This document shows positions 1 through 64,000 of a DNA stretch of 64,000 nucleotides, one piece after another; the first letter of the stretch is position 1; each line of letters begins with the position of its first letter. The DNA comes from a bacterium (GTDB lineage Bacteria > UBA8248). The notes under the pieces were generated by a model. It was not told the origin of the DNA, searched no databases, and saw only the letters and a program-made list of their open reading frames with translations. Made by a program: the position numbers and the translations under genes. The stretch lies in the NCBI GenBank assembly GCA_022828125.1, contig JAJEJD010000020.1, positions 434,001-498,000 of the forward strand. The letters run 5' to 3'.

Positions 1-165
1 CGCCGGGCGGCACCCGAATTTCTTCGCGAACTCCTCGCGCGAGGACTCGGTTCTCGTGAAGCACCGGGTTATTTCCACGTTTCCCGCCCTTTTCGCGGCA
101 TTCGCCAGCATGGTTCCCCAGTTGGCCAGGCCGATGGACGCCAGCCGTACTTTTTCATCCGTCAT
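1..165 (-). CDS. Gfo/Idh/MocA-family oxidoreductase, N-terminal fragment (gene continues beyond window start)
   Basis: An open frame of 55 codons starts with ATG and runs off the left edge without a stop. The peptide begins MTDEKVRLASIGLANWG and has the first beta-strand and dinucleotide-binding turn expected at the start of Gfo/Idh/MocA NAD(P)-dependent oxidoreductases, followed by an alpha-helix (NAAKRAG) and a second strand (VEITRCF). A GGAG sequence lies seven bases upstream of the ATG. Only the first part of the Rossmann fold is visible, so the family call is tentative, but two complete members of the same family lie near 21-23 kb. It is divergent from the bicupin operon. Confidence 0.6.
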   Translation of the reverse strand, partial: MTDEKVRLASIGLANWGTMLANAAKRAGNVEITRCFTRTESSREEFAKKFGCRPA

Positions 166-413
166 AACAATCTCCAGTATGTTTGATAAGTGCCGTGAAA
201 ATTCCTTGCTTACGCCCCGTCGCCGGGAAACGCCGGGGGACGCTTCATTATTTTTATCGATCATAAATTGTCAGACGCGACGGGAAAGGGTAACATTCGC
301 GCCTTGGGTTCAACAAACCTGACAACAATAATTTTTTGATTCCCGGCGACCCCTTGCCGTGATTCACCGAAAACCAATGCCGGGATAATTTCGTCAGAAA
401 AGGAGTTTATCGG

Positions 414-1241
414 ATGCCGTTCCACCGTTTCGAAGAAATCGAGAAAAAAGCCGTCTCGCCCCATCTCTCCTCAGGACAAGGCGCCATCGTCGAGGGGGAA
501 TACATGTATTTCTGCCAGGTCAGCAAGGTGGCCGGCACGGGTTCGCAAATCCATTACCATCCCAACGAACTCATGATTTTCCCCATACGCGGTAAAATCA
601 ACGCGCTCGTCGGAAAGGACAGGCGGGTCGTCACGCCGGGCACCTTCGTTCACGTGCCCGCATACGCGCAGCATCAGATGATCGCCACCGAAGACGGTGA
701 CATGGATTACCTCTACGTGAAGGATCGCTCCTGGACGGTCGTGGGTCTCGACAGGGACCAGGTCGTGCCGGACAAGGCGCCCAGCGTCGAGGAAATCAAC
801 GAAATGTACGAGGACGGCTCCACCGAAAATCTCGAAAAAGACGCCTCCAAGGCGCAAATCATCGTCGAGGGTCTGAACAACTCCTATTACCCGATACTGC
901 CTTCCTTCGACGCTCCCGCCTCTTCGGGACGCCACACCGTGTGGATCGAGGGCGGGCGTCTCGCGTTCGGCTACGGCGAGATTCCCGAGGGCTTTGAGGA
1001 TCAGACGGCCGAGAACGCGCACGAGCAGTTCGTCTACGTCTTGAAGGGAGTCATCGACGCCCAGGTGGATGACGAGCGGCAGCAGGCGGGCCCCGGCTCC
1101 ATCATCCACATCCCCAAGGGCTCGAAGCGGAGCCTCTCCACGCAAAGCGGCCAGCACGCGCGCTACGCATCGGTGCGCGCCATGCCGAAACTCGAGGAGA
1201 TGCTGAGGGAAAAGGCGGCGGCCTCGGCCGCGCAAGGCTAA
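414..1241 (+). CDS. Two-domain cupin (bicupin) protein
   Basis: 275 residues, with two cupin barrels, roughly residues 35-110 and 165-260. The first barrel has the metal-site-like H-x-H pattern (QIHYHPNELM) and a late His (VPAYAQHQM); in the second, the corresponding stretch (NAHEQFVYVLKG) keeps only part of the set. The start is preceded by AAGGAG at good spacing. It is first in an operon with a Rieske protein (17-base gap) and an enolase-superfamily enzyme. Bicupins include dioxygenases, ureidoglycine aminohydrolase and plain sugar-binding proteins, so the reaction cannot be named. The neighbours suggest a soluble cytoplasmic catabolic enzyme or a small-molecule-binding accessory protein. 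Confidence 0.8.
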   Translation: MPFHRFEEIEKKAVSPHLSSGQGAIVEGEYMYFCQVSKVAGTGSQIHYHPNELMIFPIRGKINALVGKDRRVVTPGTFVHVPAYAQHQMIATEDGDMDYLYVKDRSWTVVGLDRDQVVPDKAPSVEEINEMYEDGSTENLEKDASKAQIIVEGLNNSYYPILPSFDAPASSGRHTVWIEGGRLAFGYGEIPEGFEDQTAENAHEQFVYVLKGVIDAQVDDERQQAGPGSIIHIPKGSKRSLSTQSGQHARYASVRAMPKLEEMLREKAAASAAQG

Positions 1242-1258
1242 AACGGGGCGAATCGCGC

Positions 1259-1657
1259 ATGGCGAAACACCTGGTGTGCAAAATATCGGAACTGCCCCCC
1301 GGTGCGCGCAAGATCGTCGAGGTCGAGGGCCGCTCCATCGGCGTGTTCAACATCAGGAATGCCCTCTACGCGGTCAGGAATTCCTGCCCGCACCAGGGCG
1401 CGCCGCTTTGCCTCGGCAAGGTCAAGGGAACCATGAAATCCTCCAGGCCCCACAGCTATGAATACGTGATGGACGAGCAGGTGCTCGTGTGTCCCTGGCA
1501 TTGCTGGGAGTTCGACATCACGAACGGACGCTCGGTCTTCAACCCCCACAGGATGCGCGTCAAAACCTATGAGGTGACGCTCGAGGCGGAAGAAGACCCC
1601 TCCATCGAAACGTATGAGGTCACGCTCGAAAAAGACCTGGTGATGCTGCACGTGTGA
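1259..1657 (+). CDS. Rieske-type [2Fe-2S] protein
   Basis: 132 residues. Two cluster-binding boxes are clear: C-P-H in NSCPHQGAPLC and C-P-W-H in VCPWHCWEF, the C-x-H...C-x2-H pattern of Rieske ferredoxins and of the Rieske domain of ring-hydroxylating oxygenases. There is no signal peptide, no membrane segment and no fused oxygenase domain, so it is probably a soluble electron carrier or a stand-alone Rieske subunit. It lies between the bicupin and the enolase-superfamily gene. No oxygenase alpha subunit or ferredoxin reductase is in the window, so its partner is unknown. Confidence 0.85.
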   Translation: MAKHLVCKISELPPGARKIVEVEGRSIGVFNIRNALYAVRNSCPHQGAPLCLGKVKGTMKSSRPHSYEYVMDEQVLVCPWHCWEFDITNGRSVFNPHRMRVKTYEVTLEAEEDPSIETYEVTLEKDLVMLHV

Positions 1658-1685
1658 TTCCCCGCCACAGGAGCCGAGAGCACGA

Positions 1686-2783
1686 ATGAGAAAAATCGAG
1701 AAGATAGAACTCTTCCCCGTCGCCATCCCGCTCAACCATCCCTACAAGAGCGCCACGCGCACTGCGACGCATTCAGAGGACATCGTCGTAAAGATCACCT
1801 GCGAGGGCGTTTCCGGCTGGGGCGGAGCGCCGCTGCGCTCGTTCCCGACCGGGGAGACGCTCAAGAGCGCGTACCAGATACTCGATGAATACCTGGTGCC
1901 CGCCGTCGCCGACTGCAGCCCCTTCGACAGGGAACGCATCGTCCACAGGATGGAAAAAGCCATCCCCTTCCACTATTCACCCAAGGCGGCTATCGACTGC
2001 GCGGTGCACGACCTTCTGGGAAGAATGCTGGGTTGCCCGGTCTACGATCTCCTGGGCGGTAAAATCCGGGACGAGATGCCCGCCTTCGACATCCTGCCGC
2101 TCGAATCACCCGAAAGAACCGCCGAACTCGCGGCGGAATCCATGGCGCTGGGCATCACCTCGTTCAAGGTGAAGATGAACCGCGACACGAAGACGAGCAT
2201 CGCGCGCGTGGCGGCGGCCAGGGAGGCGGCCGGGGATGAGGCGCACATCGTCGTCGACGCCAACATGAGCTGGACGCCCAAGCTCGCCGTGCAGATGTGC
2301 GCGCGCATCGAGGAGTACGGCATCACGATGCTGGAGCAGCCCGTGCCCGGCAACGACCTGGACGGCCTGGAGTTCGTCAACAAGAACACGCGCATCCCCA
2401 TCTGCGCGGACGAGTCGTTCCGTCCCGACTATCTGGCCGAAATCGCCCGCAGGCGCGCCGCCGACATCGTGAACCTGAAAGTCAACCGCGAGGGCGGGCT
2501 GCTCCATGCGAAAAAGGCCGCCGCCCTCATCGAGATTCACGGCATCGAGGGCATCTGCGGCAGCGTGATCCACAGCGCGCTGAACGACGCCGCCTGCGCG
2601 CACCTTTTCGCCTCGACCCCTTCCATCGTCTACAACGAATCGGGCAAGGCCCCCGCCTGGCACGATGAGGACATCGTCACCGGCTTCGTGGCGGAAGGCG
2701 GGGTCGTCAAGGTGCCCGAGGGTCCGGGCCTGGGCGTGGAAGTGAACGAGGAGGCAGTCCAGAAATTCCGCCTCGATCTGTAA
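1686..2783 (+). CDS. Mandelate racemase / muconate lactonizing enzyme family protein (enolase superfamily)
   Basis: 365 residues, full length for the family. The K-x-K motif (FKVKMNRD), the metal-ligand series D (VVDANMSW), E (LEQPV), D/E (CADES) and a Lys on the next strand (NLKVNREGG) are all present; a Lys at that last position is typical of the MLE subgroup. The N-terminal capping domain covers about residues 1-125. Enzymes of this group abstract a proton alpha to a carboxylate for cycloisomerisation, racemisation or dehydration. It closes the bicupin-Rieske operon and faces a convergent amidohydrolase gene. Substrate cannot be inferred from sequence alone. Confidence 0.88.
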   Translation: MRKIEKIELFPVAIPLNHPYKSATRTATHSEDIVVKITCEGVSGWGGAPLRSFPTGETLKSAYQILDEYLVPAVADCSPFDRERIVHRMEKAIPFHYSPKAAIDCAVHDLLGRMLGCPVYDLLGGKIRDEMPAFDILPLESPERTAELAAESMALGITSFKVKMNRDTKTSIARVAAAREAAGDEAHIVVDANMSWTPKLAVQMCARIEEYGITMLEQPVPGNDLDGLEFVNKNTRIPICADESFRPDYLAEIARRRAADIVNLKVNREGGLLHAKKAAALIEIHGIEGICGSVIHSALNDAACAHLFASTPSIVYNESGKAPAWHDEDIVTGFVAEGGVVKVPEGPGLGVEVNEEAVQKFRLDL

Positions 2784-2798
2784 TACGGGCAAACCCTC

Positions 2799-2822
2799 GC
2801 TACTACCTGAATTTCAAGTAGC
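2799..2822. terminator. Small inverted repeat between convergent genes
   Basis: GCTACT and AGTAGC arms flank a 12-base spacer in the 71-base gap between the enolase-superfamily gene and the convergent amidohydrolase gene. There is no T-tract. It could act as a weak bidirectional terminator, on position only. Confidence 0.3.
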
Positions 2823-2854
2823 CTGAACCCGGGCGCTATGCTTCCCTCGCCCCC

Positions 2855-4000
2855 TCAGAGCTTGTGCCCATAAAGCTCCTCGGCGCTTTCGTGGTAGATG
2901 CGGCGTCTCAAGTCGTCCGAGACTTCCTGGAAAACCTGCCGGGGATTGTCGAAATCCCAGTGCGGATAATCGGACGCGAACAGAAGCGTCTTCTCCGCCC
3001 TCGCCATCCTGAGAATCTGGCGGTGGTCCTCGTTCGTGGGCGGCTCCGCGATGGGCTGCGTGGTCAGCCGGATGTGGTCGACGATGTACTCACTCGGCGG
3101 ACGCTCGATCCAGGGCACCTCCGCTCGCAGCGAGCGCCATTCCTGATCGAAGCGCCACATGATGCTCGGCAGCCAGGCGTAGCCCATCTCCTGGAAGACG
3201 ACCTTGAGCTTCGGGAAGCGCACGAACACGCCCTCGCACACCAGGCTGATGACCTGCGACTGCGCAATCGTCACGGCGCCCGTGTGCACTTCGATGTAAT
3301 AGGCGGGGATTCCCGTGGGGTTCATGGGCGTGTTCACGCCCGCCGCCTCGCCTGCGCCGTGCATCCCGATGGCGAGATCCATGGCTTCCGCGGCCTCGTA
3401 GATGGGGTAGTAGTGGCGGTTCCCCAGCAACACGTCCATCTGCGGAATCTGCACCTGGACCACGGCGGGATGCGCGCCGATTCTCTCGATTTCCTTGACG
3501 GCGAGCCCGGGGTCGCGCGGGCCGACGTGCATGGCGAGCTTGAGCCGGGGTTCAGGTTCGCACCACTCGTGGAGCAGCCAGTCGTTGTTCGCCGCGATGA
3601 AGGCAGCCGCCATGTCGGCGTCCGGCAGTCCGCCGATGCCGAACAGATCGCCCGCGATGAGAATGCCAGTGTCGACGCCGTATTTGTCCAGATGGTGTGA
3701 GCGCAGCATGTCGAGGTTCGAACCCGGCCTCCCGCCGTCCGGCGGCAGGGCGTCGGGACGCTCCGCGCCGTGGGGGTGGTAATACCATCGCTTGGGTATC
3801 GAAAAGACGTTCCGCGCGGTGTTGGGGTCTTTCGCGGAACTGAGCGGCGCCACGCCCATCCGCTTGCGCCACGATTCGGACAGATACGGGTGAAGCTGGT
3901 GCATCCCGTTCATGCGCGGATGGATGTCCGCGTCGATGATCTTGAGCTTCACCTCGCCCGCCGCCTCCGGCGCCGCCGTTTCCAATCCGGTCTCGTTCAT
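2855..4000 (-). CDS. Amidohydrolase-2 family (ACMSD-like) metal-dependent hydrolase
   Basis: 381 residues. The TIM-barrel metal site is visible as D-x-H in IIDADIHPR near the N-terminus, a mid-protein His (IGMHGAGEA) and the C-terminal signature FASDYPHWDFDNP, the pattern of amidohydrolase-2 enzymes (2-amino-3-carboxymuconate semialdehyde decarboxylase and relatives, acting as decarboxylases or hydrolases on carboxylates). GAGGGG lies six bases before the ATG. It is third in an operon with the small AtzG-like protein and the amidase (42-base gap), so it may act on the amidase product. Cytoplasmic. Confidence 0.85.
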   Translation of the reverse strand: MNETGLETAAPEAAGEVKLKIIDADIHPRMNGMHQLHPYLSESWRKRMGVAPLSSAKDPNTARNVFSIPKRWYYHPHGAERPDALPPDGGRPGSNLDMLRSHHLDKYGVDTGILIAGDLFGIGGLPDADMAAAFIAANNDWLLHEWCEPEPRLKLAMHVGPRDPGLAVKEIERIGAHPAVVQVQIPQMDVLLGNRHYYPIYEAAEAMDLAIGMHGAGEAAGVNTPMNPTGIPAYYIEVHTGAVTIAQSQVISLVCEGVFVRFPKLKVVFQEMGYAWLPSIMWRFDQEWRSLRAEVPWIERPPSEYIVDHIRLTTQPIAEPPTNEDHRQILRMARAEKTLLFASDYPHWDFDNPRQVFQEVSDDLRRRIYHESAEELYGHKL

Positions 4001-4042
4001 TTCAGGCCCCTCTATGTCAAGAACTCAAATATGTAAGCCGTC

Positions 4043-5386
4043 CTAGAATTCGGGAAACTCGGCCCGCCAGCCCATCTCGTCCTCGAACCACTTCGCCATC
4101 GCCAGGAGCTTCTCCTCGCCGCAGCGCATCGCGCCGAACTGGATCCCCAGGGGGAGGTTCATGTCCCCCCTGCCCAGGGGCAGGGTGATTGCGGGTTGCC
4201 CCGAAAAGGTGAGCGGCTGCAAGAAGGCCGGCCCCCCGGTGGATTCCGCCCACCGCGGCGGCCCCGCGTCGAAGCTGGGCAGCACGAACAGATCGTAGCG
4301 TTCCATCAGAGCGTCCATTTTCCGGGTGAAACTCGCGCGCACGCGCAGCGCCTTCACATAGTGGACGGCGGGCGCCATATAGCCGATCGTCATGCTCCTG
4401 CGCACGTAAGGAGGGAGTTCGTCCTTGTGCGCCTCATAAAGATCCTGGTGGCAGGCGGCGGAATCCACGCACCGGGCGATGAAATGCGCCGCGTTTATCT
4501 CATCCATGCTCAGGGGCAGTTCCACCTCCTCGACTTCGATACCCTTTGATTTTACCTGGGATACGGCCCGCTCGGTCCACTCGACGACTTCCTCGCTGGC
4601 CAGCGCGAGCAGATGCTTCAAATACGCGACTTTCTCCGGTTTCCGGGGCGTCTGGTTCGCGGCGGGCGGCGGGGACTGCACGGCGCTGTGATCCATCCCG
4701 TCCGGGCCTGCCGCCACTTCGAGGATTCTGGCGATGTCCTCGACCGTGCGCGCTATGACGCCTAAGTGATCGAAATTCCACGAAACTTCGATGACGCCCG
4801 TCCTGGGAATGCGTCCATAGGTGGGCTTCAGGCCCGGCACGCCGCAGTACGCGGCGGGGCGAAGCGTGGAGCCCGTCGTCTGGCTGCCGAACGCGGCGGG
4901 AACCATGCCCGCGCCCACGGCGGCGGCGGAGCCGCTGCTCGACCCGCCCGGGCTCCGCTCGACGTTCCAGGGGTTGCGGGTGATGGAGGGATCACCCTGC
5001 GCGAAAGGCGTCGTCACCGCCTTGCCGAGGGCGATCGCGCCCGCACGCCGCAAGCGCGCCACACACTCGGCGTCCTCTGAAGCCCTGCGTCCCTTGAAAA
5101 TCTCCGTTCCCGCTTCGAGCTTGAGGCCCCGGACGCCGAAAATATCCTTGACCGCATACGGCGCGCCCGCCAGAGGACCCAAATCCTCTCCGGCGCTCCG
5201 GGCATCATCCACCGCCTTCGCCGCCTCGAGCGCGCCTTGCGCGTCCACCTGCACCCAGGCTTTCACCTGCTCCTCACAAGCGTCGATGCGGGATAAAAGA
5301 GAGCGCACCCACTCCGCCGCGGTGAGAGCGCCCTCCTCCATCCTGCGTAAGCCCTCGCTCAGGGAGAGCCGCCAGTGTTCACTCAT
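4043..5386 (-). CDS. Amidase signature family hydrolase (GatA/AtzE-like)
   Basis: 447 residues. The Ser-cisSer-Lys triad is readable: Lys80 in YAVKDIFGV, the serine cluster at about 149-151 in GGSSSGSAAAV, and the nucleophile Ser173 in GSQTTGSTLRP. Cleaves a C-N amide or related bond; substrate unknown. Its ATG overlaps the stop of the upstream small gene (ATGA), implying translational coupling of two subunits. AtzE with AtzG, and GatA with GatC, are precedents for amidases with a tiny partner encoded next door. Downstream is the amidohydrolase. One of three amidase-signature genes within 12 kb. Confidence 0.88.
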   Translation of the reverse strand: MSEHWRLSLSEGLRRMEEGALTAAEWVRSLLSRIDACEEQVKAWVQVDAQGALEAAKAVDDARSAGEDLGPLAGAPYAVKDIFGVRGLKLEAGTEIFKGRRASEDAECVARLRRAGAIALGKAVTTPFAQGDPSITRNPWNVERSPGGSSSGSAAAVGAGMVPAAFGSQTTGSTLRPAAYCGVPGLKPTYGRIPRTGVIEVSWNFDHLGVIARTVEDIARILEVAAGPDGMDHSAVQSPPPAANQTPRKPEKVAYLKHLLALASEEVVEWTERAVSQVKSKGIEVEEVELPLSMDEINAAHFIARCVDSAACHQDLYEAHKDELPPYVRRSMTIGYMAPAVHYVKALRVRASFTRKMDALMERYDLFVLPSFDAGPPRWAESTGGPAFLQPLTFSGQPAITLPLGRGDMNLPLGIQFGAMRCGEEKLLAMAKWFEDEMGWRAEFPEF

Positions 5387-5598
5387 TCCGCGTTCTCATC
5401 GGCCTCGGGCTTTTCGAGCGGGGGGAGGAACGGCTCATCGGTGGACTCAACGGGTGTGCCTGAGAGTATCTGGAGCATCCGCGCGCAATCATCGGCCGTC
5501 TTGAGGCCGAGTTCATCCCGGGGCACGCCAAAGACGGTATCGGCCATCTCTGCGATTCGCTCCGCTGTTTTCTCACAGGCCTCTTGCGGTTGTGACAT
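5383..5598 (-). CDS. Small AtzG/GatC-like putative amidase subunit
   Basis: 71 residues, ATG start with GGAGA six bases upstream (an in-frame GTG two codons earlier is the alternative). Its stop overlaps the amidase start, so the pair is almost certainly co-translated. The sequence has an alpha-helical first part (ACEKTAERIAEMADTVFG), a second helix (DDCARMLQILSG) and an extended acidic-proline tail (TDEPFLPPLE). That shape, helices followed by a strap ending in D/E-P-x-x-P, resembles GatC and AtzG (DUF4089), which brace an amidase dimer. No catalytic residues seen. Homology is inferred from position and architecture, not demonstrated. Confidence 0.55.
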   Translation of the reverse strand: MSQPQEACEKTAERIAEMADTVFGVPRDELGLKTADDCARMLQILSGTPVESTDEPFLPPLEKPEADENAE

Positions 5599-5718
5599 AC
5601 TCACTCTCCCGGCTGCACGAATATCAACCGATCCGGAATATCGTGTTAGGTATCTCGAATGAAAAGCATCATACTATAAAGGAGCCGCAGGGATTAAGGG
5701 CGATGAGAGGGAAAACGC

Positions 5719-6171
5719 ATGAAAATCTGGGTGGACGCCGACGCATGCCCGCAAGATATCAAGGAGATTCTCTACAAAACCGCCGATCGACTTGATATTC
5801 CGACGGTTCTGGTCGCCAACATGAAGCTGAGAACGCCGGACATTCCATCCGTCTCCACGATTCAGGTGCCCGGCGGAGCGGACGTGGCCGATGAGTACAT
5901 CGTCGAGAACCTGAACCCGGGCGATTTCGTCATCACCGCGGACGTTCCCTTCGCGGCGAAAGCCGTCGAAAAAGGCGCGCTGGGCATCGACCCGCGCGGC
6001 GAGGTCTATACGGAGGAAAACGTGGGCGAGCGGCTGTCTTTAAGAAATTTCATGATGGACATGCGCTCGGGCGGCCTCGTCCAGGGCGGCCCGCCGCCCA
6101 TGGCCACCGCGGACCGCCACAAATTCGCTGCGGCCTTAGACCGTGAGTTGACGAAAAAACGAAACGCCTAG
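5719..6171 (+). CDS. yaiI: YaiI/YqxD family protein (UPF0178, DUF188)
   Basis: 150 residues, the family's usual length. The N-terminal MKIWVDADACP, the central VPGGADVADEYIV and ITADVPFAAKAVEKG stretches are family signatures; the arrangement of acidic residues resembles PIN-like nucleases, and function is not established. GAGGG precedes the ATG. The stop codon shares the CTAG palindrome with the stop of the convergent AcuI gene. It is a single-gene unit unrelated by function to its catabolic neighbours as far as can be seen. Confidence 0.85.
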   Translation: MKIWVDADACPQDIKEILYKTADRLDIPTVLVANMKLRTPDIPSVSTIQVPGGADVADEYIVENLNPGDFVITADVPFAAKAVEKGALGIDPRGEVYTEENVGERLSLRNFMMDMRSGGLVQGGPPPMATADRHKFAAALDRELTKKRNA

Positions 6172-7154
6172 GCGTTCACGTCCACGACCACGCGGCCCTT
6201 CACCTGCCCCTTCAGGATATCGCCGCTCAGTCCGGCCAGGTCGGATAGCGACGCTTCGGTGCTCATGGATTCCAGCTTGTCCATCGGCATCTGCTCCGCA
6301 AGCCGCGTCCACGCCTTTTGACGAGGCTCGAAGGGGCACATGACGGAATCGATACCCAGCAGGTTCACGCCCCGCAGGAGGAACGGGATCACCGTCGTCT
6401 CGAGGGCGCTCCCGCCCGCCAGGCCTACCGCCGCCACGGAGCTTCGGTGTTTCATCTGCGTCAGCAGGCGTCCGAGCGTCGTGCCGCCCACCGAATCGAC
6501 GCAGCCTGCCCAGCGTTCGCTCTCGAGCGGCCGTTTCGTGGGTTCGGCGAGTTCGCTCCGGGCGATGATGGTCGAAGCGCCGAGTGATTCGAGATAAGCG
6601 TGGGTTTCTTCTCTCCCCGTAGACGCGGTGACGGAGTAGCCCAGATTCGCGAGAACGGCTACTGCGACGGAACCCACCCCGCCTGCGGCGCCCGTGACGA
6701 GCACTTCCCCGTCTTCGACGCCCATGCCGTGGTCTTCCAGCGCCTGAACGGAGAGCATGGCCGTGAAGCCGGCCGTGCCGAGCGCCATCGCCTGCCTCGT
6801 GGACATATTTTCCGGCAGTTGGACCAGCCAATCCCCCTTGACGCGCGCTTTCTGGGCATATCCCCCCCAATGCGCCTCGCCGACCCGCCAGCCGGTGAGG
6901 ATCACCTTGTCGCCGGATTTGTAGTCCGCGTGCGCGCTCTCCTTCACCGTGCCCGCGAAATCAATTCCCGGTACGTGGGGATAATTGCGCACCAGCCGCC
7001 CGATGCCCTTCAATATCATCCCGTCCTTGTAGTTGAGCGTCGAATAATCGATCGCGACCGTCACGTCGCCGTCCGGCAGGCTCGCCTCGTCGAGTTCCTG
7101 AACCGATGAGCTGACCTTCCCGTCCGCTTCCTCCAAAACCAGAGCACGAAACAT
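6168..7154 (-). CDS. acuI: AcuI/YhdH-type acrylyl-CoA reductase or related quinone oxidoreductase (MDR superfamily)
   Basis: 328 residues. The start is taken at the ATG giving MFRALVLEE, which has GGAGAG six bases upstream; an earlier in-frame ATG would overlap that site. MDR features: substrate domain (STLNYKDGMILKGIG, VPGIDFAGTV), then a nucleotide-binding motif (VTGAAGGVGSVAVAVL) around residue 150. No zinc ligands are visible, as in YhdH/AcuI. AcuI reduces acryloyl-CoA to propionyl-CoA with NADPH; other members reduce quinones. It is downstream of a CinA-domain gene with an 18-base gap. The exact substrate is uncertain. Confidence 0.8.
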   Translation of the reverse strand: MFRALVLEEADGKVSSSVQELDEASLPDGDVTVAIDYSTLNYKDGMILKGIGRLVRNYPHVPGIDFAGTVKESAHADYKSGDKVILTGWRVGEAHWGGYAQKARVKGDWLVQLPENMSTRQAMALGTAGFTAMLSVQALEDHGMGVEDGEVLVTGAAGGVGSVAVAVLANLGYSVTASTGREETHAYLESLGASTIIARSELAEPTKRPLESERWAGCVDSVGGTTLGRLLTQMKHRSSVAAVGLAGGSALETTVIPFLLRGVNLLGIDSVMCPFEPRQKAWTRLAEQMPMDKLESMSTEASLSDLAGLSGDILKGQVKGRVVVDVNA

Positions 7155-7172
7155 AACGCATCTCTCCATAGG

Positions 7173-7658
7173 TTAGTTTTGTTCGATTGCCTCTTTGAGC
7201 TGGCCGAGCGTCGCCTCCGCGAACGCCCACATATTCACCTCCCTGTCCGCGCTGCCCGTCTCCAGCGTCATCACCTTGTCCACCGGGCCGGAAACGGCCA
7301 TGCACGAATGTCCCGGCGCGTCCCCGTATCTGTTGCCGGCAGGGCCAGCCGCCCCGGTTTCGGAAACGCCCCATGTCGCCCCCAGCCGGTCTTTTATCGC
7401 CGCGGCCAGCTTCGCCGCGTAGGGCTCCGTGCTCGGCCGCATGCCCTCGAAGGCGTCCTCGGGAAGCCCCAGCAAGATGCTCCTCGAATCATAGGTGTAT
7501 AGCACGCCGCCGCCCATGTAATAGGCCGAAGCCCCCGGAACGGCGAGCAGAGCGGCCGACACCAGACCGCCGGCGGACGTTTCCGAAACGGCGACCGTTT
7601 GTCCCTTATCCTTCAGCAACTGCCCGATTTCACCGGCCATTCGCGTGAGCACGTCCAT
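7173..7658 (-). CDS. CinA C-terminal domain protein (nicotinamide-nucleotide amidase-like)
   Basis: 161 residues from an ATG with GGAGA just upstream; a longer in-frame start 17 codons earlier lacks such a site. The sequence has the CinA/PncC fold signatures ETSAGGLVSAALLAVPGAS and SETGAAGPAGNRYGD. PncC enzymes deamidate nicotinamide mononucleotide for NAD recycling. The N-terminal MoCF domain of full CinA is absent, which is common. It is first of a two-gene unit with the AcuI-like reductase. Some stand-alone relatives act on other substrates, so activity is inferred. Confidence 0.72.
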   Translation of the reverse strand: MDVLTRMAGEIGQLLKDKGQTVAVSETSAGGLVSAALLAVPGASAYYMGGGVLYTYDSRSILLGLPEDAFEGMRPSTEPYAAKLAAAIKDRLGATWGVSETGAAGPAGNRYGDAPGHSCMAVSGPVDKVMTLETGSADREVNMWAFAEATLGQLKEAIEQN

Positions 7659-7841
7659 GAGCGTCTCCAGATGAGAAAAAATTGAATTCCGAAGGTGGAA
7701 CAATGGCACATTCCGGCCCTAAAATCACCCCGCAACCTGTTTTGGGCGCTTGAAACGCCGGGGCGGAGGGACTTGGCTCCCACTCGTGATATACTCCACC
7801 AAACCACTGGTTCGACCCAGATTCGTGGAGGAAATCATCTG

Positions 7842-10169
7842 ATGCCCGACGGGCGAGGTGGAATCGAAAAACGTCATCACAGCTCCCACTGGGGGGCGTT
7901 CCGGGCGCACGTGCGCGATGGCCGCATGGTGGGCTTCGAGCCGTTCGCCAAGGACCCGGCGCCCTCCCCCATCCTGGAATCGATCCAGGACGCCATCTAC
8001 GACGAAACCCGCATCTCCCAACCGATGATCCGCGCGGGCTGGCTCGAAGGCGGCCCCGGGAAAAACTCCGAAGGACGCGGCGGCGAGCCTTTCGTGCCCG
8101 TCTCCTGGGAGACGGCCCTCGGCCTGGTCGCTGACGAGATAGAGCGCATCAAGACCGAACACGGCAACGAATCCATCTTCGCGGGTTCATACGGCTGGGC
8201 GAGCGCGGGACGCTTCCACCATGCCAATACGCTGCTCAAGAGATTCTTAAACTGCTATGGCGGCTTCACGGATCAGGTGACCACCTACAGCATCGCCGCC
8301 GGTTACATCATCCTCCCCCACGTTCTGGGAGACTACGTCGCCTGTTCGGGCCACATCACGACCTGGGACAGCATCGCGCAAGACACCGGGCTGTTCGTCA
8401 TGTTCGGCGGCGTTCCCGTCAAGAACGCGCAGGTGGCGGCGGGAGGGGCGGGAGAACACTCCCTGGAGACTTGGCTGCAAAGGGCGAAGGCGAACGGGGT
8501 GGATTTCGTGAACGTAAGCCCCCTGGAAGACGATGCGCCCGATTTTCTGGACGCGCAATGGCTCGCCGTGCGGCCCAATACGGACGTGGCGCTCATGCTC
8601 GGCCTCGCGCATACGCTCTGGGAGGAGAATCTGCTCGACAAGGCCTTCCTCGCGCGCTATTGCGTGGGTTTCGAAAAATTCGAAGCCTATCTGGCGGGCG
8701 AAACGGACGGACGGCCCAGGAACGCGGACTGGGCGGCTCCCATCACGGGAATCGGCGCGGACGTCATCCGGAACCTCGCGCGGCGCATGGCGGGCGCGCG
8801 AACCATGCTCAACACGAACTGGTCGCTCCAGCGCGGGGATCATGGCGAGCAGCCGTTCTGGATGACCATCACGCTCGCCGCCATGCTCGGTCATATCGGC
8901 CTGCCCGGCGGGGGGTTCGGCTTCGGCTACGGAAGCATGGGCGGGCGCGGCGAACCGCGCGAGAATATCCCCTCCGTGAAAATGAATTTCGGGAAAAACC
9001 CGACGGGCAGCTTCATCCCCGTCGCCCGCATCGCGGACATGATGCTCCACCCGGGCGAGGAATACGACTTCAACGGCGAACGCCGCACCTATCCGGATAT
9101 CCGCATGGTGTACTGGTGCGGCGGCAATCCCTTCCACCACCACCAGGACTTGAACCGTCTGGTAAAGGCGTGGCGGCGGCCCGAGACCATCGTCGTCCAC
9201 GACCCGTGGTGGACGTCCACGGCGCGCCATGCGGACATCGTGCTGCCCGCCACCACGACGCTCGAGCGCAACGACATCGGCTCGAGTTCGAGGGATCGCT
9301 TCATCCTCGCCATGCACAAGGTGATCGAGCCCGTGGGCGACGCCCGGCACGATTTCGACATCTTCTCGGAACTGGCCGAACGGCTCGGCTTTAAGAGCGC
9401 CTTCACCGAGAACCGCGGCGAAACGGAATGGCTCCGGCACATCTACGAGGAGGCGCGCCAAAAGGCCGCCGCCCAGGGCGTGGTTCTCGACACGTTCGAG
9501 CATTTCTGGGAGACCGGACACACCGAAGTCGCCCCGCCGGAGACGCCGCACGTCTATCTGGCCGATTTCAGGGAAGACCCTGAGAAAAATCCGCTCAAAA
9601 CGCCTTCAGGGAAAATCGAGATATTTTCCGAGCGCATCGAGAGTTTCGGGTACGCCGATTGTCCGCCCCACCCCGCGTGGCTCGAACCCCTCGAATGGCT
9701 GGGAAGCGAAATGGCGGAGAAATTCCCGCTGCACCTGATCTCGAACCAGCCGCGCACGAGACTCCACGGCCAGATGGACAGCGGCTCCACCAGCATCAAG
9801 AGCAAGATTCAAGGCAGGGAACCAGTGTGGATTCACCCCGAAGACGCCGCAGCCAGAGGAATCGCAGGTGGAGACGTCGTGCGAATCTTCAACGAACGGG
9901 GCGCGATTTTAGCAGGCGCCGTCATCACCGAAGGGCTGCTGCCGGGCGTGATCCAGCTCTCCACGGGCGCCTGGTACGACCCGCAGGAGCCGGGGAGAAT
10001 CGGGGCGCTCGACAAGCACGGAAACCCGAACGTCCTGACGCCCGACAAGGGAACCTCCAGCCTGGGCCAGGGCCCGAGCGCGCACAGCGCGCTGGTGGAG
10101 ATGGAGCGCTACGAGGAAGAGCTTCCCGAGATCACGGCATTTCAACCCCCATCCTTCATAGAGGCGTAA
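7842..10169 (+). CDS. Molybdopterin oxidoreductase of the DMSO/TMAO/biotin sulfoxide reductase (BisC) type
   Basis: 775 residues. The ATG was chosen for its upstream GGAGG; 49 earlier in-frame codons have no site. GSYGWASAGRFHHA (residues 115-128) is the box containing the serine ligand to molybdenum in DMSO/TMAO reductases (Ser121 here); RGDHGEQPFW (331-340) and GLPGGGFGFG (353-362) contact the bis-MGD cofactor; the C-terminal third holds a molydopterin-dinucleotide-binding domain (residues ~610-750). No N-terminal 4Fe-4S cysteines and no Tat signal, so it should be cytoplasmic like BisC. It directly abuts the triple-Rid gene (zero spacing). Acts on an S-oxide, N-oxide or a related substrate; needs the MoaD/MoaE products encoded at 41 kb. 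Confidence 0.86.
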   Translation: MPDGRGGIEKRHHSSHWGAFRAHVRDGRMVGFEPFAKDPAPSPILESIQDAIYDETRISQPMIRAGWLEGGPGKNSEGRGGEPFVPVSWETALGLVADEIERIKTEHGNESIFAGSYGWASAGRFHHANTLLKRFLNCYGGFTDQVTTYSIAAGYIILPHVLGDYVACSGHITTWDSIAQDTGLFVMFGGVPVKNAQVAAGGAGEHSLETWLQRAKANGVDFVNVSPLEDDAPDFLDAQWLAVRPNTDVALMLGLAHTLWEENLLDKAFLARYCVGFEKFEAYLAGETDGRPRNADWAAPITGIGADVIRNLARRMAGARTMLNTNWSLQRGDHGEQPFWMTITLAAMLGHIGLPGGGFGFGYGSMGGRGEPRENIPSVKMNFGKNPTGSFIPVARIADMMLHPGEEYDFNGERRTYPDIRMVYWCGGNPFHHHQDLNRLVKAWRRPETIVVHDPWWTSTARHADIVLPATTTLERNDIGSSSRDRFILAMHKVIEPVGDARHDFDIFSELAERLGFKSAFTENRGETEWLRHIYEEARQKAAAQGVVLDTFEHFWETGHTEVAPPETPHVYLADFREDPEKNPLKTPSGKIEIFSERIESFGYADCPPHPAWLEPLEWLGSEMAEKFPLHLISNQPRTRLHGQMDSGSTSIKSKIQGREPVWIHPEDAAARGIAGGDVVRIFNERGAILAGAVITEGLLPGVIQLSTGAWYDPQEPGRIGALDKHGNPNVLTPDKGTSSLGQGPSAHSALVEMERYEEELPEITAFQPPSFIEA

Positions 10170-11561
10170 ATGTCCAAGAAATTCTTTTCAGACCATGCCA
10201 AGTGGCCCCGGTGCGTTTCGGGCGGGCCGTTCCTCTTCTTCAGTGGGCAGATGGGGATGCACCCGAAAACGGGGAACATCTGCACCAGGTACGCCGAAAT
10301 CGGGGACAAGGGACCCGCGCGGACGAAGAACTACCCTTGGGTCGACAAGATCGAAGCGCCCATCGGCGCACAGGCCATCGCGACTTACGAGGGCGTGGGA
10401 GAAACGCTCGATGCGAAAGGCGGGGGACTGGAAAACCTGCTCCGGTTCCATCTCTATCAACTCGACAAGCGTTTTTTCCCGGTGTTCGACAGCATCAGGC
10501 GTCACTACGAGCCGAAAGCCCCGACGCCGAGCACCGCCGTGGGCATGGGCGCGTTCGACCCGGAGAGAACCGTGCGCTTCAACATCGACGCCATCGCGCT
10601 TCATCCCGAGGCGGCGAAGACCCTGGGACAAAGGAAGAAGCATGAAGGCTCGAAGGCGCATTCGGCCGCCGCTCACTTCTCCCACGTCGTGGGTGCTGGG
10701 CCGTACCTATTCGTCGCCGGGCAGATTCCGACGGATACCTCGAAACCCGGCTCCCCCCTCATCCGCAACTATCCCGACATCCCCAAACGGGGGAGATTCC
10801 TCTCCGTCGGCCAGAGCCACGAGGACAGCAGAAACGGCCCCATCGCCGCGCAGACGTGGTTCGTCTACGACCTCATCCGCAAGCACCTGGAAGGCTCCGG
10901 GTCTTCGCTCAAAAACATCCTGAACCTGACCGTTTATCTCGGGGACATGCGCGACTTCCCGACCTTTCACCGGGTTCACGAGCGGTTTTTCCCGAAGGAC
11001 CCGCCCGCCCTCACGGTGATGCAGGTGGCGGAAGTCGGCCACAAGGGGGAGAAAATCGAAATCGAACCGACGGCGCTTATGAACGGCAGCAAGATTAAGC
11101 GCGAGGTGATTCTCGGCGACGATGTTTCCGGTGCGCAAATGAGCCTGGGCGTCGCGGCGGGCGGCGTGCTCTTCCTCTCGAATCTCGTCGGCCTGACCGA
11201 AGACGGCGAGCCGATCAGCAAAAGAAGCGAGCTCAAGGGAGCTTTACGCAGGAGGCTGCCGAAAGCGTCTTCGCCGGCGACGAGAAACGCCGTCTTGCAG
11301 GGACTGGAAATTCTGGATCGCATGGAGAGCGCGATGAAAACAGCGGGCGCCGACATGAGCCGGGTGACGCACCTGACGCTGTTTCTCCAGAACATCTCCC
11401 ACCTGTCGGCGCTAGAACCCCTGTTCAGGAAATACTTCCCGAAACGCAGGCCGGCTTTCACCGCGATTCAGATACCGGAAGTCTCCCCCGTCGCGGGTAC
11501 GGAAGTCTCGATGACGGCCATCGGGTGGATCGGAGACGGCGAGCCTGAGATCGTCGCGTAA
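10170..11561 (+). CDS. Triple-domain Rid (YjgF/YER057c/UK114) protein
   Basis: 463 residues made of three consecutive Rid folds, about residues 8-145, 165-305 and 312-455, each with the LFxSGQ-like opening (FLFFSGQMG, YLFVAGQIP, VLFLSNLVG) and a closing strand pair. Normal Rid proteins have one domain and trimerise, so this chain could form a trimer-like unit alone. The Arg that binds the substrate carboxylate in RidA (P-A-R-S) is replaced in all three: Pro120, Leu281, Phe430. It is therefore probably not a standard enamine/imine deaminase. The ATG follows the molybdoenzyme stop with no gap, so the two are co-expressed. Convergent with the next gene two bases on. Confidence 0.8.
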   Translation: MSKKFFSDHAKWPRCVSGGPFLFFSGQMGMHPKTGNICTRYAEIGDKGPARTKNYPWVDKIEAPIGAQAIATYEGVGETLDAKGGGLENLLRFHLYQLDKRFFPVFDSIRRHYEPKAPTPSTAVGMGAFDPERTVRFNIDAIALHPEAAKTLGQRKKHEGSKAHSAAAHFSHVVGAGPYLFVAGQIPTDTSKPGSPLIRNYPDIPKRGRFLSVGQSHEDSRNGPIAAQTWFVYDLIRKHLEGSGSSLKNILNLTVYLGDMRDFPTFHRVHERFFPKDPPALTVMQVAEVGHKGEKIEIEPTALMNGSKIKREVILGDDVSGAQMSLGVAAGGVLFLSNLVGLTEDGEPISKRSELKGALRRRLPKASSPATRNAVLQGLEILDRMESAMKTAGADMSRVTHLTLFLQNISHLSALEPLFRKYFPKRRPAFTAIQIPEVSPVAGTEVSMTAIGWIGDGEPEIVA

Positions 11562-11563
11562 GG

Positions 11564-12463
11564 CTATTCCGTATCGCAGACCCTGTGTCCGGCGAGGTCT
11601 TCGATGAGGGTGGCGAAGCCGCTGTGGTCCAGCTCGCCGCGGTCCGCCGCCAGAAGCGCCGTGAACATCTGATAGAGCTGCCCCGCCGCCGGTATGGCCA
11701 CGCCCAGGTCCGCTCCCGCCTCCATCGCGAGTCGCAAGTCCTTCCGGTGCAGGCGGAGCCGGAAACCCGGCGGGTATTCGCCCTTCACCAGGTTCGGCCC
11801 GCGCAACTCCAGCACGCGCGACTGCGCGAGGCCGCCGGACAGGGCCGCGATCATCTTTTCGGGATTCACGCCCGCTTTCGCGCCCAGCACGAGCGCCTCG
11901 CTCATCGCGGCGATATGCAGGCCCACCATGATCTGGTTCGCGATCTTCACATACCCGCCGTCACCCACATTCTCGCCCACATGGACGATGGTCTTCCCCA
12001 TGGCCTCGAAGACGGGCAAAGCGTCTTCGAAATCCGCCGCAGCACCGCCCACCATGATCGAGAGCGTGCCCTCCCTGGCGCCTACGTCTCCCCCGCTCAC
12101 GGGAGCGTCGAGCATGCGCACGCCCTTATCCCCCAAGGCCTGAGCCACCTGCTTCGAGACGCCGGGAGCGATCGTGCTCATGTCGATGAAAAGGGAACCC
12201 TCACTTGCGCCTTCGATGACGCCCCCTTCGCCCAGGGCGACCAGTTCGACGTCCGGCGAATCAGGCAGGCAGGTGATGATGACCTCCGCCTTCGAGGCGG
12301 CTTCCGATGCGGACGTGCACACAACCGCGCCCGCCTCTCCCAGTTCCTCCAGCGGGGGCCTGCTGCGGTTGTGAGCGGCCACAGAATGGCCTGCTTTCAG
12401 CAAGTTCAACACCATGGGCTTGCCCATGATGCCGGTTCCGATAAAGGCGACGGATCGGCTCAT
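11564..12463 (-). CDS. Beta-hydroxyacid dehydrogenase (3-hydroxyisobutyrate / tartronate semialdehyde reductase family), copy 1
   Basis: 299 residues. N-terminal Rossmann motif FIGTGIMGKPM, substrate-binding DAPVSGGDVGAREGTL and the catalytic Lys in GGYVKIANQIMVG match the family (HIBADH, GarR, GlxR). Reversibly oxidises a beta-hydroxyacid to a semialdehyde with NAD(P). AGGAGG precedes the ATG. It is the last gene of the five-gene minus-strand operon beginning with the CoA ligase; the gap to the upstream amidase is 108 bases. A paralogue with the same motifs is two genes upstream, so the operon carries two related dehydrogenases. Confidence 0.87.
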   Translation of the reverse strand: MSRSVAFIGTGIMGKPMVLNLLKAGHSVAAHNRSRPPLEELGEAGAVVCTSASEAASKAEVIITCLPDSPDVELVALGEGGVIEGASEGSLFIDMSTIAPGVSKQVAQALGDKGVRMLDAPVSGGDVGAREGTLSIMVGGAAADFEDALPVFEAMGKTIVHVGENVGDGGYVKIANQIMVGLHIAAMSEALVLGAKAGVNPEKMIAALSGGLAQSRVLELRGPNLVKGEYPPGFRLRLHRKDLRLAMEAGADLGVAIPAAGQLYQMFTALLAADRGELDHSGFATLIEDLAGHRVCDTE

Positions 12464-12571
12464 CGTCTAAGCCTCCTATGAGGGTCAATGGACGAAACAA
12501 GACGCGGGACGATTTTCCCGGAGCAATGACTTAAGCCATTTGAGCCTAAACGCTATTCACATCCCGGAAGA

Positions 12572-13909
12572 TTACCCGCCGAGGCGGGACTCCAGCCATC
12601 TCGCCGTCCGGAGCAGCCTGGCGTCGTCTCCCCTGGGACCCACGAGTTGAACGCCGAGCGGCATCCCGTCCGCGCCTTCCAGCAGGGGAAGCGTAACGGC
12701 CGGCGTCCCGCACAGGGTCCAGATGGTGCAAAAAACGGGATTCCCCGTCGCGCCCAGCCCGAGCGGCGCCTGCCCCGGCGCGGGAGGGGTAAGGATGGCG
12801 TCGAACCGCTCAAACGTCTCTCCCAGCAAAGCGTTCAGGGCGGGCACCTTCTCCACCGCCCGGGTGTAATCCACCGCGAGATACTTTTTGCCGCGCTCCA
12901 TCATTTTGCGCAGCAGGTCGCTCAGTTGGTCCCTGCCGCGGTCGTATTCCGTCTCGAAGTTCCGCGCGAGGTTCGATTCCAGGATGATCTGGTGCCACTC
13001 GACTGCGCTGTCAAAGGGCTCGGGAAGTTCGACCTCCTCCACGACCTCCCCGCCCAGACGCGCCGCCAGCTCCTCAAAGGCCGCCTGCGCGTCCTCATCG
13101 GCCTGGTCCCAGACGGGCGTTTTCACGAACGCGAAGCGAGGCGCGACCGGAGGCTCCGAGACTGCGGTTTCCAAAAGCCTGGGGGCCGCGCGATGCCGCA
13201 TATCCGGGTCGCGCGCGTCGAAGACCATCAGCTGATCCCCCAGGAAGGCGACGTCCTCGACCGAGCGCGCGAAAAGGCCCACGTGGTCGATCGGTCTCGA
13301 CTGCGGCAGCATACCGTAGCGTGAAATCGTTCCGTGCGTGGGCTTGAAGCCGCAGACGCCGCAATAAGAGGCGGGCCTGATGGTCGATCCGTTCGTCTGG
13401 CTCCCCACAGCTACAGGAATCATGCGGGAGGCGACGGCGGCGGCGGAACCGCTCGACGAACCGCCGGGCGTGCGGTTCGGATCGTGGGGATTCTTCGTCT
13501 TGCCGGGATGATAGACGGCGAATTCCGTCGTCACAGTCTTGCCCATGATGACGGCGCCCGCGTTCTTGAGCAGGGATACGAGCGCGGCGTCCTCGGTGGG
13601 CCGGCGGCCCGCGTGAAGGGGCGAGCCGTTCTCGGTCGGCAACTCGGCGGTGTCGATGATGTCCTTGATCCCGACGGGTACCCCGTGGAAAGGCCCCAAG
13701 GCCTTCCCTTCCCCTCTGGCGAGGTCGGCTTCCCTCGCCTGCCTCAAGGCGAACTCCTTGTCCAAATGCTCCCAGGCCCCGATTTGCTCTTCACACTCCT
13801 CGATTCGGGCAAGGCACGCCCCGACGAGCTCCTCCGAGGTCAATTCGCCCTCGCGTATCGCTTCCGCGGCGCGAAGGGCGCTCATATGAGCAGGATTCAT
13901 CTCCTCCAT
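12572..13909 (-). CDS. Amidase signature family hydrolase, second copy
   Basis: 445 residues from an ATG with GGAGG nine bases upstream. Catalytic Lys in VGIKDIIDTAELPT, serine cluster GGSSSGSAAAV and nucleophile in SQTNGSTIRPASYCGV are all present. Related to, but clearly different from, the amidase at 4-5.4 kb. It sits between the two beta-hydroxyacid dehydrogenases, so the amide-containing substrate is probably upstream of, or parallel to, a hydroxyacid step. No small GatC-like partner is seen beside it. Cytoplasmic; substrate unknown. Confidence 0.88.
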   Translation of the reverse strand: MEEMNPAHMSALRAAEAIREGELTSEELVGACLARIEECEEQIGAWEHLDKEFALRQAREADLARGEGKALGPFHGVPVGIKDIIDTAELPTENGSPLHAGRRPTEDAALVSLLKNAGAVIMGKTVTTEFAVYHPGKTKNPHDPNRTPGGSSSGSAAAVASRMIPVAVGSQTNGSTIRPASYCGVCGFKPTHGTISRYGMLPQSRPIDHVGLFARSVEDVAFLGDQLMVFDARDPDMRHRAAPRLLETAVSEPPVAPRFAFVKTPVWDQADEDAQAAFEELAARLGGEVVEEVELPEPFDSAVEWHQIILESNLARNFETEYDRGRDQLSDLLRKMMERGKKYLAVDYTRAVEKVPALNALLGETFERFDAILTPPAPGQAPLGLGATGNPVFCTIWTLCGTPAVTLPLLEGADGMPLGVQLVGPRGDDARLLRTARWLESRLGG

Positions 13910-13970
13910 CAAACAATTCCTCCCATCAGGGGCCTTCGTCGTCTGGTGTTTTTCCGGGATTCATCGCTCA

Positions 13971-14867
13971 TCAGGGACGCTCCGCCGCGCCCGTCAACAT
14001 GGCCACCGCGGCGAAATCCAGATCCCCCAGGCCGTCGCGCGAAGCCATGCGGTAGACCTGGTTCGCCGCTGCGCCGGTGGGGCACGGAATCCCGAGGGAC
14101 ATGAGAGCCAAAACGGCCAGGGACATGTCCTTGAGCATCAAGTCCACCGTGAAGCCGGCCTCGAAATCCTTGCTCGAAGGCGCGCCCTCGATGAGATCGG
14201 GACACGGCGGGTCTTTTTCCATCACCCAGCTCCCGCCGCTGCTCGTGCGGATCACCTCGTGGAGAATCTTCGTGTCCACGCCGGACGCCTTGCCCATGGC
14301 GAACGCCTCCGCCGCCGCCACCATAGTGACGCCCGCGATGAGATTGTTGCAGAGCTTCGCGACCTGCCCCGCGCCGTACCCCCCGACGTGGATGATGTTC
14401 TTCCCCATCAGCGCCAGGACGGGCTGCACCGTCTCGAACGCCTCCTTCGGGCCGCCGACCATGATGGTGAGGCTCGCCGCCTCAGCACCCATCACCCCGC
14501 CCGATACGGGCGCATCGAGCGCCACCGCCCCGCGCTCCGCCGCCTCGGCGGCGAGCTTTCGGCTCTGATCGGGCTCGATGGTGGAGAGGTCGACCAGCAA
14601 GCCGCCCTCGCCGACTGCTTCCATGAGGCCGCCCTCGCCCAGGTAGACGTCTTCCACCTCGGCTCCCGTGGGCAGGGAGGTGAGCACGATCTCGCACGTA
14701 GCGGCGAGTTCCGCAGGACCGGACGCCTCGACGGCGCCATTTGACACGGCGCGCTCCACGGATTCGCGAACGACGTCCACCACGCCCACTTCATGGCCCG
14801 CCTTGAGGAGATGCGGCACCATACGGCCGCCCATCGCCCCCACGCCTACAAAACCCAATCGCTTCAT
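13971..14867 (-). CDS. Beta-hydroxyacid dehydrogenase (3-hydroxyisobutyrate dehydrogenase family), copy 2
   Basis: 298 residues. Motifs: FVGVGAMGGRMV dinucleotide-binding turn, LDAPVSGGVMGAEAASL substrate loop and catalytic Lys in GAGQVAKLCNNLIAG. The C-terminal all-helical domain is complete. GGAGG is seven bases before the ATG. Third gene of the CoA-ligase operon. Compared with copy 1, the substrate-pocket region differs, and copy 2 carries extra residues around SSGGSWVMEKDPPCP, so the two probably act on different hydroxyacids or in opposite directions. Confidence 0.87.
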   Translation of the reverse strand: MKRLGFVGVGAMGGRMVPHLLKAGHEVGVVDVVRESVERAVSNGAVEASGPAELAATCEIVLTSLPTGAEVEDVYLGEGGLMEAVGEGGLLVDLSTIEPDQSRKLAAEAAERGAVALDAPVSGGVMGAEAASLTIMVGGPKEAFETVQPVLALMGKNIIHVGGYGAGQVAKLCNNLIAGVTMVAAAEAFAMGKASGVDTKILHEVIRTSSGGSWVMEKDPPCPDLIEGAPSSKDFEAGFTVDLMLKDMSLAVLALMSLGIPCPTGAAANQVYRMASRDGLGDLDFAAVAMLTGAAERP

Positions 14868-14907
14868 CAGATATCCTCCACGAAAAATTTTCTCATTTTG
14901 ATCTATC

Positions 14908-16290
14908 TTAACCTTCCCCCGATATAAATTCCTCCGCCACCGCGCACAGGAATCCCTCCCTGAAGGCGGGCGCGAGAAGGGTCATCCCGATGGGCAGCCC
15001 GTTCGCATAAAACCCGTTCGGGACGGCGACGGCGCATAAATCCAGGAGATTCACGAAATTCGTATACATCCCCAGATTCGCGTTCAAGGTGATGGGGTCG
15101 GCATTCACCTCGTCTATCTTGTAGGCCGTGGGTGCCGTGGGAACCAACATAAAATCAATATCTTCCCATACTATTCTCACATCGCGCTTTAATTCTTTCA
15201 GGCGATAGAAGGCCTTGAAGGCGTCGACCGCCGAATACCCGGCGGCGCCGGAAATCAACTCTCTGGTGACGGGATGGAGGGCTTCGGGCTTTTCTCCAAA
15301 AAACGCTTCAATCGCCGCCAGCCGTTCCGCCACCCAAGGGCCGCCGTACAGGAGTTTCGCCGCCTCGAAAAAAGGCGAGAAATCGACCTCCTGAACTGCC
15401 GCGCCCATCCCGGAGAGACGCTCGATTCCCCGCTCGTAGGCGCTTTGCGCCTCATCATCTCCCAGGAAATCCCTTTGCCCGGGCAGAGGAACGCCCGCCT
15501 TCAGCCCACCCGGCAAGTCGGCGGCCATTTGCAGGGACGCTCCCGCCGGAAGAGCGCGGCTGTAAGCGTCCTCATCCAGGACGGCCATCGTCTCGAGGGC
15601 GCAAAGCGCATCCGCAGCCTCGAGAGCAAAGACCGAGACGCAATCGAGCGTGCGGCAGGCGGGAACCACGCCCCGCGTGCTCACCAGCCCCCGTGAGGGT
15701 TTCAAACCCACGATGTTGTTGAACCCCGCGGGCACCCGGCCCGAGCCCGCCGTGTCCGTGCCGAGGGCGAAACTCACAAGACCCGACGCGACGGCCACGG
15801 CGGAACCCGAACTCGAACCACCCGGTATGTAATCGGGGTGAAACGGGTTCCGCGCCACGCCATAAGGCGTGCGCGTACCGACGAGGCCGGTTGCGAACTG
15901 ATCCAGGTTCGTCTTGCCGACGAAAATCGCCCCGGCATCCAGCAGAAGCTCCACGCAGGGAGCGCTCTCTTCCGGCGTATAAGCGTATTCGGGACACGCC
16001 GCCGTCGTCGGAACGCCGGCCACGTCGATGTTGTCCTTGACCGCAAAGGGAACGCCGTATAGGGGGAGTACCCCCGCATCCGCCCTGCGGGCTTCGAGTT
16101 CTTGCGCGCGCACGAGCAAATTACTCTCAGATTCGACGTGAATCCACACCCCGTCCCCACCGCGCGCGGCGATCCGCTCACAAACCTCATGAACAACACC
16201 CACCGGCGTGCGCTCACCCGAGGAATACGCTGCCTTAAGGCGTGAGAACCTCATCTCTTTCGCGTAAGGCGCTGCACCCGGCTTCATCAT
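14908..16290 (-). CDS. Allophanate hydrolase (AtzF)-type amidase domain protein
   Basis: 460 residues. Start is the first of two adjacent ATGs, overlapping the CoA-ligase stop (ATGA), with GGTGG just upstream. The triad is Lys85 (FAVKDNIDV), serines 159-161 (GGSSSGSAVAV) and Ser183 (GTDTAGSGRVPAGFNN); the last block with NNIVGLKPSRG is characteristic of allophanate hydrolases rather than GatA. Full-length AtzF has a further C-terminal decarboxylating domain that is missing here, so it may release ammonia from allophanate or hydrolyse another dicarbonyl amide. Co-translated with the ligase. Confidence 0.8.
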   Translation of the reverse strand: MMKPGAAPYAKEMRFSRLKAAYSSGERTPVGVVHEVCERIAARGGDGVWIHVESESNLLVRAQELEARRADAGVLPLYGVPFAVKDNIDVAGVPTTAACPEYAYTPEESAPCVELLLDAGAIFVGKTNLDQFATGLVGTRTPYGVARNPFHPDYIPGGSSSGSAVAVASGLVSFALGTDTAGSGRVPAGFNNIVGLKPSRGLVSTRGVVPACRTLDCVSVFALEAADALCALETMAVLDEDAYSRALPAGASLQMAADLPGGLKAGVPLPGQRDFLGDDEAQSAYERGIERLSGMGAAVQEVDFSPFFEAAKLLYGGPWVAERLAAIEAFFGEKPEALHPVTRELISGAAGYSAVDAFKAFYRLKELKRDVRIVWEDIDFMLVPTAPTAYKIDEVNADPITLNANLGMYTNFVNLLDLCAVAVPNGFYANGLPIGMTLLAPAFREGFLCAVAEEFISGEG

Positions 16291-17834
16291 CCACCGTTTT
16301 CCCGGGATTCGCGCTCGGCCATCTCGCGAAGCGCCGTCTTGAGAACTTTTCCGTAGTTGTTCTTGGGCAGGGCCTCGATGAAACGGTACGCCCGGGGACG
16401 CTTGAAGCGCGCGATGTGTTCGAGACACAAGCCGTCGAGGTCTTCCTCGTCCACGCCTACCGCATCCTTGCGCACCACGAAGGCCATCACCTCTTCTCCC
16501 CAGTCCGGGTGAGGCCGCCCGATGACGGAGACCTCCTGAACGCCCTCGTGGCGCAGCAGCACTTCCTCCACCTCGCGGGGATAGATGTTGCTGCCGCCGC
16601 TGATGATGAGGTCCTTGGAGCGATCCTTGAGGGTGAGGAAGCCGTCCTCATCCATCACGCCCACGTCGCCCGTGTGGAGCCACCCGCCCTTGAGCGCGCT
16701 CGCCGTGGCTTCGGGGTTGTTCCAGTAGCCCTTCATGACGACGTCGCCGCGCACGAGCACCTCGCCGGTCTCTCCCGGCGGCAGGGTGTTGTCCTCGGCG
16801 TCCACCACGCGCACTTCGACCACGGTGTGCGGCACCCCGACGGATGCGAGGCGCTCCTCGAAGCGCGGATGATCCGTATCGACGTGCCGTTCTCTGGAGA
16901 CGACCGTGATGGTCATGGGGCTTTCCCCCTGCCCGTAGACCTGAACGAGTTTGTTCCCCAGCGCCTCCATCGCCTTTTTGAGGTCTTCCAGGTACATCGG
17001 ACCGCCGCCGTATGCGATGACCTTCAAATTCGTCGTATCCGCACCCTTGATCGCCTCGCTCTGAATCAGGCGCGTCACCATAGTGGGCGCCGCGAACATG
17101 GCGAGCCCCGGATAGGCCTCGATGAGACGAAAAATCTCCGGGGGCTCGAACCCCCCGCTTTCAGGAACGATGTTGTTGGCGCCCTGATAGACGTGCGGGA
17201 TGGCGTACAGGCCCGAGCCGTGGGACAAGGGGGCGGCGTGCAGGATGCAATCGTTTTCGGTGACCGGATCGACGTCGGCGAAATAGCTCAGGGACATGCT
17301 GTGGAGGTTCTGGTGGGTGAGCATGGCGCCCTTCGGCCTGCCCGTCGTGCCGCTCGTATAGAAGAGCCAGGCCAAATCATCCGGTGCCCGGGGTTCGATG
17401 GGGATGGCCTCCCGGGACTGAATCGCCCGGTATTCGGGGGTATCGGCCTCCATCACGCTTTCGAGAGCCTCGATTTCATCGACGAGCGGCGCAATCGTCC
17501 CCATCAAGTCGGAAGTGGCGAAACAGCAGCGCGCGCCCGCATTTTCGAGGATGAAGGCCATCTCCTTCGGATGGAGTTTGGCGTTGACGGGCAGCGCGCA
17601 GCAGCCTGCATGCCATATGGCGTAGAGGACCTCCAGAAACGCCGGGCAATTCTTCATGGTGATGGCGACGCGATCCCCGGGCTTCATATCCAGATCTTCC
17701 CGCAGGAAACCCGCCATGGAACCCGCCCGGCGGGCGAACTCCTCATACGTGCAGTGAACCGCTTCACCATAAGATATGGCCGGCCGCTCCCCGCAGGCTC
17801 TGGCCGCCCGGCCCAGGAATTCCGCCATGTTCAT
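16287..17834 (-). CDS. AMP-dependent acyl-CoA synthetase/ligase
   Basis: 515 residues. Adenylate-forming motifs: P-loop-like YTSGTTGRPKGAMLTH around residue 167, the A5 region YGQGESPMT, A7/A8 (HTGDVGVMDEDGFLTLKDRSKD) and the C-terminal A10 Lys (PKNNYGKVLK). Activates a carboxylic acid with ATP and CoA; chain length cannot be read. GGAGGG precedes the start. It leads the five-gene operon, so CoA activation of a carboxylate may be linked to amide hydrolysis and hydroxyacid oxidation by the following genes. Divergent from the aminotransferase. Confidence 0.9.
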   Translation of the reverse strand: MNMAEFLGRAARACGERPAISYGEAVHCTYEEFARRAGSMAGFLREDLDMKPGDRVAITMKNCPAFLEVLYAIWHAGCCALPVNAKLHPKEMAFILENAGARCCFATSDLMGTIAPLVDEIEALESVMEADTPEYRAIQSREAIPIEPRAPDDLAWLFYTSGTTGRPKGAMLTHQNLHSMSLSYFADVDPVTENDCILHAAPLSHGSGLYAIPHVYQGANNIVPESGGFEPPEIFRLIEAYPGLAMFAAPTMVTRLIQSEAIKGADTTNLKVIAYGGGPMYLEDLKKAMEALGNKLVQVYGQGESPMTITVVSRERHVDTDHPRFEERLASVGVPHTVVEVRVVDAEDNTLPPGETGEVLVRGDVVMKGYWNNPEATASALKGGWLHTGDVGVMDEDGFLTLKDRSKDLIISGGSNIYPREVEEVLLRHEGVQEVSVIGRPHPDWGEEVMAFVVRKDAVGVDEEDLDGLCLEHIARFKRPRAYRFIEALPKNNYGKVLKTALREMAERESRENGG

Positions 17835-17922
17835 TCGAAACCACCCTCCCGGAAGTCCCCTCCCATGATACGCGCAATCGCGCGGCTCTCGGGCGATTCA
17901 TCGATGGAAGACTTTTCACCTC

Positions 17923-17942
17923 ATGGCTTGATGATAAGCCAT
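17923..17942. promoter_or_regulatory. Perfect 7-base inverted repeat in a divergent intergenic region
   Basis: ATGGCTT and AAGCCAT arms are separated by six bases, midway between the divergently transcribed CoA ligase operon and the class III aminotransferase. Size and position fit a dimeric-repressor operator serving both directions. No regulator gene is adjacent, so this is inference. Confidence 0.35.
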
Positions 17943-18078
17943 ATCCGAATCCATGAATATGCGCTAGTATTAAAGCATACATCAGCGTTACGTGGAGCGC
18001 GGCTCCGGCCAAGAAAACCGTATTTGCGAGAGGAGCGCACCGGGCGTCCCCTCCTCTCATACCCGTGGAGGCATTCCC

Positions 18079-19395
18079 ATGCGAAGCGAAAAAGACCTGC
18101 TCGATTCGGCCAAGAAATACAGCTTCCGCGGGCGGGTGGACAAGTCGGTTTTCTCGGGCCCCGTCTTCGTGCGCGGCGAGGGTTCCACCGTCGAGGACGT
18201 GAACGGCAAGCAATACCTCGATTTCAACTCGGGCCAGATGTGCTCCGCCCTCGGACACAACCACCCCACCGTCACGGACGCCATCAAGAAAAGCTGCGAC
18301 GAGTTGATTCACGCGCACAGCAGCTTCTTCAACGACCAGGAAATCATACTCGCCGAACGCCTGGGCGCGCTGCTGCCGCCCCCGCTCGAGAAAAGCCTCT
18401 TTCTGGGGTCGGGCGCCGACGCCAACGAGGCGGCAGTGACTATAGCCCGCAAATACACGGACGGCTTCGAGGTGGCGAGCCCCCACATCAGCTTCCACGG
18501 CCTCTCCGACACGGCGCGCTCGCTCACCTTCGCGGGCTGGCACAGCGGGCACGGGCCGCTGTCGCCCGGGAGCATGGCCATGGTCGCGCCCTATTGCTAC
18601 CGCTGTCCGCTCGCCCAGAAATTCCCCGATTGCGAGATCGCCTGCCTGGACACGAGCTTCGAACTCATCGACGCGCAAACGACGAGCAAACCGGCCGCCG
18701 TCATCACCGAACCCCTGTTCAGCGCGGGCGGCGTGGTGGAGCCGCCGCCCGGCTGGCTCAAGAAGCTGAAACAAAGCTGCGAGGAGCGCGACATGCTCCT
18801 CATCGTGGACGACGAGCAGACCGGACTCGGCAAGCTGGGCACGATGTTCGGCTTCGAGAAGGACGAGGTGGTGCCCGACGTCGTGACGCTGGCGAAGCAT
18901 TTCGGCGGGGGCGTGAGCATCTCTTCGGTATCGACGAGCGCGGAGGTGGAGGAGAAGATAGCGTCCACCGAGTTCGTCGTCACCCACTCGCACACGAACG
19001 ACCCGCTCGCCTGCTCCGCAGGGGTGGCGAGCTTAGACGTCATTGAGGGAGAAGACGTTCCCGCCAAGGCGAGAAAAATCGGCGCGCACCTGAGAGAGCG
19101 CCTCACCTGGCTGGGCGAACAGTACGAACTGGTAGGCGACATCCGGGGCCGGGGGCTACTGCAGGGGATTGAACTGGTGGAGGACAGGCGCACGAAAACG
19201 CCCGCCACCAGACAGGGAAGCGAGATCAACCGCCGGTGCCTCGAAAACGGACTCATCTTCAGCCAGCGGCGCGGGGGAAGCGTGCTCCGGTTCGTGCCGC
19301 CGGCTACCACGACGGAAGGACAGATGGATCAGGCGATGGACATCCTCACCGACGCGGTAGACAAGGCGAGCGTTCGCGGCGCCGTTTCGGGATGA
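18079..19395 (+). CDS. Class III PLP-dependent aminotransferase (glutamate-1-semialdehyde aminomutase-like)
   Basis: 438 residues from an ATG with GGAGG seven bases upstream; 29 further in-frame codons upstream have no site. PLP-binding features: GSGADANEAAVTIARK (phosphate), DDEQTGLGKLG (Asp for pyridine N) and the Schiff-base Lys in VTLAKHFGGG. Resembles the fold group of GSA aminomutase, omega-transaminases and dialkylglycine decarboxylase. It is not HemL, which is encoded separately at 23.7-25.0 kb and has HemL-specific motifs. Divergent from the CoA-ligase operon, it may supply the transamination step of the same pathway. Confidence 0.82.
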   Translation: MRSEKDLLDSAKKYSFRGRVDKSVFSGPVFVRGEGSTVEDVNGKQYLDFNSGQMCSALGHNHPTVTDAIKKSCDELIHAHSSFFNDQEIILAERLGALLPPPLEKSLFLGSGADANEAAVTIARKYTDGFEVASPHISFHGLSDTARSLTFAGWHSGHGPLSPGSMAMVAPYCYRCPLAQKFPDCEIACLDTSFELIDAQTTSKPAAVITEPLFSAGGVVEPPPGWLKKLKQSCEERDMLLIVDDEQTGLGKLGTMFGFEKDEVVPDVVTLAKHFGGGVSISSVSTSAEVEEKIASTEFVVTHSHTNDPLACSAGVASLDVIEGEDVPAKARKIGAHLRERLTWLGEQYELVGDIRGRGLLQGIELVEDRRTKTPATRQGSEINRRCLENGLIFSQRRGGSVLRFVPPATTTEGQMDQAMDILTDAVDKASVRGAVSG

Positions 19396-19433
19396 CGCTC
19401 GGCGCCGGGTCCCCAACTTTCGAATAGAATGAA

Positions 19434-19925
19434 ATGCTCCACGTCGCTCTCTATCATCCCGCGATTCCGCAGAACACCGGGAACATCGGCCGATTGTGCG
19501 TGGGGATGGATGCGCATCTCCACATCATCGAGCCTGCGAAATTCGATTTTTCGGACAATTCCCTCAAAAGAGCGGGGCTCGATTACTGGCCCGACGTGAA
19601 ACTCACCATCCACGAGAACGAAGCCCGCTTTCTCGACTGGTTGGGCGAGAGAACGCCCTGGCTCATCACGAAGTTCGGCGCGTCGCGCTTCGACCGGGTC
19701 TCATACCGGGACGAAGACGTCCTGCTTCTGGGAAACGAAAACACCGGCCTGCCCGATTCATGGCACGCTCGCTGGCCCGAGCGGCGGATTTACGTGCCCA
19801 TGCCCGGACCGATCCGCTCCTACAACCTCGCCAACACCGCCGCCATCGTCCTCGCGCAGGCGTTCGTTCAACTACATGAAGGGGACATCACAAACCACGG
19901 CGGCGGGCAGGACCCTATTTCCTGA
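19434..19925 (+). CDS. trmL: tRNA (cytidine(34)-2'-O)-methyltransferase TrmL
   Basis: 163 residues, normal for TrmL. SPOUT-knot motifs are clear: HPAIPQNTGNIGRLC at the N-terminus, LLLGNENTGLPDSW in the middle and the knot PMPGPIRSYNLANTAAIV at the C-terminus. Methylates the wobble nucleotide of tRNA-Leu isoacceptors with SAM. The start codon lacks a strong ribosome binding site. Followed by a long repeat-filled gap. Confidence 0.9.
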   Translation: MLHVALYHPAIPQNTGNIGRLCVGMDAHLHIIEPAKFDFSDNSLKRAGLDYWPDVKLTIHENEARFLDWLGERTPWLITKFGASRFDRVSYRDEDVLLLGNENTGLPDSWHARWPERRIYVPMPGPIRSYNLANTAAIVLAQAFVQLHEGDITNHGGGQDPIS

Positions 19926-20068
19926 AATCAGAAATTCTAAGCTAGCGAATGAAAGGGAAATTATATCCATAACTCGACAATGAACTCTGGATTCTGGATG
20001 CGAAAGTGAATGATGCACTCACTTCCCTTGAGTGGGTCGGTCTTCCCGAGGGGAAAGCCCGACTCTCA

Positions 20069-20740
20069 AGGGGTTGTTGAAAAAACCTTTGTCGAAGGAG
20101 CAACCCCCCCTACCCCCCTTGACAGGCTTGTTGAAAAAGCCCGAGGAGAGAGGAATCACTCCCCCCTTGAGGGGGAGTCGATGAGCTAAGGGCGTAAGCC
20201 CGCAAGCGAATCGGTGGGGGGACATGCCACAGAGCAAACCTCCCCCCACCGCATCAGCCTTCGCACAAACCGCTCGGCTTCTGCGACTCCCCCTCAAGGG
20301 GGGAGTTGATTTGATATTCTCGTCAGTGAAAAGCGATCTTCGTAGGGGCCGCATACCGGCTTTTTCAACAACCCCCTGAAGGGGGGAGTAGTTGGTTGGC
20401 GCTTTACAAGGGGGGAGTAAGGTTTCATCCCTCCATGGTCGGCTCTATATGTGGAATCACGATATCAGGACTTTTTCAACAGCCCCTTGTCAGGGGGCAA
20501 GAAAGAGCAAAACCCTCCACCATGGCGGCGGGGAGGCAGCGCCTTTTTTTACCCCCCTGACAAGAGGGGTAGGGGGGGGTTGCTTTCAAAGAGGGAGGTC
20601 GGGGGTTCGCGCGAAAGCGGCCTTCCACCTAAAGGCAATGTCCCCCGACGAGGGGTTTTTCGACAACCCCCTCAAGGAGGAGTGGTTGGTTGGCGTTCTG
20701 CAAGAGGTAGAGTTGTCACCCCCCCTGCTTGGCTCTAAAC
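20069..20740. repeat. Foldback (MITE-like) intergenic repeat cluster
   Basis: This 0.8 kb gap after trmL has no credible gene. It is packed with G- and C-run repeats. One element (20127-20371) has outer inverted arms TTGTTGAAAAAGCC / GGCTTTTTCAACAA, inside them a perfect 23-base inverted pair (20159-20181 with 20283-20305, ACTCCCCCCTTG... ) and an innermost pair CGGTGGGGGGA / TCCCCCCACCG. Further copies of the GTTGAAAAA or TTTTTCAAC end sequence occur at about 20074, 20470 and 20655, and a roughly 90-base segment from 20370 is repeated, diverged, at 20663. The same family recurs at 60.4-60.7 kb. No transposase or target duplication is seen. The first ~140 bases after trmL hold nothing recognisable. 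Confidence 0.75.
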
Positions 20741-20746
20741 GCCGAA

Positions 20747-21904
20747 TCACGCACTCATGTCCACCCAACCGCCCTGCTGCGCGCTTTGGAGACATGCCTC
20801 GGCGAGTCGCACGTCACGGATGCCGGCGGAGAGATCGGCGTAGAAAGGCTCATCCGTTGCGACATGGCGGATGAAGCGCTCCCAGCCGTAGCGGTAGGGG
20901 TTCCTGTAGGGTTCCGCCTCGGGCTCCTCCTCCCAGTTCTCGCGGTAATCCACCGAGACGTCCATCGTGTCCGCGTCACGGCCCATGAGAAAACCGCGAA
21001 CCAAAGGGGTATCGCCCGCCGCCTGCTTCCAGCAGCGTCTGAGACCCGCCACCGCGGAGCCGCCGGTTCCATCCACCTGGAAGGTCACCAGGTCCTCGCG
21101 CCGCACCCGCGTGGACCAGGAGCTAAGAATCGCGCCGCGCGCGCCGCTTTCGAGTTCCAGAAGCGTATGCGCGTTGTCCTCGACATCGACATCGAAGCGC
21201 TCCCCCGCCTCGTCGGCGCGCTCGGTCTGTCCTGTCCAGGAGAGCGCCGCCACGCGCGCAATCGGTCCCAGAACTCCCTCGACGATGTATCGCCAGTGCG
21301 GGTGCATGTCCGAGATGAGGCCCCCGCCGCCCGCCTTCCGGTAGTTCCAGCTCGGGCGCTGGCATTCGGCCTCGACCCCGTCGAACACCCACCAGCCGAA
21401 GTTGATCTGAAAACCGATGACGCGGCCCAGAAAACCGCTCTCCACCACCCGGCGGAGTTTCAAAAACCCCGGCAGGAAGAGCTTGTCCTCCACCGCGCCG
21501 TGCTTGAGACCCCCGGCCTGCGCGGCGCGCAGAAGAGCCGTCCCCTCCTGAACGCTGGGCGCGACGGGTTTTTCGGTATAGACGTGCTTCCCGGCGGCGA
21601 TGGCGCGCTCTAATACGCCCACCCGCAAGTGCGTGGCCGCTGCGTCGAAGAATACGGGATACGCCGCGTTTCCGAGGGTCGCATCCAGGTCCGTCGTCCA
21701 GTCGAGGCCGCCGTGTTCCGCCGCCAGTTTCGCGAGGCGCTCTCCGCTCCTGCCGACGAGCAGGGGCTTCGGCAGGATTTTCTCGCCGCCCAGGTCGAGG
21801 CCGCCCTCGGCGATGATGGGAACGAGCGAGTTTCTCAGATGCTGGAAGGAGCAGATGCCACCCGTCGCCCCGTGCAGAATGATCCCCAACTCCCGCGTCG
21901 CCAT
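20747..21904 (-). CDS. Gfo/Idh/MocA-family NAD(P)-dependent oxidoreductase
   Basis: 385 residues. N-terminal nucleotide-binding fold (GIILHGATGG), the family E-K-P motif in HVYTEKPVAPS, and the C-terminal alpha/beta domain with a probable substrate His in LISDMHPHWRY. Family members oxidise or isomerise sugars, inositols and related compounds. It is 40 bases downstream of another family member and co-directional, so the two are probably one operon. The GILHGATGG glycine motif is a little unusual (HGATGG instead of GxGxxG). Confidence 0.83.
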   Translation of the reverse strand: MATRELGIILHGATGGICSFQHLRNSLVPIIAEGGLDLGGEKILPKPLLVGRSGERLAKLAAEHGGLDWTTDLDATLGNAAYPVFFDAAATHLRVGVLERAIAAGKHVYTEKPVAPSVQEGTALLRAAQAGGLKHGAVEDKLFLPGFLKLRRVVESGFLGRVIGFQINFGWWVFDGVEAECQRPSWNYRKAGGGGLISDMHPHWRYIVEGVLGPIARVAALSWTGQTERADEAGERFDVDVEDNAHTLLELESGARGAILSSWSTRVRREDLVTFQVDGTGGSAVAGLRRCWKQAAGDTPLVRGFLMGRDADTMDVSVDYRENWEEEPEAEPYRNPYRYGWERFIRHVATDEPFYADLSAGIRDVRLAEACLQSAQQGGWVDMSA

Positions 21905-21944
21905 ATGTTCGCTCAGCCCTACTGATTGAATTTCCAGGAATGCC

Positions 21945-23075
21945 TTACGCTTCCAGACCCGCCATCAATTCCGCGGGATCGATGGGCAGCTTCAACTCCT
22001 CGCCGCGCTTGGCCGAGAGGTCCATCGCCATGGTCAACACGAGGTTGCGGTGCCCCTCGGCGGCGGTCGCATGGGGGGTGCGCTTGCCCGAATAAATGCG
22101 CTGGAACCAGGAGTTCGTCTCCTCGCGCATGGGACCCCAGAGTTCCCCGTCATACATGTCGCCCGGGGGGAAGCTGGTGAGGAATTCGACGTTTCGCCGC
22201 GCTTCCAGCTCGAGATCCTCCGGATTGTAGGCGGGACCCTGCGAGAATTCAGACGCCATCACCACGTCGCGGTGCGTGTCCTCGATGTCCACCACGCCCT
22301 TCGTGCCCACGATGCCGATTTCGAGCCCGTACACCGCGCCGGGCCACTCCTTGGGCAGCGCCCAGCAGATGTTCATGCTCCAGATGGCGCCGCTATCCAT
22401 CGTGAACACGCCGAAGGTGGCGTCCTTGGTGCCGAGATCGCTTAATATCCCCTCCGTCGAGCGCGCATAGAGGGAGACCGGCTTGGCGTCGCCCATCAGC
22501 CACAGGCACATGTCGAGGCTGTGGGTGCCGGAGACGACCATGGGCGTCAGGAACCGGCGGTCCTGGGAGAGGCGGACCTCTCCGGTCGGCGCCATGCGGT
22601 TCATGAAGGCGCGCGTGACCGCCGCCGTGACGTCGCCTATCTGGCCGTTATCGACGCGGTCCTTGACGGCGAGAAAACGCCTGCGAAAACGCTGGGTGTA
22701 GCCCACGACGGCGTCCACGCCGGCCGATTCTATCGCCGCGAGCACCGAGGCCGATTCGCGCGCGTCCGTGGCGAGCGGTTTTTCGATCAGCATGGAAAGG
22801 CCGCGCTCCGCCGCGGCGAGCGTGGGCTCGACGTGCGCCCAGGTCGAGGTGGCGATGATCGCCGCATCCACCTCGGGACGGGCGAGGAGTTCGTGAAAAT
22901 CGGCCGTGAAGAAATCGGCCCCGATGTCTGTTTTAAGTCTTTGCCCCACCTTCTCGTTCATGTCGGAGAGGCCGATCCAGCCGATTCCGGGGAAATCCCT
23001 GGCCAGCGCGCCCCGCATGCGCCCCACGACCCCGCAGCCGACGATGGCCAGACCTAGTTCTTTTTTATCCGCCAT
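21945..23075 (-). CDS. Gfo/Idh/MocA-family NAD(P)-dependent oxidoreductase
   Basis: 376 residues from an ATG with AAGGA seven bases upstream; an in-frame GTG five codons earlier would overlap that site. Rossmann motif AIVGCGVVGRMRGA, E-K-P in SMLIEKPLATDA and a substrate-domain stretch ending SGTHSLDMCLWLMG are typical. Likely a sugar or polyol dehydrogenase. First gene of the pair with the 20.7 kb gene. The terminator of the tRNA-fMet unit lies between it and the tRNA, so it needs its own promoter, which I could not pick out. Confidence 0.86.
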   Translation of the reverse strand: MADKKELGLAIVGCGVVGRMRGALARDFPGIGWIGLSDMNEKVGQRLKTDIGADFFTADFHELLARPEVDAAIIATSTWAHVEPTLAAAERGLSMLIEKPLATDARESASVLAAIESAGVDAVVGYTQRFRRRFLAVKDRVDNGQIGDVTAAVTRAFMNRMAPTGEVRLSQDRRFLTPMVVSGTHSLDMCLWLMGDAKPVSLYARSTEGILSDLGTKDATFGVFTMDSGAIWSMNICWALPKEWPGAVYGLEIGIVGTKGVVDIEDTHRDVVMASEFSQGPAYNPEDLELEARRNVEFLTSFPPGDMYDGELWGPMREETNSWFQRIYSGKRTPHATAAEGHRNLVLTMAMDLSAKRGEELKLPIDPAELMAGLEA

Positions 23076-23136
23076 TCCCGTTCCTTTCACTTGTATGAGT
23101 ATCGTCTCTATGACTTCGTGTATGTAGCCGGCAAGT

Positions 23137-23160
23137 AAAAAGCCGCGGAGACCCCGCGGC
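23137..23160 (-). terminator. Rho-independent terminator of the tRNA-fMet unit
   Basis: Reading on the minus strand, a perfect 7-base-pair stem (GCCGCGG / CCGCGGC) with a five-base loop is followed by TTTTT. It starts 12 bases after the tRNA 3' end. Confidence 0.85.
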
Positions 23161-23171
23161 CGTTATTCGCT

Positions 23172-23248
<77 letters not shown>

Positions 23249-23259
23249 TCAATATGTGT

Positions 23260-23288
23260 TATCTACTCCCGCGTGGGCGTTCTGTCAA
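23260..23288 (-). promoter_or_regulatory. Sigma-70-type promoter for tRNA-fMet
   Basis: On the minus strand, TTGACA, a 17-base spacer and TAGATA lie just upstream of the tRNA; the -10 box ends 11 bases before the mature 5' end, leaving a leader of a few bases. Confidence 0.85.
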
Positions 23289-23354
23289 GGAGAGAGAGGT
23301 TTTTTGAGAATTACCAGGAGGCTCCCTCGGGATCGAGGAACCGAAAATCATAAT

Positions 23355-23678
23355 TCATTTTTTCGCGGGGATGAACTCGTAGACGATTTCGCCTTTCTTC
23401 ACGAGGCCTAAGTCTTCACGCGCGATTTTCTCGATAGCGCGCTCATCGGAGCGCAACGAGCGAATCTCCGCGCGCAACTCCTTGTTCTTCGCCTCGATTT
23501 CCGCGTTCTCTTTTTGGAGTTCGGACACGCGCTCCTTGTTCACGATGACGGCGAGATACCCGTCCCGGCCCAGCAAGGCAGTGCCGAGCAGCAAGACGAT
23601 GACGCCCGCGCACATCCAGAAGAAGAGTCTGGCTTTCGGGGATTGGCCCTTGGTGGATGATCGTCCTGCTTTTCGCAT
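23355..23678 (-). CDS. ftsB: Septum formation initiator FtsB/DivIC family protein
   Basis: 107 residues: a short basic cytoplasmic N-terminus, one membrane segment (about residues 18-37, FFWMCAGVIVLLLGTALLG), a coiled coil (about 46-82, ELQKENAEIEAKNKELRAEI) and the C-terminal EKIAREDLGLVKKGE motif shared by FtsB and DivIC. It joins FtsL and FtsQ at the division septum. It is last in the long biosynthetic gene string, 35 bases after hemL. Confidence 0.87.
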   Translation of the reverse strand: MRKAGRSSTKGQSPKARLFFWMCAGVIVLLLGTALLGRDGYLAVIVNKERVSELQKENAEIEAKNKELRAEIRSLRSDERAIEKIAREDLGLVKKGEIVYEFIPAKK

Positions 23679-23713
23679 CGCGCTCAGACTCCGAGGCGCG
23701 CAAGCCTCATCGG

Positions 23714-24997
23714 CTACAACTCGGCGAACGCCTCTCGCGCGGCGGCCAGCGTGGCCTCCACGCTCTCATCCGTATGGGCGGAAGACATGAACCCCACTTC
23801 GAACTGACTCGGGGCGAATGCCACGCCCCGTTTTAGCATAGAATGAAAGAATTTGGCATACTGGTTTGTATCCGAGCGCATGGCGTCGGAGAAATTGCGA
23901 ACCGGGCCCGCCTGGAAAAACGCGCCGAACATCGACCCGCAACGCGCGCCGGTGAGCGGGACGCCCGCCGCCCGCGCCGCGTCGGCCATGCCGTCTGAAA
24001 GGGCTTCGACCTTTCCATCGAGGGCTTCGGGCAGCCCAAGCTCCTCGATGATCTTGAGCGTCTCGATTCCCGCCGTCATGGCGAGAGGGTTGCCGGAAAG
24101 CGTGCCCGCCTGATAGACGGAACCCAATGGGGCGACACATTTCATCACGTCGCGCCTTCCGCCGTAAGCGCCCACGGGCATGCCGCCGCCGATCACCTTC
24201 CCGAGGGTCGTCAGATCGGGCGTGATACCGAACAGGGCCTGGGCGCCTCCTCTGGCCACCCGAAACCCCGTCATCACCTCATCGAAAATGAGCAATGCGC
24301 CCGCCTTTTCGGTTTCCTCCCGCAAGACCTCCAAGAACCCGGCCTCGGGCGGAATCAGCCCCATGTTGCCCGCGACAGGTTCGAGGATGAGTGCGGCCAC
24401 GTCCACGCCGCGCCCCGCGAAGAAATCCCGGACCGCCTCGACGTCGTTGAAGGGGAGCGTGGCCGTGTTTCGTGCGTAATCCCCCGGAACGCCCCCGCTG
24501 TCCGGCACGCCCAGGGTGGCGCCGCCGCTGCCCGCCTTGACGAGCAGCCCGTCGGCGTGGCCGTGGTAACAGCCCTCGAACTTGACGATCACGTCCCGGC
24601 CCGTGAAGCCCCGCGCCAAGCGGATGGCCGACATCGTCGCCTCGGTACCCGAATTCACGAATCGCAGCAACTCCATGGAGGGGTATGCCGCGTTCACCAG
24701 TTCCGCCAGTTCGGTCTCGAGTGCCGTGGGCGCGCCGAAACTCGTGCCGCGAGCCGCCGCCTCCTGAATGGCGCGCACCACGCGGGGGTGGGCGTGGCCC
24801 AGAATCAACGGCCCCCAGGAGAGCACGTAGTCGATGTATTCGTTGCCGTCGGCGTCCCGGATCCGGTCGCCCTCCCCTTTTTCGACGAAAAAGGGCGTGC
24901 CGCCGACGCCCCGGAACGCGCGGACGGGCGAATCCACGCCGCCGGGGATGCGGTTTTGCGCAAGCGCGAAAAATTCCTCGGATTTGGGCCGGTTCAC
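23714..24997 (-). CDS. hemL: Glutamate-1-semialdehyde 2,1-aminomutase
   Basis: 427 residues, full length. HemL signatures: N-terminal [15 protein letters not shown], substrate-loop [11 protein letters not shown]-Asp region [14 protein letters not shown] and catalytic Lys in [18 protein letters not shown]. Converts glutamate-1-semialdehyde to 5-aminolevulinate in the C5 haem/cobalamin pathway. Starts with GTG that overlaps the mtnP stop (GTGA), indicating coupling. Its presence shows the organism uses the C5 route. Confidence 0.96.
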
Positions 24998-25851
24998 GTT
25001 ATGTATTTTCCAATCAAATGACGCAGGCGTTCTTTCGTCTCGCTCGGCATCCGGGCCGGGTCGGTCATGAGAGCCGTCGCCAAAGAGCCTGCGAAGGGGC
25101 TGTCACCATCGATCTCGGGCGCCGCTTCCTTGATGATCTCCTGAGCGAGGGCCGCGTTGCTCATCACCTGGGCGATCACGGCTTCCACGCTCACCGCCTC
25201 TTCCTCCTCGTGCCAGCAGTCATAATCGGTCGCCAGCGCGATGGTGGCGTAGCTCATCTCCGCCTCGCGCGCGAGCTTGGCCTCGGGCATGTTCGTCATC
25301 CCGATAATCGAAGCGCCCCAGGCGCGGTAGCGAAAACTCTCCGCCCGGCTGCTGAACTGGGGACCTTCCATGCACACATACGTGCCGCCAGCGTGCGCCG
25401 TCGCGCCCGCGCGGAGGGCCGCTCCCATCAGTATCTCGCCCAAAACCCCGCAAACCGGGTCCGCCATCGAAACGTGGGCCACGACGCCGTCGCCGAAAAA
25501 CGTGGCGATGCGCGTCTTGGTGAGGTCGATGAACTGGTCGGGAATCACGATGTCGCCCGGATGGATGTTTTCTTTCAGGCTTCCCACCGCGCTGACGGAT
25601 ATGAGCCACTCCACGCCCAGTTGCTTGAATCCGTGGATGTTGGCGCGGAAGGGAATCTCATGCGGCAGATATACGTGTCCGCGCCCATGCCGGGGCAGGA
25701 ACGCGACCCGCTTGCCGGAGAGCGTCCCCAGAACGTAGGGGGCCGAGGGTGCGCCGTAGGGCGTGTCGAGCGCGCGTTCTTCCACATCGCCCAATTCCGC
25801 CATCTCGTAGAGGCCGCTGCCGCCGATGACTCCGATATTCGCATCAGACAC
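24994..25851 (-). CDS. mtnP: S-methyl-5'-thioadenosine phosphorylase
   Basis: 285 residues. Nucleoside phosphorylase family 2 motifs: [45 protein letters not shown] and [16 protein letters not shown], the last typical of MtnP. Cleaves methylthioadenosine with phosphate in methionine salvage and polyamine metabolism. The start is GTG with GAGG upstream. It lies between asd and hemL, overlapping hemL by four bases. Confidence 0.93.
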
Positions 25852-25871
25852 TTATATAACCTCGTTCGTCA

Positions 25872-26882
25872 TCATTTCACCGGGGCCGCCCGGAGCATTC
25901 CCTTCTCTATCAGCGCCTCGGCTATCTGCACCGCATTTAAGGCGGCGCCTTTTCTCAGGTTATCCGCCACCACCCACAGGTTGAGCGTGTTTTCGCGGGA
26001 ATCGTCCCGGCGGATGCGGCCGACATACACCGGGTCTTCTCCGTCGGCGTCCTTGGGCATGGGATAGGAGAACGATTCCACGTCATCCACCACCTCCACG
26101 CCCGGAGCACGCGCCAGAAGCGCACGCGCCTCCTCGGGTGAAACGGACTCCTCGAACTCCACGTTCACCGACTCCGAGTGCGCGTTGTAAACAGGCACCC
26201 GCACGCACGTGGCGCTGACGGCCAGATGCGGCGCGCCCATGATCTTCCGCGTCTCATCCACCATCTTCTTCTCTTCTTTCGTATGTCCGCCCTCTAAAAA
26301 AACGTCGATATGGGGCAGGCAGTTGAAGGCGATCTCATGGGGCATTTTCTCAGGCGCCGGGGCGTCGCCCTCGACTTGCGCCTGCATCTCGTCTACCGCG
26401 GCCTGCCCCGCCCCGCTCACCGCCTGGTAGGTGCTCACCACGACTCGCCTGATGCGTGCGGCGTCGTGAAGGGGTTTGAGCGCGACCACGAGTTGGATGG
26501 TCGAGCAGTTCGGGTTCGCGATGATCCCCTGGTGCGCTTCCATCGCATCCGGGTTCACCTCCGGCACCACGAGGGGCACGCCCTCATCCATGCGGAAAGC
26601 GCTGGAATTATCCACCACCACCGCCCCCGCCTCGACGGCTGCGGGCGCGAACTCAAGGGACCGCGAAGCGCCGCAGGAGAAAAGCGCCAGGTCCACGCCA
26701 CAGAACGCATCCTGCGTGAGCCGGCTCACCGCAAGCTCCGAGTCCCGAAACGGGATTTTCCGGCCCGCGCTGCGCTCGCTCGCGAGAAGAACGACCTCAT
26801 CGGCGGGAAACTTGCGCTCCTCCAGAATCCTGAGCATCTCCCGGCCCACGGCGCCCGTGGCGCCGGCGACGGCGACGCGCAT
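25872..26882 (-). CDS. asd: Aspartate-semialdehyde dehydrogenase
   Basis: 336 residues. NADP-binding ATGAVGREM at the start, catalytic Cys in ANPNCSTIQLV near residue 128, substrate-binding and catalytic His/Arg region further on (CVRVPVYNAHSES). Reduces aspartyl phosphate to the semialdehyde, supplying lysine, threonine, methionine and diaminopimelate. The ATG overlaps the last base of the leuB stop (TGATG) and has GGAGG upstream inside leuB. Confidence 0.95.
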   Translation of the reverse strand: MRVAVAGATGAVGREMLRILEERKFPADEVVLLASERSAGRKIPFRDSELAVSRLTQDAFCGVDLALFSCGASRSLEFAPAAVEAGAVVVDNSSAFRMDEGVPLVVPEVNPDAMEAHQGIIANPNCSTIQLVVALKPLHDAARIRRVVVSTYQAVSGAGQAAVDEMQAQVEGDAPAPEKMPHEIAFNCLPHIDVFLEGGHTKEEKKMVDETRKIMGAPHLAVSATCVRVPVYNAHSESVNVEFEESVSPEEARALLARAPGVEVVDDVESFSYPMPKDADGEDPVYVGRIRRDDSRENTLNLWVVADNLRKGAALNAVQIAEALIEKGMLRAAPVK

Positions 26883-27970
26883 CACGAGGCTCCTCCCGCC
26901 AGGGCGGCGATGCGCGCGCCCATCTCGGCGCAACCCACCGCCGCCGCGCCCGGCGTGTGGATGTCGGACGTCCTGAGACCCTCATCGAGTGCTGCGGCGA
27001 CGGCCGCCTCGATGGCTTCGGCCACGTCCACGCGCTTTAGCGAATAGCGGCACAGCATGGCGGCCGACATGATGGCCGCAATCGGGTTCGCCTTGTCCTG
27101 GCCGGCGATGTCGGGCGCCGTGCCGTGCACCGGCTCGTAGAGGCCGAAGCCGGTCTCGTTCACGTTCGCCGATGCGAGCATGCCGATGGAGCCCGTGAGC
27201 ATGGAGGCGCAGTCGCTCAGGATGTCGCCGAACATGTTGCCCGTGACGATGACGTCGAATTGCAGCGGGTCGCGGATCAGTTGCATCGCCGCATTGTCGA
27301 CGTACATGTGGCTGGTTTCGACTTCCGGGAATTCCCCGGCGACGTCCCCGGCGACCCTGCGCCACAGGCGGCCGTTGTCGAGAACGTTCTCCTTGTCCAC
27401 CGAGCAGAGCTTTTTCCCCCGCACGGACGCCAATTCGAACGCGAGGCGAACGATTTGGCGAATCTCGCCCGTGGTGTACGTCATCGTGTCGACCGCTTTT
27501 TCCTCATCCGCCGAGAGCCGCTCGATGCCCCTCGGCTGGCCGAAATATATACCGCTCACGCCCTCGCGCACGACGAGCATGTCGAGGCCGCGAACCACCT
27601 CGGGCTTGAGGGATGAGGCTTCCACCAGCGGATCGAACATGACGGCGGGCCTCAAATTGGCAAACAGGTTCAGCTCTTTCCGCAAGCCCAGGATGGCCTG
27701 CTCGGGGCGTTTGTCGCGCGGCAGCTCATCCCACTGGGGACCTCCCACGGCGCCGAACAGCCCGGCATCGCTCCGGCGGCAGAGGGCGAGGGTTTCTTCG
27801 GGCAGGGGTTCTCCCGCCGCGTCATAAGCCGCGCCGCCGCAAAGGCCTTCCTCGAACTCGAATCCCGCGCCGAAGCGACTGCCCGCCGCCTCCAGCACCG
27901 AACGCGCCTGCGCCACCACCTCCTGGCCGATGCCGTCGCCCGGCAATACGGCTATCTGGTAACTGCTCAC
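26882..27970 (-). CDS. leuB: 3-isopropylmalate dehydrogenase
   Basis: 362 residues. Motifs: N-terminal VLPGDGIGQEVV, the substrate-specific region VREGVSGIYFGQPRGIE and VTGNMFGDILSDCASMLTGSIG, with the NAD-binding PVHGTAPDIAGQDKANP. Oxidatively decarboxylates 3-isopropylmalate in leucine synthesis. GTG start with GGAG ten bases upstream. Sits between leuD (15-base gap) and asd. Confidence 0.96.
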   Translation of the reverse strand: MSSYQIAVLPGDGIGQEVVAQARSVLEAAGSRFGAGFEFEEGLCGGAAYDAAGEPLPEETLALCRRSDAGLFGAVGGPQWDELPRDKRPEQAILGLRKELNLFANLRPAVMFDPLVEASSLKPEVVRGLDMLVVREGVSGIYFGQPRGIERLSADEEKAVDTMTYTTGEIRQIVRLAFELASVRGKKLCSVDKENVLDNGRLWRRVAGDVAGEFPEVETSHMYVDNAAMQLIRDPLQFDVIVTGNMFGDILSDCASMLTGSIGMLASANVNETGFGLYEPVHGTAPDIAGQDKANPIAAIMSAAMLCRYSLKRVDVAEAIEAAVAAALDEGLRTSDIHTPGAAAVGCAEMGARIAALAGGAS

Positions 27971-27985
27971 TGAAAACTCCTCTCT

Positions 27986-28594
27986 TTATTGCGCTTCGCT
28001 CTCGAAATTCGTGACGTAGGGCAGGCTTTGCGCCACTTCTTCGACCTGGGGCAGATTGCCCCGCAAATTGGCGAGCATGTCCCAGGTGCCGGCCAAAAAG
28101 GCTTTCTGGCGCGTCTCCTGGATGTCGATGGAAATGACGCGCTCGCCATAGCTGACCGTCGCATTCCTGATGTCCACGGTGAAGCGCGTCTCCGGTTCTT
28201 CCTGCGCCTGTTTGATCAGCTCATTCACGTCATCCGCCGACGCCACGCCGAGCGGCACGCCGATGGCGAAGCAGTTTCCCGCAAAAATCTCTGCGAACGA
28301 TACCCCGACGAGCACTTCGACCCCGAAGCGCTTGAGCGCCTGGGGGGCGTGCTCGCGCGAGGAACCGGACCCGAAGTTCTTGCCCACGAACATCATGTTC
28401 GCCCCCTTGTGGGCGGGGTTGTCGACGGGATGGTCGGGCGTGTTCTCGCGCTCATCGCAAAAAAGTGCTTTTTCGATGCCCTCGAAGGTGATGGACTTGA
28501 GAAAACGGGCCGGCGTGATCCTGTCGGTATCGATGTCGTCGCGCGGCATGGGAATGGCCTTGCCCACGATTTTTTCGATTCTTTTCGTGCTCAT
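27986..28594 (-). CDS. leuD: 3-isopropylmalate dehydratase small subunit
   Basis: 202 residues. The ATG overlaps the leuC stop (ATGA). The family block [14 protein letters not shown] and the substrate loop [16 protein letters not shown] are present. Forms the swivel domain of isopropylmalate isomerase with LeuC. Length matches bacterial LeuD of the longer type. Confidence 0.95.
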
Positions 28595-30003
28595 GCTTGT
28601 TCTCCCATCTCTCTGGGGTCCGCGATGCAGCCCGCAATCGCCGATGATACGACGACCGCCGGACTGCCCAGGTGGGTTCTTCCGCGCGGGCTGCCCTGAC
28701 GCCCGATGAAATTGCGGTTCGAGGTGGAGATGCTTCTCTCCGCACCCACGAGCTTGTCCGGGTTCATGCCCAGGCACATCGAGCACCCCGCTTCGCGCCA
28801 CTCCGCGCCCGCTTCGTTGAAAATTTCGTGCAGACCCTCTTCCTCGGCCTGCTGCTTCACCTGCTGGGAGCCGGGCACCACCAGCATCCTGACGCCGGGG
28901 TGCACTTTGTTGCCCTTCAGCAACCGCGCGCCCTCGCGCAAGTCGGAGATTCTCGAATTCGTGCAGGAACCCAGAAAGGCGACGTCGACCTTCGTGCCCA
29001 GAATCGACTCGCCCGGCCTTAAGTCCATGAAATCATAGCCGTGTTCCGCCGTTTTCCTGTCCTCGCCCGCGAAGCTCCCCACCTCGGGAAGGGGCTGTGA
29101 AATCCCGACCGAATGCCCCGGATTGATGCCCCAGGTGACCATCGGCTCGATGGATTCGCCCGCAATTTCGTAGACGTCGTCATATTCCGCGTCATCGCCC
29201 GAGGCGATATCCCGCCAGTACGCGAGGCCCCTCTCCCAGGCTTCTCCCTCGGGGCTGAACTCGCGGCCCTCAAGATATTCGAACGTCGTCTCGTCCGGAT
29301 TCACGTAGCCGATACGGGCGCCGCCCTCGATGCTCATGTTGCAGACCGTCATGCGCCCTTCCATCGACATGGTGTCGAAAACGTCGCCGCCGTACTCATA
29401 GGCGAATCCCAGGCCGCCCTTGATGCCCAGATCGTGGATGACGCGCAAGGTCACGTCCTTTGGCGTCACGCCGGGGCCGAGCGCGCCCGTGACCTCGATT
29501 CGCTTCACCTTCAGGCGGTTCAGCGCCAGGGTCTGCGTCGCCAGGACGTGGCCCACCTCGGTCGTGCCGATGCCGAAGCCCAGAGAGCCCATCGCGCCGT
29601 GCGTGCTCGTGTGGCTGTCGCCGCAGGCGATGGTCATGCCGGGCTGGCTGAGTCCCAGTTCCGGCCCGATGACGTGGACGATGCCCTGCTTGCCGGAATC
29701 GAGATGCAGGAAGCGGACGCCGAACTCGTTCACGTTCTGCTCCAGGGCGGCCATCATCTTCTCGGCCTGCTCGTCCTCGTAGGGCCTTATCTGGCTGAGC
29801 GTGGGGATGATGTGGTCCACGGTCCCAATCGTGCGGCCGGGAAAAGCGACGCCGGACCCGATTTCCTTGAGCATCCCGAATGCCTGGGGCGTGGTGACCT
29901 CATGGATGAGATGCAAGCCGATGAAAATCTGGTCCTGGCCCGAATCGAGCTTCGCCACGGTGTGGGAATCCCAAACCTTATCGTAGAGCGTGTTTTTCGA
30001 CAT
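28591..30003 (-). CDS. leuC: 3-isopropylmalate dehydratase large subunit
   Basis: 470 residues, aconitase superfamily. Cluster cysteines in [17 protein letters not shown] and [12 protein letters not shown]; active-site region [22 protein letters not shown] is intact. Isomerises 2- to 3-isopropylmalate together with LeuD. Translationally coupled to leuD and 55 bases downstream of trpA, so trp and leu genes are in one string. I see no leader peptide or attenuator before it. Confidence 0.96.
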
Positions 30004-30058
30004 GGCATTACCCTCGGAATAATCTACAGATTCTTACGCATCATGTTGAAATTGATTG

Positions 30059-30877
30059 TCAGGAAACCGTCTTCGAGCGATCGAGACCTTCCCGCAAAGA
30101 GGCGATGTAATCGCGCGCCGCCCGCATCTTGCCCTCACGCGACTCCTGCGCCTCCATGACGTCTATCAGGGCGCTGCCGACGATGACGCCATCGGCGTGT
30201 CCGGCCACCTCCGCGGCCTGCTCGGGCGTCTTGATGCCGAACCCCACGAGGACGGGCCGGTTTTTCACCCGGTTGATCCTCGCCAGGGTGGCGCCCAAAT
30301 CCGAATCCAGGGCGTCTCGCGCGCCGGTAACTCCCATCTGACCGACATAGTAGATGAAGCCGCCGCCCGCATCGTTCACCAATTCGACGCGCTCCTGCGT
30401 GCTCGTGGGCGCGAGCATGAAAACGGGCTCGAGCGGATAATCGTTCATGATCTCGAGGAGAGCGCCCGCCTCTTCAGGCGGCAGATCGGGCACGATGACG
30501 GCGTCAGCCCCCACCTGCGATGCGCCGCGCACGAATTCCGCCAGGCCCATGGCGATGATGGGGTTGTAATACGTCATCAGAACCAAAGGCGTATCGGGTA
30601 TATCCGCGCGGACCTCGCCCACCATTTTCAGGACGCCGCTCAGTCGCGTTCCGCCCGTGAGCGAGCGCATGCTCGATCTCTGGATGGTGGGGCCGTCCGC
30701 CAGGGGATCGCTGAAGGGAACCCCGATTTCGAACCCATCCGCTCCCGCCTCCGTCATGAGAGGCAGCAACTCGCGGGTGAAGTCCAGGTCCGGGTCGCCC
30801 GCGGTGACGAACGGGAACAGACCGGCCCGGCCCTCTGCGCGCAAACGGGCGAAACACGCTTCCAGTCTATGACTCAT
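30059..30877 (-). CDS. trpA: Tryptophan synthase alpha subunit
   Basis: 272 residues. Catalytic Glu and Asp in ADGFEIGVPFSDPLADGP, phosphate-binding region near the C-terminus (VGFGIKTPEQAAEV, DGVIVGSALI). Cleaves indole-3-glycerol phosphate and passes indole to TrpB. Start taken at ATG, which overlaps the trpB stop by one base (TGATG); a GTG one codon earlier is possible. Confidence 0.95.
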   Translation of the reverse strand: MSHRLEACFARLRAEGRAGLFPFVTAGDPDLDFTRELLPLMTEAGADGFEIGVPFSDPLADGPTIQRSSMRSLTGGTRLSGVLKMVGEVRADIPDTPLVLMTYYNPIIAMGLAEFVRGASQVGADAVIVPDLPPEEAGALLEIMNDYPLEPVFMLAPTSTQERVELVNDAGGGFIYYVGQMGVTGARDALDSDLGATLARINRVKNRPVLVGFGIKTPEQAAEVAGHADGVIVGSALIDVMEAQESREGKMRAARDYIASLREGLDRSKTVS

Positions 30878-32094
30878 CACCGCACGTCCTCGTCATCGAG
30901 CATTTCCGTCAAAAGGCCCTCCGCCTGATGTACGTCCTTGTCCCCCCGGCCGGAGAGGCAAAGCACCACGGTCTTCATCCCGCCCGCCTCTCTCGTCTCT
31001 TTGGCCAAGCGGTCCAGATAGGAAATCGCGTGGGCGCTCTCGAACGCGGGAATGATGCCCTCCAGCACGGAGAGCTTCTGAAACGCCTTGAGCGCGTCGT
31101 GGTCTTCGACCGTCACGTAGCGCGCGCGCCCGGAATCCTTCAAATGCGAGTGCTCGGGCCCCACGCCGGGATAATCGAGACCCGCGGACACCGAATGAGC
31201 GGGGATGATCTGGCCATCATCGTCATAGAGCAAAAACGTCTCGCAGCCGTGCAGAACGCCCACGCGGCCGGCAGTCAGGGACGCCCCGTGCTCCTCGGTG
31301 TCCAGGCCCCGGCCCCCTGCTTCCACGCCGATGAGCTCGACGTCATCGTCATTCACGAAAGGGTGGAACAGGCCGATGGAATTGCTGCCGCCCCCCACGC
31401 AGGCCACGCAGGCGTCGGGGAGCCGGCCCTCCGCCTCCAGAACCTGCTCGCGCGCCTCGCGGCCGATGACGGACTGGAAATCCCGTATCATCTCCGGGAA
31501 CGGATGCGGTCCCACGACCGAGCCGATGATGTAGTGGGTCGTCCGCACCGAAGCCGTCCAGTCGCGAAGCGTCTCGTTCGTGGCGTCCTTCAAGGTCTTG
31601 CTGCCCGAGGTGACCGGAATCACTCGCGCGCCCAAAAGGCGCATGCGGAACACGTTGAGCGATTGCCTCCCGATGTCCTCCTCGCCCATGTAGACGTCGC
31701 AATCGAGGCCAAAAAGCGCCGCCGCCGTGGCGGTGGCCACCCCGTGCTGGCCCGCTCCCGTCTCCGCGATGATGCGCGTCTTTCCCAGCCTTCTGGCCAG
31801 AAGAACCTGGGCGAGCGTGTTGTTTATCTTGTGAGCGCCCGTGTGGCAGAGATCCTCACGCTTGAGATAGACCCTGAGCACACCCAGGTCATCGGAGAGG
31901 CGTTCGGCCAGGTAGAGCGGCGTGGGCCTGCCCACGAATTCTCTGAGATACGCGGCGAGTTCTTCGTGGTACGCCGGATCGTCCCGGGCTTCCTCGTAGG
32001 CAACTTCCAGTTCCTCGAGGGCGGGCATGAGGGTTTCCGGGACGTAACGCCCCCCGAACCGACCGAACCTTCCCCTGGAGACCAATTCGCTCAT
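30877..32094 (-). CDS. trpB: Tryptophan synthase beta subunit
   Basis: 405 residues. N-terminal [22 protein letters not shown] Lys in [13 protein letters not shown], phosphate-binding [10 protein letters not shown]. Condenses indole and serine. TrpB1-type, which normally works with TrpA encoded next. Start overlaps the trpF stop (ATGA). Confidence 0.96.
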
Positions 32095-32741
32095 CTTCTC
32101 ATTTCCTCGAGTTCAGATATCGCCGCCCGCGCGTTTTCGATGAAACTTAAAGTCCGCCCGGGTTCTTTTCTGCCCAAAACCGCGCCCTCTACTCCGCTGC
32201 TCGAATCCACGCCATAGGGCTGAACACCCCTCACGGCTTCACCCACGTTCTCGGGCTTGAGACCTCCCGAGAGGATGATGGGCCTCGCAACGGCCGCCTG
32301 CCGCGCCAACTCCCAATCGAAAGTCTCGCCCGTACCCCCGAGCGCGCCCTTCACGTAGGCGTCCAGCAATATCGCGCAATCGGGAAAAACGTCCATCTGC
32401 GCTATCGTTTCGGGCCCCTTGACCCGCAAGGCCCGGATTACACGCAAGCCCCGCTCGATAAGCCAGCGGCAATCCTCAGGCGTCTCATCGCCATGAAGCT
32501 GCGCTGCATCCAGACCGACGCGACGCGCAATTTCCATCACATGCTCGGAGCGCTCGTTCACGAAAATGCCGACCCGCGTCCCGAAAGGCGCGAGCGCTTC
32601 GCTTATCTCCCGCGCCTGCTCCACCTCCAGACAGCGGGGAGTGCCCGGAACGAAATTCAGCCCCAAGGCGTCGGCGCCCGCTTCCAGGGCGAATTCCGCG
32701 TCCTCAACGGTCGTTACTCCACAAATCTTCACGCGGATCAT
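32091..32741 (-). CDS. trpF: Phosphoribosylanthranilate isomerase
   Basis: 216 residues from an ATG preceded by [19 protein letters not shown] at the N-terminus with the catalytic Cys, [19 protein letters not shown] and the C-terminal phosphate site ([21 protein letters not shown]) identify TrpF. First in the trpF-trpB-trpA-leu string; trpE, G, D and C are not in the window. The 171 bases upstream, to livF, show no attenuator and no recognisable promoter. Confidence 0.94.
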
Positions 32742-32912
32742 CTCGCGAAACCCTCCCGAGCGGAGCAAGCATTTATAGCACAGAGTCGAAGCGCAAGCCT
32801 AGCGTAAAGGGCGCAGTTGAGGCGCAAACGAGAAGATACTATCACGCAGAGGACATGGGGTTCTTGGCCTGAGAGATTACTGCTTACAAAGGAACAGAAG
32901 GGTTTGCCTGTG

Positions 32913-33626
32913 TTAGCCGCCGCCCAGGTACATCATCTTGACTTCCTGGTTGTTCAGGAGTTCGTGGCCGCCGCCCTGATAGCGGTTCCTGCCGAGTTCG
33001 AGCACGTAGCCCCGGTCTGAAATCTCGAGAGCGCGCGCGGCGTTCTGCTCGACGAGCATGATGGTCAGCCCCTCTTTGGCGAGGCTTACGATTTTCTCGA
33101 ATACTTCTGTCACGAAGCGGGGACTCAAGCCCAAAGACGGCTCATCGAGCATGATCATCGTTGGCCTTGTCATCAGGGCGCGGCCCATGGCAAGCATCTG
33201 CTGCTCGCCACCGCTCATCGTGCCCGCCAACTGCTTCTGCCGCTCGCCGAGGCGCGGGAAGAGCGTGAAGACGTAGTCCATCGCCTCGTCGATTTTTTTC
33301 TGATCGCGCTCGATATAGGCGCCCATCTCCAAGTTTTCCTTCACCGTCATCTGGTTGAAGACGATGCGGCCCTGCGGCACATAGCCAAGCCCCCGGCCCA
33401 GAATCTGATCAGGGCGGTAGCCAACGATGTTCTGGCCCTCGAACTCTATCTCGCCGCCGAGATAGTTGATGAAGCCCATGATGATCTTGAAGGTCGTGGA
33501 TTTCCCCGCGCCGTTCGGCCCGATGACGGCCACCACCTCGTCCTTGTTCACGTGGAGCGACACGTCGTGGAGAATCTGGATTCGGCCATACGCCGCGTTT
33601 ACGTCTTTGAGTTCTAGTAGCGCCAT
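32913..33626 (-). CDS. livF: Branched-chain amino acid ABC transporter, ATP-binding protein LivF
   Basis: 237 residues. Walker A GPNGAGKST, signature MSGGEQQML, Walker B IMLDEPSLGLSP. The VPQGRIVFNQMTVKENLEMGAY region is typical of LivF rather than LivG. Last gene of the Liv cluster; its ATG follows the livG stop with no gap. Confidence 0.95.
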   Translation of the reverse strand: MALLELKDVNAAYGRIQILHDVSLHVNKDEVVAVIGPNGAGKSTTFKIIMGFINYLGGEIEFEGQNIVGYRPDQILGRGLGYVPQGRIVFNQMTVKENLEMGAYIERDQKKIDEAMDYVFTLFPRLGERQKQLAGTMSGGEQQMLAMGRALMTRPTMIMLDEPSLGLSPRFVTEVFEKIVSLAKEGLTIMLVEQNAARALEISDRGYVLELGRNRYQGGGHELLNNQEVKMMYLGGG

Positions 33627-34352
33627 TTATCTGTGTCCAAAATATGCTTCGATAACGTCTTCGTTCTTTTGAATGTCCTCGGGCAGACCCTCGGCGATTT
33701 TCACGCCATAGTCGAGCACGAACACCTTCTCGCAGTGGTTCATGATGACGTTCATGTCGTGCTCGACGATGAGAATCGTCTTCCCCTGGTCTTCCTGAAG
33801 ATGGTGGATGTGGTCGAGCAGGTTGTTGAGCAGGGTTCTGTTGACGCCGGCCGCGGGCTCATCGAGAAGAATGAGTTCGGGGTCTGTCATCAGGGCACGG
33901 GCGAATTCGAGGAGTTTCTGCTGCCCGTAGGAGAGGTTTCCGCCATATTCGCCGCGAAGTTTCGTGAGCGTGACGAATTCCATCAACTGCTCCGCCCGCT
34001 CGCGCGCCTCGCGCACGGGCATCTTCATGCTCGAAGCGGAGAGCATGTTCTCGAACACCGTCATCTCGCGGTAGATACGGGTAATCTGGAAGGTTCGGCT
34101 GATGCCCCTGTTGAATACTTCATAGGGCTTGAGGCCGACGATGTTCTCTCCGTTGTAGAGCACCTCGCCGCTGTCCGCATCGAGAACGCCCGTGAGCAGG
34201 TTAAACGTGGTGGTCTTGCCGGAGCCGTTCGGCCCGATGAGGCCCGATATCTGGCCCTTGGGCACCTGGAAGGTGCAACCATCCACCGCCTTGATGCCCC
34301 CGAAATACTTCTTCAGGTTCTGGATGTCGAGAGCAATTTCCGTTTCAGCCAT
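33627..34352 (-). CDS. livG: Branched-chain amino acid ABC transporter, ATP-binding protein LivG
   Basis: 241 residues. Walker A GPNGSGKTT, signature NLSYGQQKLLEFARAL, Walker B LILLDEPAAGVN and the LivG block GISRTFQITRIYREMTVFENML. Pairs with LivF on the cytoplasmic face. GGAG upstream; 21-base gap from livM. Confidence 0.95.
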   Translation of the reverse strand: MAETEIALDIQNLKKYFGGIKAVDGCTFQVPKGQISGLIGPNGSGKTTTFNLLTGVLDADSGEVLYNGENIVGLKPYEVFNRGISRTFQITRIYREMTVFENMLSASSMKMPVREARERAEQLMEFVTLTKLRGEYGGNLSYGQQKLLEFARALMTDPELILLDEPAAGVNRTLLNNLLDHIHHLQEDQGKTILIVEHDMNVIMNHCEKVFVLDYGVKIAEGLPEDIQKNEDVIEAYFGHR

Positions 34353-34373
34353 TTTCTCGCGCTGCTCCGTTTC

Positions 34374-35312
34374 CTAGTGAACCATTCCCTTGCGCGCCCA
34401 GCCCTTGTCGATGGCAAATCCCATCAGTCCGCGCGGCATGAACCGGGCCACGAGGACGATGAAGACGCCGAAGGCGATGAGGTGAGCCGTCGGGAATTTC
34501 ACCCAGGTAATTTCCTGAACGATATACAAGATGAATGTGCCCAGAATGGGCCCGATTACCGTTCCCTTGCCGCCGAACATGGCGAAGAGCTTCATGTAGA
34601 TGGTAACGAGGATGAAGAACTCGGTTTCGGGATCGATGTAGAGAACCTTATACGCCTGAATACCGCCGGCCGCCGCCGGGAAGATAGCGGAGAGCGCAAA
34701 GGCGGAAAGCTTGTAGAACGTAGAGTTGATGCCCAGGCTCTCCGCGGCGATTTCGTCCTCGCGTATGGCGTTCAGGCGGATCCCGAACCTCGAATGACCC
34801 ACCCAATAGGACACGACAATGGTGACCAGCATGACCACCAGCATGGCGAAATACGTTTCAAAGGAGTTTTCGACATTGGGCAGTCCGATTCCCTCGCCGC
34901 CGTGGGTGAAGCTGTCCCACACTGTGGCCACCACGCGCGTGCCTTCCGCCGCCCCGAGCATGGCGATGGCGAAATACGGGCCCTTGAGACGCAGAACCGG
35001 AAACCCGATGCACAAGGAGATCACGAAAGAAACGAGCACGCCCACGAAAAGGGTTGGTATCCAGTGCCAGCCGTAGTCCACCACCAGAATGGCCGTAGCG
35101 TAGGACCCGATGCCGTAGAACATCACGTGGCCGAAAGAAACGTAGCCCGTGTAGCCGCTGATGATGTTCCAGCTCAGGGCGAGTACGACGTACATCATCG
35201 TGAACATAATAACGGAGCGCTGGTACAGATTGAGATTCGGGGGCAACACGCTCAGGACGATTATGAGTATGGCCAGCATTCCGAAATTGCGAAGGTGTTC
35301 ATTTTGGGCCAT
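34374..35312 (-). CDS. livM: Branched-chain amino acid ABC transporter permease LivM
   Basis: 312 residues, about eight to nine membrane segments. Family blocks: SGYTGYVSFGHVMFYGIGSY and the cytoplasmic loop with ATPase contact RLNAIREDEIAAESLGIN, followed by LFAMFGGKGTVIGPILG. Forms the channel with LivH. AGGAGA precedes the ATG. Confidence 0.94.
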   Translation of the reverse strand: MAQNEHLRNFGMLAILIIVLSVLPPNLNLYQRSVIMFTMMYVVLALSWNIISGYTGYVSFGHVMFYGIGSYATAILVVDYGWHWIPTLFVGVLVSFVISLCIGFPVLRLKGPYFAIAMLGAAEGTRVVATVWDSFTHGGEGIGLPNVENSFETYFAMLVVMLVTIVVSYWVGHSRFGIRLNAIREDEIAAESLGINSTFYKLSAFALSAIFPAAAGGIQAYKVLYIDPETEFFILVTIYMKLFAMFGGKGTVIGPILGTFILYIVQEITWVKFPTAHLIAFGVFIVLVARFMPRGLMGFAIDKGWARKGMVH

Positions 35313-35323
35313 TCAGATCTCTC

Positions 35324-36313
35324 CTAGTTTTCTTTCGGCCCCATCAGACCGCGAGGCCTGATAAGCAGCACGAAAACCATCATCCCGTAGGACGCAATTT
35401 CCACCATGGCGGTGCCGTTGGGGATCATGAAGGAGATGAGGCTCTCGATGACCGCGAGCATCACCCCTCCGATGAGCGCACCGATATAGTGGCCCCTGCC
35501 TCCGAGCACGATGATGGCGAAGGCCTGCAACGTATACAAGACGCCCGTTTCGGGGTTGAAGCCGAACTGAATCGACACCAGGGCGCCGCCCGCCACGGCA
35601 AGCGCCGCCGCCAGCCCCGAGGTGATCATGTATATATGGAATATGTTGATGCCGCAGACCATTGCGACATCCGCGTTTTGCGCCGTCGCGCGTATGGCCT
35701 TGCCGATGCGGTGAACTTTCAGAAAAAAGAATACACTCAATGATATGAAAGCGGCCATCACGAAGCTGATGATCTTACTCTTGCTCACCGCAATGGTTTC
35801 GGTAAGCTGTAATGCGTCGGGAGCGTAGGGGATGGTGCGGTAATCCGTGGTGAAGATGGCTTCCACGATATGAATGATCGTTAGTCCCAGGCCGAAAGTG
35901 ATCAGCAAAGGCGTCAGTTCCGGCCCGCCCACCACGGCGTTCAACAACAGCTTCTGTATAAGGAGCCCGATGCAGAAAGCGATGGGGAGCGTGATGAACA
36001 GGGCGAGGAGCGGGTCGATTCCCACGTAGAAAAAGAACATCCAGGTCAGGTAGGCGCCCAGCATCACCAACTCGCCGTGCGCCACGTTGATGATGCGCAT
36101 GACGCCGAAGATGAGGGTAAGCCCCACGGCGAACATGGCGTATACGCCGCCCTGCATGATGCCGTTCAGGATGACGGTGGTCAGGTCCGCCAGCCACTGA
36201 AGGTCGAAAAAGACGTTTTCCGTATAAATACCGACGGCGAAGGGAACCGTGTACGCCGCTACCAAAAACAACGCCAGCCAGTATTTGCTACGGATTTCCG
36301 CTCTTTCCTGCAT
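35324..36313 (-). CDS. livH: Branched-chain amino acid ABC transporter permease LivH
   Basis: 329 residues, multiple membrane helices. LivH signatures: QGGVYAMFAVGLTLIFGVMR, NVAHGELVMLGAYL, IRATAQNADVAMVCGIN (EAA-like loop) and GGRGHYIGALIGG. The start is ambiguous: the chosen ATG has GAGG twelve bases away; a TTG ten codons earlier is in frame. Some 120 bases and a strong hairpin separate it from the upstream receptor gene. Confidence 0.93.
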   Translation of the reverse strand: MQERAEIRSKYWLALFLVAAYTVPFAVGIYTENVFFDLQWLADLTTVILNGIMQGGVYAMFAVGLTLIFGVMRIINVAHGELVMLGAYLTWMFFFYVGIDPLLALFITLPIAFCIGLLIQKLLLNAVVGGPELTPLLITFGLGLTIIHIVEAIFTTDYRTIPYAPDALQLTETIAVSKSKIISFVMAAFISLSVFFFLKVHRIGKAIRATAQNADVAMVCGINIFHIYMITSGLAAALAVAGGALVSIQFGFNPETGVLYTLQAFAIIVLGGRGHYIGALIGGVMLAVIESLISFMIPNGTAMVEIASYGMMVFVLLIRPRGLMGPKEN

Positions 36314-36363
36314 GAGAAAATATATCCTCGGTATACGAAACAAAAAATCCGGATACTTTCGCC

Positions 36364-36400
36364 TTCGCGCCGGGGCCGCTTTTAACAGCCCCGGCGCGAA
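36364..36400 (-). promoter_or_regulatory. Strong 13-base-pair hairpin between receptor and permease genes
   Basis: Perfect arms TTCGCGCCGGGGC / GCCCCGGCGCGAA around an 11-base loop, just after the first receptor gene stop in transcription order and before livH. There is no T-tract, so it looks more like a partial terminator or an mRNA-stabilising 3' structure that keeps receptor mRNA in excess over permease mRNA. Confidence 0.7.
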
Positions 36401-36443
36401 AGTTCAAGTGCTTATTGCGTTATTGCGTCGAACGCAATCCGAC

Positions 36444-37640
36444 TTAGTTCTTGCCTCTTTCCTTCCATTTCGGCATCGGCAGCTTGTAGGAAACTTCCGA
36501 AATTTTCTTGGGCCACACGATCTTGCGCTGGCCGTCGAGAATCTGGAAGGTCAAGCCCTCGTGACTGTTCAGGTTGGTGTCGTCCACTTTCCAGGGGCCG
36601 ATGATTGTCATGGTCTTCATGGTGCGCAGCGCCTTCCAGACCTTGTCCCGGTCCGCGGAACCGGCTTTCGCCACCGCATCGCCGAAAATCTGCAGAGACG
36701 CATAGGACTGGCCAGCGTGGTAGTTCGGCTTCACGCCGTAGCGCTTCTCATACGCCGCGATAAACTCCTTCATGCCGGGCCGCTTGAGAATTTCCGGCTT
36801 GGGTTCCCACTGGCTGAAGCCCAGAACGTATTCCGCCGTGTCGCCGAGCTGCTTGGCGAACTTCGGCAGGCCCGGGCCGACGGTTCCGGCGAAAATCTTG
36901 AGGTTGATGTTGAGTTCGCGAAGCTGGCGAATCTGCGCCGCGGCGTCCGCGAAGTAGCTGTTCGAAATCAGCGCCTCTGCACGGCGCGCCTTGATTTTCT
37001 GGAGCAGCGCGGTGAAGTCGGTCTGTTTGCGCGGATAATTCTCGTTCAGCACCACCTTGAGGCCGAGTTTCTTCGCCCACGCCACGGCTCCCTCCGCCGA
37101 CTGGCGCGGGAAGAGGCTGTCCTCGCCGACGATGGCGATGCGCTTCACGCCGATATCCTTGGCGATGTGAATCGCGCCCTTCTGGTAGTCCTGGGCGACA
37201 GAGATGATGTTGAACAGATACTTGCGGCCCTTCTTCCAGATGATGCCCGAAGAGGCGCCCGGAGCCATCGTGGGGTACTTGTACCTTTCGAAGACGTTGG
37301 CCACGGCGTCGGTGATGCCGCTCGAGTAGGGGCCGATGGTCAGGTTGACCTTGTCCTGCGTGATCAGCTTCTCGTAGAGCTTGAGACTGGTCTGCTTGTC
37401 CGATTTGTCGTCCAGGATAACGAAGTCGATTTTCTTGCCGTTCCATCCTTTACCGGCGTTCACCTGATCCACGTACAACTTGTAGGAGTTCACCATACGA
37501 CCGGCGGGCTCGGCGTAGCGGCCAGTCTGTGAAATGGCGATCCCCAGGGTGACCTTGTCCATCGCGTGGCTTTTCTCCACGAAGGGAGCAGCCGTGAGGG
37601 CGAGAGCAAAGCCGAGAACAAAAACTAGGCTTTTCTTCAT
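36444..37640 (-). CDS. LivJ/LivK-type periplasmic receptor (copy nearest the permeases)
   Basis: 398 residues: Sec signal peptide about residues 1-26 (KKSLVFVLGFALALTAA, cut near SHA-MD), then a type I periplasmic binding fold beginning KVTLGIAISQTGRYAEPAG. Family blocks: DDKSDKQTS, GPYSSGITDAVANV, GEDSLFPRQSAEGA. AGGAG precedes the ATG; 50 further upstream in-frame codons are ignored. It has its own promoter. By eye about nine residues in ten match the neighbouring copy at 38-39.2 kb. Ligand may be an amino acid, amide or small carboxylate. Confidence 0.92.
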   Translation of the reverse strand: MKKSLVFVLGFALALTAAPFVEKSHAMDKVTLGIAISQTGRYAEPAGRMVNSYKLYVDQVNAGKGWNGKKIDFVILDDKSDKQTSLKLYEKLITQDKVNLTIGPYSSGITDAVANVFERYKYPTMAPGASSGIIWKKGRKYLFNIISVAQDYQKGAIHIAKDIGVKRIAIVGEDSLFPRQSAEGAVAWAKKLGLKVVLNENYPRKQTDFTALLQKIKARRAEALISNSYFADAAAQIRQLRELNINLKIFAGTVGPGLPKFAKQLGDTAEYVLGFSQWEPKPEILKRPGMKEFIAAYEKRYGVKPNYHAGQSYASLQIFGDAVAKAGSADRDKVWKALRTMKTMTIIGPWKVDDTNLNSHEGLTFQILDGQRKIVWPKKISEVSYKLPMPKWKERGKN

Positions 37641-37812
37641 TTCTTTACACTCCTTTGATGGAAACAAAAAATACTGCCTTACAACAGAAAAACAAGATGG
37701 AATTACTACTTGTAAATTAACGGCGACATCGCGGTAATTCAGGACGATTTCTTCGCAAAATAATAGCTTCTCGAAGTTATGAATGTGCATTCAAGCCGTC
37801 AATAGGTGCGAT

Positions 37813-37840
37813 ATGATACGCATATTGATTCATATGTCAA
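37813..37840 (-). promoter_or_regulatory. Sigma-70-type internal promoter before the receptor-permease genes
   Basis: On the minus strand TTGACA, 16 bases, TATCAT. It lies in the 337-base gap between the second and third receptor genes, downstream of a terminator, and would drive the promoter-proximal receptor plus livHMGF. The spacer contains an inverted repeat CATAT-6-ATATG, a possible operator. The start point would leave a leader of about 165 bases, in which I see no clear riboswitch. Confidence 0.7.
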
Positions 37841-37894
37841 AGGGTGTTTTGCAAAGAATTTGCGAACACCCCTAAAATAGCTTTCGCCCCTGCG

Positions 37895-37932
37895 AAAATC
37901 CCGCCCCACGCGACACCGGGCGCGGGGCGGGA
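37895..37932 (-). terminator. Terminator after the middle receptor gene
   Basis: On the minus strand a stem TCCCGCCCC / GGGGCGGGA, extended inside by GCG/CGC pairing, is followed by TTTT. It comes about 45 bases after the receptor stop and upstream of the internal promoter, so it separates receptor genes 2 and 3 from the rest of the Liv unit. Confidence 0.75.
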
Positions 37933-37977
37933 TCATGCGATTACGCAGGAAAACCGGTTATTATCCCTTAAGCCACT

Positions 37978-39174
37978 CTAGTTCTTGGCCCTGTCCTTCC
38001 ATTTGGGCATCGGCAGCTTGTAGGGGACTTCCGATATCTTCTTGGGCCACACGATCTTGCGCTGCCCGTCGAGAATCTGGAAGGTCAAGCCCTCGTGATT
38101 GTTCATGTTGGTTTCATCCACTTTCCAGGGACCGATGATGGTCGTGGTGCTCATGGTGCGCAGCGTCTTCCACACCTTGTCCCTGTCAATGGAGCCGGCT
38201 CGTTTCACCGCTTCGCCGAAAACCTGCATGGACGCATACGACTGACCCGCATGGTAGTTCGGATCCACGCCGTAGCGCTTCTTATACGCCGCGATGAACT
38301 CCTTCATGCCGGGCCGCTTGAGAATTTCCGGCTTGGGCTCCCACTGGCTGAAGCCCAGAACGTACTCCGCCGTGTCGCCGAGCTGCTTGGCGAACTTGGG
38401 CAGGCCCGGGCCGACGGTTCCGGCGAAAATCTTGAGGTTGATGTTGAGCTCGCGAAGCTGGCGAATCTGCGCCGCGGCGTCCGCGAAGTAGCTGTTCGAG
38501 ATGAGCGCCTCCGCACGGCGCGCCTTGATCTTCTGGAGCAGCGCGGTGAAGTCGGTCTGTTTGCGCGGATAATTCTCGTTCAGTACCACCTTGAGGCCGA
38601 GCTTCTTCGCCCACTCCACGGCGCCTTCCGCCGACTGGCGCGGGAAGAGGCTGTCCTCGCCGACGATGGCGATGCGCTTCACCCCGATGTCTTTGGCGAT
38701 GTGGAGAGCGCCCTTCTGGTAGTCCTGGGCGACGGCGATGATGTCGAAGAGATACTTGCGGCCCTTCTTCCAGATGATGCCCGAGGCGGCGCCCGGCGCC
38801 ATCGTGGGGTACTTGTACCTTTCCAGCACGTTGGCCACGGCGTCGGTGATGCCGCTGGAGTAGGGGCCCATGGTCAGGTCCACCTTGTCCTGCGTAATCA
38901 GCTTCTCATAAAGCTTGATGCTCGTCTGCTTGTCCGATTTGTCGTCCAGGATGATCATATCGATTTTCTTGCCGAGCCAACCACCCTTGGCGTTCATCTG
39001 ATCCACATACAGATGGTAGGAGTTCACCATACGTCCGGCGGGCTCGGCGTAGCGGCCCGTCTGCGAAATGGCGATTCCCAGGGTGACCTTGTCCGCCGCG
39101 AAGCCTTTCTCCACGAAGGGAGCGGCCGTGAGGGCGAGAGCAAAGCCGAGAACCAAAACAAGGCTTTTCTTCAT
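37978..39174 (-). CDS. LivJ/LivK-type periplasmic receptor (middle copy)
   Basis: 398 residues with the same layout as its neighbour: signal peptide to about residue 26 (KKSLVLVLGFALALTAA), then the binding fold. Differences from the first copy cluster in the signal cleavage region, the N-terminal lobe (YHLYVDQMNAKGGWLGKK) and the C-terminal quarter; lobe-hinge blocks are identical, including long runs after GEDSLFPRQSAEGA. This pattern indicates recent tandem duplication or gene conversion. Followed by a terminator. Probably same or overlapping ligand range. Confidence 0.92.
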   Translation of the reverse strand: MKKSLVLVLGFALALTAAPFVEKGFAADKVTLGIAISQTGRYAEPAGRMVNSYHLYVDQMNAKGGWLGKKIDMIILDDKSDKQTSIKLYEKLITQDKVDLTMGPYSSGITDAVANVLERYKYPTMAPGAASGIIWKKGRKYLFDIIAVAQDYQKGALHIAKDIGVKRIAIVGEDSLFPRQSAEGAVEWAKKLGLKVVLNENYPRKQTDFTALLQKIKARRAEALISNSYFADAAAQIRQLRELNINLKIFAGTVGPGLPKFAKQLGDTAEYVLGFSQWEPKPEILKRPGMKEFIAAYKKRYGVDPNYHAGQSYASMQVFGEAVKRAGSIDRDKVWKTLRTMSTTTIIGPWKVDETNMNNHEGLTFQILDGQRKIVWPKKISEVPYKLPMPKWKDRAKN

Positions 39175-39270
39175 CTCCGATCCTCCTCTTTATGGAAGCT
39201 CAAAGGTTGCGCCGTTATCACAATACGACGCGCTACGGTTGAACAACTTTCGCCATACAAGCCGCCCTGC

Positions 39271-40464
39271 CTAGTTCTTGGCCCTGTCCTTCCACTTGGG
39301 CATCGGCAGCTTGTAGGGGACTTCCGCGATTTCCTTCGGCCAGACGATTTTGCGCTGGCCGTCGAGAATCTGGAAGGTCAGTCCGTCATGATCGTTCAGG
39401 TTGTTCTTGTCCACTTTCCATTTTCCCATGATGGTCTGGAACTGCGAGGTGCGCAGCGTCTGCCAGACCTTCTCGCGGTCATAGGAACCCGCCTTCTGAA
39501 TCGCCTGGGTTGTAATCTGCATCGCCACCCATGAGATTCCGGCGTGGTAGTTCGGATTCACGCCGTGACGCTTCACGTAGGAGTCGATGAAATGCTTCAT
39601 CCCCGGGAATTTCAGTATCTCGGGGCGCGGCTCCCACTGGCTGAAGCCCAGCACGTATTCCGCCGTGTTGCCGAGTTGCTTGGCGAACTTGGGCAGACCC
39701 GGGCCGACGGTTCCGGCGAAAATCTTGAGGTTGATGTTGAGCTCTCTAAGCTGGCGAATCTGGGCCACGGAATCCGCGAAATAGCTGTTCGAGATGAGCG
39801 CCTCCGCGCGGCGCGCCTTGATTTTCTGGAGCAGCGCGGTGAAGTCGGTCTGCTTTTTCGGATAGTTCTCGTTCAGCACCACCTTGATGCCGAGGTGCTT
39901 CGCCCAGTGAACTGCGCCCTCCGCCGACTGGCGCGGGAAGAGGCTGTCCTCGCCAATAATGGCGATTCTTTTCACGCCGATGTCCTTGGCGAGAAATACG
40001 GCGCCCCTTTGATAGTTCTGGGCGATGGCGTTCTGGTTGAACAGATATTTTCTGCCCTTCTTCCAGATGATGCCGGAGGAGGCCCCCGGCGCCAGCGTGG
40101 GGTACTTGTACCTTTCGAGAATGTTGGCCACGGCGTCGGTGATGCCGCTGGAGTAGGGGCCGAGCGTGAGATCGACCTTGTCCTGCGTGATGAGCTTCTC
40201 GTAGAGCTTGATGCTGGTCTGCTTGTCCGATTTATCGTCCAGGAGCGAGACTTTAATCTTCTTTCCCAGCAGACCGCCCTTGGCGTTTTGCTGATCGATG
40301 AACAGATTGTACGAGTTGATGAACCTGCCGGCCGGCTCCGCATAGCGGCCCGTCTGGGAGATGGCTCCGCCGAAGTGGATTTCGTTCGCAGCCGGCGCCG
40401 GGCTGGCGAAGAACGCCGTCGTCACCACAAATGCGATTGTGATGAAAATGCGATCTACTTTCAT
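39271..40464 (-). CDS. LivJ/LivK-type periplasmic receptor (promoter-proximal copy, most diverged)
   Basis: 397 residues. Signal peptide about 1-26 is different (VDRIFITIAFVVTTAFF, cut near APA-AN). Mature part aligns without gaps to the other two but with more substitutions (EIHFGGAISQTGRYAEPAG; AKHLGIKVVLNENYPKKQ; NPNYHAGISWVAMQITTQ). First gene after the upstream promoter; leader of about 180 bases with a small GGCGGA/TCCGCC hairpin near the start. Ligand-pocket differences suggest another specificity feeding the same permease. Confidence 0.92.
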   Translation of the reverse strand: MKVDRIFITIAFVVTTAFFASPAPAANEIHFGGAISQTGRYAEPAGRFINSYNLFIDQQNAKGGLLGKKIKVSLLDDKSDKQTSIKLYEKLITQDKVDLTLGPYSSGITDAVANILERYKYPTLAPGASSGIIWKKGRKYLFNQNAIAQNYQRGAVFLAKDIGVKRIAIIGEDSLFPRQSAEGAVHWAKHLGIKVVLNENYPKKQTDFTALLQKIKARRAEALISNSYFADSVAQIRQLRELNINLKIFAGTVGPGLPKFAKQLGNTAEYVLGFSQWEPRPEILKFPGMKHFIDSYVKRHGVNPNYHAGISWVAMQITTQAIQKAGSYDREKVWQTLRTSQFQTIMGKWKVDKNNLNDHDGLTFQILDGQRKIVWPKEIAEVPYKLPMPKWKDRAKN

Positions 40465-40649
40465 TCTCTATCCTCCTTGTCTGTGGAAAAAACATCGAAT
40501 CTCACGGCGGAAAATCCGCCCTTTCTTCAAATGTTTCCAAAGCAGGATGAAACGAAGTTCCGTATGTGCCTTACATAGAAGACATCAATAAAGAACGATA
40601 AAGACGCCAAACGCCGTCTCGCGACGCGACTTATTGGAAGAATAGGTAA

Positions 40650-40677
40650 ATTCTAGCTTGAAGGGGAAAAATGTCAA
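40650..40677 (-). promoter_or_regulatory. Sigma-70-type promoter of the receptor genes, overlapping the moaE stop
   Basis: On the minus strand TTGACA, 16 bases, TAGAAT. The -35 box includes the moaE stop codon TGA. Predicted RNA starts about 180 bases before the first receptor ATG. Confidence 0.72.
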
Positions 40678-41135
40678 ACGCGCTGATTCTGTGCCTTTTG
40701 AGGTTCCGCTGTCTCGGCGTCTACCGCGCAGCCCTCGACCCAGGCCACGCCGTCTTCGCCGTATTCCTTCTTCCATATCGGCACGATCTGCTTGATGCGG
40801 TCGATCGCGTAGCGGCACGCCTTGAAGGCCGCATCCCGGTGGGCGGAGGCCGCCGCGATGCCCACGGCGATATCGCCGATGGCGAGCGTTCCCACCCGGT
40901 GGGCCATCGCCAGGTGCGCGACGCCGAAGCGCTCCTCGATCTCCTCGGCCACCTGGCGCATCTTCTTCTCCGCCATCTCGGGATAGGCGTGGTATTCGAG
41001 GTGCGTCACCCCCTGCCCCGCGCTGTGGTTGCGCACCTTGCCCACGAACGTGCAGAGCCCGCCCAGTTCGGGAGAATCGAGGCTGTCCGTCAGCTCGTCC
41101 ATGTCGATGGCGGAATCGGTGATGCGGCAAATCAT
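40674..41135 (-). CDS. moaE: Molybdopterin synthase catalytic subunit MoaE
   Basis: 153 residues. Motifs: CTFVGKVRNHSAG, LEYHAYPEMAEKK, MAHRVGTLAIGDIAV and AFKACRYAIDRIKQIVPIWKKE with the catalytic lysines. Transfers sulfur from thiocarboxylated MoaD to precursor Z. The ATG overlaps the moaD stop (ATGA). The window encodes at least one molybdoenzyme that needs this cofactor. Confidence 0.95.
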   Translation of the reverse strand: MICRITDSAIDMDELTDSLDSPELGGLCTFVGKVRNHSAGQGVTHLEYHAYPEMAEKKMRQVAEEIEERFGVAHLAMAHRVGTLAIGDIAVGIAAASAHRDAAFKACRYAIDRIKQIVPIWKKEYGEDGVAWVEGCAVDAETAEPQKAQNQRV

Positions 41136-41383
41136 GCGCAGCCTCCGCTGATGGGCGGGATCAGCGCCAACTCGTCGCCCGCATCCACGGGCGTGCCCTC
41201 GCCCGCGAACTCCTGGTTGACGGAGACCGCGATGGACTCCATGCGCCCGGAAAAGACCGGAAACCGCTCGGCGAGGCTATTCCTGAGATCGGCCACCGTG
41301 GCGCTCTCGGGCACTTCCAAGTCGATTTCGTCCTCGCCCGTCACCTCTTTGGCCCAGGCGAAGCATTTCACGCGAACTTTCAT
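41132..41383 (-). CDS. moaD: Molybdopterin synthase sulfur-carrier MoaD with Gly-Gly-Cys-Ala end
   Basis: 83 residues from the ATG giving MKVRVKCFAWAKEV; beta-grasp fold. MoaD proteins normally end in Gly-Gly, the residue adenylated by MoeB. Here the chain reads ...LIPPISGGCA and then stops, so two residues follow the glycine pair. A tail of this kind, as in QbsE (Gly-Gly-Cys-Phe), must be removed by a JAMM-type protease before activation. No protease is in the window. Co-translated with moaE. Confidence 0.9.
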   Translation of the reverse strand: MKVRVKCFAWAKEVTGEDEIDLEVPESATVADLRNSLAERFPVFSGRMESIAVSVNQEFAGEGTPVDAGDELALIPPISGGCA

Positions 41384-41517
41384 GCGATCCCTCACTCTCA
41401 ATGCTGCAGTCAGTCACCTCTCTTCGGGATGATAGATATTCCAACCGGCGGAATCAAGGGGATGCTCCGGCCGGCTCGCACTTCTTGCCCGTCTTCTCCG
41501 AGTGTATACTCTGCGCC

Positions 41518-42687
41518 ATGAAAATCGCCTCTCACCCCGAACTCTCCCAAGCACTGGCGGATGCGCTCGAAGACGGCCCCATTCCCTTTCGGCGCTTCAT
41601 GGAACTCGCCCTCTATCACCCGCAGGGCGGCTATTATTGCCGCGAAAACCCGCGCATAGGACCTGACGGGGATTTCTACACCTCTCCCCACCAGAGCCCC
41701 TGGCTCGGGCGGATGATCGCGCCGCTGCTCGAGAAAATCCGGAGAAGCATGGACGAGCCGCCCTCGCTTCCCGTTTGGGAGTACGGCCCCGGCGAGGGAT
41801 GGCTCGCCTTCGACATCCTCGAGTCGGTTCGCTCCTCGCAGGCGCTTCTCCACCAGGCCATCGCCTATACGTTCGCCGAGCAAAGCCCGCAGGCCAGGGC
41901 GCGGATACGGGAAAATTTCCAGGAGGCGGATAACATTCAATTCGCCGAGGCTTCCCAATATCCGCCCGCTGGTTTCGAGGGCGTCGTGCTCGCCCATGAG
42001 TTTCTGGACGCCCTGCCCGTTCACGCCCTCACCCAGAAAGAGAAGTATCTACAGGAGAGATACGTGGCGCGGCGCGGCGAGGGGCTTCTCTTTTGCGAAG
42101 GCGCACCCTCCGATGAGCGTCTGAACGGCTGGTTCTCCGATTTGGAAATTCGGCTCTCCGCAGGCCAGATGGCGGAGGTGAGCCTGTGCGCCTTCGATTG
42201 GGTGAACGAGGTGGCGCGCCGGATGGAGCGGGGCGCGGTCCTGATCTTCGACTACGGCTTCTCCGCGCGCGCCCTGTACGGCCCCACCCGCCCCGACGGC
42301 GCGCTGCGCGGCTACAGAAACCACGTCCTCGTGAACGACGTTCTCTCACGTCCCGGGGAGACCGACATCACGACCCACGTCGACTTCACTTCCATTCTGC
42401 GAGCGGCCGCCACTCACGGCATGGAGCTTGCCGGCTTCACCGATCAGGCGCGCTTTCTCCTGGGCGCCGGCCTTCCCCAGGCGCTGGAAAAAGCGGCGGG
42501 CGAGGACGATGAAGACTATGAAAAGACGAGGCGCGAGCGCCAGTCCGTCATGGGCATCATGGACCCCACGGGTCTGGGCGGGGCCATCAAGGTGATGCTG
42601 CTGTCCAAGAACCTGATCTTGAGTGATTTGAGCGAGTTCTCGATGAAGCCCGACGACAGGGAGTCTCTCGATACCCTCTTCGGCTAG
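41518..42687 (+). CDS. MidA/NDUFAF7-family SAM-dependent methyltransferase
   Basis: 389 residues. Start is the ATG giving MKIASHPELSQAL. The family blocks MELALYHPQGGYYC, FYTSPHQSPWLGRMI, WEYGPGEGWLAF (SAM glycine motif) and VVLAHEFLDALPVHAL are present. The mitochondrial relative dimethylates an arginine of a complex I subunit; bacterial function is not settled. It is divergent from moaDE, and its stop shares a CTAG palindrome with the convergent recJ stop. Confidence 0.87.
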   Translation: MKIASHPELSQALADALEDGPIPFRRFMELALYHPQGGYYCRENPRIGPDGDFYTSPHQSPWLGRMIAPLLEKIRRSMDEPPSLPVWEYGPGEGWLAFDILESVRSSQALLHQAIAYTFAEQSPQARARIRENFQEADNIQFAEASQYPPAGFEGVVLAHEFLDALPVHALTQKEKYLQERYVARRGEGLLFCEGAPSDERLNGWFSDLEIRLSAGQMAEVSLCAFDWVNEVARRMERGAVLIFDYGFSARALYGPTRPDGALRGYRNHVLVNDVLSRPGETDITTHVDFTSILRAAATHGMELAGFTDQARFLLGAGLPQALEKAAGEDDEDYEKTRRERQSVMGIMDPTGLGGAIKVMLLSKNLILSDLSEFSMKPDDRESLDTLFG

Positions 42688-44474
42688 CCGCCTGTCGGGC
42701 GGATGGCGCGAAGTTCGAGTTGCACCCTGGTGTTGCCGCGCCAGCGGTTCATCCCGGGGGAGAACGCTACGTCCAGCTTTCCCCTCAAACGCTCCGGCTC
42801 TTGGAGCAGGGGCCCCATGCCGAAGCCGATGGCTTCTCTCTCCTCGCGGAATTGGCGCAAGTTCAGCTTCAGGTGTTCGCCCTTGCGGCCCACGGAGCCT
42901 GGGCTTCCGGCCACCTCGACACTTGAGGCGCAGAACACGGGCCTCGGGTTCTCTTCCCCGAAGGGCGCCATTTCTTCCAGTTGTTCGAGAAGGGGCACAT
43001 CCATCTCGGAAAAATCAACGCGGGCGTCGAGCAGGAGTTCGCGCTCATCGTCTCCGGATTTCTTCATCCCGCGAATCACCTCCCGGAAGCGATCCCTGAA
43101 AGCGTCTATTTTCTCCTCCGCCACCCTTAGGCCGGCGGCGCCCTTGTGCCCGCCGAACTGGATCAAGAGGTCCGAACAATGCGCGAGCGCATCATATACG
43201 TGAAGACCCATGGCGGAGCGAACCGAGCCCTTGCCCACCCCGTCTTTGAGGTGGATGAGAACCGAGGGCTGGTGATACTCCTCCGCGAGCTTCGCGGCTA
43301 CGATGCCCACCACGCCCGGGTGCCATTTGTCGCTCGCGAGCACGATGGCGTTATCGCGGGCATCGGCTCCCGACGACTCCATGATGGCCATCGCCTCCTC
43401 CCAGGCTTGTTGCTGCAGATTCTGACGCTGCCGGTTCCACTCCTCGAGCACCTCCGCACGCGAGCGCGCCTCGCCCTCGTCATCGGCGGTGAGAAGCTCG
43501 ACGCCCAGTGAGGCCTCCCCTACCCGCCCCGCCGCGTTGAGCCTCGGCGCCAGGGAGAAAGAGACGTGCCCGACGTTGAGCGTTCCGGCTTTCAGGTTCG
43601 CAGCCGCTTGCAGGGCGCGGATACCCGCCTTTCGGCGGTCCAGGGTCTCGAACCCGCCCTCGGCCACTTCGGGCGGTGAGAGAATCTCGAGCCCGTGGCG
43701 CACGAAAATGTGATTCTCATCCCGCAGGGGAACCACGTCGGCCACCGTGCCCAACGCCACCAGGTCGAGGTGCTGTTTGAGGTTCGGGAGCGGCGCCCCG
43801 AACCCGGCTTCATGCAAGCGCCTTCTCACCGCGGTGATGAGCTTGAACGCGACCCCGACTCCGCTGAGACCCCGAAAAGGATATTCACAACCCGCCTGGC
43901 GGGGATTCAGGACGGCCAGGGCGGGCGGCAATTCATCGGGCGGACGATGATGATCGGTGATGACGAGCCGCAAGCCCATCTGCTCGGCTTCTTTTGCGGC
44001 GGCGTGCGCGCTGATGCCGCAGTCGACCGTCACCACCGTGCCGCAACCCGCCTCCTTGAGCTTTTCCAGACCCTTGCGGTGCAGGCCGTACCCCTCGTCC
44101 AGACGGCTCGGAATGTAGTAGGGAACCCTGACGCCCACCTGGGAGAGAAACCGGCACATGAGCGCCGTGGCGGAGATGCCGTCCACGTCGTAATCCCCAT
44201 AAACGCCGATGGGGCGTCGGTTTCTTATCGGCTCCAGGAGGTGGGAGACGGCTTCTTCCATCCCTTTCATCAGGAACGGATCGTGCAGCCCCGCCAGGGG
44301 GGCGTCCAGGAACTTGCGCGCCTCATCGGGGTGTTGGATTCCCCTTTGCGCGAGGAGCCTCCCCAGAAGGGGGGGGACGTTCAATTCCCGGGAAAGTTTG
44401 TCGGAAGATTCTTTATCGACGGGGCGCAGTGTCCATTTGCGTGGGAAGGCGAGCGCGCCCGTAGAATCGCTCAT
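42684..44474 (-). CDS. recJ: Single-stranded-DNA-specific 5'-3' exonuclease RecJ
   Basis: 596 residues. DHH phosphoesterase motifs: YGDYDVDGISATALM (motif I), VTVDCGISA, ITDHHRPPDELP (DHH), then the DHHA1 block FGGHKGAAGLRVAEE and a C-terminal OB-like domain. Acts in recombination and mismatch repair with Mn or Mg. Co-directional with PBP4 upstream, 79 bases apart. Confidence 0.95.
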   Translation of the reverse strand: MSDSTGALAFPRKWTLRPVDKESSDKLSRELNVPPLLGRLLAQRGIQHPDEARKFLDAPLAGLHDPFLMKGMEEAVSHLLEPIRNRRPIGVYGDYDVDGISATALMCRFLSQVGVRVPYYIPSRLDEGYGLHRKGLEKLKEAGCGTVVTVDCGISAHAAAKEAEQMGLRLVITDHHRPPDELPPALAVLNPRQAGCEYPFRGLSGVGVAFKLITAVRRRLHEAGFGAPLPNLKQHLDLVALGTVADVVPLRDENHIFVRHGLEILSPPEVAEGGFETLDRRKAGIRALQAAANLKAGTLNVGHVSFSLAPRLNAAGRVGEASLGVELLTADDEGEARSRAEVLEEWNRQRQNLQQQAWEEAMAIMESSGADARDNAIVLASDKWHPGVVGIVAAKLAEEYHQPSVLIHLKDGVGKGSVRSAMGLHVYDALAHCSDLLIQFGGHKGAAGLRVAEEKIDAFRDRFREVIRGMKKSGDDERELLLDARVDFSEMDVPLLEQLEEMAPFGEENPRPVFCASSVEVAGSPGSVGRKGEHLKLNLRQFREEREAIGFGMGPLLQEPERLRGKLDVAFSPGMNRWRGNTRVQLELRAIRPTGG

Positions 44475-44553
44475 CGGCCCTTCATGCTCCCCTGCGCCGT
44501 CCGCAACTGCTGCGCCTGGAGAATCGACCCGTTACAAGCGCATCGCTCATGTA

Positions 44554-46335
44554 TTACTCACGACTTCGCCCGCCCGGGTCTCTTTTCGAGGGCCACGCGG
44601 CGCCGCCTTCCGCCGGGATTGCTTCTTCGGAATTCTCCGCAGACGATTCGCCGGGAAAATCATCCAGGGGCGATTCGGCGATCGGGACGATTCCCGGGCC
44701 AAGCTCCTCGAAATCATCCTCCCCGGCCGGGCCCGGGCGCGGAGAGGAGCGCCTGCGCCATCCGTCTCTGATGGAAGGCTTCGGCATGGATCGCGCCATT
44801 ATCTCGCGAGCCCCCCTGAGATGAGCGTTCACGGGATTCGAAAAGCTCCGCTTCAATGAAACCATTGCGCGAACCACCTCGCCCGTGAGGCTTTTGGGCC
44901 GGCAGGCATTTCCATTCATGAGAATAGAGAATGCGAGGATTTCCCCGTTTTCGGCGGCCGCATACCCGCTGAAGGCGCGTACGCCGTTCAACACGCCCGT
45001 CTTCACCCGCACCCGGCGCGAATCGACTCCCCGGCGGCGTCTTTTCTTCACCGTGCCGTCCACGCCGAACACAGCCAGCGACGCCATGTACTCCGGCCGC
45101 AGCCTGAAATCGTTGTGCGCCGCTTCGAGCAAAGTCGCCAAAGCGCGCGGCGAGGAGCGGTTCATCCTGCTCAGGCCCGAGCCATCGGCGAGGGCGATCT
45201 CTTTCGCCGAGACGCCGGCGGAGATCAGAAAATCCCGCACGACGCGCAGGCCTTTTTCCGCGGTGCCCGGCGCGCCGTGCGTTTCGGCGCCCATCGTCTT
45301 GAGAACCTGTTCGGCCACGAAATTGTTGCTGAACTTGTTGAGTCCGCTCACCACCTCGCTCAGGGGCGGCGAGAGGTTTCGCGCGAGAAGCTTCGCATCC
45401 GGCGGTGTGGCGGCCCGCCGTATCCCTCCCTTCAAAACGATTCCCTGCTTCTCGAACTCGGCGGCGACTGCCCCGGCGGTGAAGGCGGCCGGGTCCGTGA
45501 CGGGCACCCGGTACGTCCGCATTCTGTTTCCCGCCGGAAACAATCCGCCGATCTGAACGACATCCTTTCCTTTGGATCGCCTGCGCCCGAGCCGGATTTT
45601 CAAGCTCCTGCGCGAGGTCTTCACCTTCGCCCGGAGGCGAAGCGCGCGCGAAGGCGGCTCGAGGTTCACCACGGCGGGCCTGCCGACTCCATCTCCCGGA
45701 GCCACGAGCACGTTTGCGAGACCAAAATTCAGGGACAATGCCCCGTGCGGCGCCAGATAGGGCCGGATGGATCGGCCCACGCGCCACCCCCGCCCATGTT
45801 TCTTATCGTCGAAAAACGTATCGTCCGCCACCAGGTCGCCCTCGATGCGCCTCACCCCGCGCAGCTTGAGGCGGCGAACGAAGTCGCGCATCTTTTCATG
45901 CACGAACAGCGGGTCGCCGTAGCCCTTGAGATAAATGTCGCCCCGCAGGACGCCGCCACGAACCCTGCCCTTCGCATAAAAATCGGTGGCGAAGCGGTAG
46001 TCCGGCCCCAGGCGCGCGAGCGCGGCGGCGGCCGTGAAGAGTTTCACGTTCGACGCAGGAATCCGCTTTGTAGCGGCGTTATGGGAATAAAGCGTCTGCG
46101 CTGTGGAAACCGAGCGAATGTAAAGACCCAGGCGTCCGGGGCGGACGCACTGCCTTTTTACGGCGCGCTTCACCCTGGCCTTGAAGGCGGCCCTGGAAGT
46201 AACGCCTTTTTTCGTTGCACGCCTTTTTTTCGCGGCGGAGGCGTCCGACGCGCTCAAGGCGGTGAGGCACAGAATCATCGCCCAAAGGGAAAGCCTCAAA
46301 AACCGGCCCGTTGAATCCTGCTCCTTTATCCTCAT
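44554..46335 (-). CDS. dacB: PBP4-type D-alanyl-D-alanine carboxypeptidase/endopeptidase (peptidase S13)
   Basis: 593 residues. Signal peptide about 12-35 (LSLWAMILCLTALSASDASA), then a Lys/Arg-rich stretch. S-x-x-K at Ser95-Lys98 (PASNVKLF), S-x-N in KFSNNFVAEQ, K-T-G in VRVKTGVLNGV: complete penicilloyl-serine transferase set. It trims or cleaves peptidoglycan in the periplasm. About 90 residues after the catalytic domain form a low-complexity tail rich in Arg, Pro, Glu and Ser not usual in the family. Follows the selenoprotein gene by 50 bases, probably one unit. Confidence 0.9.
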   Translation of the reverse strand: MRIKEQDSTGRFLRLSLWAMILCLTALSASDASAAKKRRATKKGVTSRAAFKARVKRAVKRQCVRPGRLGLYIRSVSTAQTLYSHNAATKRIPASNVKLFTAAAALARLGPDYRFATDFYAKGRVRGGVLRGDIYLKGYGDPLFVHEKMRDFVRRLKLRGVRRIEGDLVADDTFFDDKKHGRGWRVGRSIRPYLAPHGALSLNFGLANVLVAPGDGVGRPAVVNLEPPSRALRLRAKVKTSRRSLKIRLGRRRSKGKDVVQIGGLFPAGNRMRTYRVPVTDPAAFTAGAVAAEFEKQGIVLKGGIRRAATPPDAKLLARNLSPPLSEVVSGLNKFSNNFVAEQVLKTMGAETHGAPGTAEKGLRVVRDFLISAGVSAKEIALADGSGLSRMNRSSPRALATLLEAAHNDFRLRPEYMASLAVFGVDGTVKKRRRRGVDSRRVRVKTGVLNGVRAFSGYAAAENGEILAFSILMNGNACRPKSLTGEVVRAMVSLKRSFSNPVNAHLRGAREIMARSMPKPSIRDGWRRRSSPRPGPAGEDDFEELGPGIVPIAESPLDDFPGESSAENSEEAIPAEGGAAWPSKRDPGGRSRE

Positions 46336-46385
46336 ATTCGGTTTCCATCACGCTCCGGGCGGGGCGGGAATACCGGGCATCATTC

Positions 46386-46934
46386 TCACAAGAAAGCGAG
46401 GGCCTGCATCACCTGCTGAACCGAGGGGCGGTCGCTGGGGTATTTGCCCACGTGAACGTAGCGAACCACGCCGCTCTTGTCGATGATGATGGTGGCGGGC
46501 CGGGCGATTCCTTCTCTGGGATGCAGCACCCCGAAGTGTTGAATGATTCGCTTCTTCGGGTCCGAAATCAACCGATACCGGATGCCCAACTCCCGCGTCG
46601 TCTTGTTCATTTCAAGCGCATTGTCCGCGCTGATGGCGACGATTTCGGTCTGCAGCCGATGAATTTTTTCGGAAAATCTCTGGAACTCGACGAGTTGCCG
46701 CTGGCAGATCACTCAGAAGTGACCCCGATAGAAGACCATCACGAGGTTCTTTTTGTCCTTGAGTTCGGAGAGCTTGAAGCCCTGTATCTCGAAATCACGC
46801 GCCTCCTCCCCCACCTTGGGACGGTTTTCATCGAAAGGCGCCGCCGCCCCCATGCCCGCACCCACGAGGACGAAAGCGAGCGCCAACACCGCCGGACGCA
46901 TGGTTCGCGCCAAATGATTCCTGCTCCATCTCAT
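46386..46934 (-). CDS. Peroxiredoxin/thioredoxin-like selenoprotein with in-frame TGA (U-x-x-C)
   Basis: One continuous 182-residue protein is interrupted only by a TGA at codon 74. Before it: an exported N-terminus (about 12-33) and ARDFEIQGFKLSEL...NLVMVFYRGHF; after it: VICQRQLVEFQRF and a normal AhpC/TSA remainder (DPKKRIIQHFGVLHP, PATIIIDKSGVVRYVHVGK). Relatives read FYRGxWCPxCxxQL, so the TGA sits exactly on the first redox Cys, giving U-V-I-C. A hairpin with a G-U apical loop follows (see SECIS entry). GGAGG is nine bases before the ATG. Likely a periplasmic or membrane-anchored thiol peroxidase. selA, selB, selC and selD are not in the window. A disabled gene is the alternative but less likely. 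Confidence 0.85.
46684..46696 (-). promoter_or_regulatory. SECIS-like hairpin downstream of the in-frame TGA
   Basis: On the minus strand AACTC-GTC-GAGTT forms a perfect five-base-pair stem with a three-base loop starting with GU, beginning 17 bases after the TGA; the loop starts at +22. A lower helix TCTG/CAGA can pair outside it. Bacterial SECIS elements have this position and a G in the first loop bases. Confidence 0.7.
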
Positions 46935-47062
46935 CGGGAAAAACCTCCAAGCCGTTGAACCGGAAAATCACGCCGAGGCGAATCTTAATCCGCCCGGAGC
47001 GGGCTGTAAACCACGAGGGTGCGCCGCGTTGACGATGGGGCGCAGCGTGTGCGAATCTCCAG

Positions 47063-48643
47063 ATGTCTCCCGCCCGCCGGTATGCTCAGGTGAGAAACAA
47101 ATCGCTTGCTCTCGTGGCCCTCATGCTGGCGTACGCCGCTTTATCCGCCTGCGGGGAGAAGGGTGCAACCAAAGGCGACACCATCGTCGTCGGCATCGGA
47201 ACCAACCCCACGCAACTCGACCCGAGGCTGTCGCAGGACGCCATCTCCTCCAAGGTGCAGCGCTTCATCTTCAGCCGCCTGATATCGAAGGATCACGAGG
47301 GGCGCATCGTCCTGGAACTCGCCGAGAAATGGGAGCGGCCCACGCCCCTCGTCCACCGCTTCGAACTCAGACGCGGGGTGCGGTTCCACAACGGCGAAGC
47401 CCTCACCGCATCGGACGTGAAATACACCTTCGAATCCATTCGAGACCCCTCTCTCGCCTCGCCCAAGGCGGCGGGACTCAAGGAACTCGCGCGCATCGAA
47501 ACGCCCACGCCGCACAGTGTCGTCTTTCACCTCACAGAACCCTCCGCCTCGTTCGCGGAATCGCTGATGGTCGGCATCCTCCCGGAAAGCGCGCGCGAAG
47601 CGGGGAGCCGTTTCGCAGAGAAACCAATCGGAACTGGCCCGTTTCAGTTCGTGGAGTTCGCGCCGGACGTACGAATCGCACTCAAGGCGTTTCCCGGCCA
47701 TTTCGCCGGCAAACCCGCTTACGAGAGCCTCGTCTTCCGGATCCTGCCGGAGGAGACCATCCGCGTCCTGGAACTCGAAAGCGGAGGCGTCGACTTCCTC
47801 CAGAACGCCTTTTCCCCCGATATTCTGCCGCGCTTCATCCAGAACAAGCGGCTCAAGATTCGAAAGCGCCTGGGCACGAACTTCACCTACATCGGCTTCA
47901 ACCTGGAAGACCCGATTCTCTCCAAACTCGAGGTGCGGCGCGCGATCGCCCACGCCATCGACAGACGGCCCATCGTGCGCTTCATCCACAAGGGCCTCGT
48001 CCAGGAGGCGGATAGCCTGCTGCCGCCGGATCACTGGGCGCACATAAAAGGTCTGCCGAGCTATGCGCACCGCCCCGCGTTGGCAATGAAGCTTCTCGAC
48101 GAGGCGGGCTATCCCGACCCTGACGGGCCGGGGCCTGAACCGCGCTTCACGCTCGTCTACAAAACCTCGCAAAACGAGCTGGGCCGCCGCATCGCCACCG
48201 TGTTCGGCCATCAACTCGCCCGAGTGGGAATACAGATGAAAATCCGCTCCTATGAATGGGGCACGTTTTTCGGCGACATCAGAAACGGGAACTTCCAGCT
48301 CTACAGCCTGACGTGGGTCGGCATATCCGACCCCGACATCTACCGCTATATCTTTCACAGCCGCTTCATGCCCCCTGCCGGCTTGAACCGCGGCCGCTAT
48401 AAAAACGCGCGCGTGGATGCGCTCCTGGAAGAGGCCCACCAGTCCGCCGAGCCCGAGATTCGCGCCCGCGCCTACGGCGAGACGCAGCGCATCCTGGGCC
48501 GCGAGCTTCCCTACATCAATCTTTGGCACAGCATGAACGTGGCCGTCTTCGACAAACGCATATCGGGCTACCGGGTATATCCGGATGCGGATTTCATCTC
48601 GCTCGCGAGAGCCACCCTCTCTCCGGCGGCGGGCGACAGATGA
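47063..48643 (+). CDS. Peptide/nickel-type ABC transporter substrate-binding lipoprotein
   Basis: 526 residues, SBP_bac_5 family. Lipoprotein signal: ALVALMLAYAALSAC with the lipidated Cys about residue 30. Typical blocks: GTNPTQLDPRLSQDA, FELRRGVRFHNGEALTASDVKYTFE, GTGPFQFVEF and RRAIAHAIDRRPIV. Could bind peptides, nickel chelates or other solutes. An in-frame GTG nine codons later is a possible start, since neither has a strong binding site. Coupled to the permease genes by ATGA overlap. Confidence 0.9.
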   Translation: MSPARRYAQVRNKSLALVALMLAYAALSACGEKGATKGDTIVVGIGTNPTQLDPRLSQDAISSKVQRFIFSRLISKDHEGRIVLELAEKWERPTPLVHRFELRRGVRFHNGEALTASDVKYTFESIRDPSLASPKAAGLKELARIETPTPHSVVFHLTEPSASFAESLMVGILPESAREAGSRFAEKPIGTGPFQFVEFAPDVRIALKAFPGHFAGKPAYESLVFRILPEETIRVLELESGGVDFLQNAFSPDILPRFIQNKRLKIRKRLGTNFTYIGFNLEDPILSKLEVRRAIAHAIDRRPIVRFIHKGLVQEADSLLPPDHWAHIKGLPSYAHRPALAMKLLDEAGYPDPDGPGPEPRFTLVYKTSQNELGRRIATVFGHQLARVGIQMKIRSYEWGTFFGDIRNGNFQLYSLTWVGISDPDIYRYIFHSRFMPPAGLNRGRYKNARVDALLEEAHQSAEPEIRARAYGETQRILGRELPYINLWHSMNVAVFDKRISGYRVYPDADFISLARATLSPAAGDR

Positions 48644-49560
48644 GAAAGTTCCTCCTAAGACGCATTCTGCTGCTCATCCCCGTGCTGTGGGGGGTGACGA
48701 CGCTCGTCTTCATCGTCACCCAGGTGCTGCCGGGCGACCCGGTGGACCTGATGCTGGGCGAAACCGCCCGCCCCGCCCAGCGCGAACAACTGCGAAAGAC
48801 GCTGGGGCTGGACAGGCCGCTGGGCGTCCAATACGCCGACTACATGGGAGGTCTCCTGCGCGGTGACCTGGGGAATTCGCTCCACCAGAAAAGACCGGTC
48901 TCGGCCATCATCTTCGAGCGCACCTATGCTTCGGCGGAGCTCACGCTCGCCTCGATGGCCGTCGCTTTGCTCATCTCGCTTCCGCTGGGAATCGCCGCCG
49001 CGCGAAGACAGGGCACGGCGCTCGACCTGGGCGCCGGCTTTCTCGCCGTGGCGGGCGCGAGCATGCCCGTCTTCTGGCTCGGGCCGCTGCTCATCATCGT
49101 CTTCTCGATCGGTCTGGGCTGGTTCCCCGTCTCGGGCCGGGAGGGAGCGTTCAGCCTCATCCTCCCCGCGGTGACGCTCGGTGCGGCGCTCTCCCCGATA
49201 CTGATGCGCATGGCGCGATCGAGCCTGCTGGACGTGCTGCCGCAAGACTACATCAGCACGGCGCGCGCGAAGGGCATTTCCGAGAAAAAGGTGCTCTGGC
49301 TCCACGCGCTCAAGAACGCGTGCCTGCCGCTCATCACCATCCTGAGCCTCCAGCTCGGCGCCCTGCTCTCGGGCGCCATCATCACGGAGACCGTCTTCGC
49401 CTGGCCCGGCGTGGGCCGACTGGTGATCCAGGCCATTGCGTCTCGCGACTACCCCCTCGTGCAGGGATGCGTGCTGTTCATCGCCGCCGTCTACGTGAGC
49501 GCGAACTTCCTGGCCGACATCGCCTACGCCTGGCTCGACCCGCGCGTGAGGCTCACATGA
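48640..49560 (+). CDS. Peptide/nickel-type ABC transporter permease (DppB-like)
   Basis: 306 residues, six membrane segments. N-terminal RKFLLRRILLLIPVLWGVTT, the DppB block QVLPGDPVDLMLG and the EAA loop with YISTARAKGISEKKVLWLHALKN. The start overlaps the receptor stop. A longer in-frame reading upstream is antisense-free overlap and was rejected. Confidence 0.92.
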   Translation: MRKFLLRRILLLIPVLWGVTTLVFIVTQVLPGDPVDLMLGETARPAQREQLRKTLGLDRPLGVQYADYMGGLLRGDLGNSLHQKRPVSAIIFERTYASAELTLASMAVALLISLPLGIAAARRQGTALDLGAGFLAVAGASMPVFWLGPLLIIVFSIGLGWFPVSGREGAFSLILPAVTLGAALSPILMRMARSSLLDVLPQDYISTARAKGISEKKVLWLHALKNACLPLITILSLQLGALLSGAIITETVFAWPGVGRLVIQAIASRDYPLVQGCVLFIAAVYVSANFLADIAYAWLDPRVRLT

Positions 49561-50366
49561 GGCGCAGCCTGTCCATCTATCTGGGCGGGGGCATCATCAC
49601 CCTCTTGCTGGCCGCCACCCTGGCCGCCCCCCTCCTCTCGCCCCAAAACCCCTATGAGATGGAGCTGGCGCAAGGCCTTTCGGCTCCCGAGGCGGCGCAC
49701 CCCTTCGGGCGTGACAAGCTCGGCCGCGACATCCTGAGCCGCGTCCTGCACGGCGGGAGAACCTCGCTCACGGTGGGCTTCGCCGCCGTGTCGGTATCCG
49801 TTCTCCTGGGCGTCATCATCGGAGGAATCGCGGGCTATCTCGGCGGGGTGTGGGACGAGGCGATCATGCGCGTCACCGACGTGTTCCTGGCATTTCCCGG
49901 CATCCTGCTCGCCATCGCGCTCATGTCCGTGCTCGCGCCGAGTCTTTGGAACATCGTCATATCACTCTCGGTGTTTGGATGGGTGGGCTACGCGCGCCTC
50001 GTCCGCGCGCAGGTGCTGGCGCTGCGCGAGCGCGAATTCGTGACCGCCGCCCTGGCCGCGGGCGCCACGCCCGGGCGAATCCTCACCCGCCACCTGCTCG
50101 CGAACGTCATCTCGCCGGTCATCGTGGAGGCGAGCATCGGCATGGCGGGGGCGATTCTCGCCGAATCGGGGCTGTCGTTCCTGGGGCTGGGGATTCAGCC
50201 GCCCGAGCCGAGCTGGGGGGCGATGCTGGCCGAGGGACGAGATTTTCTGCTCGTCGCCCCGCATCTGACGATTTATCCGGGAATCGCCATCGCCTTAACC
50301 GTCATGGGCCTGAACGTCCTGGGCGACGGGCTGAGAGACCTGCTCGACCCGACTCAGAAGAGATAA
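49557..50366 (+). CDS. Peptide/nickel-type ABC transporter permease (DppC-like)
   Basis: 269 residues, DppC fold: HPFGRDKLGRDILSRVLHGGRTS near the N-terminus and EAA loop FVTAALAAGATPGRILTRHLL. Overlaps the upstream permease stop (ATGA). No ATPase (DppD/DppF) genes follow; the next gene is convergent and overlaps by 13 bases. The transporter must borrow ATPases encoded elsewhere. Confidence 0.92.
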   Translation: MRRSLSIYLGGGIITLLLAATLAAPLLSPQNPYEMELAQGLSAPEAAHPFGRDKLGRDILSRVLHGGRTSLTVGFAAVSVSVLLGVIIGGIAGYLGGVWDEAIMRVTDVFLAFPGILLAIALMSVLAPSLWNIVISLSVFGWVGYARLVRAQVLALREREFVTAALAAGATPGRILTRHLLANVISPVIVEASIGMAGAILAESGLSFLGLGIQPPEPSWGAMLAEGRDFLLVAPHLTIYPGIAIALTVMGLNVLGDGLRDLLDPTQKR

Positions 50367-50821
50367 AGGAAATACCAGCGCTTCTTCTTCGCGGGCTCTT
50401 TCTTCTTCACTTCGGGGGGAGCTTCCTGCTTGGGCGCAGGCCCCTCGCCTTTCTCTCTTTTCAGGCGGGGCGTGGGCTTCGGCTTGGGTATCCTGGCGAT
50501 GTCGACCAAAGCGCCGTGCGGAAATTTCGTGCTGCGCAACTCTTCTTTGAAAAACGTCTCGGGACGAACGAGGTGGCACGCGAGGCACCGGGTGGCGGCG
50601 CGCAGCGGACTCTTTTCGTCATAGCGAAGCTGTTGCTTCTCGACGTGGGGGTCCGCCTGGAAACTCGCGTGCAGATGACAGCTTTGGCAGTAGGACGTGA
50701 CGACCACGTTCTCCTCCACCTGGGGAAGAGAGCCGCGCACGGCCCTCTCGATGGGCTTGCGCTGACAGGCGGAAACAAGCAACAGACAGACCGCCAGAGC
50801 CATCAGCCATACGTTCTTCAT
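50354..50821 (-). CDS. Dihaem c-type cytochrome lipoprotein
   Basis: 155 residues. Lipobox LLLVSAC with Cys19, then two haem-binding C-x-x-C-H motifs: CQSCH (45-49) and CLACH (79-83). Extra His residues (HLHASFQADPH) could be distal ligands. After residue 112 the chain is a Lys/Pro/Glu-rich tail. Probably anchored to a membrane and facing the periplasm, passing electrons to or from an unknown partner. It resembles NapB/NrfH-like small multihaem proteins in spacing only loosely. The 3' end overlaps the permease gene. Confidence 0.8.
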   Translation of the reverse strand: MKNVWLMALAVCLLLVSACQRKPIERAVRGSLPQVEENVVVTSYCQSCHLHASFQADPHVEKQQLRYDEKSPLRAATRCLACHLVRPETFFKEELRSTKFPHGALVDIARIPKPKPTPRLKREKGEGPAPKQEAPPEVKKKEPAKKKRWYFLYLF

Positions 50822-50923
50822 CCAGCCGCTCCGAAAATTTTCATCCCGAATCTTGGCGCCTCGTCCTGCACATGAGCGCGCAGTATACGAACTGCGCCTT
50901 CGCGCCGCAACGAAGCCGCGCCC

Positions 50924-51337
50924 TCAGGCGCCTCCCCTGCGCTCGGCCACAGTTTCACGCACATAGGCGACGATGTCCTCCATCGTCGCTCCGGGGGTGA
51001 AAATCTCGTCCACCCCATTTTCCTTGAGGAAGGGAATGTCGTCATCCGGCACGATGCCGCCGCCAAAGAGCAGGACGTCGTCCATGCCGTGCCCGTCGAG
51101 CAATTCACGGATTCTGGGAAAAAGATGGTTGTGCGCGCCCGAAAGTATCGAGAGGCCCACGCAGTCGACGTCCTCCTGCATGGCGGTCGAGGCGATCTGC
51201 TCGGGCGTCTGGCGGATGCCGGTGTAGATGACCTCCATGCCGGCGTCCCGGAGCGCGCGCGCAACCACCTTGGCGCCCCTGTCGTGACCGTCGAGGCCCG
51301 GCTTGCCCACCAGCACCCGAATTTTTCTCTCGTTCAT
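50924..51337 (-). CDS. B12-binding domain protein (methylmalonyl-CoA mutase small/C-terminal type)
   Basis: 137 residues from an ATG with AGGAGG. Base-off cobalamin motif D-x-H-x2-G in [12 protein letters not shown] with the lower-ligand His, then [13 protein letters not shown] and [12 protein letters not shown]. It is a stand-alone C-terminal domain of acyl-CoA mutases (McmA2-like); the catalytic large subunit is not beside it. Could pair with a distant mutase for propionyl-CoA or isobutyryl-CoA metabolism, consistent with the acyl-CoA genes elsewhere. Divergent from the Emo-like gene. Confidence is high for fold, lower for partner. Confidence 0.88.
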
Positions 51338-51508
51338 CCGCCGCCTCCTTCTCGATGTGCTCCTGAAGGTCCCAGGAATGATTATCAAGTAAAGAAGACC
51401 ATGATTCAAATGAACTCCGGAGTGTATCGACTTTTCACCTGAGTTTTCGTAACCTCAAGAAATCAGAAACAAATGACAATGCGCCAGATCGCCCCACAGG
51501 AATCTTAC

Positions 51509-53545
51509 ATGACGCCCACCCGGGAAATTTACTGGAACATCGTCCTAGGCCCCCTTGTATATCTTTTCGCCGCGGCGGCTATCGGCGTGATGTCCTACGG
51601 CATCTATCAGCGCGTGCGCCTGTGGCGCCTGGGAGGCGGCGAACTCAGAACCGATAATCCGGCGAAGCGACTCTGGGGCGTCGTGGACGAGCTGGTGCTC
51701 CACCGGCGGATGCTGCGGGACACCTACCCCGGCCTCATGCACCTGTTCATCTTCTACGGCTTTTTCGCCGAACTCATCGCCACCTCGATGATTGCCGTTC
51801 AGGAGTGGACGGGAATCCACTACCTCAAGGGAAACCTCTACCTGGGCTACTCGCTTTTGAGCGACGGCTTCGGGCTGCTTGGCATCGTCGGCATCGTGAT
51901 GGCCCTGTGGCGGCGAATTGTGGTGAAGCCCGAGCGCATGAACTCCGTGCTGGACGACTATCTGGCGCTCTGGCTGCTCCTGCTCGTCTTCGTGCAGGGC
52001 TTCGTCGTGGAGGGGCTGCGCATCGCGGCGACGGAACTACGGGACAACCCCTCCCTGGCCCCGTGGTCTCCGGGCGGCTATGCGGTCGCCCTGACCCTCC
52101 AGGGGTTGAGCGTCGAGACGCTCCGGTTCCTCCACCGCATCAACTGGTGGTTCCACGCGATTTCCGCGTTCGTGCTGCTCGGTTACATGGGCTTCGGCAA
52201 ATTCAACCACATCTGGTACGGCCTGTTGAACATGTTCTGCAGAAATCTCGACCCCAGCGGCAAGCTGAGCTTCATCGACATCGAAGCGACGATGGAAGCG
52301 GACCCCGAGGCCATCGAAACCCTGGGCGTGGAGAAGATCGAGGGATACACCTGGAAGAACCTGCTCGATCTGGACGCGTGCACGAACTGCGGGCGCTGCC
52401 AGGACGTCTGCCCCGCCTACATGAGCGGCGTGCCGCTCAGCCCCAAGAAGCTGATTCAGGACATGAAGGCGCATCTGAGCGAGGCGGGACCTGCGGCGCT
52501 TGCGGAAAACGGCGAGGCAAGCGAGAGGCCGCCCCTGTTCGGCGAGCCGGCCGACAATCCGGCTGTCCTGGAAGAAGAACTCTGGGGCTGCCGCACCTGC
52601 GGGGCCTGCCAGCAGGAATGCCCCGTCTTCATCGAGCACATCCCCAAGATGGTGGACATGCGCCGCTACCTGGTGATGATGGAATCGAAGACGAGCGAGG
52701 ACGCGCGCCAGTTCCTGAAGTCGATGGACGAGCGGCTCCACCCCTGGGTGGGCGCGCAGCACAACCGCGAGGAGTGGTACGAGGGGCTCGACGTGAAGGT
52801 CCTCGCCAGCGGCGGGAAGGCGGAATACCTCTACTGGGTGGGCTGTACGGGCTCGATGATCGACCGCAACATCGAGGTATCGAGGGCGATGGTGAAGATT
52901 CTTAATGCCGCGGGCGTGGACTTCGCCATCCTGGGCGCGGAGGAGGTCTGCACGGGCGACCCGGCCCGGCGCGTCGGGGGCGAGTTCACCTTCCAGATGT
53001 GCGCGAAGCAGAACATCGAGACGCTGAACGGCTACGAGGTGGAGAAAATCATCACCACCTGCCCCCATTGCTTCAACACGTACAAGAACGAATACCCCGA
53101 CTTCGGGGGAAACTACGAGGTGGTGCACCACACGCAGCTCATCGCGGAGTTGATAAAATCAAGAAAGCTCAAGCTCAAGAAGTCGCTCGGCTCCCTCACC
53201 TATCACGACCCCTGCTACCTGGGCCGCCACAACGGCGTGTACGACGCCCCGCGCGAGGTTTTACACCAGATATCGGACGGCGGCTTCACCGAACTCGCGC
53301 GCAACCGCTCGCGCTCGCTGTGCTGCGGCGCAGGCGGCGGCTACGCCTGGATGGACGACGAGCCCCAAAAGCGCATCAACCACGAGCGTCTCGAGGACGT
53401 GAAGGCCTGCGGCGCCGAAACAGCCGCCGTGTCGTGTCCTTTCTGCATGCAGATGTTCGATGACGCGCTCAAGGCGCTCGACCCGGAGAAGAACATCCGC
53501 GCCGCCGACATCGCCGAACTCGTCGCCGAGGCGATTGAGGAATAG
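51509..53545 (+). CDS. Membrane-bound Fe-S oxidoreductase, Emo/HdrD-like (ETF:menaquinone oxidoreductase type)
   Basis: 678 residues. Start chosen for AGGA seven bases upstream; an ATG 12 codons earlier is possible. Residues 1-240 hold about five membrane helices of the NarI-like haem b type. Then two 4Fe-4S motifs, C291-x2-C-x2-C-x3-C301-P and C361-x2-C-x2-C-x3-C371-P, and two CCG domains: Cys446, Cys481, CPHC (518-521), and Cys569, CC (605-606), CPFC (643-646). This order matches the membrane partner that accepts electrons from ETF during acyl-CoA oxidation and reduces menaquinone. ETF genes are not adjacent. Confidence 0.85.
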   Translation: MTPTREIYWNIVLGPLVYLFAAAAIGVMSYGIYQRVRLWRLGGGELRTDNPAKRLWGVVDELVLHRRMLRDTYPGLMHLFIFYGFFAELIATSMIAVQEWTGIHYLKGNLYLGYSLLSDGFGLLGIVGIVMALWRRIVVKPERMNSVLDDYLALWLLLLVFVQGFVVEGLRIAATELRDNPSLAPWSPGGYAVALTLQGLSVETLRFLHRINWWFHAISAFVLLGYMGFGKFNHIWYGLLNMFCRNLDPSGKLSFIDIEATMEADPEAIETLGVEKIEGYTWKNLLDLDACTNCGRCQDVCPAYMSGVPLSPKKLIQDMKAHLSEAGPAALAENGEASERPPLFGEPADNPAVLEEELWGCRTCGACQQECPVFIEHIPKMVDMRRYLVMMESKTSEDARQFLKSMDERLHPWVGAQHNREEWYEGLDVKVLASGGKAEYLYWVGCTGSMIDRNIEVSRAMVKILNAAGVDFAILGAEEVCTGDPARRVGGEFTFQMCAKQNIETLNGYEVEKIITTCPHCFNTYKNEYPDFGGNYEVVHHTQLIAELIKSRKLKLKKSLGSLTYHDPCYLGRHNGVYDAPREVLHQISDGGFTELARNRSRSLCCGAGGGYAWMDDEPQKRINHERLEDVKACGAETAAVSCPFCMQMFDDALKALDPEKNIRAADIAELVAEAIEE

Positions 53546-53575
53546 TAAGCCGCGTAATATCCCTGCCTTTCGGAT

Positions 53576-53605
53576 GCGGCGTCGGCCGCCGGTTTTCGGG
53601 TTTTT
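53576..53605 (+). terminator. Probable terminator after the Emo-like gene
   Basis: GCGGC-GTCG-GCCGC hairpin 30 bases after the stop, followed by CGG, TTTT, CGGG and TTTTT. The T-rich tract is interrupted, so strength is uncertain. Confidence 0.45.
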
Positions 53606-53788
53606 CGATTCTGCTGCTCATTTTCGTGGCGGGGTCCGTAACTTCAGCGATGAAGTCCTTAATTTATTGCAATGTAAAGTAAAGGCGAAGATAATGATTT
53701 CATACAGCGACGCAATCATATCGAGGCAGTGTTTACGTTCGCCTTGCACCATGGCGACCTCTCCCGTACGGGATATGGGAGGTGCCGT

Positions 53789-54607
53789 ATGAAAAACTTA
53801 ATCCGGAGTTTCAAGCGATTCCTGGGGGGTTCGCCCGAAGCGGAGGAGACGGCCCCGGCCTCTTTCCTGCCCGAAAGCGCGGAAATCCGGGAGGAGACGC
53901 CCGAGGCCGCAAACACCCGGTTCCTCAGCGAGATCGTCAGCCGCTCCATCCATCTGAGCGAGCTCGCCCATTCACAGGCGCAGGCGGGGGATATCGACGC
54001 CGCCATCGAGACCGCGCGCGGCATCGGAAGTTCTCTTTTCTACGCCTCCGCCTTGCGGGAAATCGCCATCGCGCAGGCGAGGGCGGGGCATATCAGCGAA
54101 GCCATCGAGACGATTCGCCGCATCGACGACCCCGACGATCAAAAAGAAGCGCTCAAGCACTTCTCCGCCGTTCAGAGTGGTCCCGCCGCTGCAATCGCCT
54201 CCCATGCGATGAACGCCGCCATGGAGGCGATCGAGGAGATCCGCGACGAAAAAAGCCTCTCCGAAAAAGCGTGGCGAAGCGTCATGGACATGGCCGAGGC
54301 GGGGGATTTCACCGCCGCCGTTCAGAGCGCCCGCGAAATCCGCGACCCTGCCTGGCGTTCCTGGGCCTTGCAGGAGATCGCCACGGCCCAGGCGAAAGCG
54401 AGAGATTTCTCCGCCGCCCTCAACTCCGCAAGCGGCATCAGCAAGGCGCTTTACCGCTCCTGGGCTTACCGGGACATCGCCGTGGGGCAGGCCGAAGCCG
54501 GGCAAATCGAGGCCGCCGTGGATACCGCGCGCCGCGTGGAAGACCCCGAAGACCGCGAGCAGGCGATGGCGGCGATCGAAAAACACACGGAACAACCCGA
54601 CGAGTAG
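53789..54607 (+). CDS. TPR-like helical repeat protein
   Basis: 272 residues, ATG with GGGAGG six bases upstream. After a linker (20-55), about five repeats of roughly 31-36 residues follow, each a helix pair of the form ALREIAIAQARAG followed by AIETIRRIDD; the A-x-x-x-A-G-D-x-x-A-A signature is typical of TPR relatives. Probably a protein-interaction scaffold. No signal peptide. The first residues MKNLIRSFKRFLGG are basic and could associate with a membrane. Function unknown; convergent with the DUF3047 gene. Confidence 0.78.
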   Translation: MKNLIRSFKRFLGGSPEAEETAPASFLPESAEIREETPEAANTRFLSEIVSRSIHLSELAHSQAQAGDIDAAIETARGIGSSLFYASALREIAIAQARAGHISEAIETIRRIDDPDDQKEALKHFSAVQSGPAAAIASHAMNAAMEAIEEIRDEKSLSEKAWRSVMDMAEAGDFTAAVQSAREIRDPAWRSWALQEIATAQAKARDFSAALNSASGISKALYRSWAYRDIAVGQAEAGQIEAAVDTARRVEDPEDREQAMAAIEKHTEQPDE

Positions 54608-54754
54608 CGCGCGGCTCCGCGCCGACCGAAGACACACTCCGACGCCAAACGTCCCAAAAACAACAATCACCGCAGAAGTCGTACGGCCCCGGGTGCGTCG
54701 CGACGGATTCGGAAAATAACTCTCCTCGCCCGAAAATGACCACTGCCGTCATTC

Positions 54755-54782
54755 CGCCGAGAGCGGAAAAGTTCTCTCGGCG
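54755..54782. terminator. Bidirectional terminator-like hairpin
   Basis: Perfect nine-base arms CGCCGAGAG / CTCTCGGCG with a ten-base loop in the gap between the convergent TPR-like and DUF3047 genes. No T-tract on either side, but position fits shared termination. Confidence 0.55.
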
Positions 54783-54791
54783 AGAAGCGCC

Positions 54792-55475
54792 TTACGGCTT
54801 TGCGGGGGCGACGCGGATGTCGCCGTACCAGCCCCGGGCAGAGAGCTTGCTGTTGTCGGTGTCGGTCATGATGGCGATGTGGGTGATCCCGGTGATGTCG
54901 CGGCCGAAATACCGCTTGAAATCATCGCGCATGTTCCGGCGATGGGTGCGCCATTGCCCGGCGTGTTTCGCGCCCGAATCGACGGCGACCATGTGGGCCT
55001 TCCTGGTGTAGGGGTTCGGCCAGGCGGAGCCTTCCGGCTGTTTGCTGGCCCAGACGTAGACCACCGAATCCGGGAAAGAGAGCCAGCCGGCGCCGGGCGC
55101 CAGGAAATAGACGCGGACGGCGAAGTCGTCCCCTTCTTTTGAGAGTTCGTCCGGCGGGTTGACGGGGCGCTCGATCCGCCAGCGCCAGATGAGAATCGGC
55201 GTTTTCGTGACGTCGATCTTACGCTCGTACACGAGGCCGGACGCAGCCGCCTCGCTCACCGCCTCGAGAACGGTTTGGCCATCGCCGTCTTTGATCAGGC
55301 GGTAGCGGGTTTCGCCCTCGAAGCTCTTGGGCTCCCAGCCTGTGAGGTCACCTTTCGAGAAGCGGCCGAGCACTATCTCCTCCTGCGCACGGGCGAGGCC
55401 GGGTGCGAGAGCGAGAAGCGCGATCAAAAAACAGATGACAATCGTAGGGGATTTGCGAAAACGGCAAGAAAACAT
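54792..55475 (-). CDS. DUF3047 family exported protein
   Basis: 227 residues. Signal peptide about 1-30 (SPTIVICFLIALLALAPGLARA). DUF3047 features: IWRWRIERPVNPPDELSKEGDD, FPDSVVYVWASKQPEG and NPYTRKAHMVAVDSG, then TGITHIAIMTDTDNS near the end. The fold is a jelly-roll-like domain of unknown function, found mainly in proteobacteria. Same strand as, and downstream of, the lytic transglycosylase (10-base gap), so both may act in the periplasm on the envelope. Confidence 0.8.
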   Translation of the reverse strand: MFSCRFRKSPTIVICFLIALLALAPGLARAQEEIVLGRFSKGDLTGWEPKSFEGETRYRLIKDGDGQTVLEAVSEAAASGLVYERKIDVTKTPILIWRWRIERPVNPPDELSKEGDDFAVRVYFLAPGAGWLSFPDSVVYVWASKQPEGSAWPNPYTRKAHMVAVDSGAKHAGQWRTHRRNMRDDFKRYFGRDITGITHIAIMTDTDNSKLSARGWYGDIRVAPAKP

Positions 55476-55485
55476 TCAGAACACC

Positions 55486-56163
55486 TCAGCGGCAAAAGGG
55501 CCAGATCTGATACCACGAATCGCACCGAAACCTCGACTCGCATCTCGCGAGCTGGGCCTTGTAGAGCCGGGCGGTTTCGGCCACGCGCCGCGCGGCGCGC
55601 CGCAGTTTCGGTTTTTTCTTCCACGTGCCGCGCCGGTACCCGCCCCTTCCCTCGTGATAGGCGAGGTAGAGCCTGTGCGCATCATGCAGGGAGATGCCGA
55701 GTTCGCGCCGGGTCTTGGCGTTGTACCAGCCGATGAAATCGAGCGCGTCTTTCATGCGCGTGCGGCTGCTCAACCAACTGCCGCGCTCCGCCTTGTAGTC
55801 CCCCCAGGTCTGGTTCAGGGGCTGCGCATAGCCAAGCGCCGTGGAGGGGCGGCCGAGCGGGATGAACAGGAACCACTTCATGGGCGGCCTCACGTGGCTC
55901 TGGAAGCTCGATTCTTTCCACACGAACGCCATGAGCACGTGCACCGGCGTGCCCCAGCGCTTCTCGGACGCGCGGGCGTAGTCGTACCAGTCGGGCTGCT
56001 GATCGAACACCGCGCAGATGTTCCCCTGCCGCCTGGGCGTGGGCGTCACGCAGCCGCTCACGAGGAAAGCGAGGGCAAAAGCAAGCGAAAGACGGCAGCG
56101 CCAACGCGCACGAGGCGCCCGCTTTTTCCAAGGATCATTCGAGCGAACGAGTGAGTACGACAT
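55486..56163 (-). CDS. Transglycosylase SLT-domain lipoprotein
   Basis: 225 residues. Lipobox FLVSGC with Cys41 after a hydrophobic stretch (LSLAFALAFLVSG), then an SLT/lysozyme-like fold: catalytic Glu in VWKESSFQS, ALGYAQPLNQTWGDY and the YLAYHEGRGGY block. Cuts peptidoglycan glycan strands in the periplasm. A 23-codon longer in-frame start would begin inside the adjacent repeat and lacks a binding site, so it was not used. The start codon itself has only a weak site. Confidence 0.8.
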   Translation of the reverse strand: MSYSLVRSNDPWKKRAPRARWRCRLSLAFALAFLVSGCVTPTPRRQGNICAVFDQQPDWYDYARASEKRWGTPVHVLMAFVWKESSFQSHVRPPMKWFLFIPLGRPSTALGYAQPLNQTWGDYKAERGSWLSSRTRMKDALDFIGWYNAKTRRELGISLHDAHRLYLAYHEGRGGYRRGTWKKKPKLRRAARRVAETARLYKAQLARCESRFRCDSWYQIWPFCR

Positions 56164-56190
56164 CGATTCATCATCATAGTGGGGCGGAGA

Positions 56191-56447
56191 TGCGTTTGTT
56201 GTTAATAAATGCACGGCAAAAAGTTTTGTCAATCATTTTCGACCAAAAGTGATCGACAAAACAGTTTGTCGTTCATACGTGAGCGACAAAGCGGTTTCTG
56301 TGCCGTCGTTATGCTCTCTATCCGGGCGGCGGCGGTTTGTTTCTTATAACGGGTTCGAAGAAACCGGCGTTTCCTGACACTTTTGGCCCAAAAGTGCTCC
56401 ACAAACAAGTTTGTGTTGCATAGATGCGCCTCAAAACAGCTTTTTCC
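56191..56447. repeat. Direct repeat A (257 bases), downstream of the Fic gene
   Basis: Identical in length to repeat B at 57778-58034, with about 17 mismatches counted by eye and no gaps. Internally two roughly 70-base units, diverged from each other, flank a ~75-base middle. Each unit carries nested inverted repeats: CACTTTtGGcCCAAAAGTG followed by ACAAAC-AA-GTTTGT. The last 17 bases hold the end and stop codon of the Fic gene. Confidence 0.9.
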
Positions 56448-57546
56448 CTTCCGCAATGTTCAAAAGAGCCGGAAAAGAAAGAATGGCCGAGCGGCGGCCT
56501 CCGCCGGCTCGGACGACGCTCAGGATTTCGCTCTGCCGAAGTACGCGCAGCACCCGCCGCGCCGTCGGCTCGGGGATGCCCGCCTTGCCCACAAAATCAA
56601 TGCTGCTGAAAATCGGACGCTCGAAAATCCAGTCCAGGGCGTGGACGGCGTAGTGGGAGCGAGTCAATTCCGCCACACGTATTTTCATGCTCTCGTAGAG
56701 GTCGAGAATGGCCCTGGCTTTCGCCAGATTATCCTCCGCCTGCACCCTGACTCCTTCGAGAAAGAATCTGCACCAGCCCGTCCAATCTTCGTCGCGCGAG
56801 ACGGCGAGCAGCCCATCGTAATAGTCATCGCGATGCGCCTCGAAATAGGCGCTGATGTAGAACATGGGCCGGCTGATGAGACCGCGCTGCCACAAGAACA
56901 GAGGCACCAGCATCCGCCCCAGGCGGCCATTGCCGTCCAGAAACGGGTGCAGGGCTTCGAACTCGGCGTGCAGGACGGCCGCCTGCACCAGCAGATCGGG
57001 CGTCTCCTGATGGATATAGCGCTCCCAAGCGCTCATCGCCGCGTCGAGTTTCTCCGCCCCGATGGGCACGAACGTGGCGGTGTCGATGGAACATCCCGGC
57101 GGCCCGATCCAGTTCGGGATGCGCCGATACTCACCGGGGGACTTGTTCCTTCCGCGCACCCCGGAAAGCAATACACGATGCGCCTCGCGGACGATCCTCT
57201 CGGAAAGCGGCAGCGTTTTCAACATCTTCTCCGCTTCCCCCATAGCGGCGCGATAGTTGCGTATTTCTTCAATGTCATCGCGGAGCTCAGGCGAGTCCAC
57301 CTTTTGCCCGGCCTCGAACTCCAGCACCTCGCCAATGGTGGCTTGGGTGCCCTCGATGCGCGAGGAGAGCACTGCCTCCTGGGCAGTCAAAGGCGAGAGC
57401 AGCAAATCAGGGTTGGGGATGGCGGCAAGCACCCCGTCGTAGCGCGCCAGGGCCGCGACCGCAGGGCCGATCAATGGCACTAGAATCCGCCAATCGAGAC
57501 GCGCCTCGGGAGGGAATCGCCCTTCGTGGTAGTGAACCGGGGCCAT
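56431..57546 (-). CDS. Fic-family AMP-transferase (class II, self-inhibited)
   Basis: 371 residues. N-terminal Fic_N domain with the inhibitory-helix motif S61-S-R-I-E65-G (SxxxE[G/N]), Fic core with HPFLDGNGRLGR (residues 200-211), and a winged-helix end (AGIPEPTARRVLRVLRQ). Active Fic proteins move AMP or another nucleotide onto hydroxyl groups of target proteins. The stop codon lies in the last bases of direct repeat A, and repeat B lies upstream, so the gene is framed by repeats. It has no antitoxin neighbour; the inhibitory motif is internal. Confidence 0.92.
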   Translation of the reverse strand: MAPVHYHEGRFPPEARLDWRILVPLIGPAVAALARYDGVLAAIPNPDLLLSPLTAQEAVLSSRIEGTQATIGEVLEFEAGQKVDSPELRDDIEEIRNYRAAMGEAEKMLKTLPLSERIVREAHRVLLSGVRGRNKSPGEYRRIPNWIGPPGCSIDTATFVPIGAEKLDAAMSAWERYIHQETPDLLVQAAVLHAEFEALHPFLDGNGRLGRMLVPLFLWQRGLISRPMFYISAYFEAHRDDYYDGLLAVSRDEDWTGWCRFFLEGVRVQAEDNLAKARAILDLYESMKIRVAELTRSHYAVHALDWIFERPIFSSIDFVGKAGIPEPTARRVLRVLRQSEILSVVRAGGGRRSAILSFPALLNIAEGKKLF

Positions 57547-57654
57547 CAGTCCTCAAACCTCCTCACGTAGCAGGCAATGACGGCTTCCGCCGAAAAAACG
57601 TGCCGTCGCCCCGAAACCAGCCCCGGATGATACCATGTTTCCACCAAGGATAAA

Positions 57655-57750
57655 ATTCACGAAACTTTTGCCAATCATTTTTCGGTAAAAATGACAGACA
57701 AACGCCTTTGATGTGAATACGTGAACGTCAAGACAGTTTTCTTCTCTTCG
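57655..57750. repeat. Diverged single unit of the repeat family upstream of the Fic gene
   Basis: Aligns with the first ~95 bases of repeats A and B (shared CCAATCA, GACAAAC, CTTTG, AATACGTGA and CAGTTT blocks) but with many substitutions. With A and B this gives five copies of the ~70-base unit in 1.8 kb. The rest of the 530-base gap between the Fic and acyl-CoA dehydrogenase genes is repeat B plus sequence with nothing recognisable. Confidence 0.65.
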
Positions 57751-57777
57751 TGACACCCTATATTCGGGTAATATCAA

Positions 57778-58034
57778 TGCGTTTGTCGTTAATAAATGCA
57801 CGGCAAATGGTTTTGTCAATCACTTTCGCCCAAAAGTGAGCGACAAACTACTTTGTTGTTAATACGTGAGCGACAAAGCGGTTTCTGAGCCGTCGTTATG
57901 CGCTCTATACGGGCGGCGGCGGTATGTTTCTTATAACGAGTTCGAAGAAACCGGCGTTTCCTGACACTTTTGGCCCAAAAGTGCTCCACAAACAAGTTTG
58001 TGTTGCATGGATGCGCCTCAAAACAGCTTTTTCC
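57778..58034. repeat. Direct repeat B (257 bases), upstream of the Fic gene
   Basis: See repeat A. It ends 42 bases past the acyl-CoA dehydrogenase stop. At its low-coordinate edge both copies carry, on the minus strand, TTGACA, 17 bases, TTTATT, a weak outward-facing promoter toward Fic (B) or the transglycosylase (A). Both copies are open in one frame, but the substitutions are mostly amino-acid changing, so a protein is unlikely. Confidence 0.9.
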
Positions 58035-58075
58035 ATTGATGGCGTTCAGTACATGGGCGGTGGGCGGCGTTCGTA

Positions 58076-59221
58076 TCAGTTGAGCAGGTGCTTGGCGATA
58101 ACCTGGCGGAGTATCTCGTTCGTTCCCTCGTATATCTGCGTCACCTTCGAAGCCCGGTAGAAGCGCTCCACGGGATACTCGCGCATGTAGCCGTTGCCCC
58201 CGTGTAGCTGGACGCCCTCTTCGGCGTTTCGCTGGGCGGCGTCGGTGGCGAATACCTTGGCGATGGCGGATTCGGCCGAATAGGGCGCGCCCGCCGCCTT
58301 GAGCCGCGCCGCCTTCAAGGTCAACAGACGCGCGCCGTGGACGCGCACGGCCATGTCGGTGAGCTTCCACGCCACGGGCTGGTGATCCTTTATCGGGACG
58401 CCGAACGTCTCGCGCTCGCGCGCATAGGCCACCGAGGCGTCGAGGCACGCCCGCGCGAAGCCGAGCCCCTGGGCCGCGACGATGATGCGCCCCGAATCGA
58501 GGATGCGCATCGCGAGTTCAAAACCCTGCCCCTCCTCCCCCATGCGGTTCGCCTCGGGCAGTTCCACGGCGTCGAAGCGAAGCTCCGATATCGAACACCC
58601 GTGCATCCCCATCTTGTCCTCGCTGCGCACGACCTCGAAACCCTCGGCGTCGCGCGGCACCAGGAAGGCGCTCAGCCCCTTGTGGCGCATGGCGCGATCC
58701 GTCACGGCGAAGAGAAGGCAAAGGCCCGACTGCTTGCCGCTGGTGATGAAGCGCTTGACGCCGTTGATGCGGTAGGCGTCCCCCTCGCGCACGGCGGTGG
58801 TGGTGAGAGAAGCCGCGTCCGAGCCTGCGCCCGGCTCCGTAAGCGCGAAAGCGCCGATGCAAGAGCCGCTCGCCAGCCCGCGCAGGAACTTCTCCTTTTG
58901 CCCCTCGCTCCCGAAGCGGTATACGGGTTCGCAGACCAGGGAGTTGTGCGCGGCGAAAATCGCGCTCGTCGAGGGACACGCGGCGGCGACCTCCTCGGTC
59001 GCCAGCGCCATCGAGACGGGGTCCGCCCCTCCTCCGCCATAGGAATCCGGCACGGTGAGACCCATCAGTCCGAGCTCGCCCATGCTCTTCACGACTTCCG
59101 CCGGGAAGCGGCCCTCGTCTATCTCCGCCGCCACCGGGGCGATCTCGCGCTCGCAGAAATCGCGCACCATCGTGCGCACCATCTTCTGCTCTTCGTTCAA
59201 AAAACCATTTTCCTGCATCAA
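58076..59221 (-). CDS. Acyl-CoA dehydrogenase
   Basis: 381 residues, standard for short/medium-chain enzymes. FAD-contact blocks IGAFALTEPGAGSDAAS and KRFITSGKQSG, SAIAKVFATDAAQRNAEEG and the catalytic Glu in VTQIYEGTNEILRQV. Oxidises an acyl-CoA, passing electrons to ETF and probably the Emo-like protein. Chain specificity is not readable. Single gene; divergent from the aminotransferase. Confidence 0.93.
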   Translation of the reverse strand: MMQENGFLNEEQKMVRTMVRDFCEREIAPVAAEIDEGRFPAEVVKSMGELGLMGLTVPDSYGGGGADPVSMALATEEVAAACPSTSAIFAAHNSLVCEPVYRFGSEGQKEKFLRGLASGSCIGAFALTEPGAGSDAASLTTTAVREGDAYRINGVKRFITSGKQSGLCLLFAVTDRAMRHKGLSAFLVPRDAEGFEVVRSEDKMGMHGCSISELRFDAVELPEANRMGEEGQGFELAMRILDSGRIIVAAQGLGFARACLDASVAYARERETFGVPIKDHQPVAWKLTDMAVRVHGARLLTLKAARLKAAGAPYSAESAIAKVFATDAAQRNAEEGVQLHGGNGYMREYPVERFYRASKVTQIYEGTNEILRQVIAKHLLN

Positions 59222-59395
59222 GCATGCCTCCGGTTCACTCTATCGGCCCGAACTATCCGGGCGATAATGTAGCAGGCCCTTGCCCGAAAATCACCCAAGC
59301 GGCATCATGCGGGTGAAACCGAAAGAACGCGGCGTCACCCACCGGGATGTTCCCCGGAACCCCGAAAGCTGCGCATAGGCGCAAAGGAGAAGACC

Positions 59396-60376
59396 ATGGC
59401 GGAAAGCATAAGCGTTCTCACAAGAGAGGACGTACTCGATAGCCTCAAGAACCTGCGCGAAACGCAGGAGGTCGATTATTCGGCGTTTTATTCGAGCCAC
59501 CTGGGCGGCGTGGTGACGGACCCCGCCCTCATGGTCATCCCCTTCGACGACCACATGGTCCACCGCGGCCACGGCATCTTCGACACCGCGGCCATCATCG
59601 AGGGGAAGATCTATGATCTCGAAAACCACCTGGACCGCTTCATCCGCTCAGCCGAAGCGTCGAAGCTCGAACTGCCGAGCCGCGAGGAGATGCGCGAGAT
59701 CGTCATCCGAACGAGCGCGCTCTCGGGCCGCCGCGAGGGTTCCATCCGCTACTGGGCGTCTTCTGGAACCGGAAACCTAGGGCTGATACCCGCCGGCGAC
59801 GCCAAGCCCGCCTTTTTCGTGATGATCTTCGGCGGCCTCGACTATCCCGAGCGCTACTACGCCGAGGGGATGCGCGTGATGACGACCACCTACCCCATCA
59901 AGCCGCCGCTCTACGCCGTCACGAAGAGCACGAACTACCTGCCCAACACGCTGATGCAGATGGAGGCGAAAGAACAAGGCCTCGACAACGGCATCTTCGT
60001 GGACGAGGCCGGCAACGTGGGCGAGGGCTCGAACATGAACTGCGCCTTCGTGACGAACGATCGCGTGCTGCGCCATCCCAGGTTCGAGAACATCCTCTCG
60101 GGCTGCACCGTGAAGCGGCTTTTGGAACTCGCGAGCCGCCTGGTGGATGCGGGCGTCATCGCCGACGTGGTGGTGGACGACATCCCCGTCGCCGAGGCCA
60201 AGGCGTCCGCCGAGATGATGCTCATCGGAAGCTCGATATACGTCGCCCCCGTCGTGCAGTGGGACGATCAGGTCATCGGTGACGGCAAGCCCGGCCCGGT
60301 GACGAAGGCGATGCGCGAGCTTCTGGAGGAGGACATGCGCTCGGGCGAGGGCATGCTCATCGACGTGCCGTATTAG
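59396..60376 (+). CDS. Class IV PLP aminotransferase (branched-chain / D-amino acid transaminase fold)
   Basis: 326 residues. PLP Lys in AVTKSTNYLPNTLMQM, Glu region DEAGNVGEGSNMNCAFV, phosphate-binding SGCTVKRLLELA, and N-terminal HRGHGIFDTAAIIEGKIYDLENHLDRF. Fits class IV transaminases; could be branched-chain aminotransferase, D-amino acid transaminase or aminodeoxychorismate lyase. The gene has a ~30-residue N-terminal extension before the usual start. A repeat element follows its stop. Confidence 0.82.
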   Translation: MAESISVLTREDVLDSLKNLRETQEVDYSAFYSSHLGGVVTDPALMVIPFDDHMVHRGHGIFDTAAIIEGKIYDLENHLDRFIRSAEASKLELPSREEMREIVIRTSALSGRREGSIRYWASSGTGNLGLIPAGDAKPAFFVMIFGGLDYPERYYAEGMRVMTTTYPIKPPLYAVTKSTNYLPNTLMQMEAKEQGLDNGIFVDEAGNVGEGSNMNCAFVTNDRVLRHPRFENILSGCTVKRLLELASRLVDAGVIADVVVDDIPVAEAKASAEMMLIGSSIYVAPVVQWDDQVIGDGKPGPVTKAMRELLEEDMRSGEGMLIDVPY

Positions 60377-60420
60377 TTCTCCCGAAATCCGAAAGGCCGT
60401 TTCGACGAACCCATGAGGGA

Positions 60421-60712
60421 TTGTTGAAAAAGTCCTCTCCGCCTCATCCTGAGTAGCGGCGAAGCCGCGTATCGAAGGATGCCTTCTCGCCTTGAAAACC
60501 AACCCCCCCTACCCCCCCTTGTCAGGGGGGTAAAAAAAGGCGACGCCTCCCGGTGAGGGGGTGGAAGAAAAGCCCTCCTGACAAGGGGAGTATGAAAAGG
60601 CGATGCCCGCCGCCGATAGAGAGGCTTTTGTTTTTTCTTGCCCCCCTGACAAGGGGGGGTAGGGGGGGTTGCCTTTATCCCCTGACAAGGAAATTTTTCC
60701 AACAACCCCCTT
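60421..60712. repeat. Foldback intergenic repeat, same family as at 20 kb
   Basis: The 334-base gap between the aminotransferase and lpd is filled by one element. Outer ends TTGTTGAAAAAGT and TTTTTCCAACAA; inside them a long inverted pair of C-run/G-run arms (60500-60530 with 60640-60669, about 28 bases nearly perfect) that match sequence in the 20 kb cluster. No transposase. It starts 44 bases after the stop and ends at the lpd stop. Confidence 0.75.
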
Positions 60713-62117
60713 ACGAACGTTTCTTCGGCGGCGCGTGAATCGCCTCGCCGTGGACGTCCAATGCCGCCTCCATGACGGCTTCCGAAAGCGTGGGGTGGGA
60801 GTGCATGGTGCTGGCCATTTCCGAGGCGGTGACGCGGTGCTGCATGGCGACGGCGGCCTCGTGCACGATGTCGGCGGCGTGCGCGCCCACGATGTGAACG
60901 CCCAAGATGGCGTCATCCCCCGCATCGGCGATGACCTTCACCTCTCCCTCCAGCGCGCGCTCGGCCTGCGCCTTGCCGAGAGCGCGGACCGAGAACTTGC
61001 CCACGCGCACCGAGTGTCCCGCCTTCTCCGCCTCGTGCTCGGCCATGCCGACGACGCCGATCTCGGGATGCGTGAAGATGCCCGCTGGAATCGCGCGGTA
61101 ATCCATCCGTATCTCTGCGCCCATGGCGTTTTCCGCCGCGGCGACCCCCTCGGCGGAGGCCACGTGCGCGAGCATGGGTTCGCCCACCACGTCGCCCGCC
61201 GCATAGACGCCCGCCACGTTCGTCTCCATCAAATCGTTCACCTTGATCTCGCCGCGCGGCCCGAGTTCCACGCCGATTCGCTCCAGACCCAGGCCGTCGG
61301 TGTTCATCGTCCGGCCCACGGAGACGAGTACGAGGTCTGCGCGCTCCTCATCATCCGAATCCTCGAAGCCGGCGACCATTGCCTTGCCCTTGCGCGAGAC
61401 GCCCGTTATCTTTTCATTCAGGCGCACCTTGATTTTCTGTTTTCTTAACTCGCGCGCCATGAGTTTCGAGACGTCCTCGTCTCCTAGCGGCAGGACGCGG
61501 TCGAGCAATTCCACCATCGTCACCTCGGCGCCAAGTTCTCTATAGAGACACGCGAACTCACAGCCGATGACGCCCGCGCCGACGATGAGCACTCTCTCTG
61601 GCAGATGCTTCAGGTGCACGGCCTGCTCGGATGAGATGATTTTTTTCCCGTCGATGGGAAAGGCGGGAATCTGCGCGGGCCGGGAACCCGTGGCGATGAT
61701 GATCTTACCGGCCTCGACCACCTCGTGCCCGCCGTCTTCTCCGCGCACGGAAACCTTGCCCATCTCCAGAATCTCGGCCTCCCCCGCCATGTGGTCCACC
61801 CCGTGGGCCTTGAACAACCCGCCGATTCCCTTTACCAGGCCTGCGACAATCTTGTCCTTGCGCTCGACCATGGCGGCCAGGTCGGCGCGCACCTCGCCTG
61901 TGACCTCGATGCCGTAGGCGTCCGCGTTCTTGATGTTCCGGTAAACTTCCGCCGCGGCGATGAGGCTCTTGCTGGGGATGCAGCCCCAGTTCAGGCAGGT
62001 GCCGCCCAGTTCGTCGCGCTCGATGACCACGCAGCTTCCCCCGCTCTGGGCGACGCGCACGCCCGCCACGTAGCCCGCAGGCCCCCCGCCGATAACCGCC
62101 ACGTCATACGCCGCCAT
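60711..62117 (-). CDS. lpd: Dihydrolipoyl dehydrogenase
   Basis: 468 residues from an ATG with GGAGG. FAD site VIGGGPAGYVAGVRVAQ, redox pair GGTCLNWGCIPSK (disulfide), NAD site VGAGVIGCEFACLYRELG and the catalytic His-Glu of HSHPTLSEAVMEA. Reoxidises lipoyl groups of 2-oxoacid dehydrogenase complexes or the glycine cleavage system; neither E1/E2 nor gcv genes are in the window. A longer in-frame reading upstream has no binding site. Confidence 0.95.
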   Translation of the reverse strand: MAAYDVAVIGGGPAGYVAGVRVAQSGGSCVVIERDELGGTCLNWGCIPSKSLIAAAEVYRNIKNADAYGIEVTGEVRADLAAMVERKDKIVAGLVKGIGGLFKAHGVDHMAGEAEILEMGKVSVRGEDGGHEVVEAGKIIIATGSRPAQIPAFPIDGKKIISSEQAVHLKHLPERVLIVGAGVIGCEFACLYRELGAEVTMVELLDRVLPLGDEDVSKLMARELRKQKIKVRLNEKITGVSRKGKAMVAGFEDSDDEERADLVLVSVGRTMNTDGLGLERIGVELGPRGEIKVNDLMETNVAGVYAAGDVVGEPMLAHVASAEGVAAAENAMGAEIRMDYRAIPAGIFTHPEIGVVGMAEHEAEKAGHSVRVGKFSVRALGKAQAERALEGEVKVIADAGDDAILGVHIVGAHAADIVHEAAVAMQHRVTASEMASTMHSHPTLSEAVMEAALDVHGEAIHAPPKKRS

Positions 62118-62291
62118 GCTTCCTCCTTTGGGTAAGGCGTCCCACATAAAAAACCCGCGCCCATTAGACCAAGGTTCCGCGCTCATGCCAAATGGGGGGA
62201 GGGGTTTGGGGCACCGTGCAATTGGGAACCGTATTTTGCCGAATCAATTCCGATGGTGCTAACCTGTTTTATGAATGCTTTTTTATTTTTT

Positions 62292-62320
62292 GTTGACTCC
62301 CACGGCTATTATGCGTATCG
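62292..62320 (+). promoter_or_regulatory. Possible promoter of the pentapeptide membrane protein
   Basis: TTGACT, 17 bases, TATCGC, ending about 60 bases before the ATG. The -35 box is good, the -10 box is weak. The remainder of the 263-base gap from lpd shows nothing. Confidence 0.3.
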
Positions 62321-62380
62321 CAATGCCGCCGATAGGGAGTATTTTCTAGATTCACCATCAGCGAAAGCCAGAGGACTCGA

Positions 62381-64000
62381 ATGAGAAGCCATCGCGGAGA
62401 TTCCGTATTCGATGAGACGCAATACCAGCGTCTGCGAACGCTCGCCGACTCGGTCAACGAAACGGCCCGCATGGCGCGGACCACGCTGTCCATTTTATTG
62501 CTGGTGACGCTTTACCTGGCTTTAACTTTAGGCGCCTCTACGGACGAAAACCTATTTCGCAACGGACAAGTTGTACTCCCGCAGGTGGGCGCCGGGCTTC
62601 CAGTAGTGCAGAGCTATATTCTTGCTCCTCTGATTTTCGTATGCATGCACGCCCATTTGTTGTTCATTATGAGCGTGCTCACGCGCAAAGTACGGACATT
62701 CGAAGGAGCTGTGAAAGAGGACCTTTCAGCCACAAAAAATCTGCACATCAGAGCCACGAAAAGGAGAGAATATCGAGATTGGCTCTCCTCATTCGTTTTT
62801 GTTCAGAGACTCCTGAAAGATGTACGGGTCTCGTGGGTGTTGAGAATACTTAGCTGGCTTGCCATCAGCGCAATCCCTTTGGCACTCCTATTCGTCATCG
62901 ACCTTTCCTTCGTGCGATATCAGTCCCATGCGATCACTTGGGGCCATCATATCATCTTTGTTTTTGACCTGGTGTTGGTAACTCTCTTCCATTGGCAAGT
63001 GTCTGGCAAAAGAGTGAAGAGGGTTGTTTGGCGGTTTGTAATCTCGGTTAAGAGTATAGCTTTCAACCGTCGGTTGCGCGGCCTGTCAATAACGAAGTTG
63101 TTAGGGTGGATTTGGAACTTTATCAATTTATTATTTGCATTGGCTATGGTGCTACTGTTGATTTTCGTCGCCCATCCACCGGATGGAACTGAAAATCAAA
63201 GCCGTATCTGGCGCGACGAAGTGGCTCCGCACAGAGGATCATATCGGAAAATGTCGGATTGGCCTCACTTGCTCGATGATATTCCATGTTATGAGTGGGG
63301 AATTGCCTGCCGCTATCTTGAGCTCAACAATTTTAAAAAGACTGACAAAAAAGAGGAACTTAGCTTGGCAAGGCGGACGCTTCGCTTCGCCAAATTCAAG
63401 TCCGCTCAATTACAGGAGGCAGATTTCTTTAGAGCACAGTTACAGGGAGCGGTTTTCGATGACGCAGAGTTGCAGAAGGTGAATTTCCAGCATGCGAAGT
63501 TACAGGGAACGGATTTCAAGGGCGCAAAGTTACAGAAGACGAAATTCCAGCACACGCAGTTGCAGGAAGCGAGTTTTTGGCAAGCGAATTTGCAGGGGGC
63601 AAATTTCCAGCATGCGAAGTTAGAGGGTGCAAGGTTCCCTAAAGCGGAGTTGCAAGGTGTGAATTTCTCTGGGTTGAGTTTACAAGGGGTGAATTTCTCT
63701 GGGTTGAAGTTACATGGGGCGAATTTTTTTCAGGCGAAGTTGCACGGAGCAAATCTATCGTTTGCGAAGTTGCACGGCGCGGATTTCTGGGAGGCGGAGT
63801 TGCACGGGGCGAACCTCTCGTGGGCGGAGATGCACGGCGCGAATTTTTTGAAAGCGAAGTTGCACGGCGCGAATCTATCGTTTTCAAAGTTGCATGGCGC
63901 CAATCTCTCTCAGGCGGAGTTGTACGGAGCGAATTCCACTGGGGCGGAGTTGAGCGGGGCGAATTTTTTTGAGGCGGATTTGCAATGCATTTCTAGTAAG
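62381..64000 (+). CDS. Membrane protein with pentapeptide-repeat tail, C-terminus beyond window
   Basis: 540 codons with no stop before the window end; GAGG lies six bases before the ATG. Five hydrophobic segments at about 34-52, 78-100, 152-176, 188-205 and 238-264, a cytoplasm-like linker 265-335, then from about residue 336 some 20 ten-residue units (two pentapeptides each) of the form K-L-H-G-A-N-L-S-x-A. Pentapeptide repeats fold as a right-handed beta-helix. AT-richer and weaker codon bias than neighbours, suggesting transfer. Not recognised beyond this; membrane-anchored beta-helix proteins of this type have no firmly assigned role. Confidence 0.85.
   Translation, partial: MRSHRGDSVFDETQYQRLRTLADSVNETARMARTTLSILLLVTLYLALTLGASTDENLFRNGQVVLPQVGAGLPVVQSYILAPLIFVCMHAHLLFIMSVLTRKVRTFEGAVKEDLSATKNLHIRATKRREYRDWLSSFVFVQRLLKDVRVSWVLRILSWLAISAIPLALLFVIDLSFVRYQSHAITWGHHIIFVFDLVLVTLFHWQVSGKRVKRVVWRFVISVKSIAFNRRLRGLSITKLLGWIWNFINLLFALAMVLLLIFVAHPPDGTENQSRIWRDEVAPHRGSYRKMSDWPHLLDDIPCYEWGIACRYLELNNFKKTDKKEELSLARRTLRFAKFKSAQLQEADFFRAQLQGAVFDDAELQKVNFQHAKLQGTDFKGAKLQKTKFQHTQLQEASFWQANLQGANFQHAKLEGARFPKAELQGVNFSGLSLQGVNFSGLKLHGANFFQAKLHGANLSFAKLHGADFWEAELHGANLSWAEMHGANFLKAKLHGANLSFSKLHGANLSQAELYGANSTGAELSGANFFEADLQCISSK
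63386..64000 (+). repeat. Tandem 30-base coding repeats of the pentapeptide tail
   Basis: About 20 consecutive 30-base units, diverged, centred on AAGTTGCACGGCGCGAAT-like cores, keeping codon phase. The later units, from about 63700, share more bases (TTGCACGGCGCGAA) than the earlier ones, a sign of recent unit duplication. Confidence 0.85.

Follow-up and report, generated by a model that had tools for sequence, protein, structure and literature searches.

A peroxiredoxin-fold UxxC selenoprotein gene, read through an in-frame UGA, in an uncultured bacterial lineage

Introduction

Peroxiredoxin-like (Prx-like) selenoproteins that carry the PF00578 domain and a UxxC motif, in which U is selenocysteine (Sec), have been in the literature since 2005–2006. 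They are present in the Sargasso Sea set (PMC1088965), in a survey of 2006 (PMC1794560) and, as Prx-like 1, in the GOS set (PMC2398784), and a 2026 review includes a "Prx-like thiol:disulfide oxidoreductase, UxxC, PF00578", with the motif forms UxxC and UxxU (PMC13188914). The name thiol:disulfide oxidoreductase is, for these proteins, itself a prediction (PMC13188914).

An earlier note, made from the letters of the window alone (the window being the whole stretch of 64,000 nucleotides analysed here), had proposed a gene of this kind and was right to treat the kind as known. We find that the gene is a genuine Sec-decoded redox enzyme gene that standard gene-calling would split at its UGA, and the present reading corrects what automatic annotation would divide in two.

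Results

A single frame crosses an in-frame TGA

Between positions 46934 and 46386 the minus strand of the window forms one frame of 182 codons that, when TGA is translated as U, has TGA at codon 74 as its sole interruption. The frame starts ATG-AGA-TGG, reads FYRGHF-U-VICQRQLVEFQ around codon 74 and ends in AFL. Its parts are as follows.

46386..46934, minus strand: coding sequence of the Prx-like selenoprotein; 182 codons, Sec at the 74th, then a TGA stop (translation, Pfam, dN/dS)
46944..46948, minus strand: Shine-Dalgarno sequence GGAGG, 9 nt before the ATG (read from the sequence)
46839..46934, minus strand: probable Sec-pathway (export) signal peptide, codons 1 to about 32 (sequence inspection)
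46713..46715, minus strand: UGA codon 74, for the Sec that opens U-V-I-C (TGA or Cys in the homologue column)
46704..46706, minus strand: codon of Cys77, second residue of UxxC (invariant in alignment A1; profile alignment to 2ywn and 4g2e)
46684..46696, minus strand: predicted apical hairpin of a bacterial SECIS, AACUC-GUC-GAGUU (conserved position, covariation, permutation and synonymous-recoding tests)
46386..46388, minus strand: terminal TGA, stop of the same gene (translation, hairpin scan)

The coordinates of the two abutting frames that the earlier note had joined through a single TGA are thus correct; it gave no strand for the gene, which lies on the minus strand. Its expectation that standard callers would report two short fragments also holds, table 11 yielding a 73-codon piece and a 108-amino-acid open reading frame (46712-46386) with a GTG start.

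That GTG directly follows the TGA here (46712-46710), as it would if the locus made two proteins, a short upstream peptide and a separate 108-amino-acid protein. Most orthologues, however, have GTC, AGC, GGC or GGT at this point, none of which is a start codon; the two halves make up one thioredoxin-fold domain, and neither half contains both redox residues. We give next to no credence to two proteins and treat the frame as one gene.

Homologues have only TGA or Cys at codon 74

A six-frame search recovered an orthologue with one TGA from 15 of the 18 genomes of the phylum that were searched, the window's own included, at 48–89% identity (one of the 15 is truncated by a contig end). TGA occupies the column of codon 74 in all 15, and also in an orthologue from another family (G065), which likewise has exactly one TGA. 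A pattern-based scan of GTDB genomes returned 41 relatives, a set whose make-up could be biased by the peptide pattern used; a scan of viral contigs found no relative. The nearest relatives include Nitrospinota/Nitrospinae and Candidatus Tectomicrobia, and TGA is also found in farther members from the Planctomycetota, Verrucomicrobiota, Chloroflexota (SAR202), Myxococcota and Pseudomonadota. One of the nearest, MPNJ01 bin107, is a bin of the Nitrospinae/Tectomicrobia group from the sponge Aplysina aerophoba, and the study that described it found SelA and SelB to be enriched in sponge symbionts (PMC5649159). A literature search found no papers on Sec in Nitrospinota and only passing mentions of Sec in Tectomicrobia.

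Two homologues, L067 and L068, carry the Cys codon TGC at the site, and no state other than TGA or Cys, TAA and TAG included, was seen among the homologues. The alignment at codon 74 that the earlier note had suggested therefore returns only TGA or Cys, in a gene that is otherwise intact. Across alignment A1, 29 residues are invariant, on both sides of the TGA. Downstream of the TGA, dN/dS against congeners is 0.05–0.14 (Nei–Gojobori), and the sequence past the TGA is under purifying selection.

These data bear on whether the TGA could be a nonsense mutation in a decaying gene, or a sequencing error. A single TGA does break the frame, as either would produce, but the identical TGA recurs in 15 independently assembled relatives, TAA and TAG never take its place, and invariant residues flank it on both sides. 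Since the low dN/dS past the TGA excludes a decayed gene, we regard a pseudogene or error as extremely unlikely and retain the reading as an intact gene.

The genome contains a complete Sec decoding machinery

The genome from which the window comes (3.9 Mb, 97% complete) contains a tRNA-Sec scoring 75.9 bits (cut-off 47), which ARAGORN calls as tRNA-SeC with anticodon tca, together with SelA (575.9 bits), SelB (384.5 bits) and SelD (334.9 bits), each above its curated cut-off. Contig C30 carries all four genes, and about 0.9 kb separates selA from selB. The search for selA, selB, selC and selD that had been proposed finds the complete set. The earlier note had held that either a genome without Sec machinery or a decayed gene without a Cys alignment would speak against a selenoprotein; what we find is a complete machinery, a TGA/Cys column and purifying selection.

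SelA scores above the cut-off in 16 of the 24 relatives and outgroups tested. Three relatives have the TGA gene without a SelA above the cut-off: G004 (79% complete), G015 (67% complete) and G016 (98% complete, 8% contaminated). The missing SelA is easily explained by incompleteness in the first two; G016 has only a weak SelA-like match below the cut-off, probably owing to a gap in the assembly or to contamination by a foreign contig.

Further in-frame TGAs were observed in this genome. SelD is itself a selenoprotein, with a TGA at the active-site glycine motif AGGUGSK (L019, G000:C30:4116-5078, minus strand) and a 7-bp GGA-loop hairpin 17 nt past it. Outside the window, two adjacent AhpC/TSA-family genes (L115:811-1449 and L115:1595-2143; G000:C17, about 112810-114142) have one in-frame TGA each, in RGHWUPYC and RSHWUPYC, and are probably tandem further Prx-like selenoproteins. 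By a strict rule the first of the two has no simple SECIS hairpin and the second has one; TGA-bearing pairs like this one occur in several relatives. A codon-usage scan of the window for further TGA-interrupted genes came back near-empty, a result that is uninformative because its threshold also missed the known gene.

The hairpin of this gene alone is at chance level

The earlier note had described a five-pair hairpin with a GU loop 17 bases after the TGA. Its geometry was read correctly: AACUC-GUC-GAGUU has 5 bp, its first base is the 17th after the TGA, GU opens the loop, and the loop lies about 21–22 nt from the TGA. As evidence from one sequence, it is no better than chance. Among the 1771 TGAs on both strands of the window, 38% precede a hairpin of at least 5 bp under the same loop and spacing rule; dinucleotide-shuffled versions of the region fold at least as well (z from 0.0 to +0.9); and synonymous recodings of its own peptide match the stability of the hairpin, which is weak at about −2.3 kcal/mol for 5 bp, 17% of the time. 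Because these single-sequence tests are at chance level, we do not count the hairpin of this gene alone as evidence.

Published rules for bacterial SECIS elements (bSECIS) specify a loop of 3–9 nt, a stem of 4–16 bp, a G in the first two loop positions and a distance of 16–37 nt from the UGA (PMC13188914). With 5 bp, the loop GUC and 21 nt, the predicted hairpin falls within them. Under the energy rule (at or below −7.5 kcal/mol), the folds of 44, 56 and 60 nt from the UGA reach −7.3, −7.9 and −9.4 kcal/mol, respectively, the best folds lacking the predicted hairpin; it is present in folds of 72 and 91 nt that start upstream of the UGA. At E ≤ 5, Rfam gave chance matches only over the locus, none of them to a bacterial SECIS model. 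No SECIS-like hairpin under the same loop and spacing rule was found after the terminal TGA (46388-46386).

The hairpin covaries across homologues

All 16 close homologues share the offset of stem and loop, the loop reading GUN and, once, GGC. Over 38 distinct sequences, standard pairs make up 92.1% of a 7-pair helix (84.0% when shuffled), cells with double changes number 31 (12.8 when shuffled) and the covariation score is 0.283 (0.139 when shuffled), with 0/500 shuffles in each case; every slid version of the helix scores far lower. Two pairs are especially informative. That between the first base of a Leu codon (C/T) and the third base of a Glu/Gln codon (G/A) is Watson–Crick in 39/39 sequences and synonymous on both sides; that between the third base of a Gln codon (A/G) and the first base of a Leu/Phe codon (T/C) is Watson–Crick in 38/39, the remaining one being a wobble. 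Parsimony on the protein tree places 4 and 4 changes in the former and 7 and 7 in the latter, much of this covariation falling on branches that lack strong support (the starred branches carry only 2 and 1 independent pairs).

When each gene is recoded synonymously with its own codon usage, the real hairpin exceeds the recoded average in stability in every one of the 39 Sec sequences (mean z −2.3). Of the Cys homologues, L067 has a hairpin that is not more stable than its recodings (+0.4) and L068 one that still is (−1.5). Together, the TGA–Cys correspondence and the comparative evidence for the hairpin are far beyond chance.

As a separate observation, the Cys homologue L068:3001-3462 (Gemmataceae) retains a full 7-bp GU-loop hairpin, CAACTG-GTT-CAGTTG, as if Sec had only recently been exchanged for Cys and the SECIS had stayed behind as a fossil.

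A frame that stays open across TGA would fit any read-through, including a genome-wide reassignment of TGA to Trp or Gly or near-cognate read-through. The gene itself ends in TGA, though, and many genes of the window form open frames under table 11, in which TGA is a stop; the homologues align Cys at the site, not Trp or Gly, the hairpin covaries, and the Sec machinery is present. Such other recoding is extremely unlikely, and we read codon 74 as Sec.

We also propose, tentatively and at somewhat less than even probability, that in this exported UxxC enzyme with a peroxiredoxin fold and a thioredoxin-like active site the SECIS hairpin dictates part of the peptide, the flank CQ[RK]QLV[EQ][LF]Q being conserved across several phyla largely as the code for a GU-loop stem. 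If so, the flank should relax once Sec gives way to Cys, as in L067, and L068 would be a recent Cys revertant with a fossil SECIS. The cross-phylum set offers compensatory RNA evolution at wholly synonymous sites, and would show an in-frame SECIS constraining a protein sequence.

A peroxiredoxin scaffold with a predicted thioredoxin-style active site

The Pfam AhpC-TSA domain (PF00578) covers residues 42–160, spanning the TGA, with E = 1.5e-25 and 89.9 bits (cut-off 26). An AlphaFold2 model has a mean pLDDT of 85, above 90 for most of residues 41–182 and below 50 for residues 1–30, and its fold matches AhpE, Bcp and 2-Cys peroxiredoxins. In a profile alignment to 2ywn, the Thr of the PxxxTxxC motif is matched by Sec74, its Pro by Arg70, the peroxidatic Cys by Cys77 and the catalytic Arg of peroxiredoxins by Pro146. 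U74, C77, R145 and P146 are invariant in alignment A1.

The earlier claim that the TGA replaces the first redox Cys, giving U-V-I-C, is borne out by the motif and by the Cys of L067 and L068, and is refined by this alignment: with Sec on the peroxiredoxin Thr and Cys77 on the peroxidatic Cys, "peroxiredoxin-like" names the fold and not the active site. The protein has RxxxUxxC in place of PxxxTxxC and Pro146 in place of the catalytic Arg. Judged from the sequence, a peroxiredoxin scaffold appears to bear a thioredoxin-style active site, made up of UxxC and a Pro that occupies the cis-Pro position.

A true selenoprotein could nevertheless work by the classical thiol peroxidase mechanism of peroxiredoxins. 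By sequence and by fold, the solved structures nearest to it are those of peroxiredoxins and AhpE/Bcp proteins, and Cys77 sits at the peroxidatic position; against this, Sec takes the place of the Thr in PxxxTxxC and Arg that of its Pro, and where peroxiredoxins have the catalytic Arg this protein has a proline, Pro146, as do thioredoxin-like enzymes. We consider the classical mechanism possible but less likely than not. Because Sec stands for the peroxiredoxin Thr and Pro for the catalytic Arg, exported thiol:disulfide-type or non-canonical peroxidase chemistry is favoured, and with it a predicted role in the envelope, where the protein would reduce disulfides or, by a non-canonical route, peroxides. 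On inspection, the N-terminus has a basic n-region, a hydrophobic core and AAA-AP, which suggests export; the N-termini of relatives are also hydrophobic.

Two neighbours flank the gene.

44554..46335, minus strand: D-Ala-D-Ala carboxypeptidase, peptidase S13, downstream (Pfam PF02113, E = 1e-96; same in relatives)
47063..48643, plus strand: family 5 solute-binding protein of a peptide-type ABC transporter, divergent (Pfam PF00496, E = 3.6e-79; conserved in relatives)

The conserved neighbourhood comprises RecJ and the S13 carboxypeptidase downstream and the divergent peptide-type ABC transporter; these conserved neighbours give no pointer to the substrate. Elsewhere in the window, 51473-53545 (plus strand) encodes a heterodisulfide-reductase-like electron carrier of 690 amino acids, in which 4Fe-4S sites and a pair of cysteine-rich CCG domains are combined with a nitrate-reductase-gamma-like membrane domain.

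Discussion

We hold with high confidence that the locus as a whole is explained by SECIS-guided Sec decoding of UGA-74 in an exported selenoprotein of peroxiredoxin fold. The sequence evidence shows that the UGA is recoded, that the machinery is present, that the gene is conserved and that the hairpin covaries; export, the nucleophile and resolver roles and the substrate we infer. During translation, SelB and Sec-tRNA(UCA) would decode UGA-74 as selenocysteine, guided by the short SECIS hairpin with its GU loop 21 nt on, and translation would stop at the terminal UGA, which has no such hairpin. The mature protein is probably located beyond the cytoplasm. There, Sec74 would be the attacking nucleophile and Cys77 the resolving residue, forming a UxxC selenenylsulfide opposite the proline at the cis-Pro position, an assignment made because this is the established chemistry of UxxC/CxxC proteins. 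The enzyme may contribute to redox housekeeping in the envelope, acting as a reductase of the thiol:disulfide type or of peroxides.

Compared with known systems, the protein shares with the Prx-like UxxC selenoproteins the AhpC/TSA domain, the UxxC, the single Sec at the first redox position and the bacterial SECIS rules on loop, stem and spacing. It may differ from the published members in its conserved flank, CQ[RK]QLV[EQ][LF]Q, in its likely signal peptide and in its lineage, the sponge, groundwater and ocean Nitrospinota–Tectomicrobia. With PrxU (Eubacterium acidaminophilum type) it has in common the peroxiredoxin fold and an active-site Sec, but PrxU has its Sec at the peroxidatic position (TxxU), whereas here it is three residues earlier (UxxC); the PrxU model NF040737 scores 39.6 bits, below its cut-off of 270. 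The best NCBIfam match is SelL/SelL-related (NF040769), at 68.1 bits over residues 46–136, below the cut-off of 120. SelL has the motif UxxU, unlike the UxxC found here. Among AhpE/Bcp-type 1-Cys and 2-Cys peroxiredoxins, 3hjp and 4x0x superpose with TM scores of about 0.74 (query) and 0.85–0.87 (target) and an rmsd of 1.6–1.7; this type (3hjp, 4x0x, 2ywn) lacks UxxC/CxxC and has the peroxiredoxin motif and catalytic Arg, both absent here.

The gene does not overturn current knowledge. What it contributes is a well-supported selenoprotein, with a SECIS that can be traced, in an uncultured lineage that counts marine-sponge bins among its nearest relatives. It is a further member of the described Prx-like UxxC selenoproteins, not a classical peroxiredoxin.
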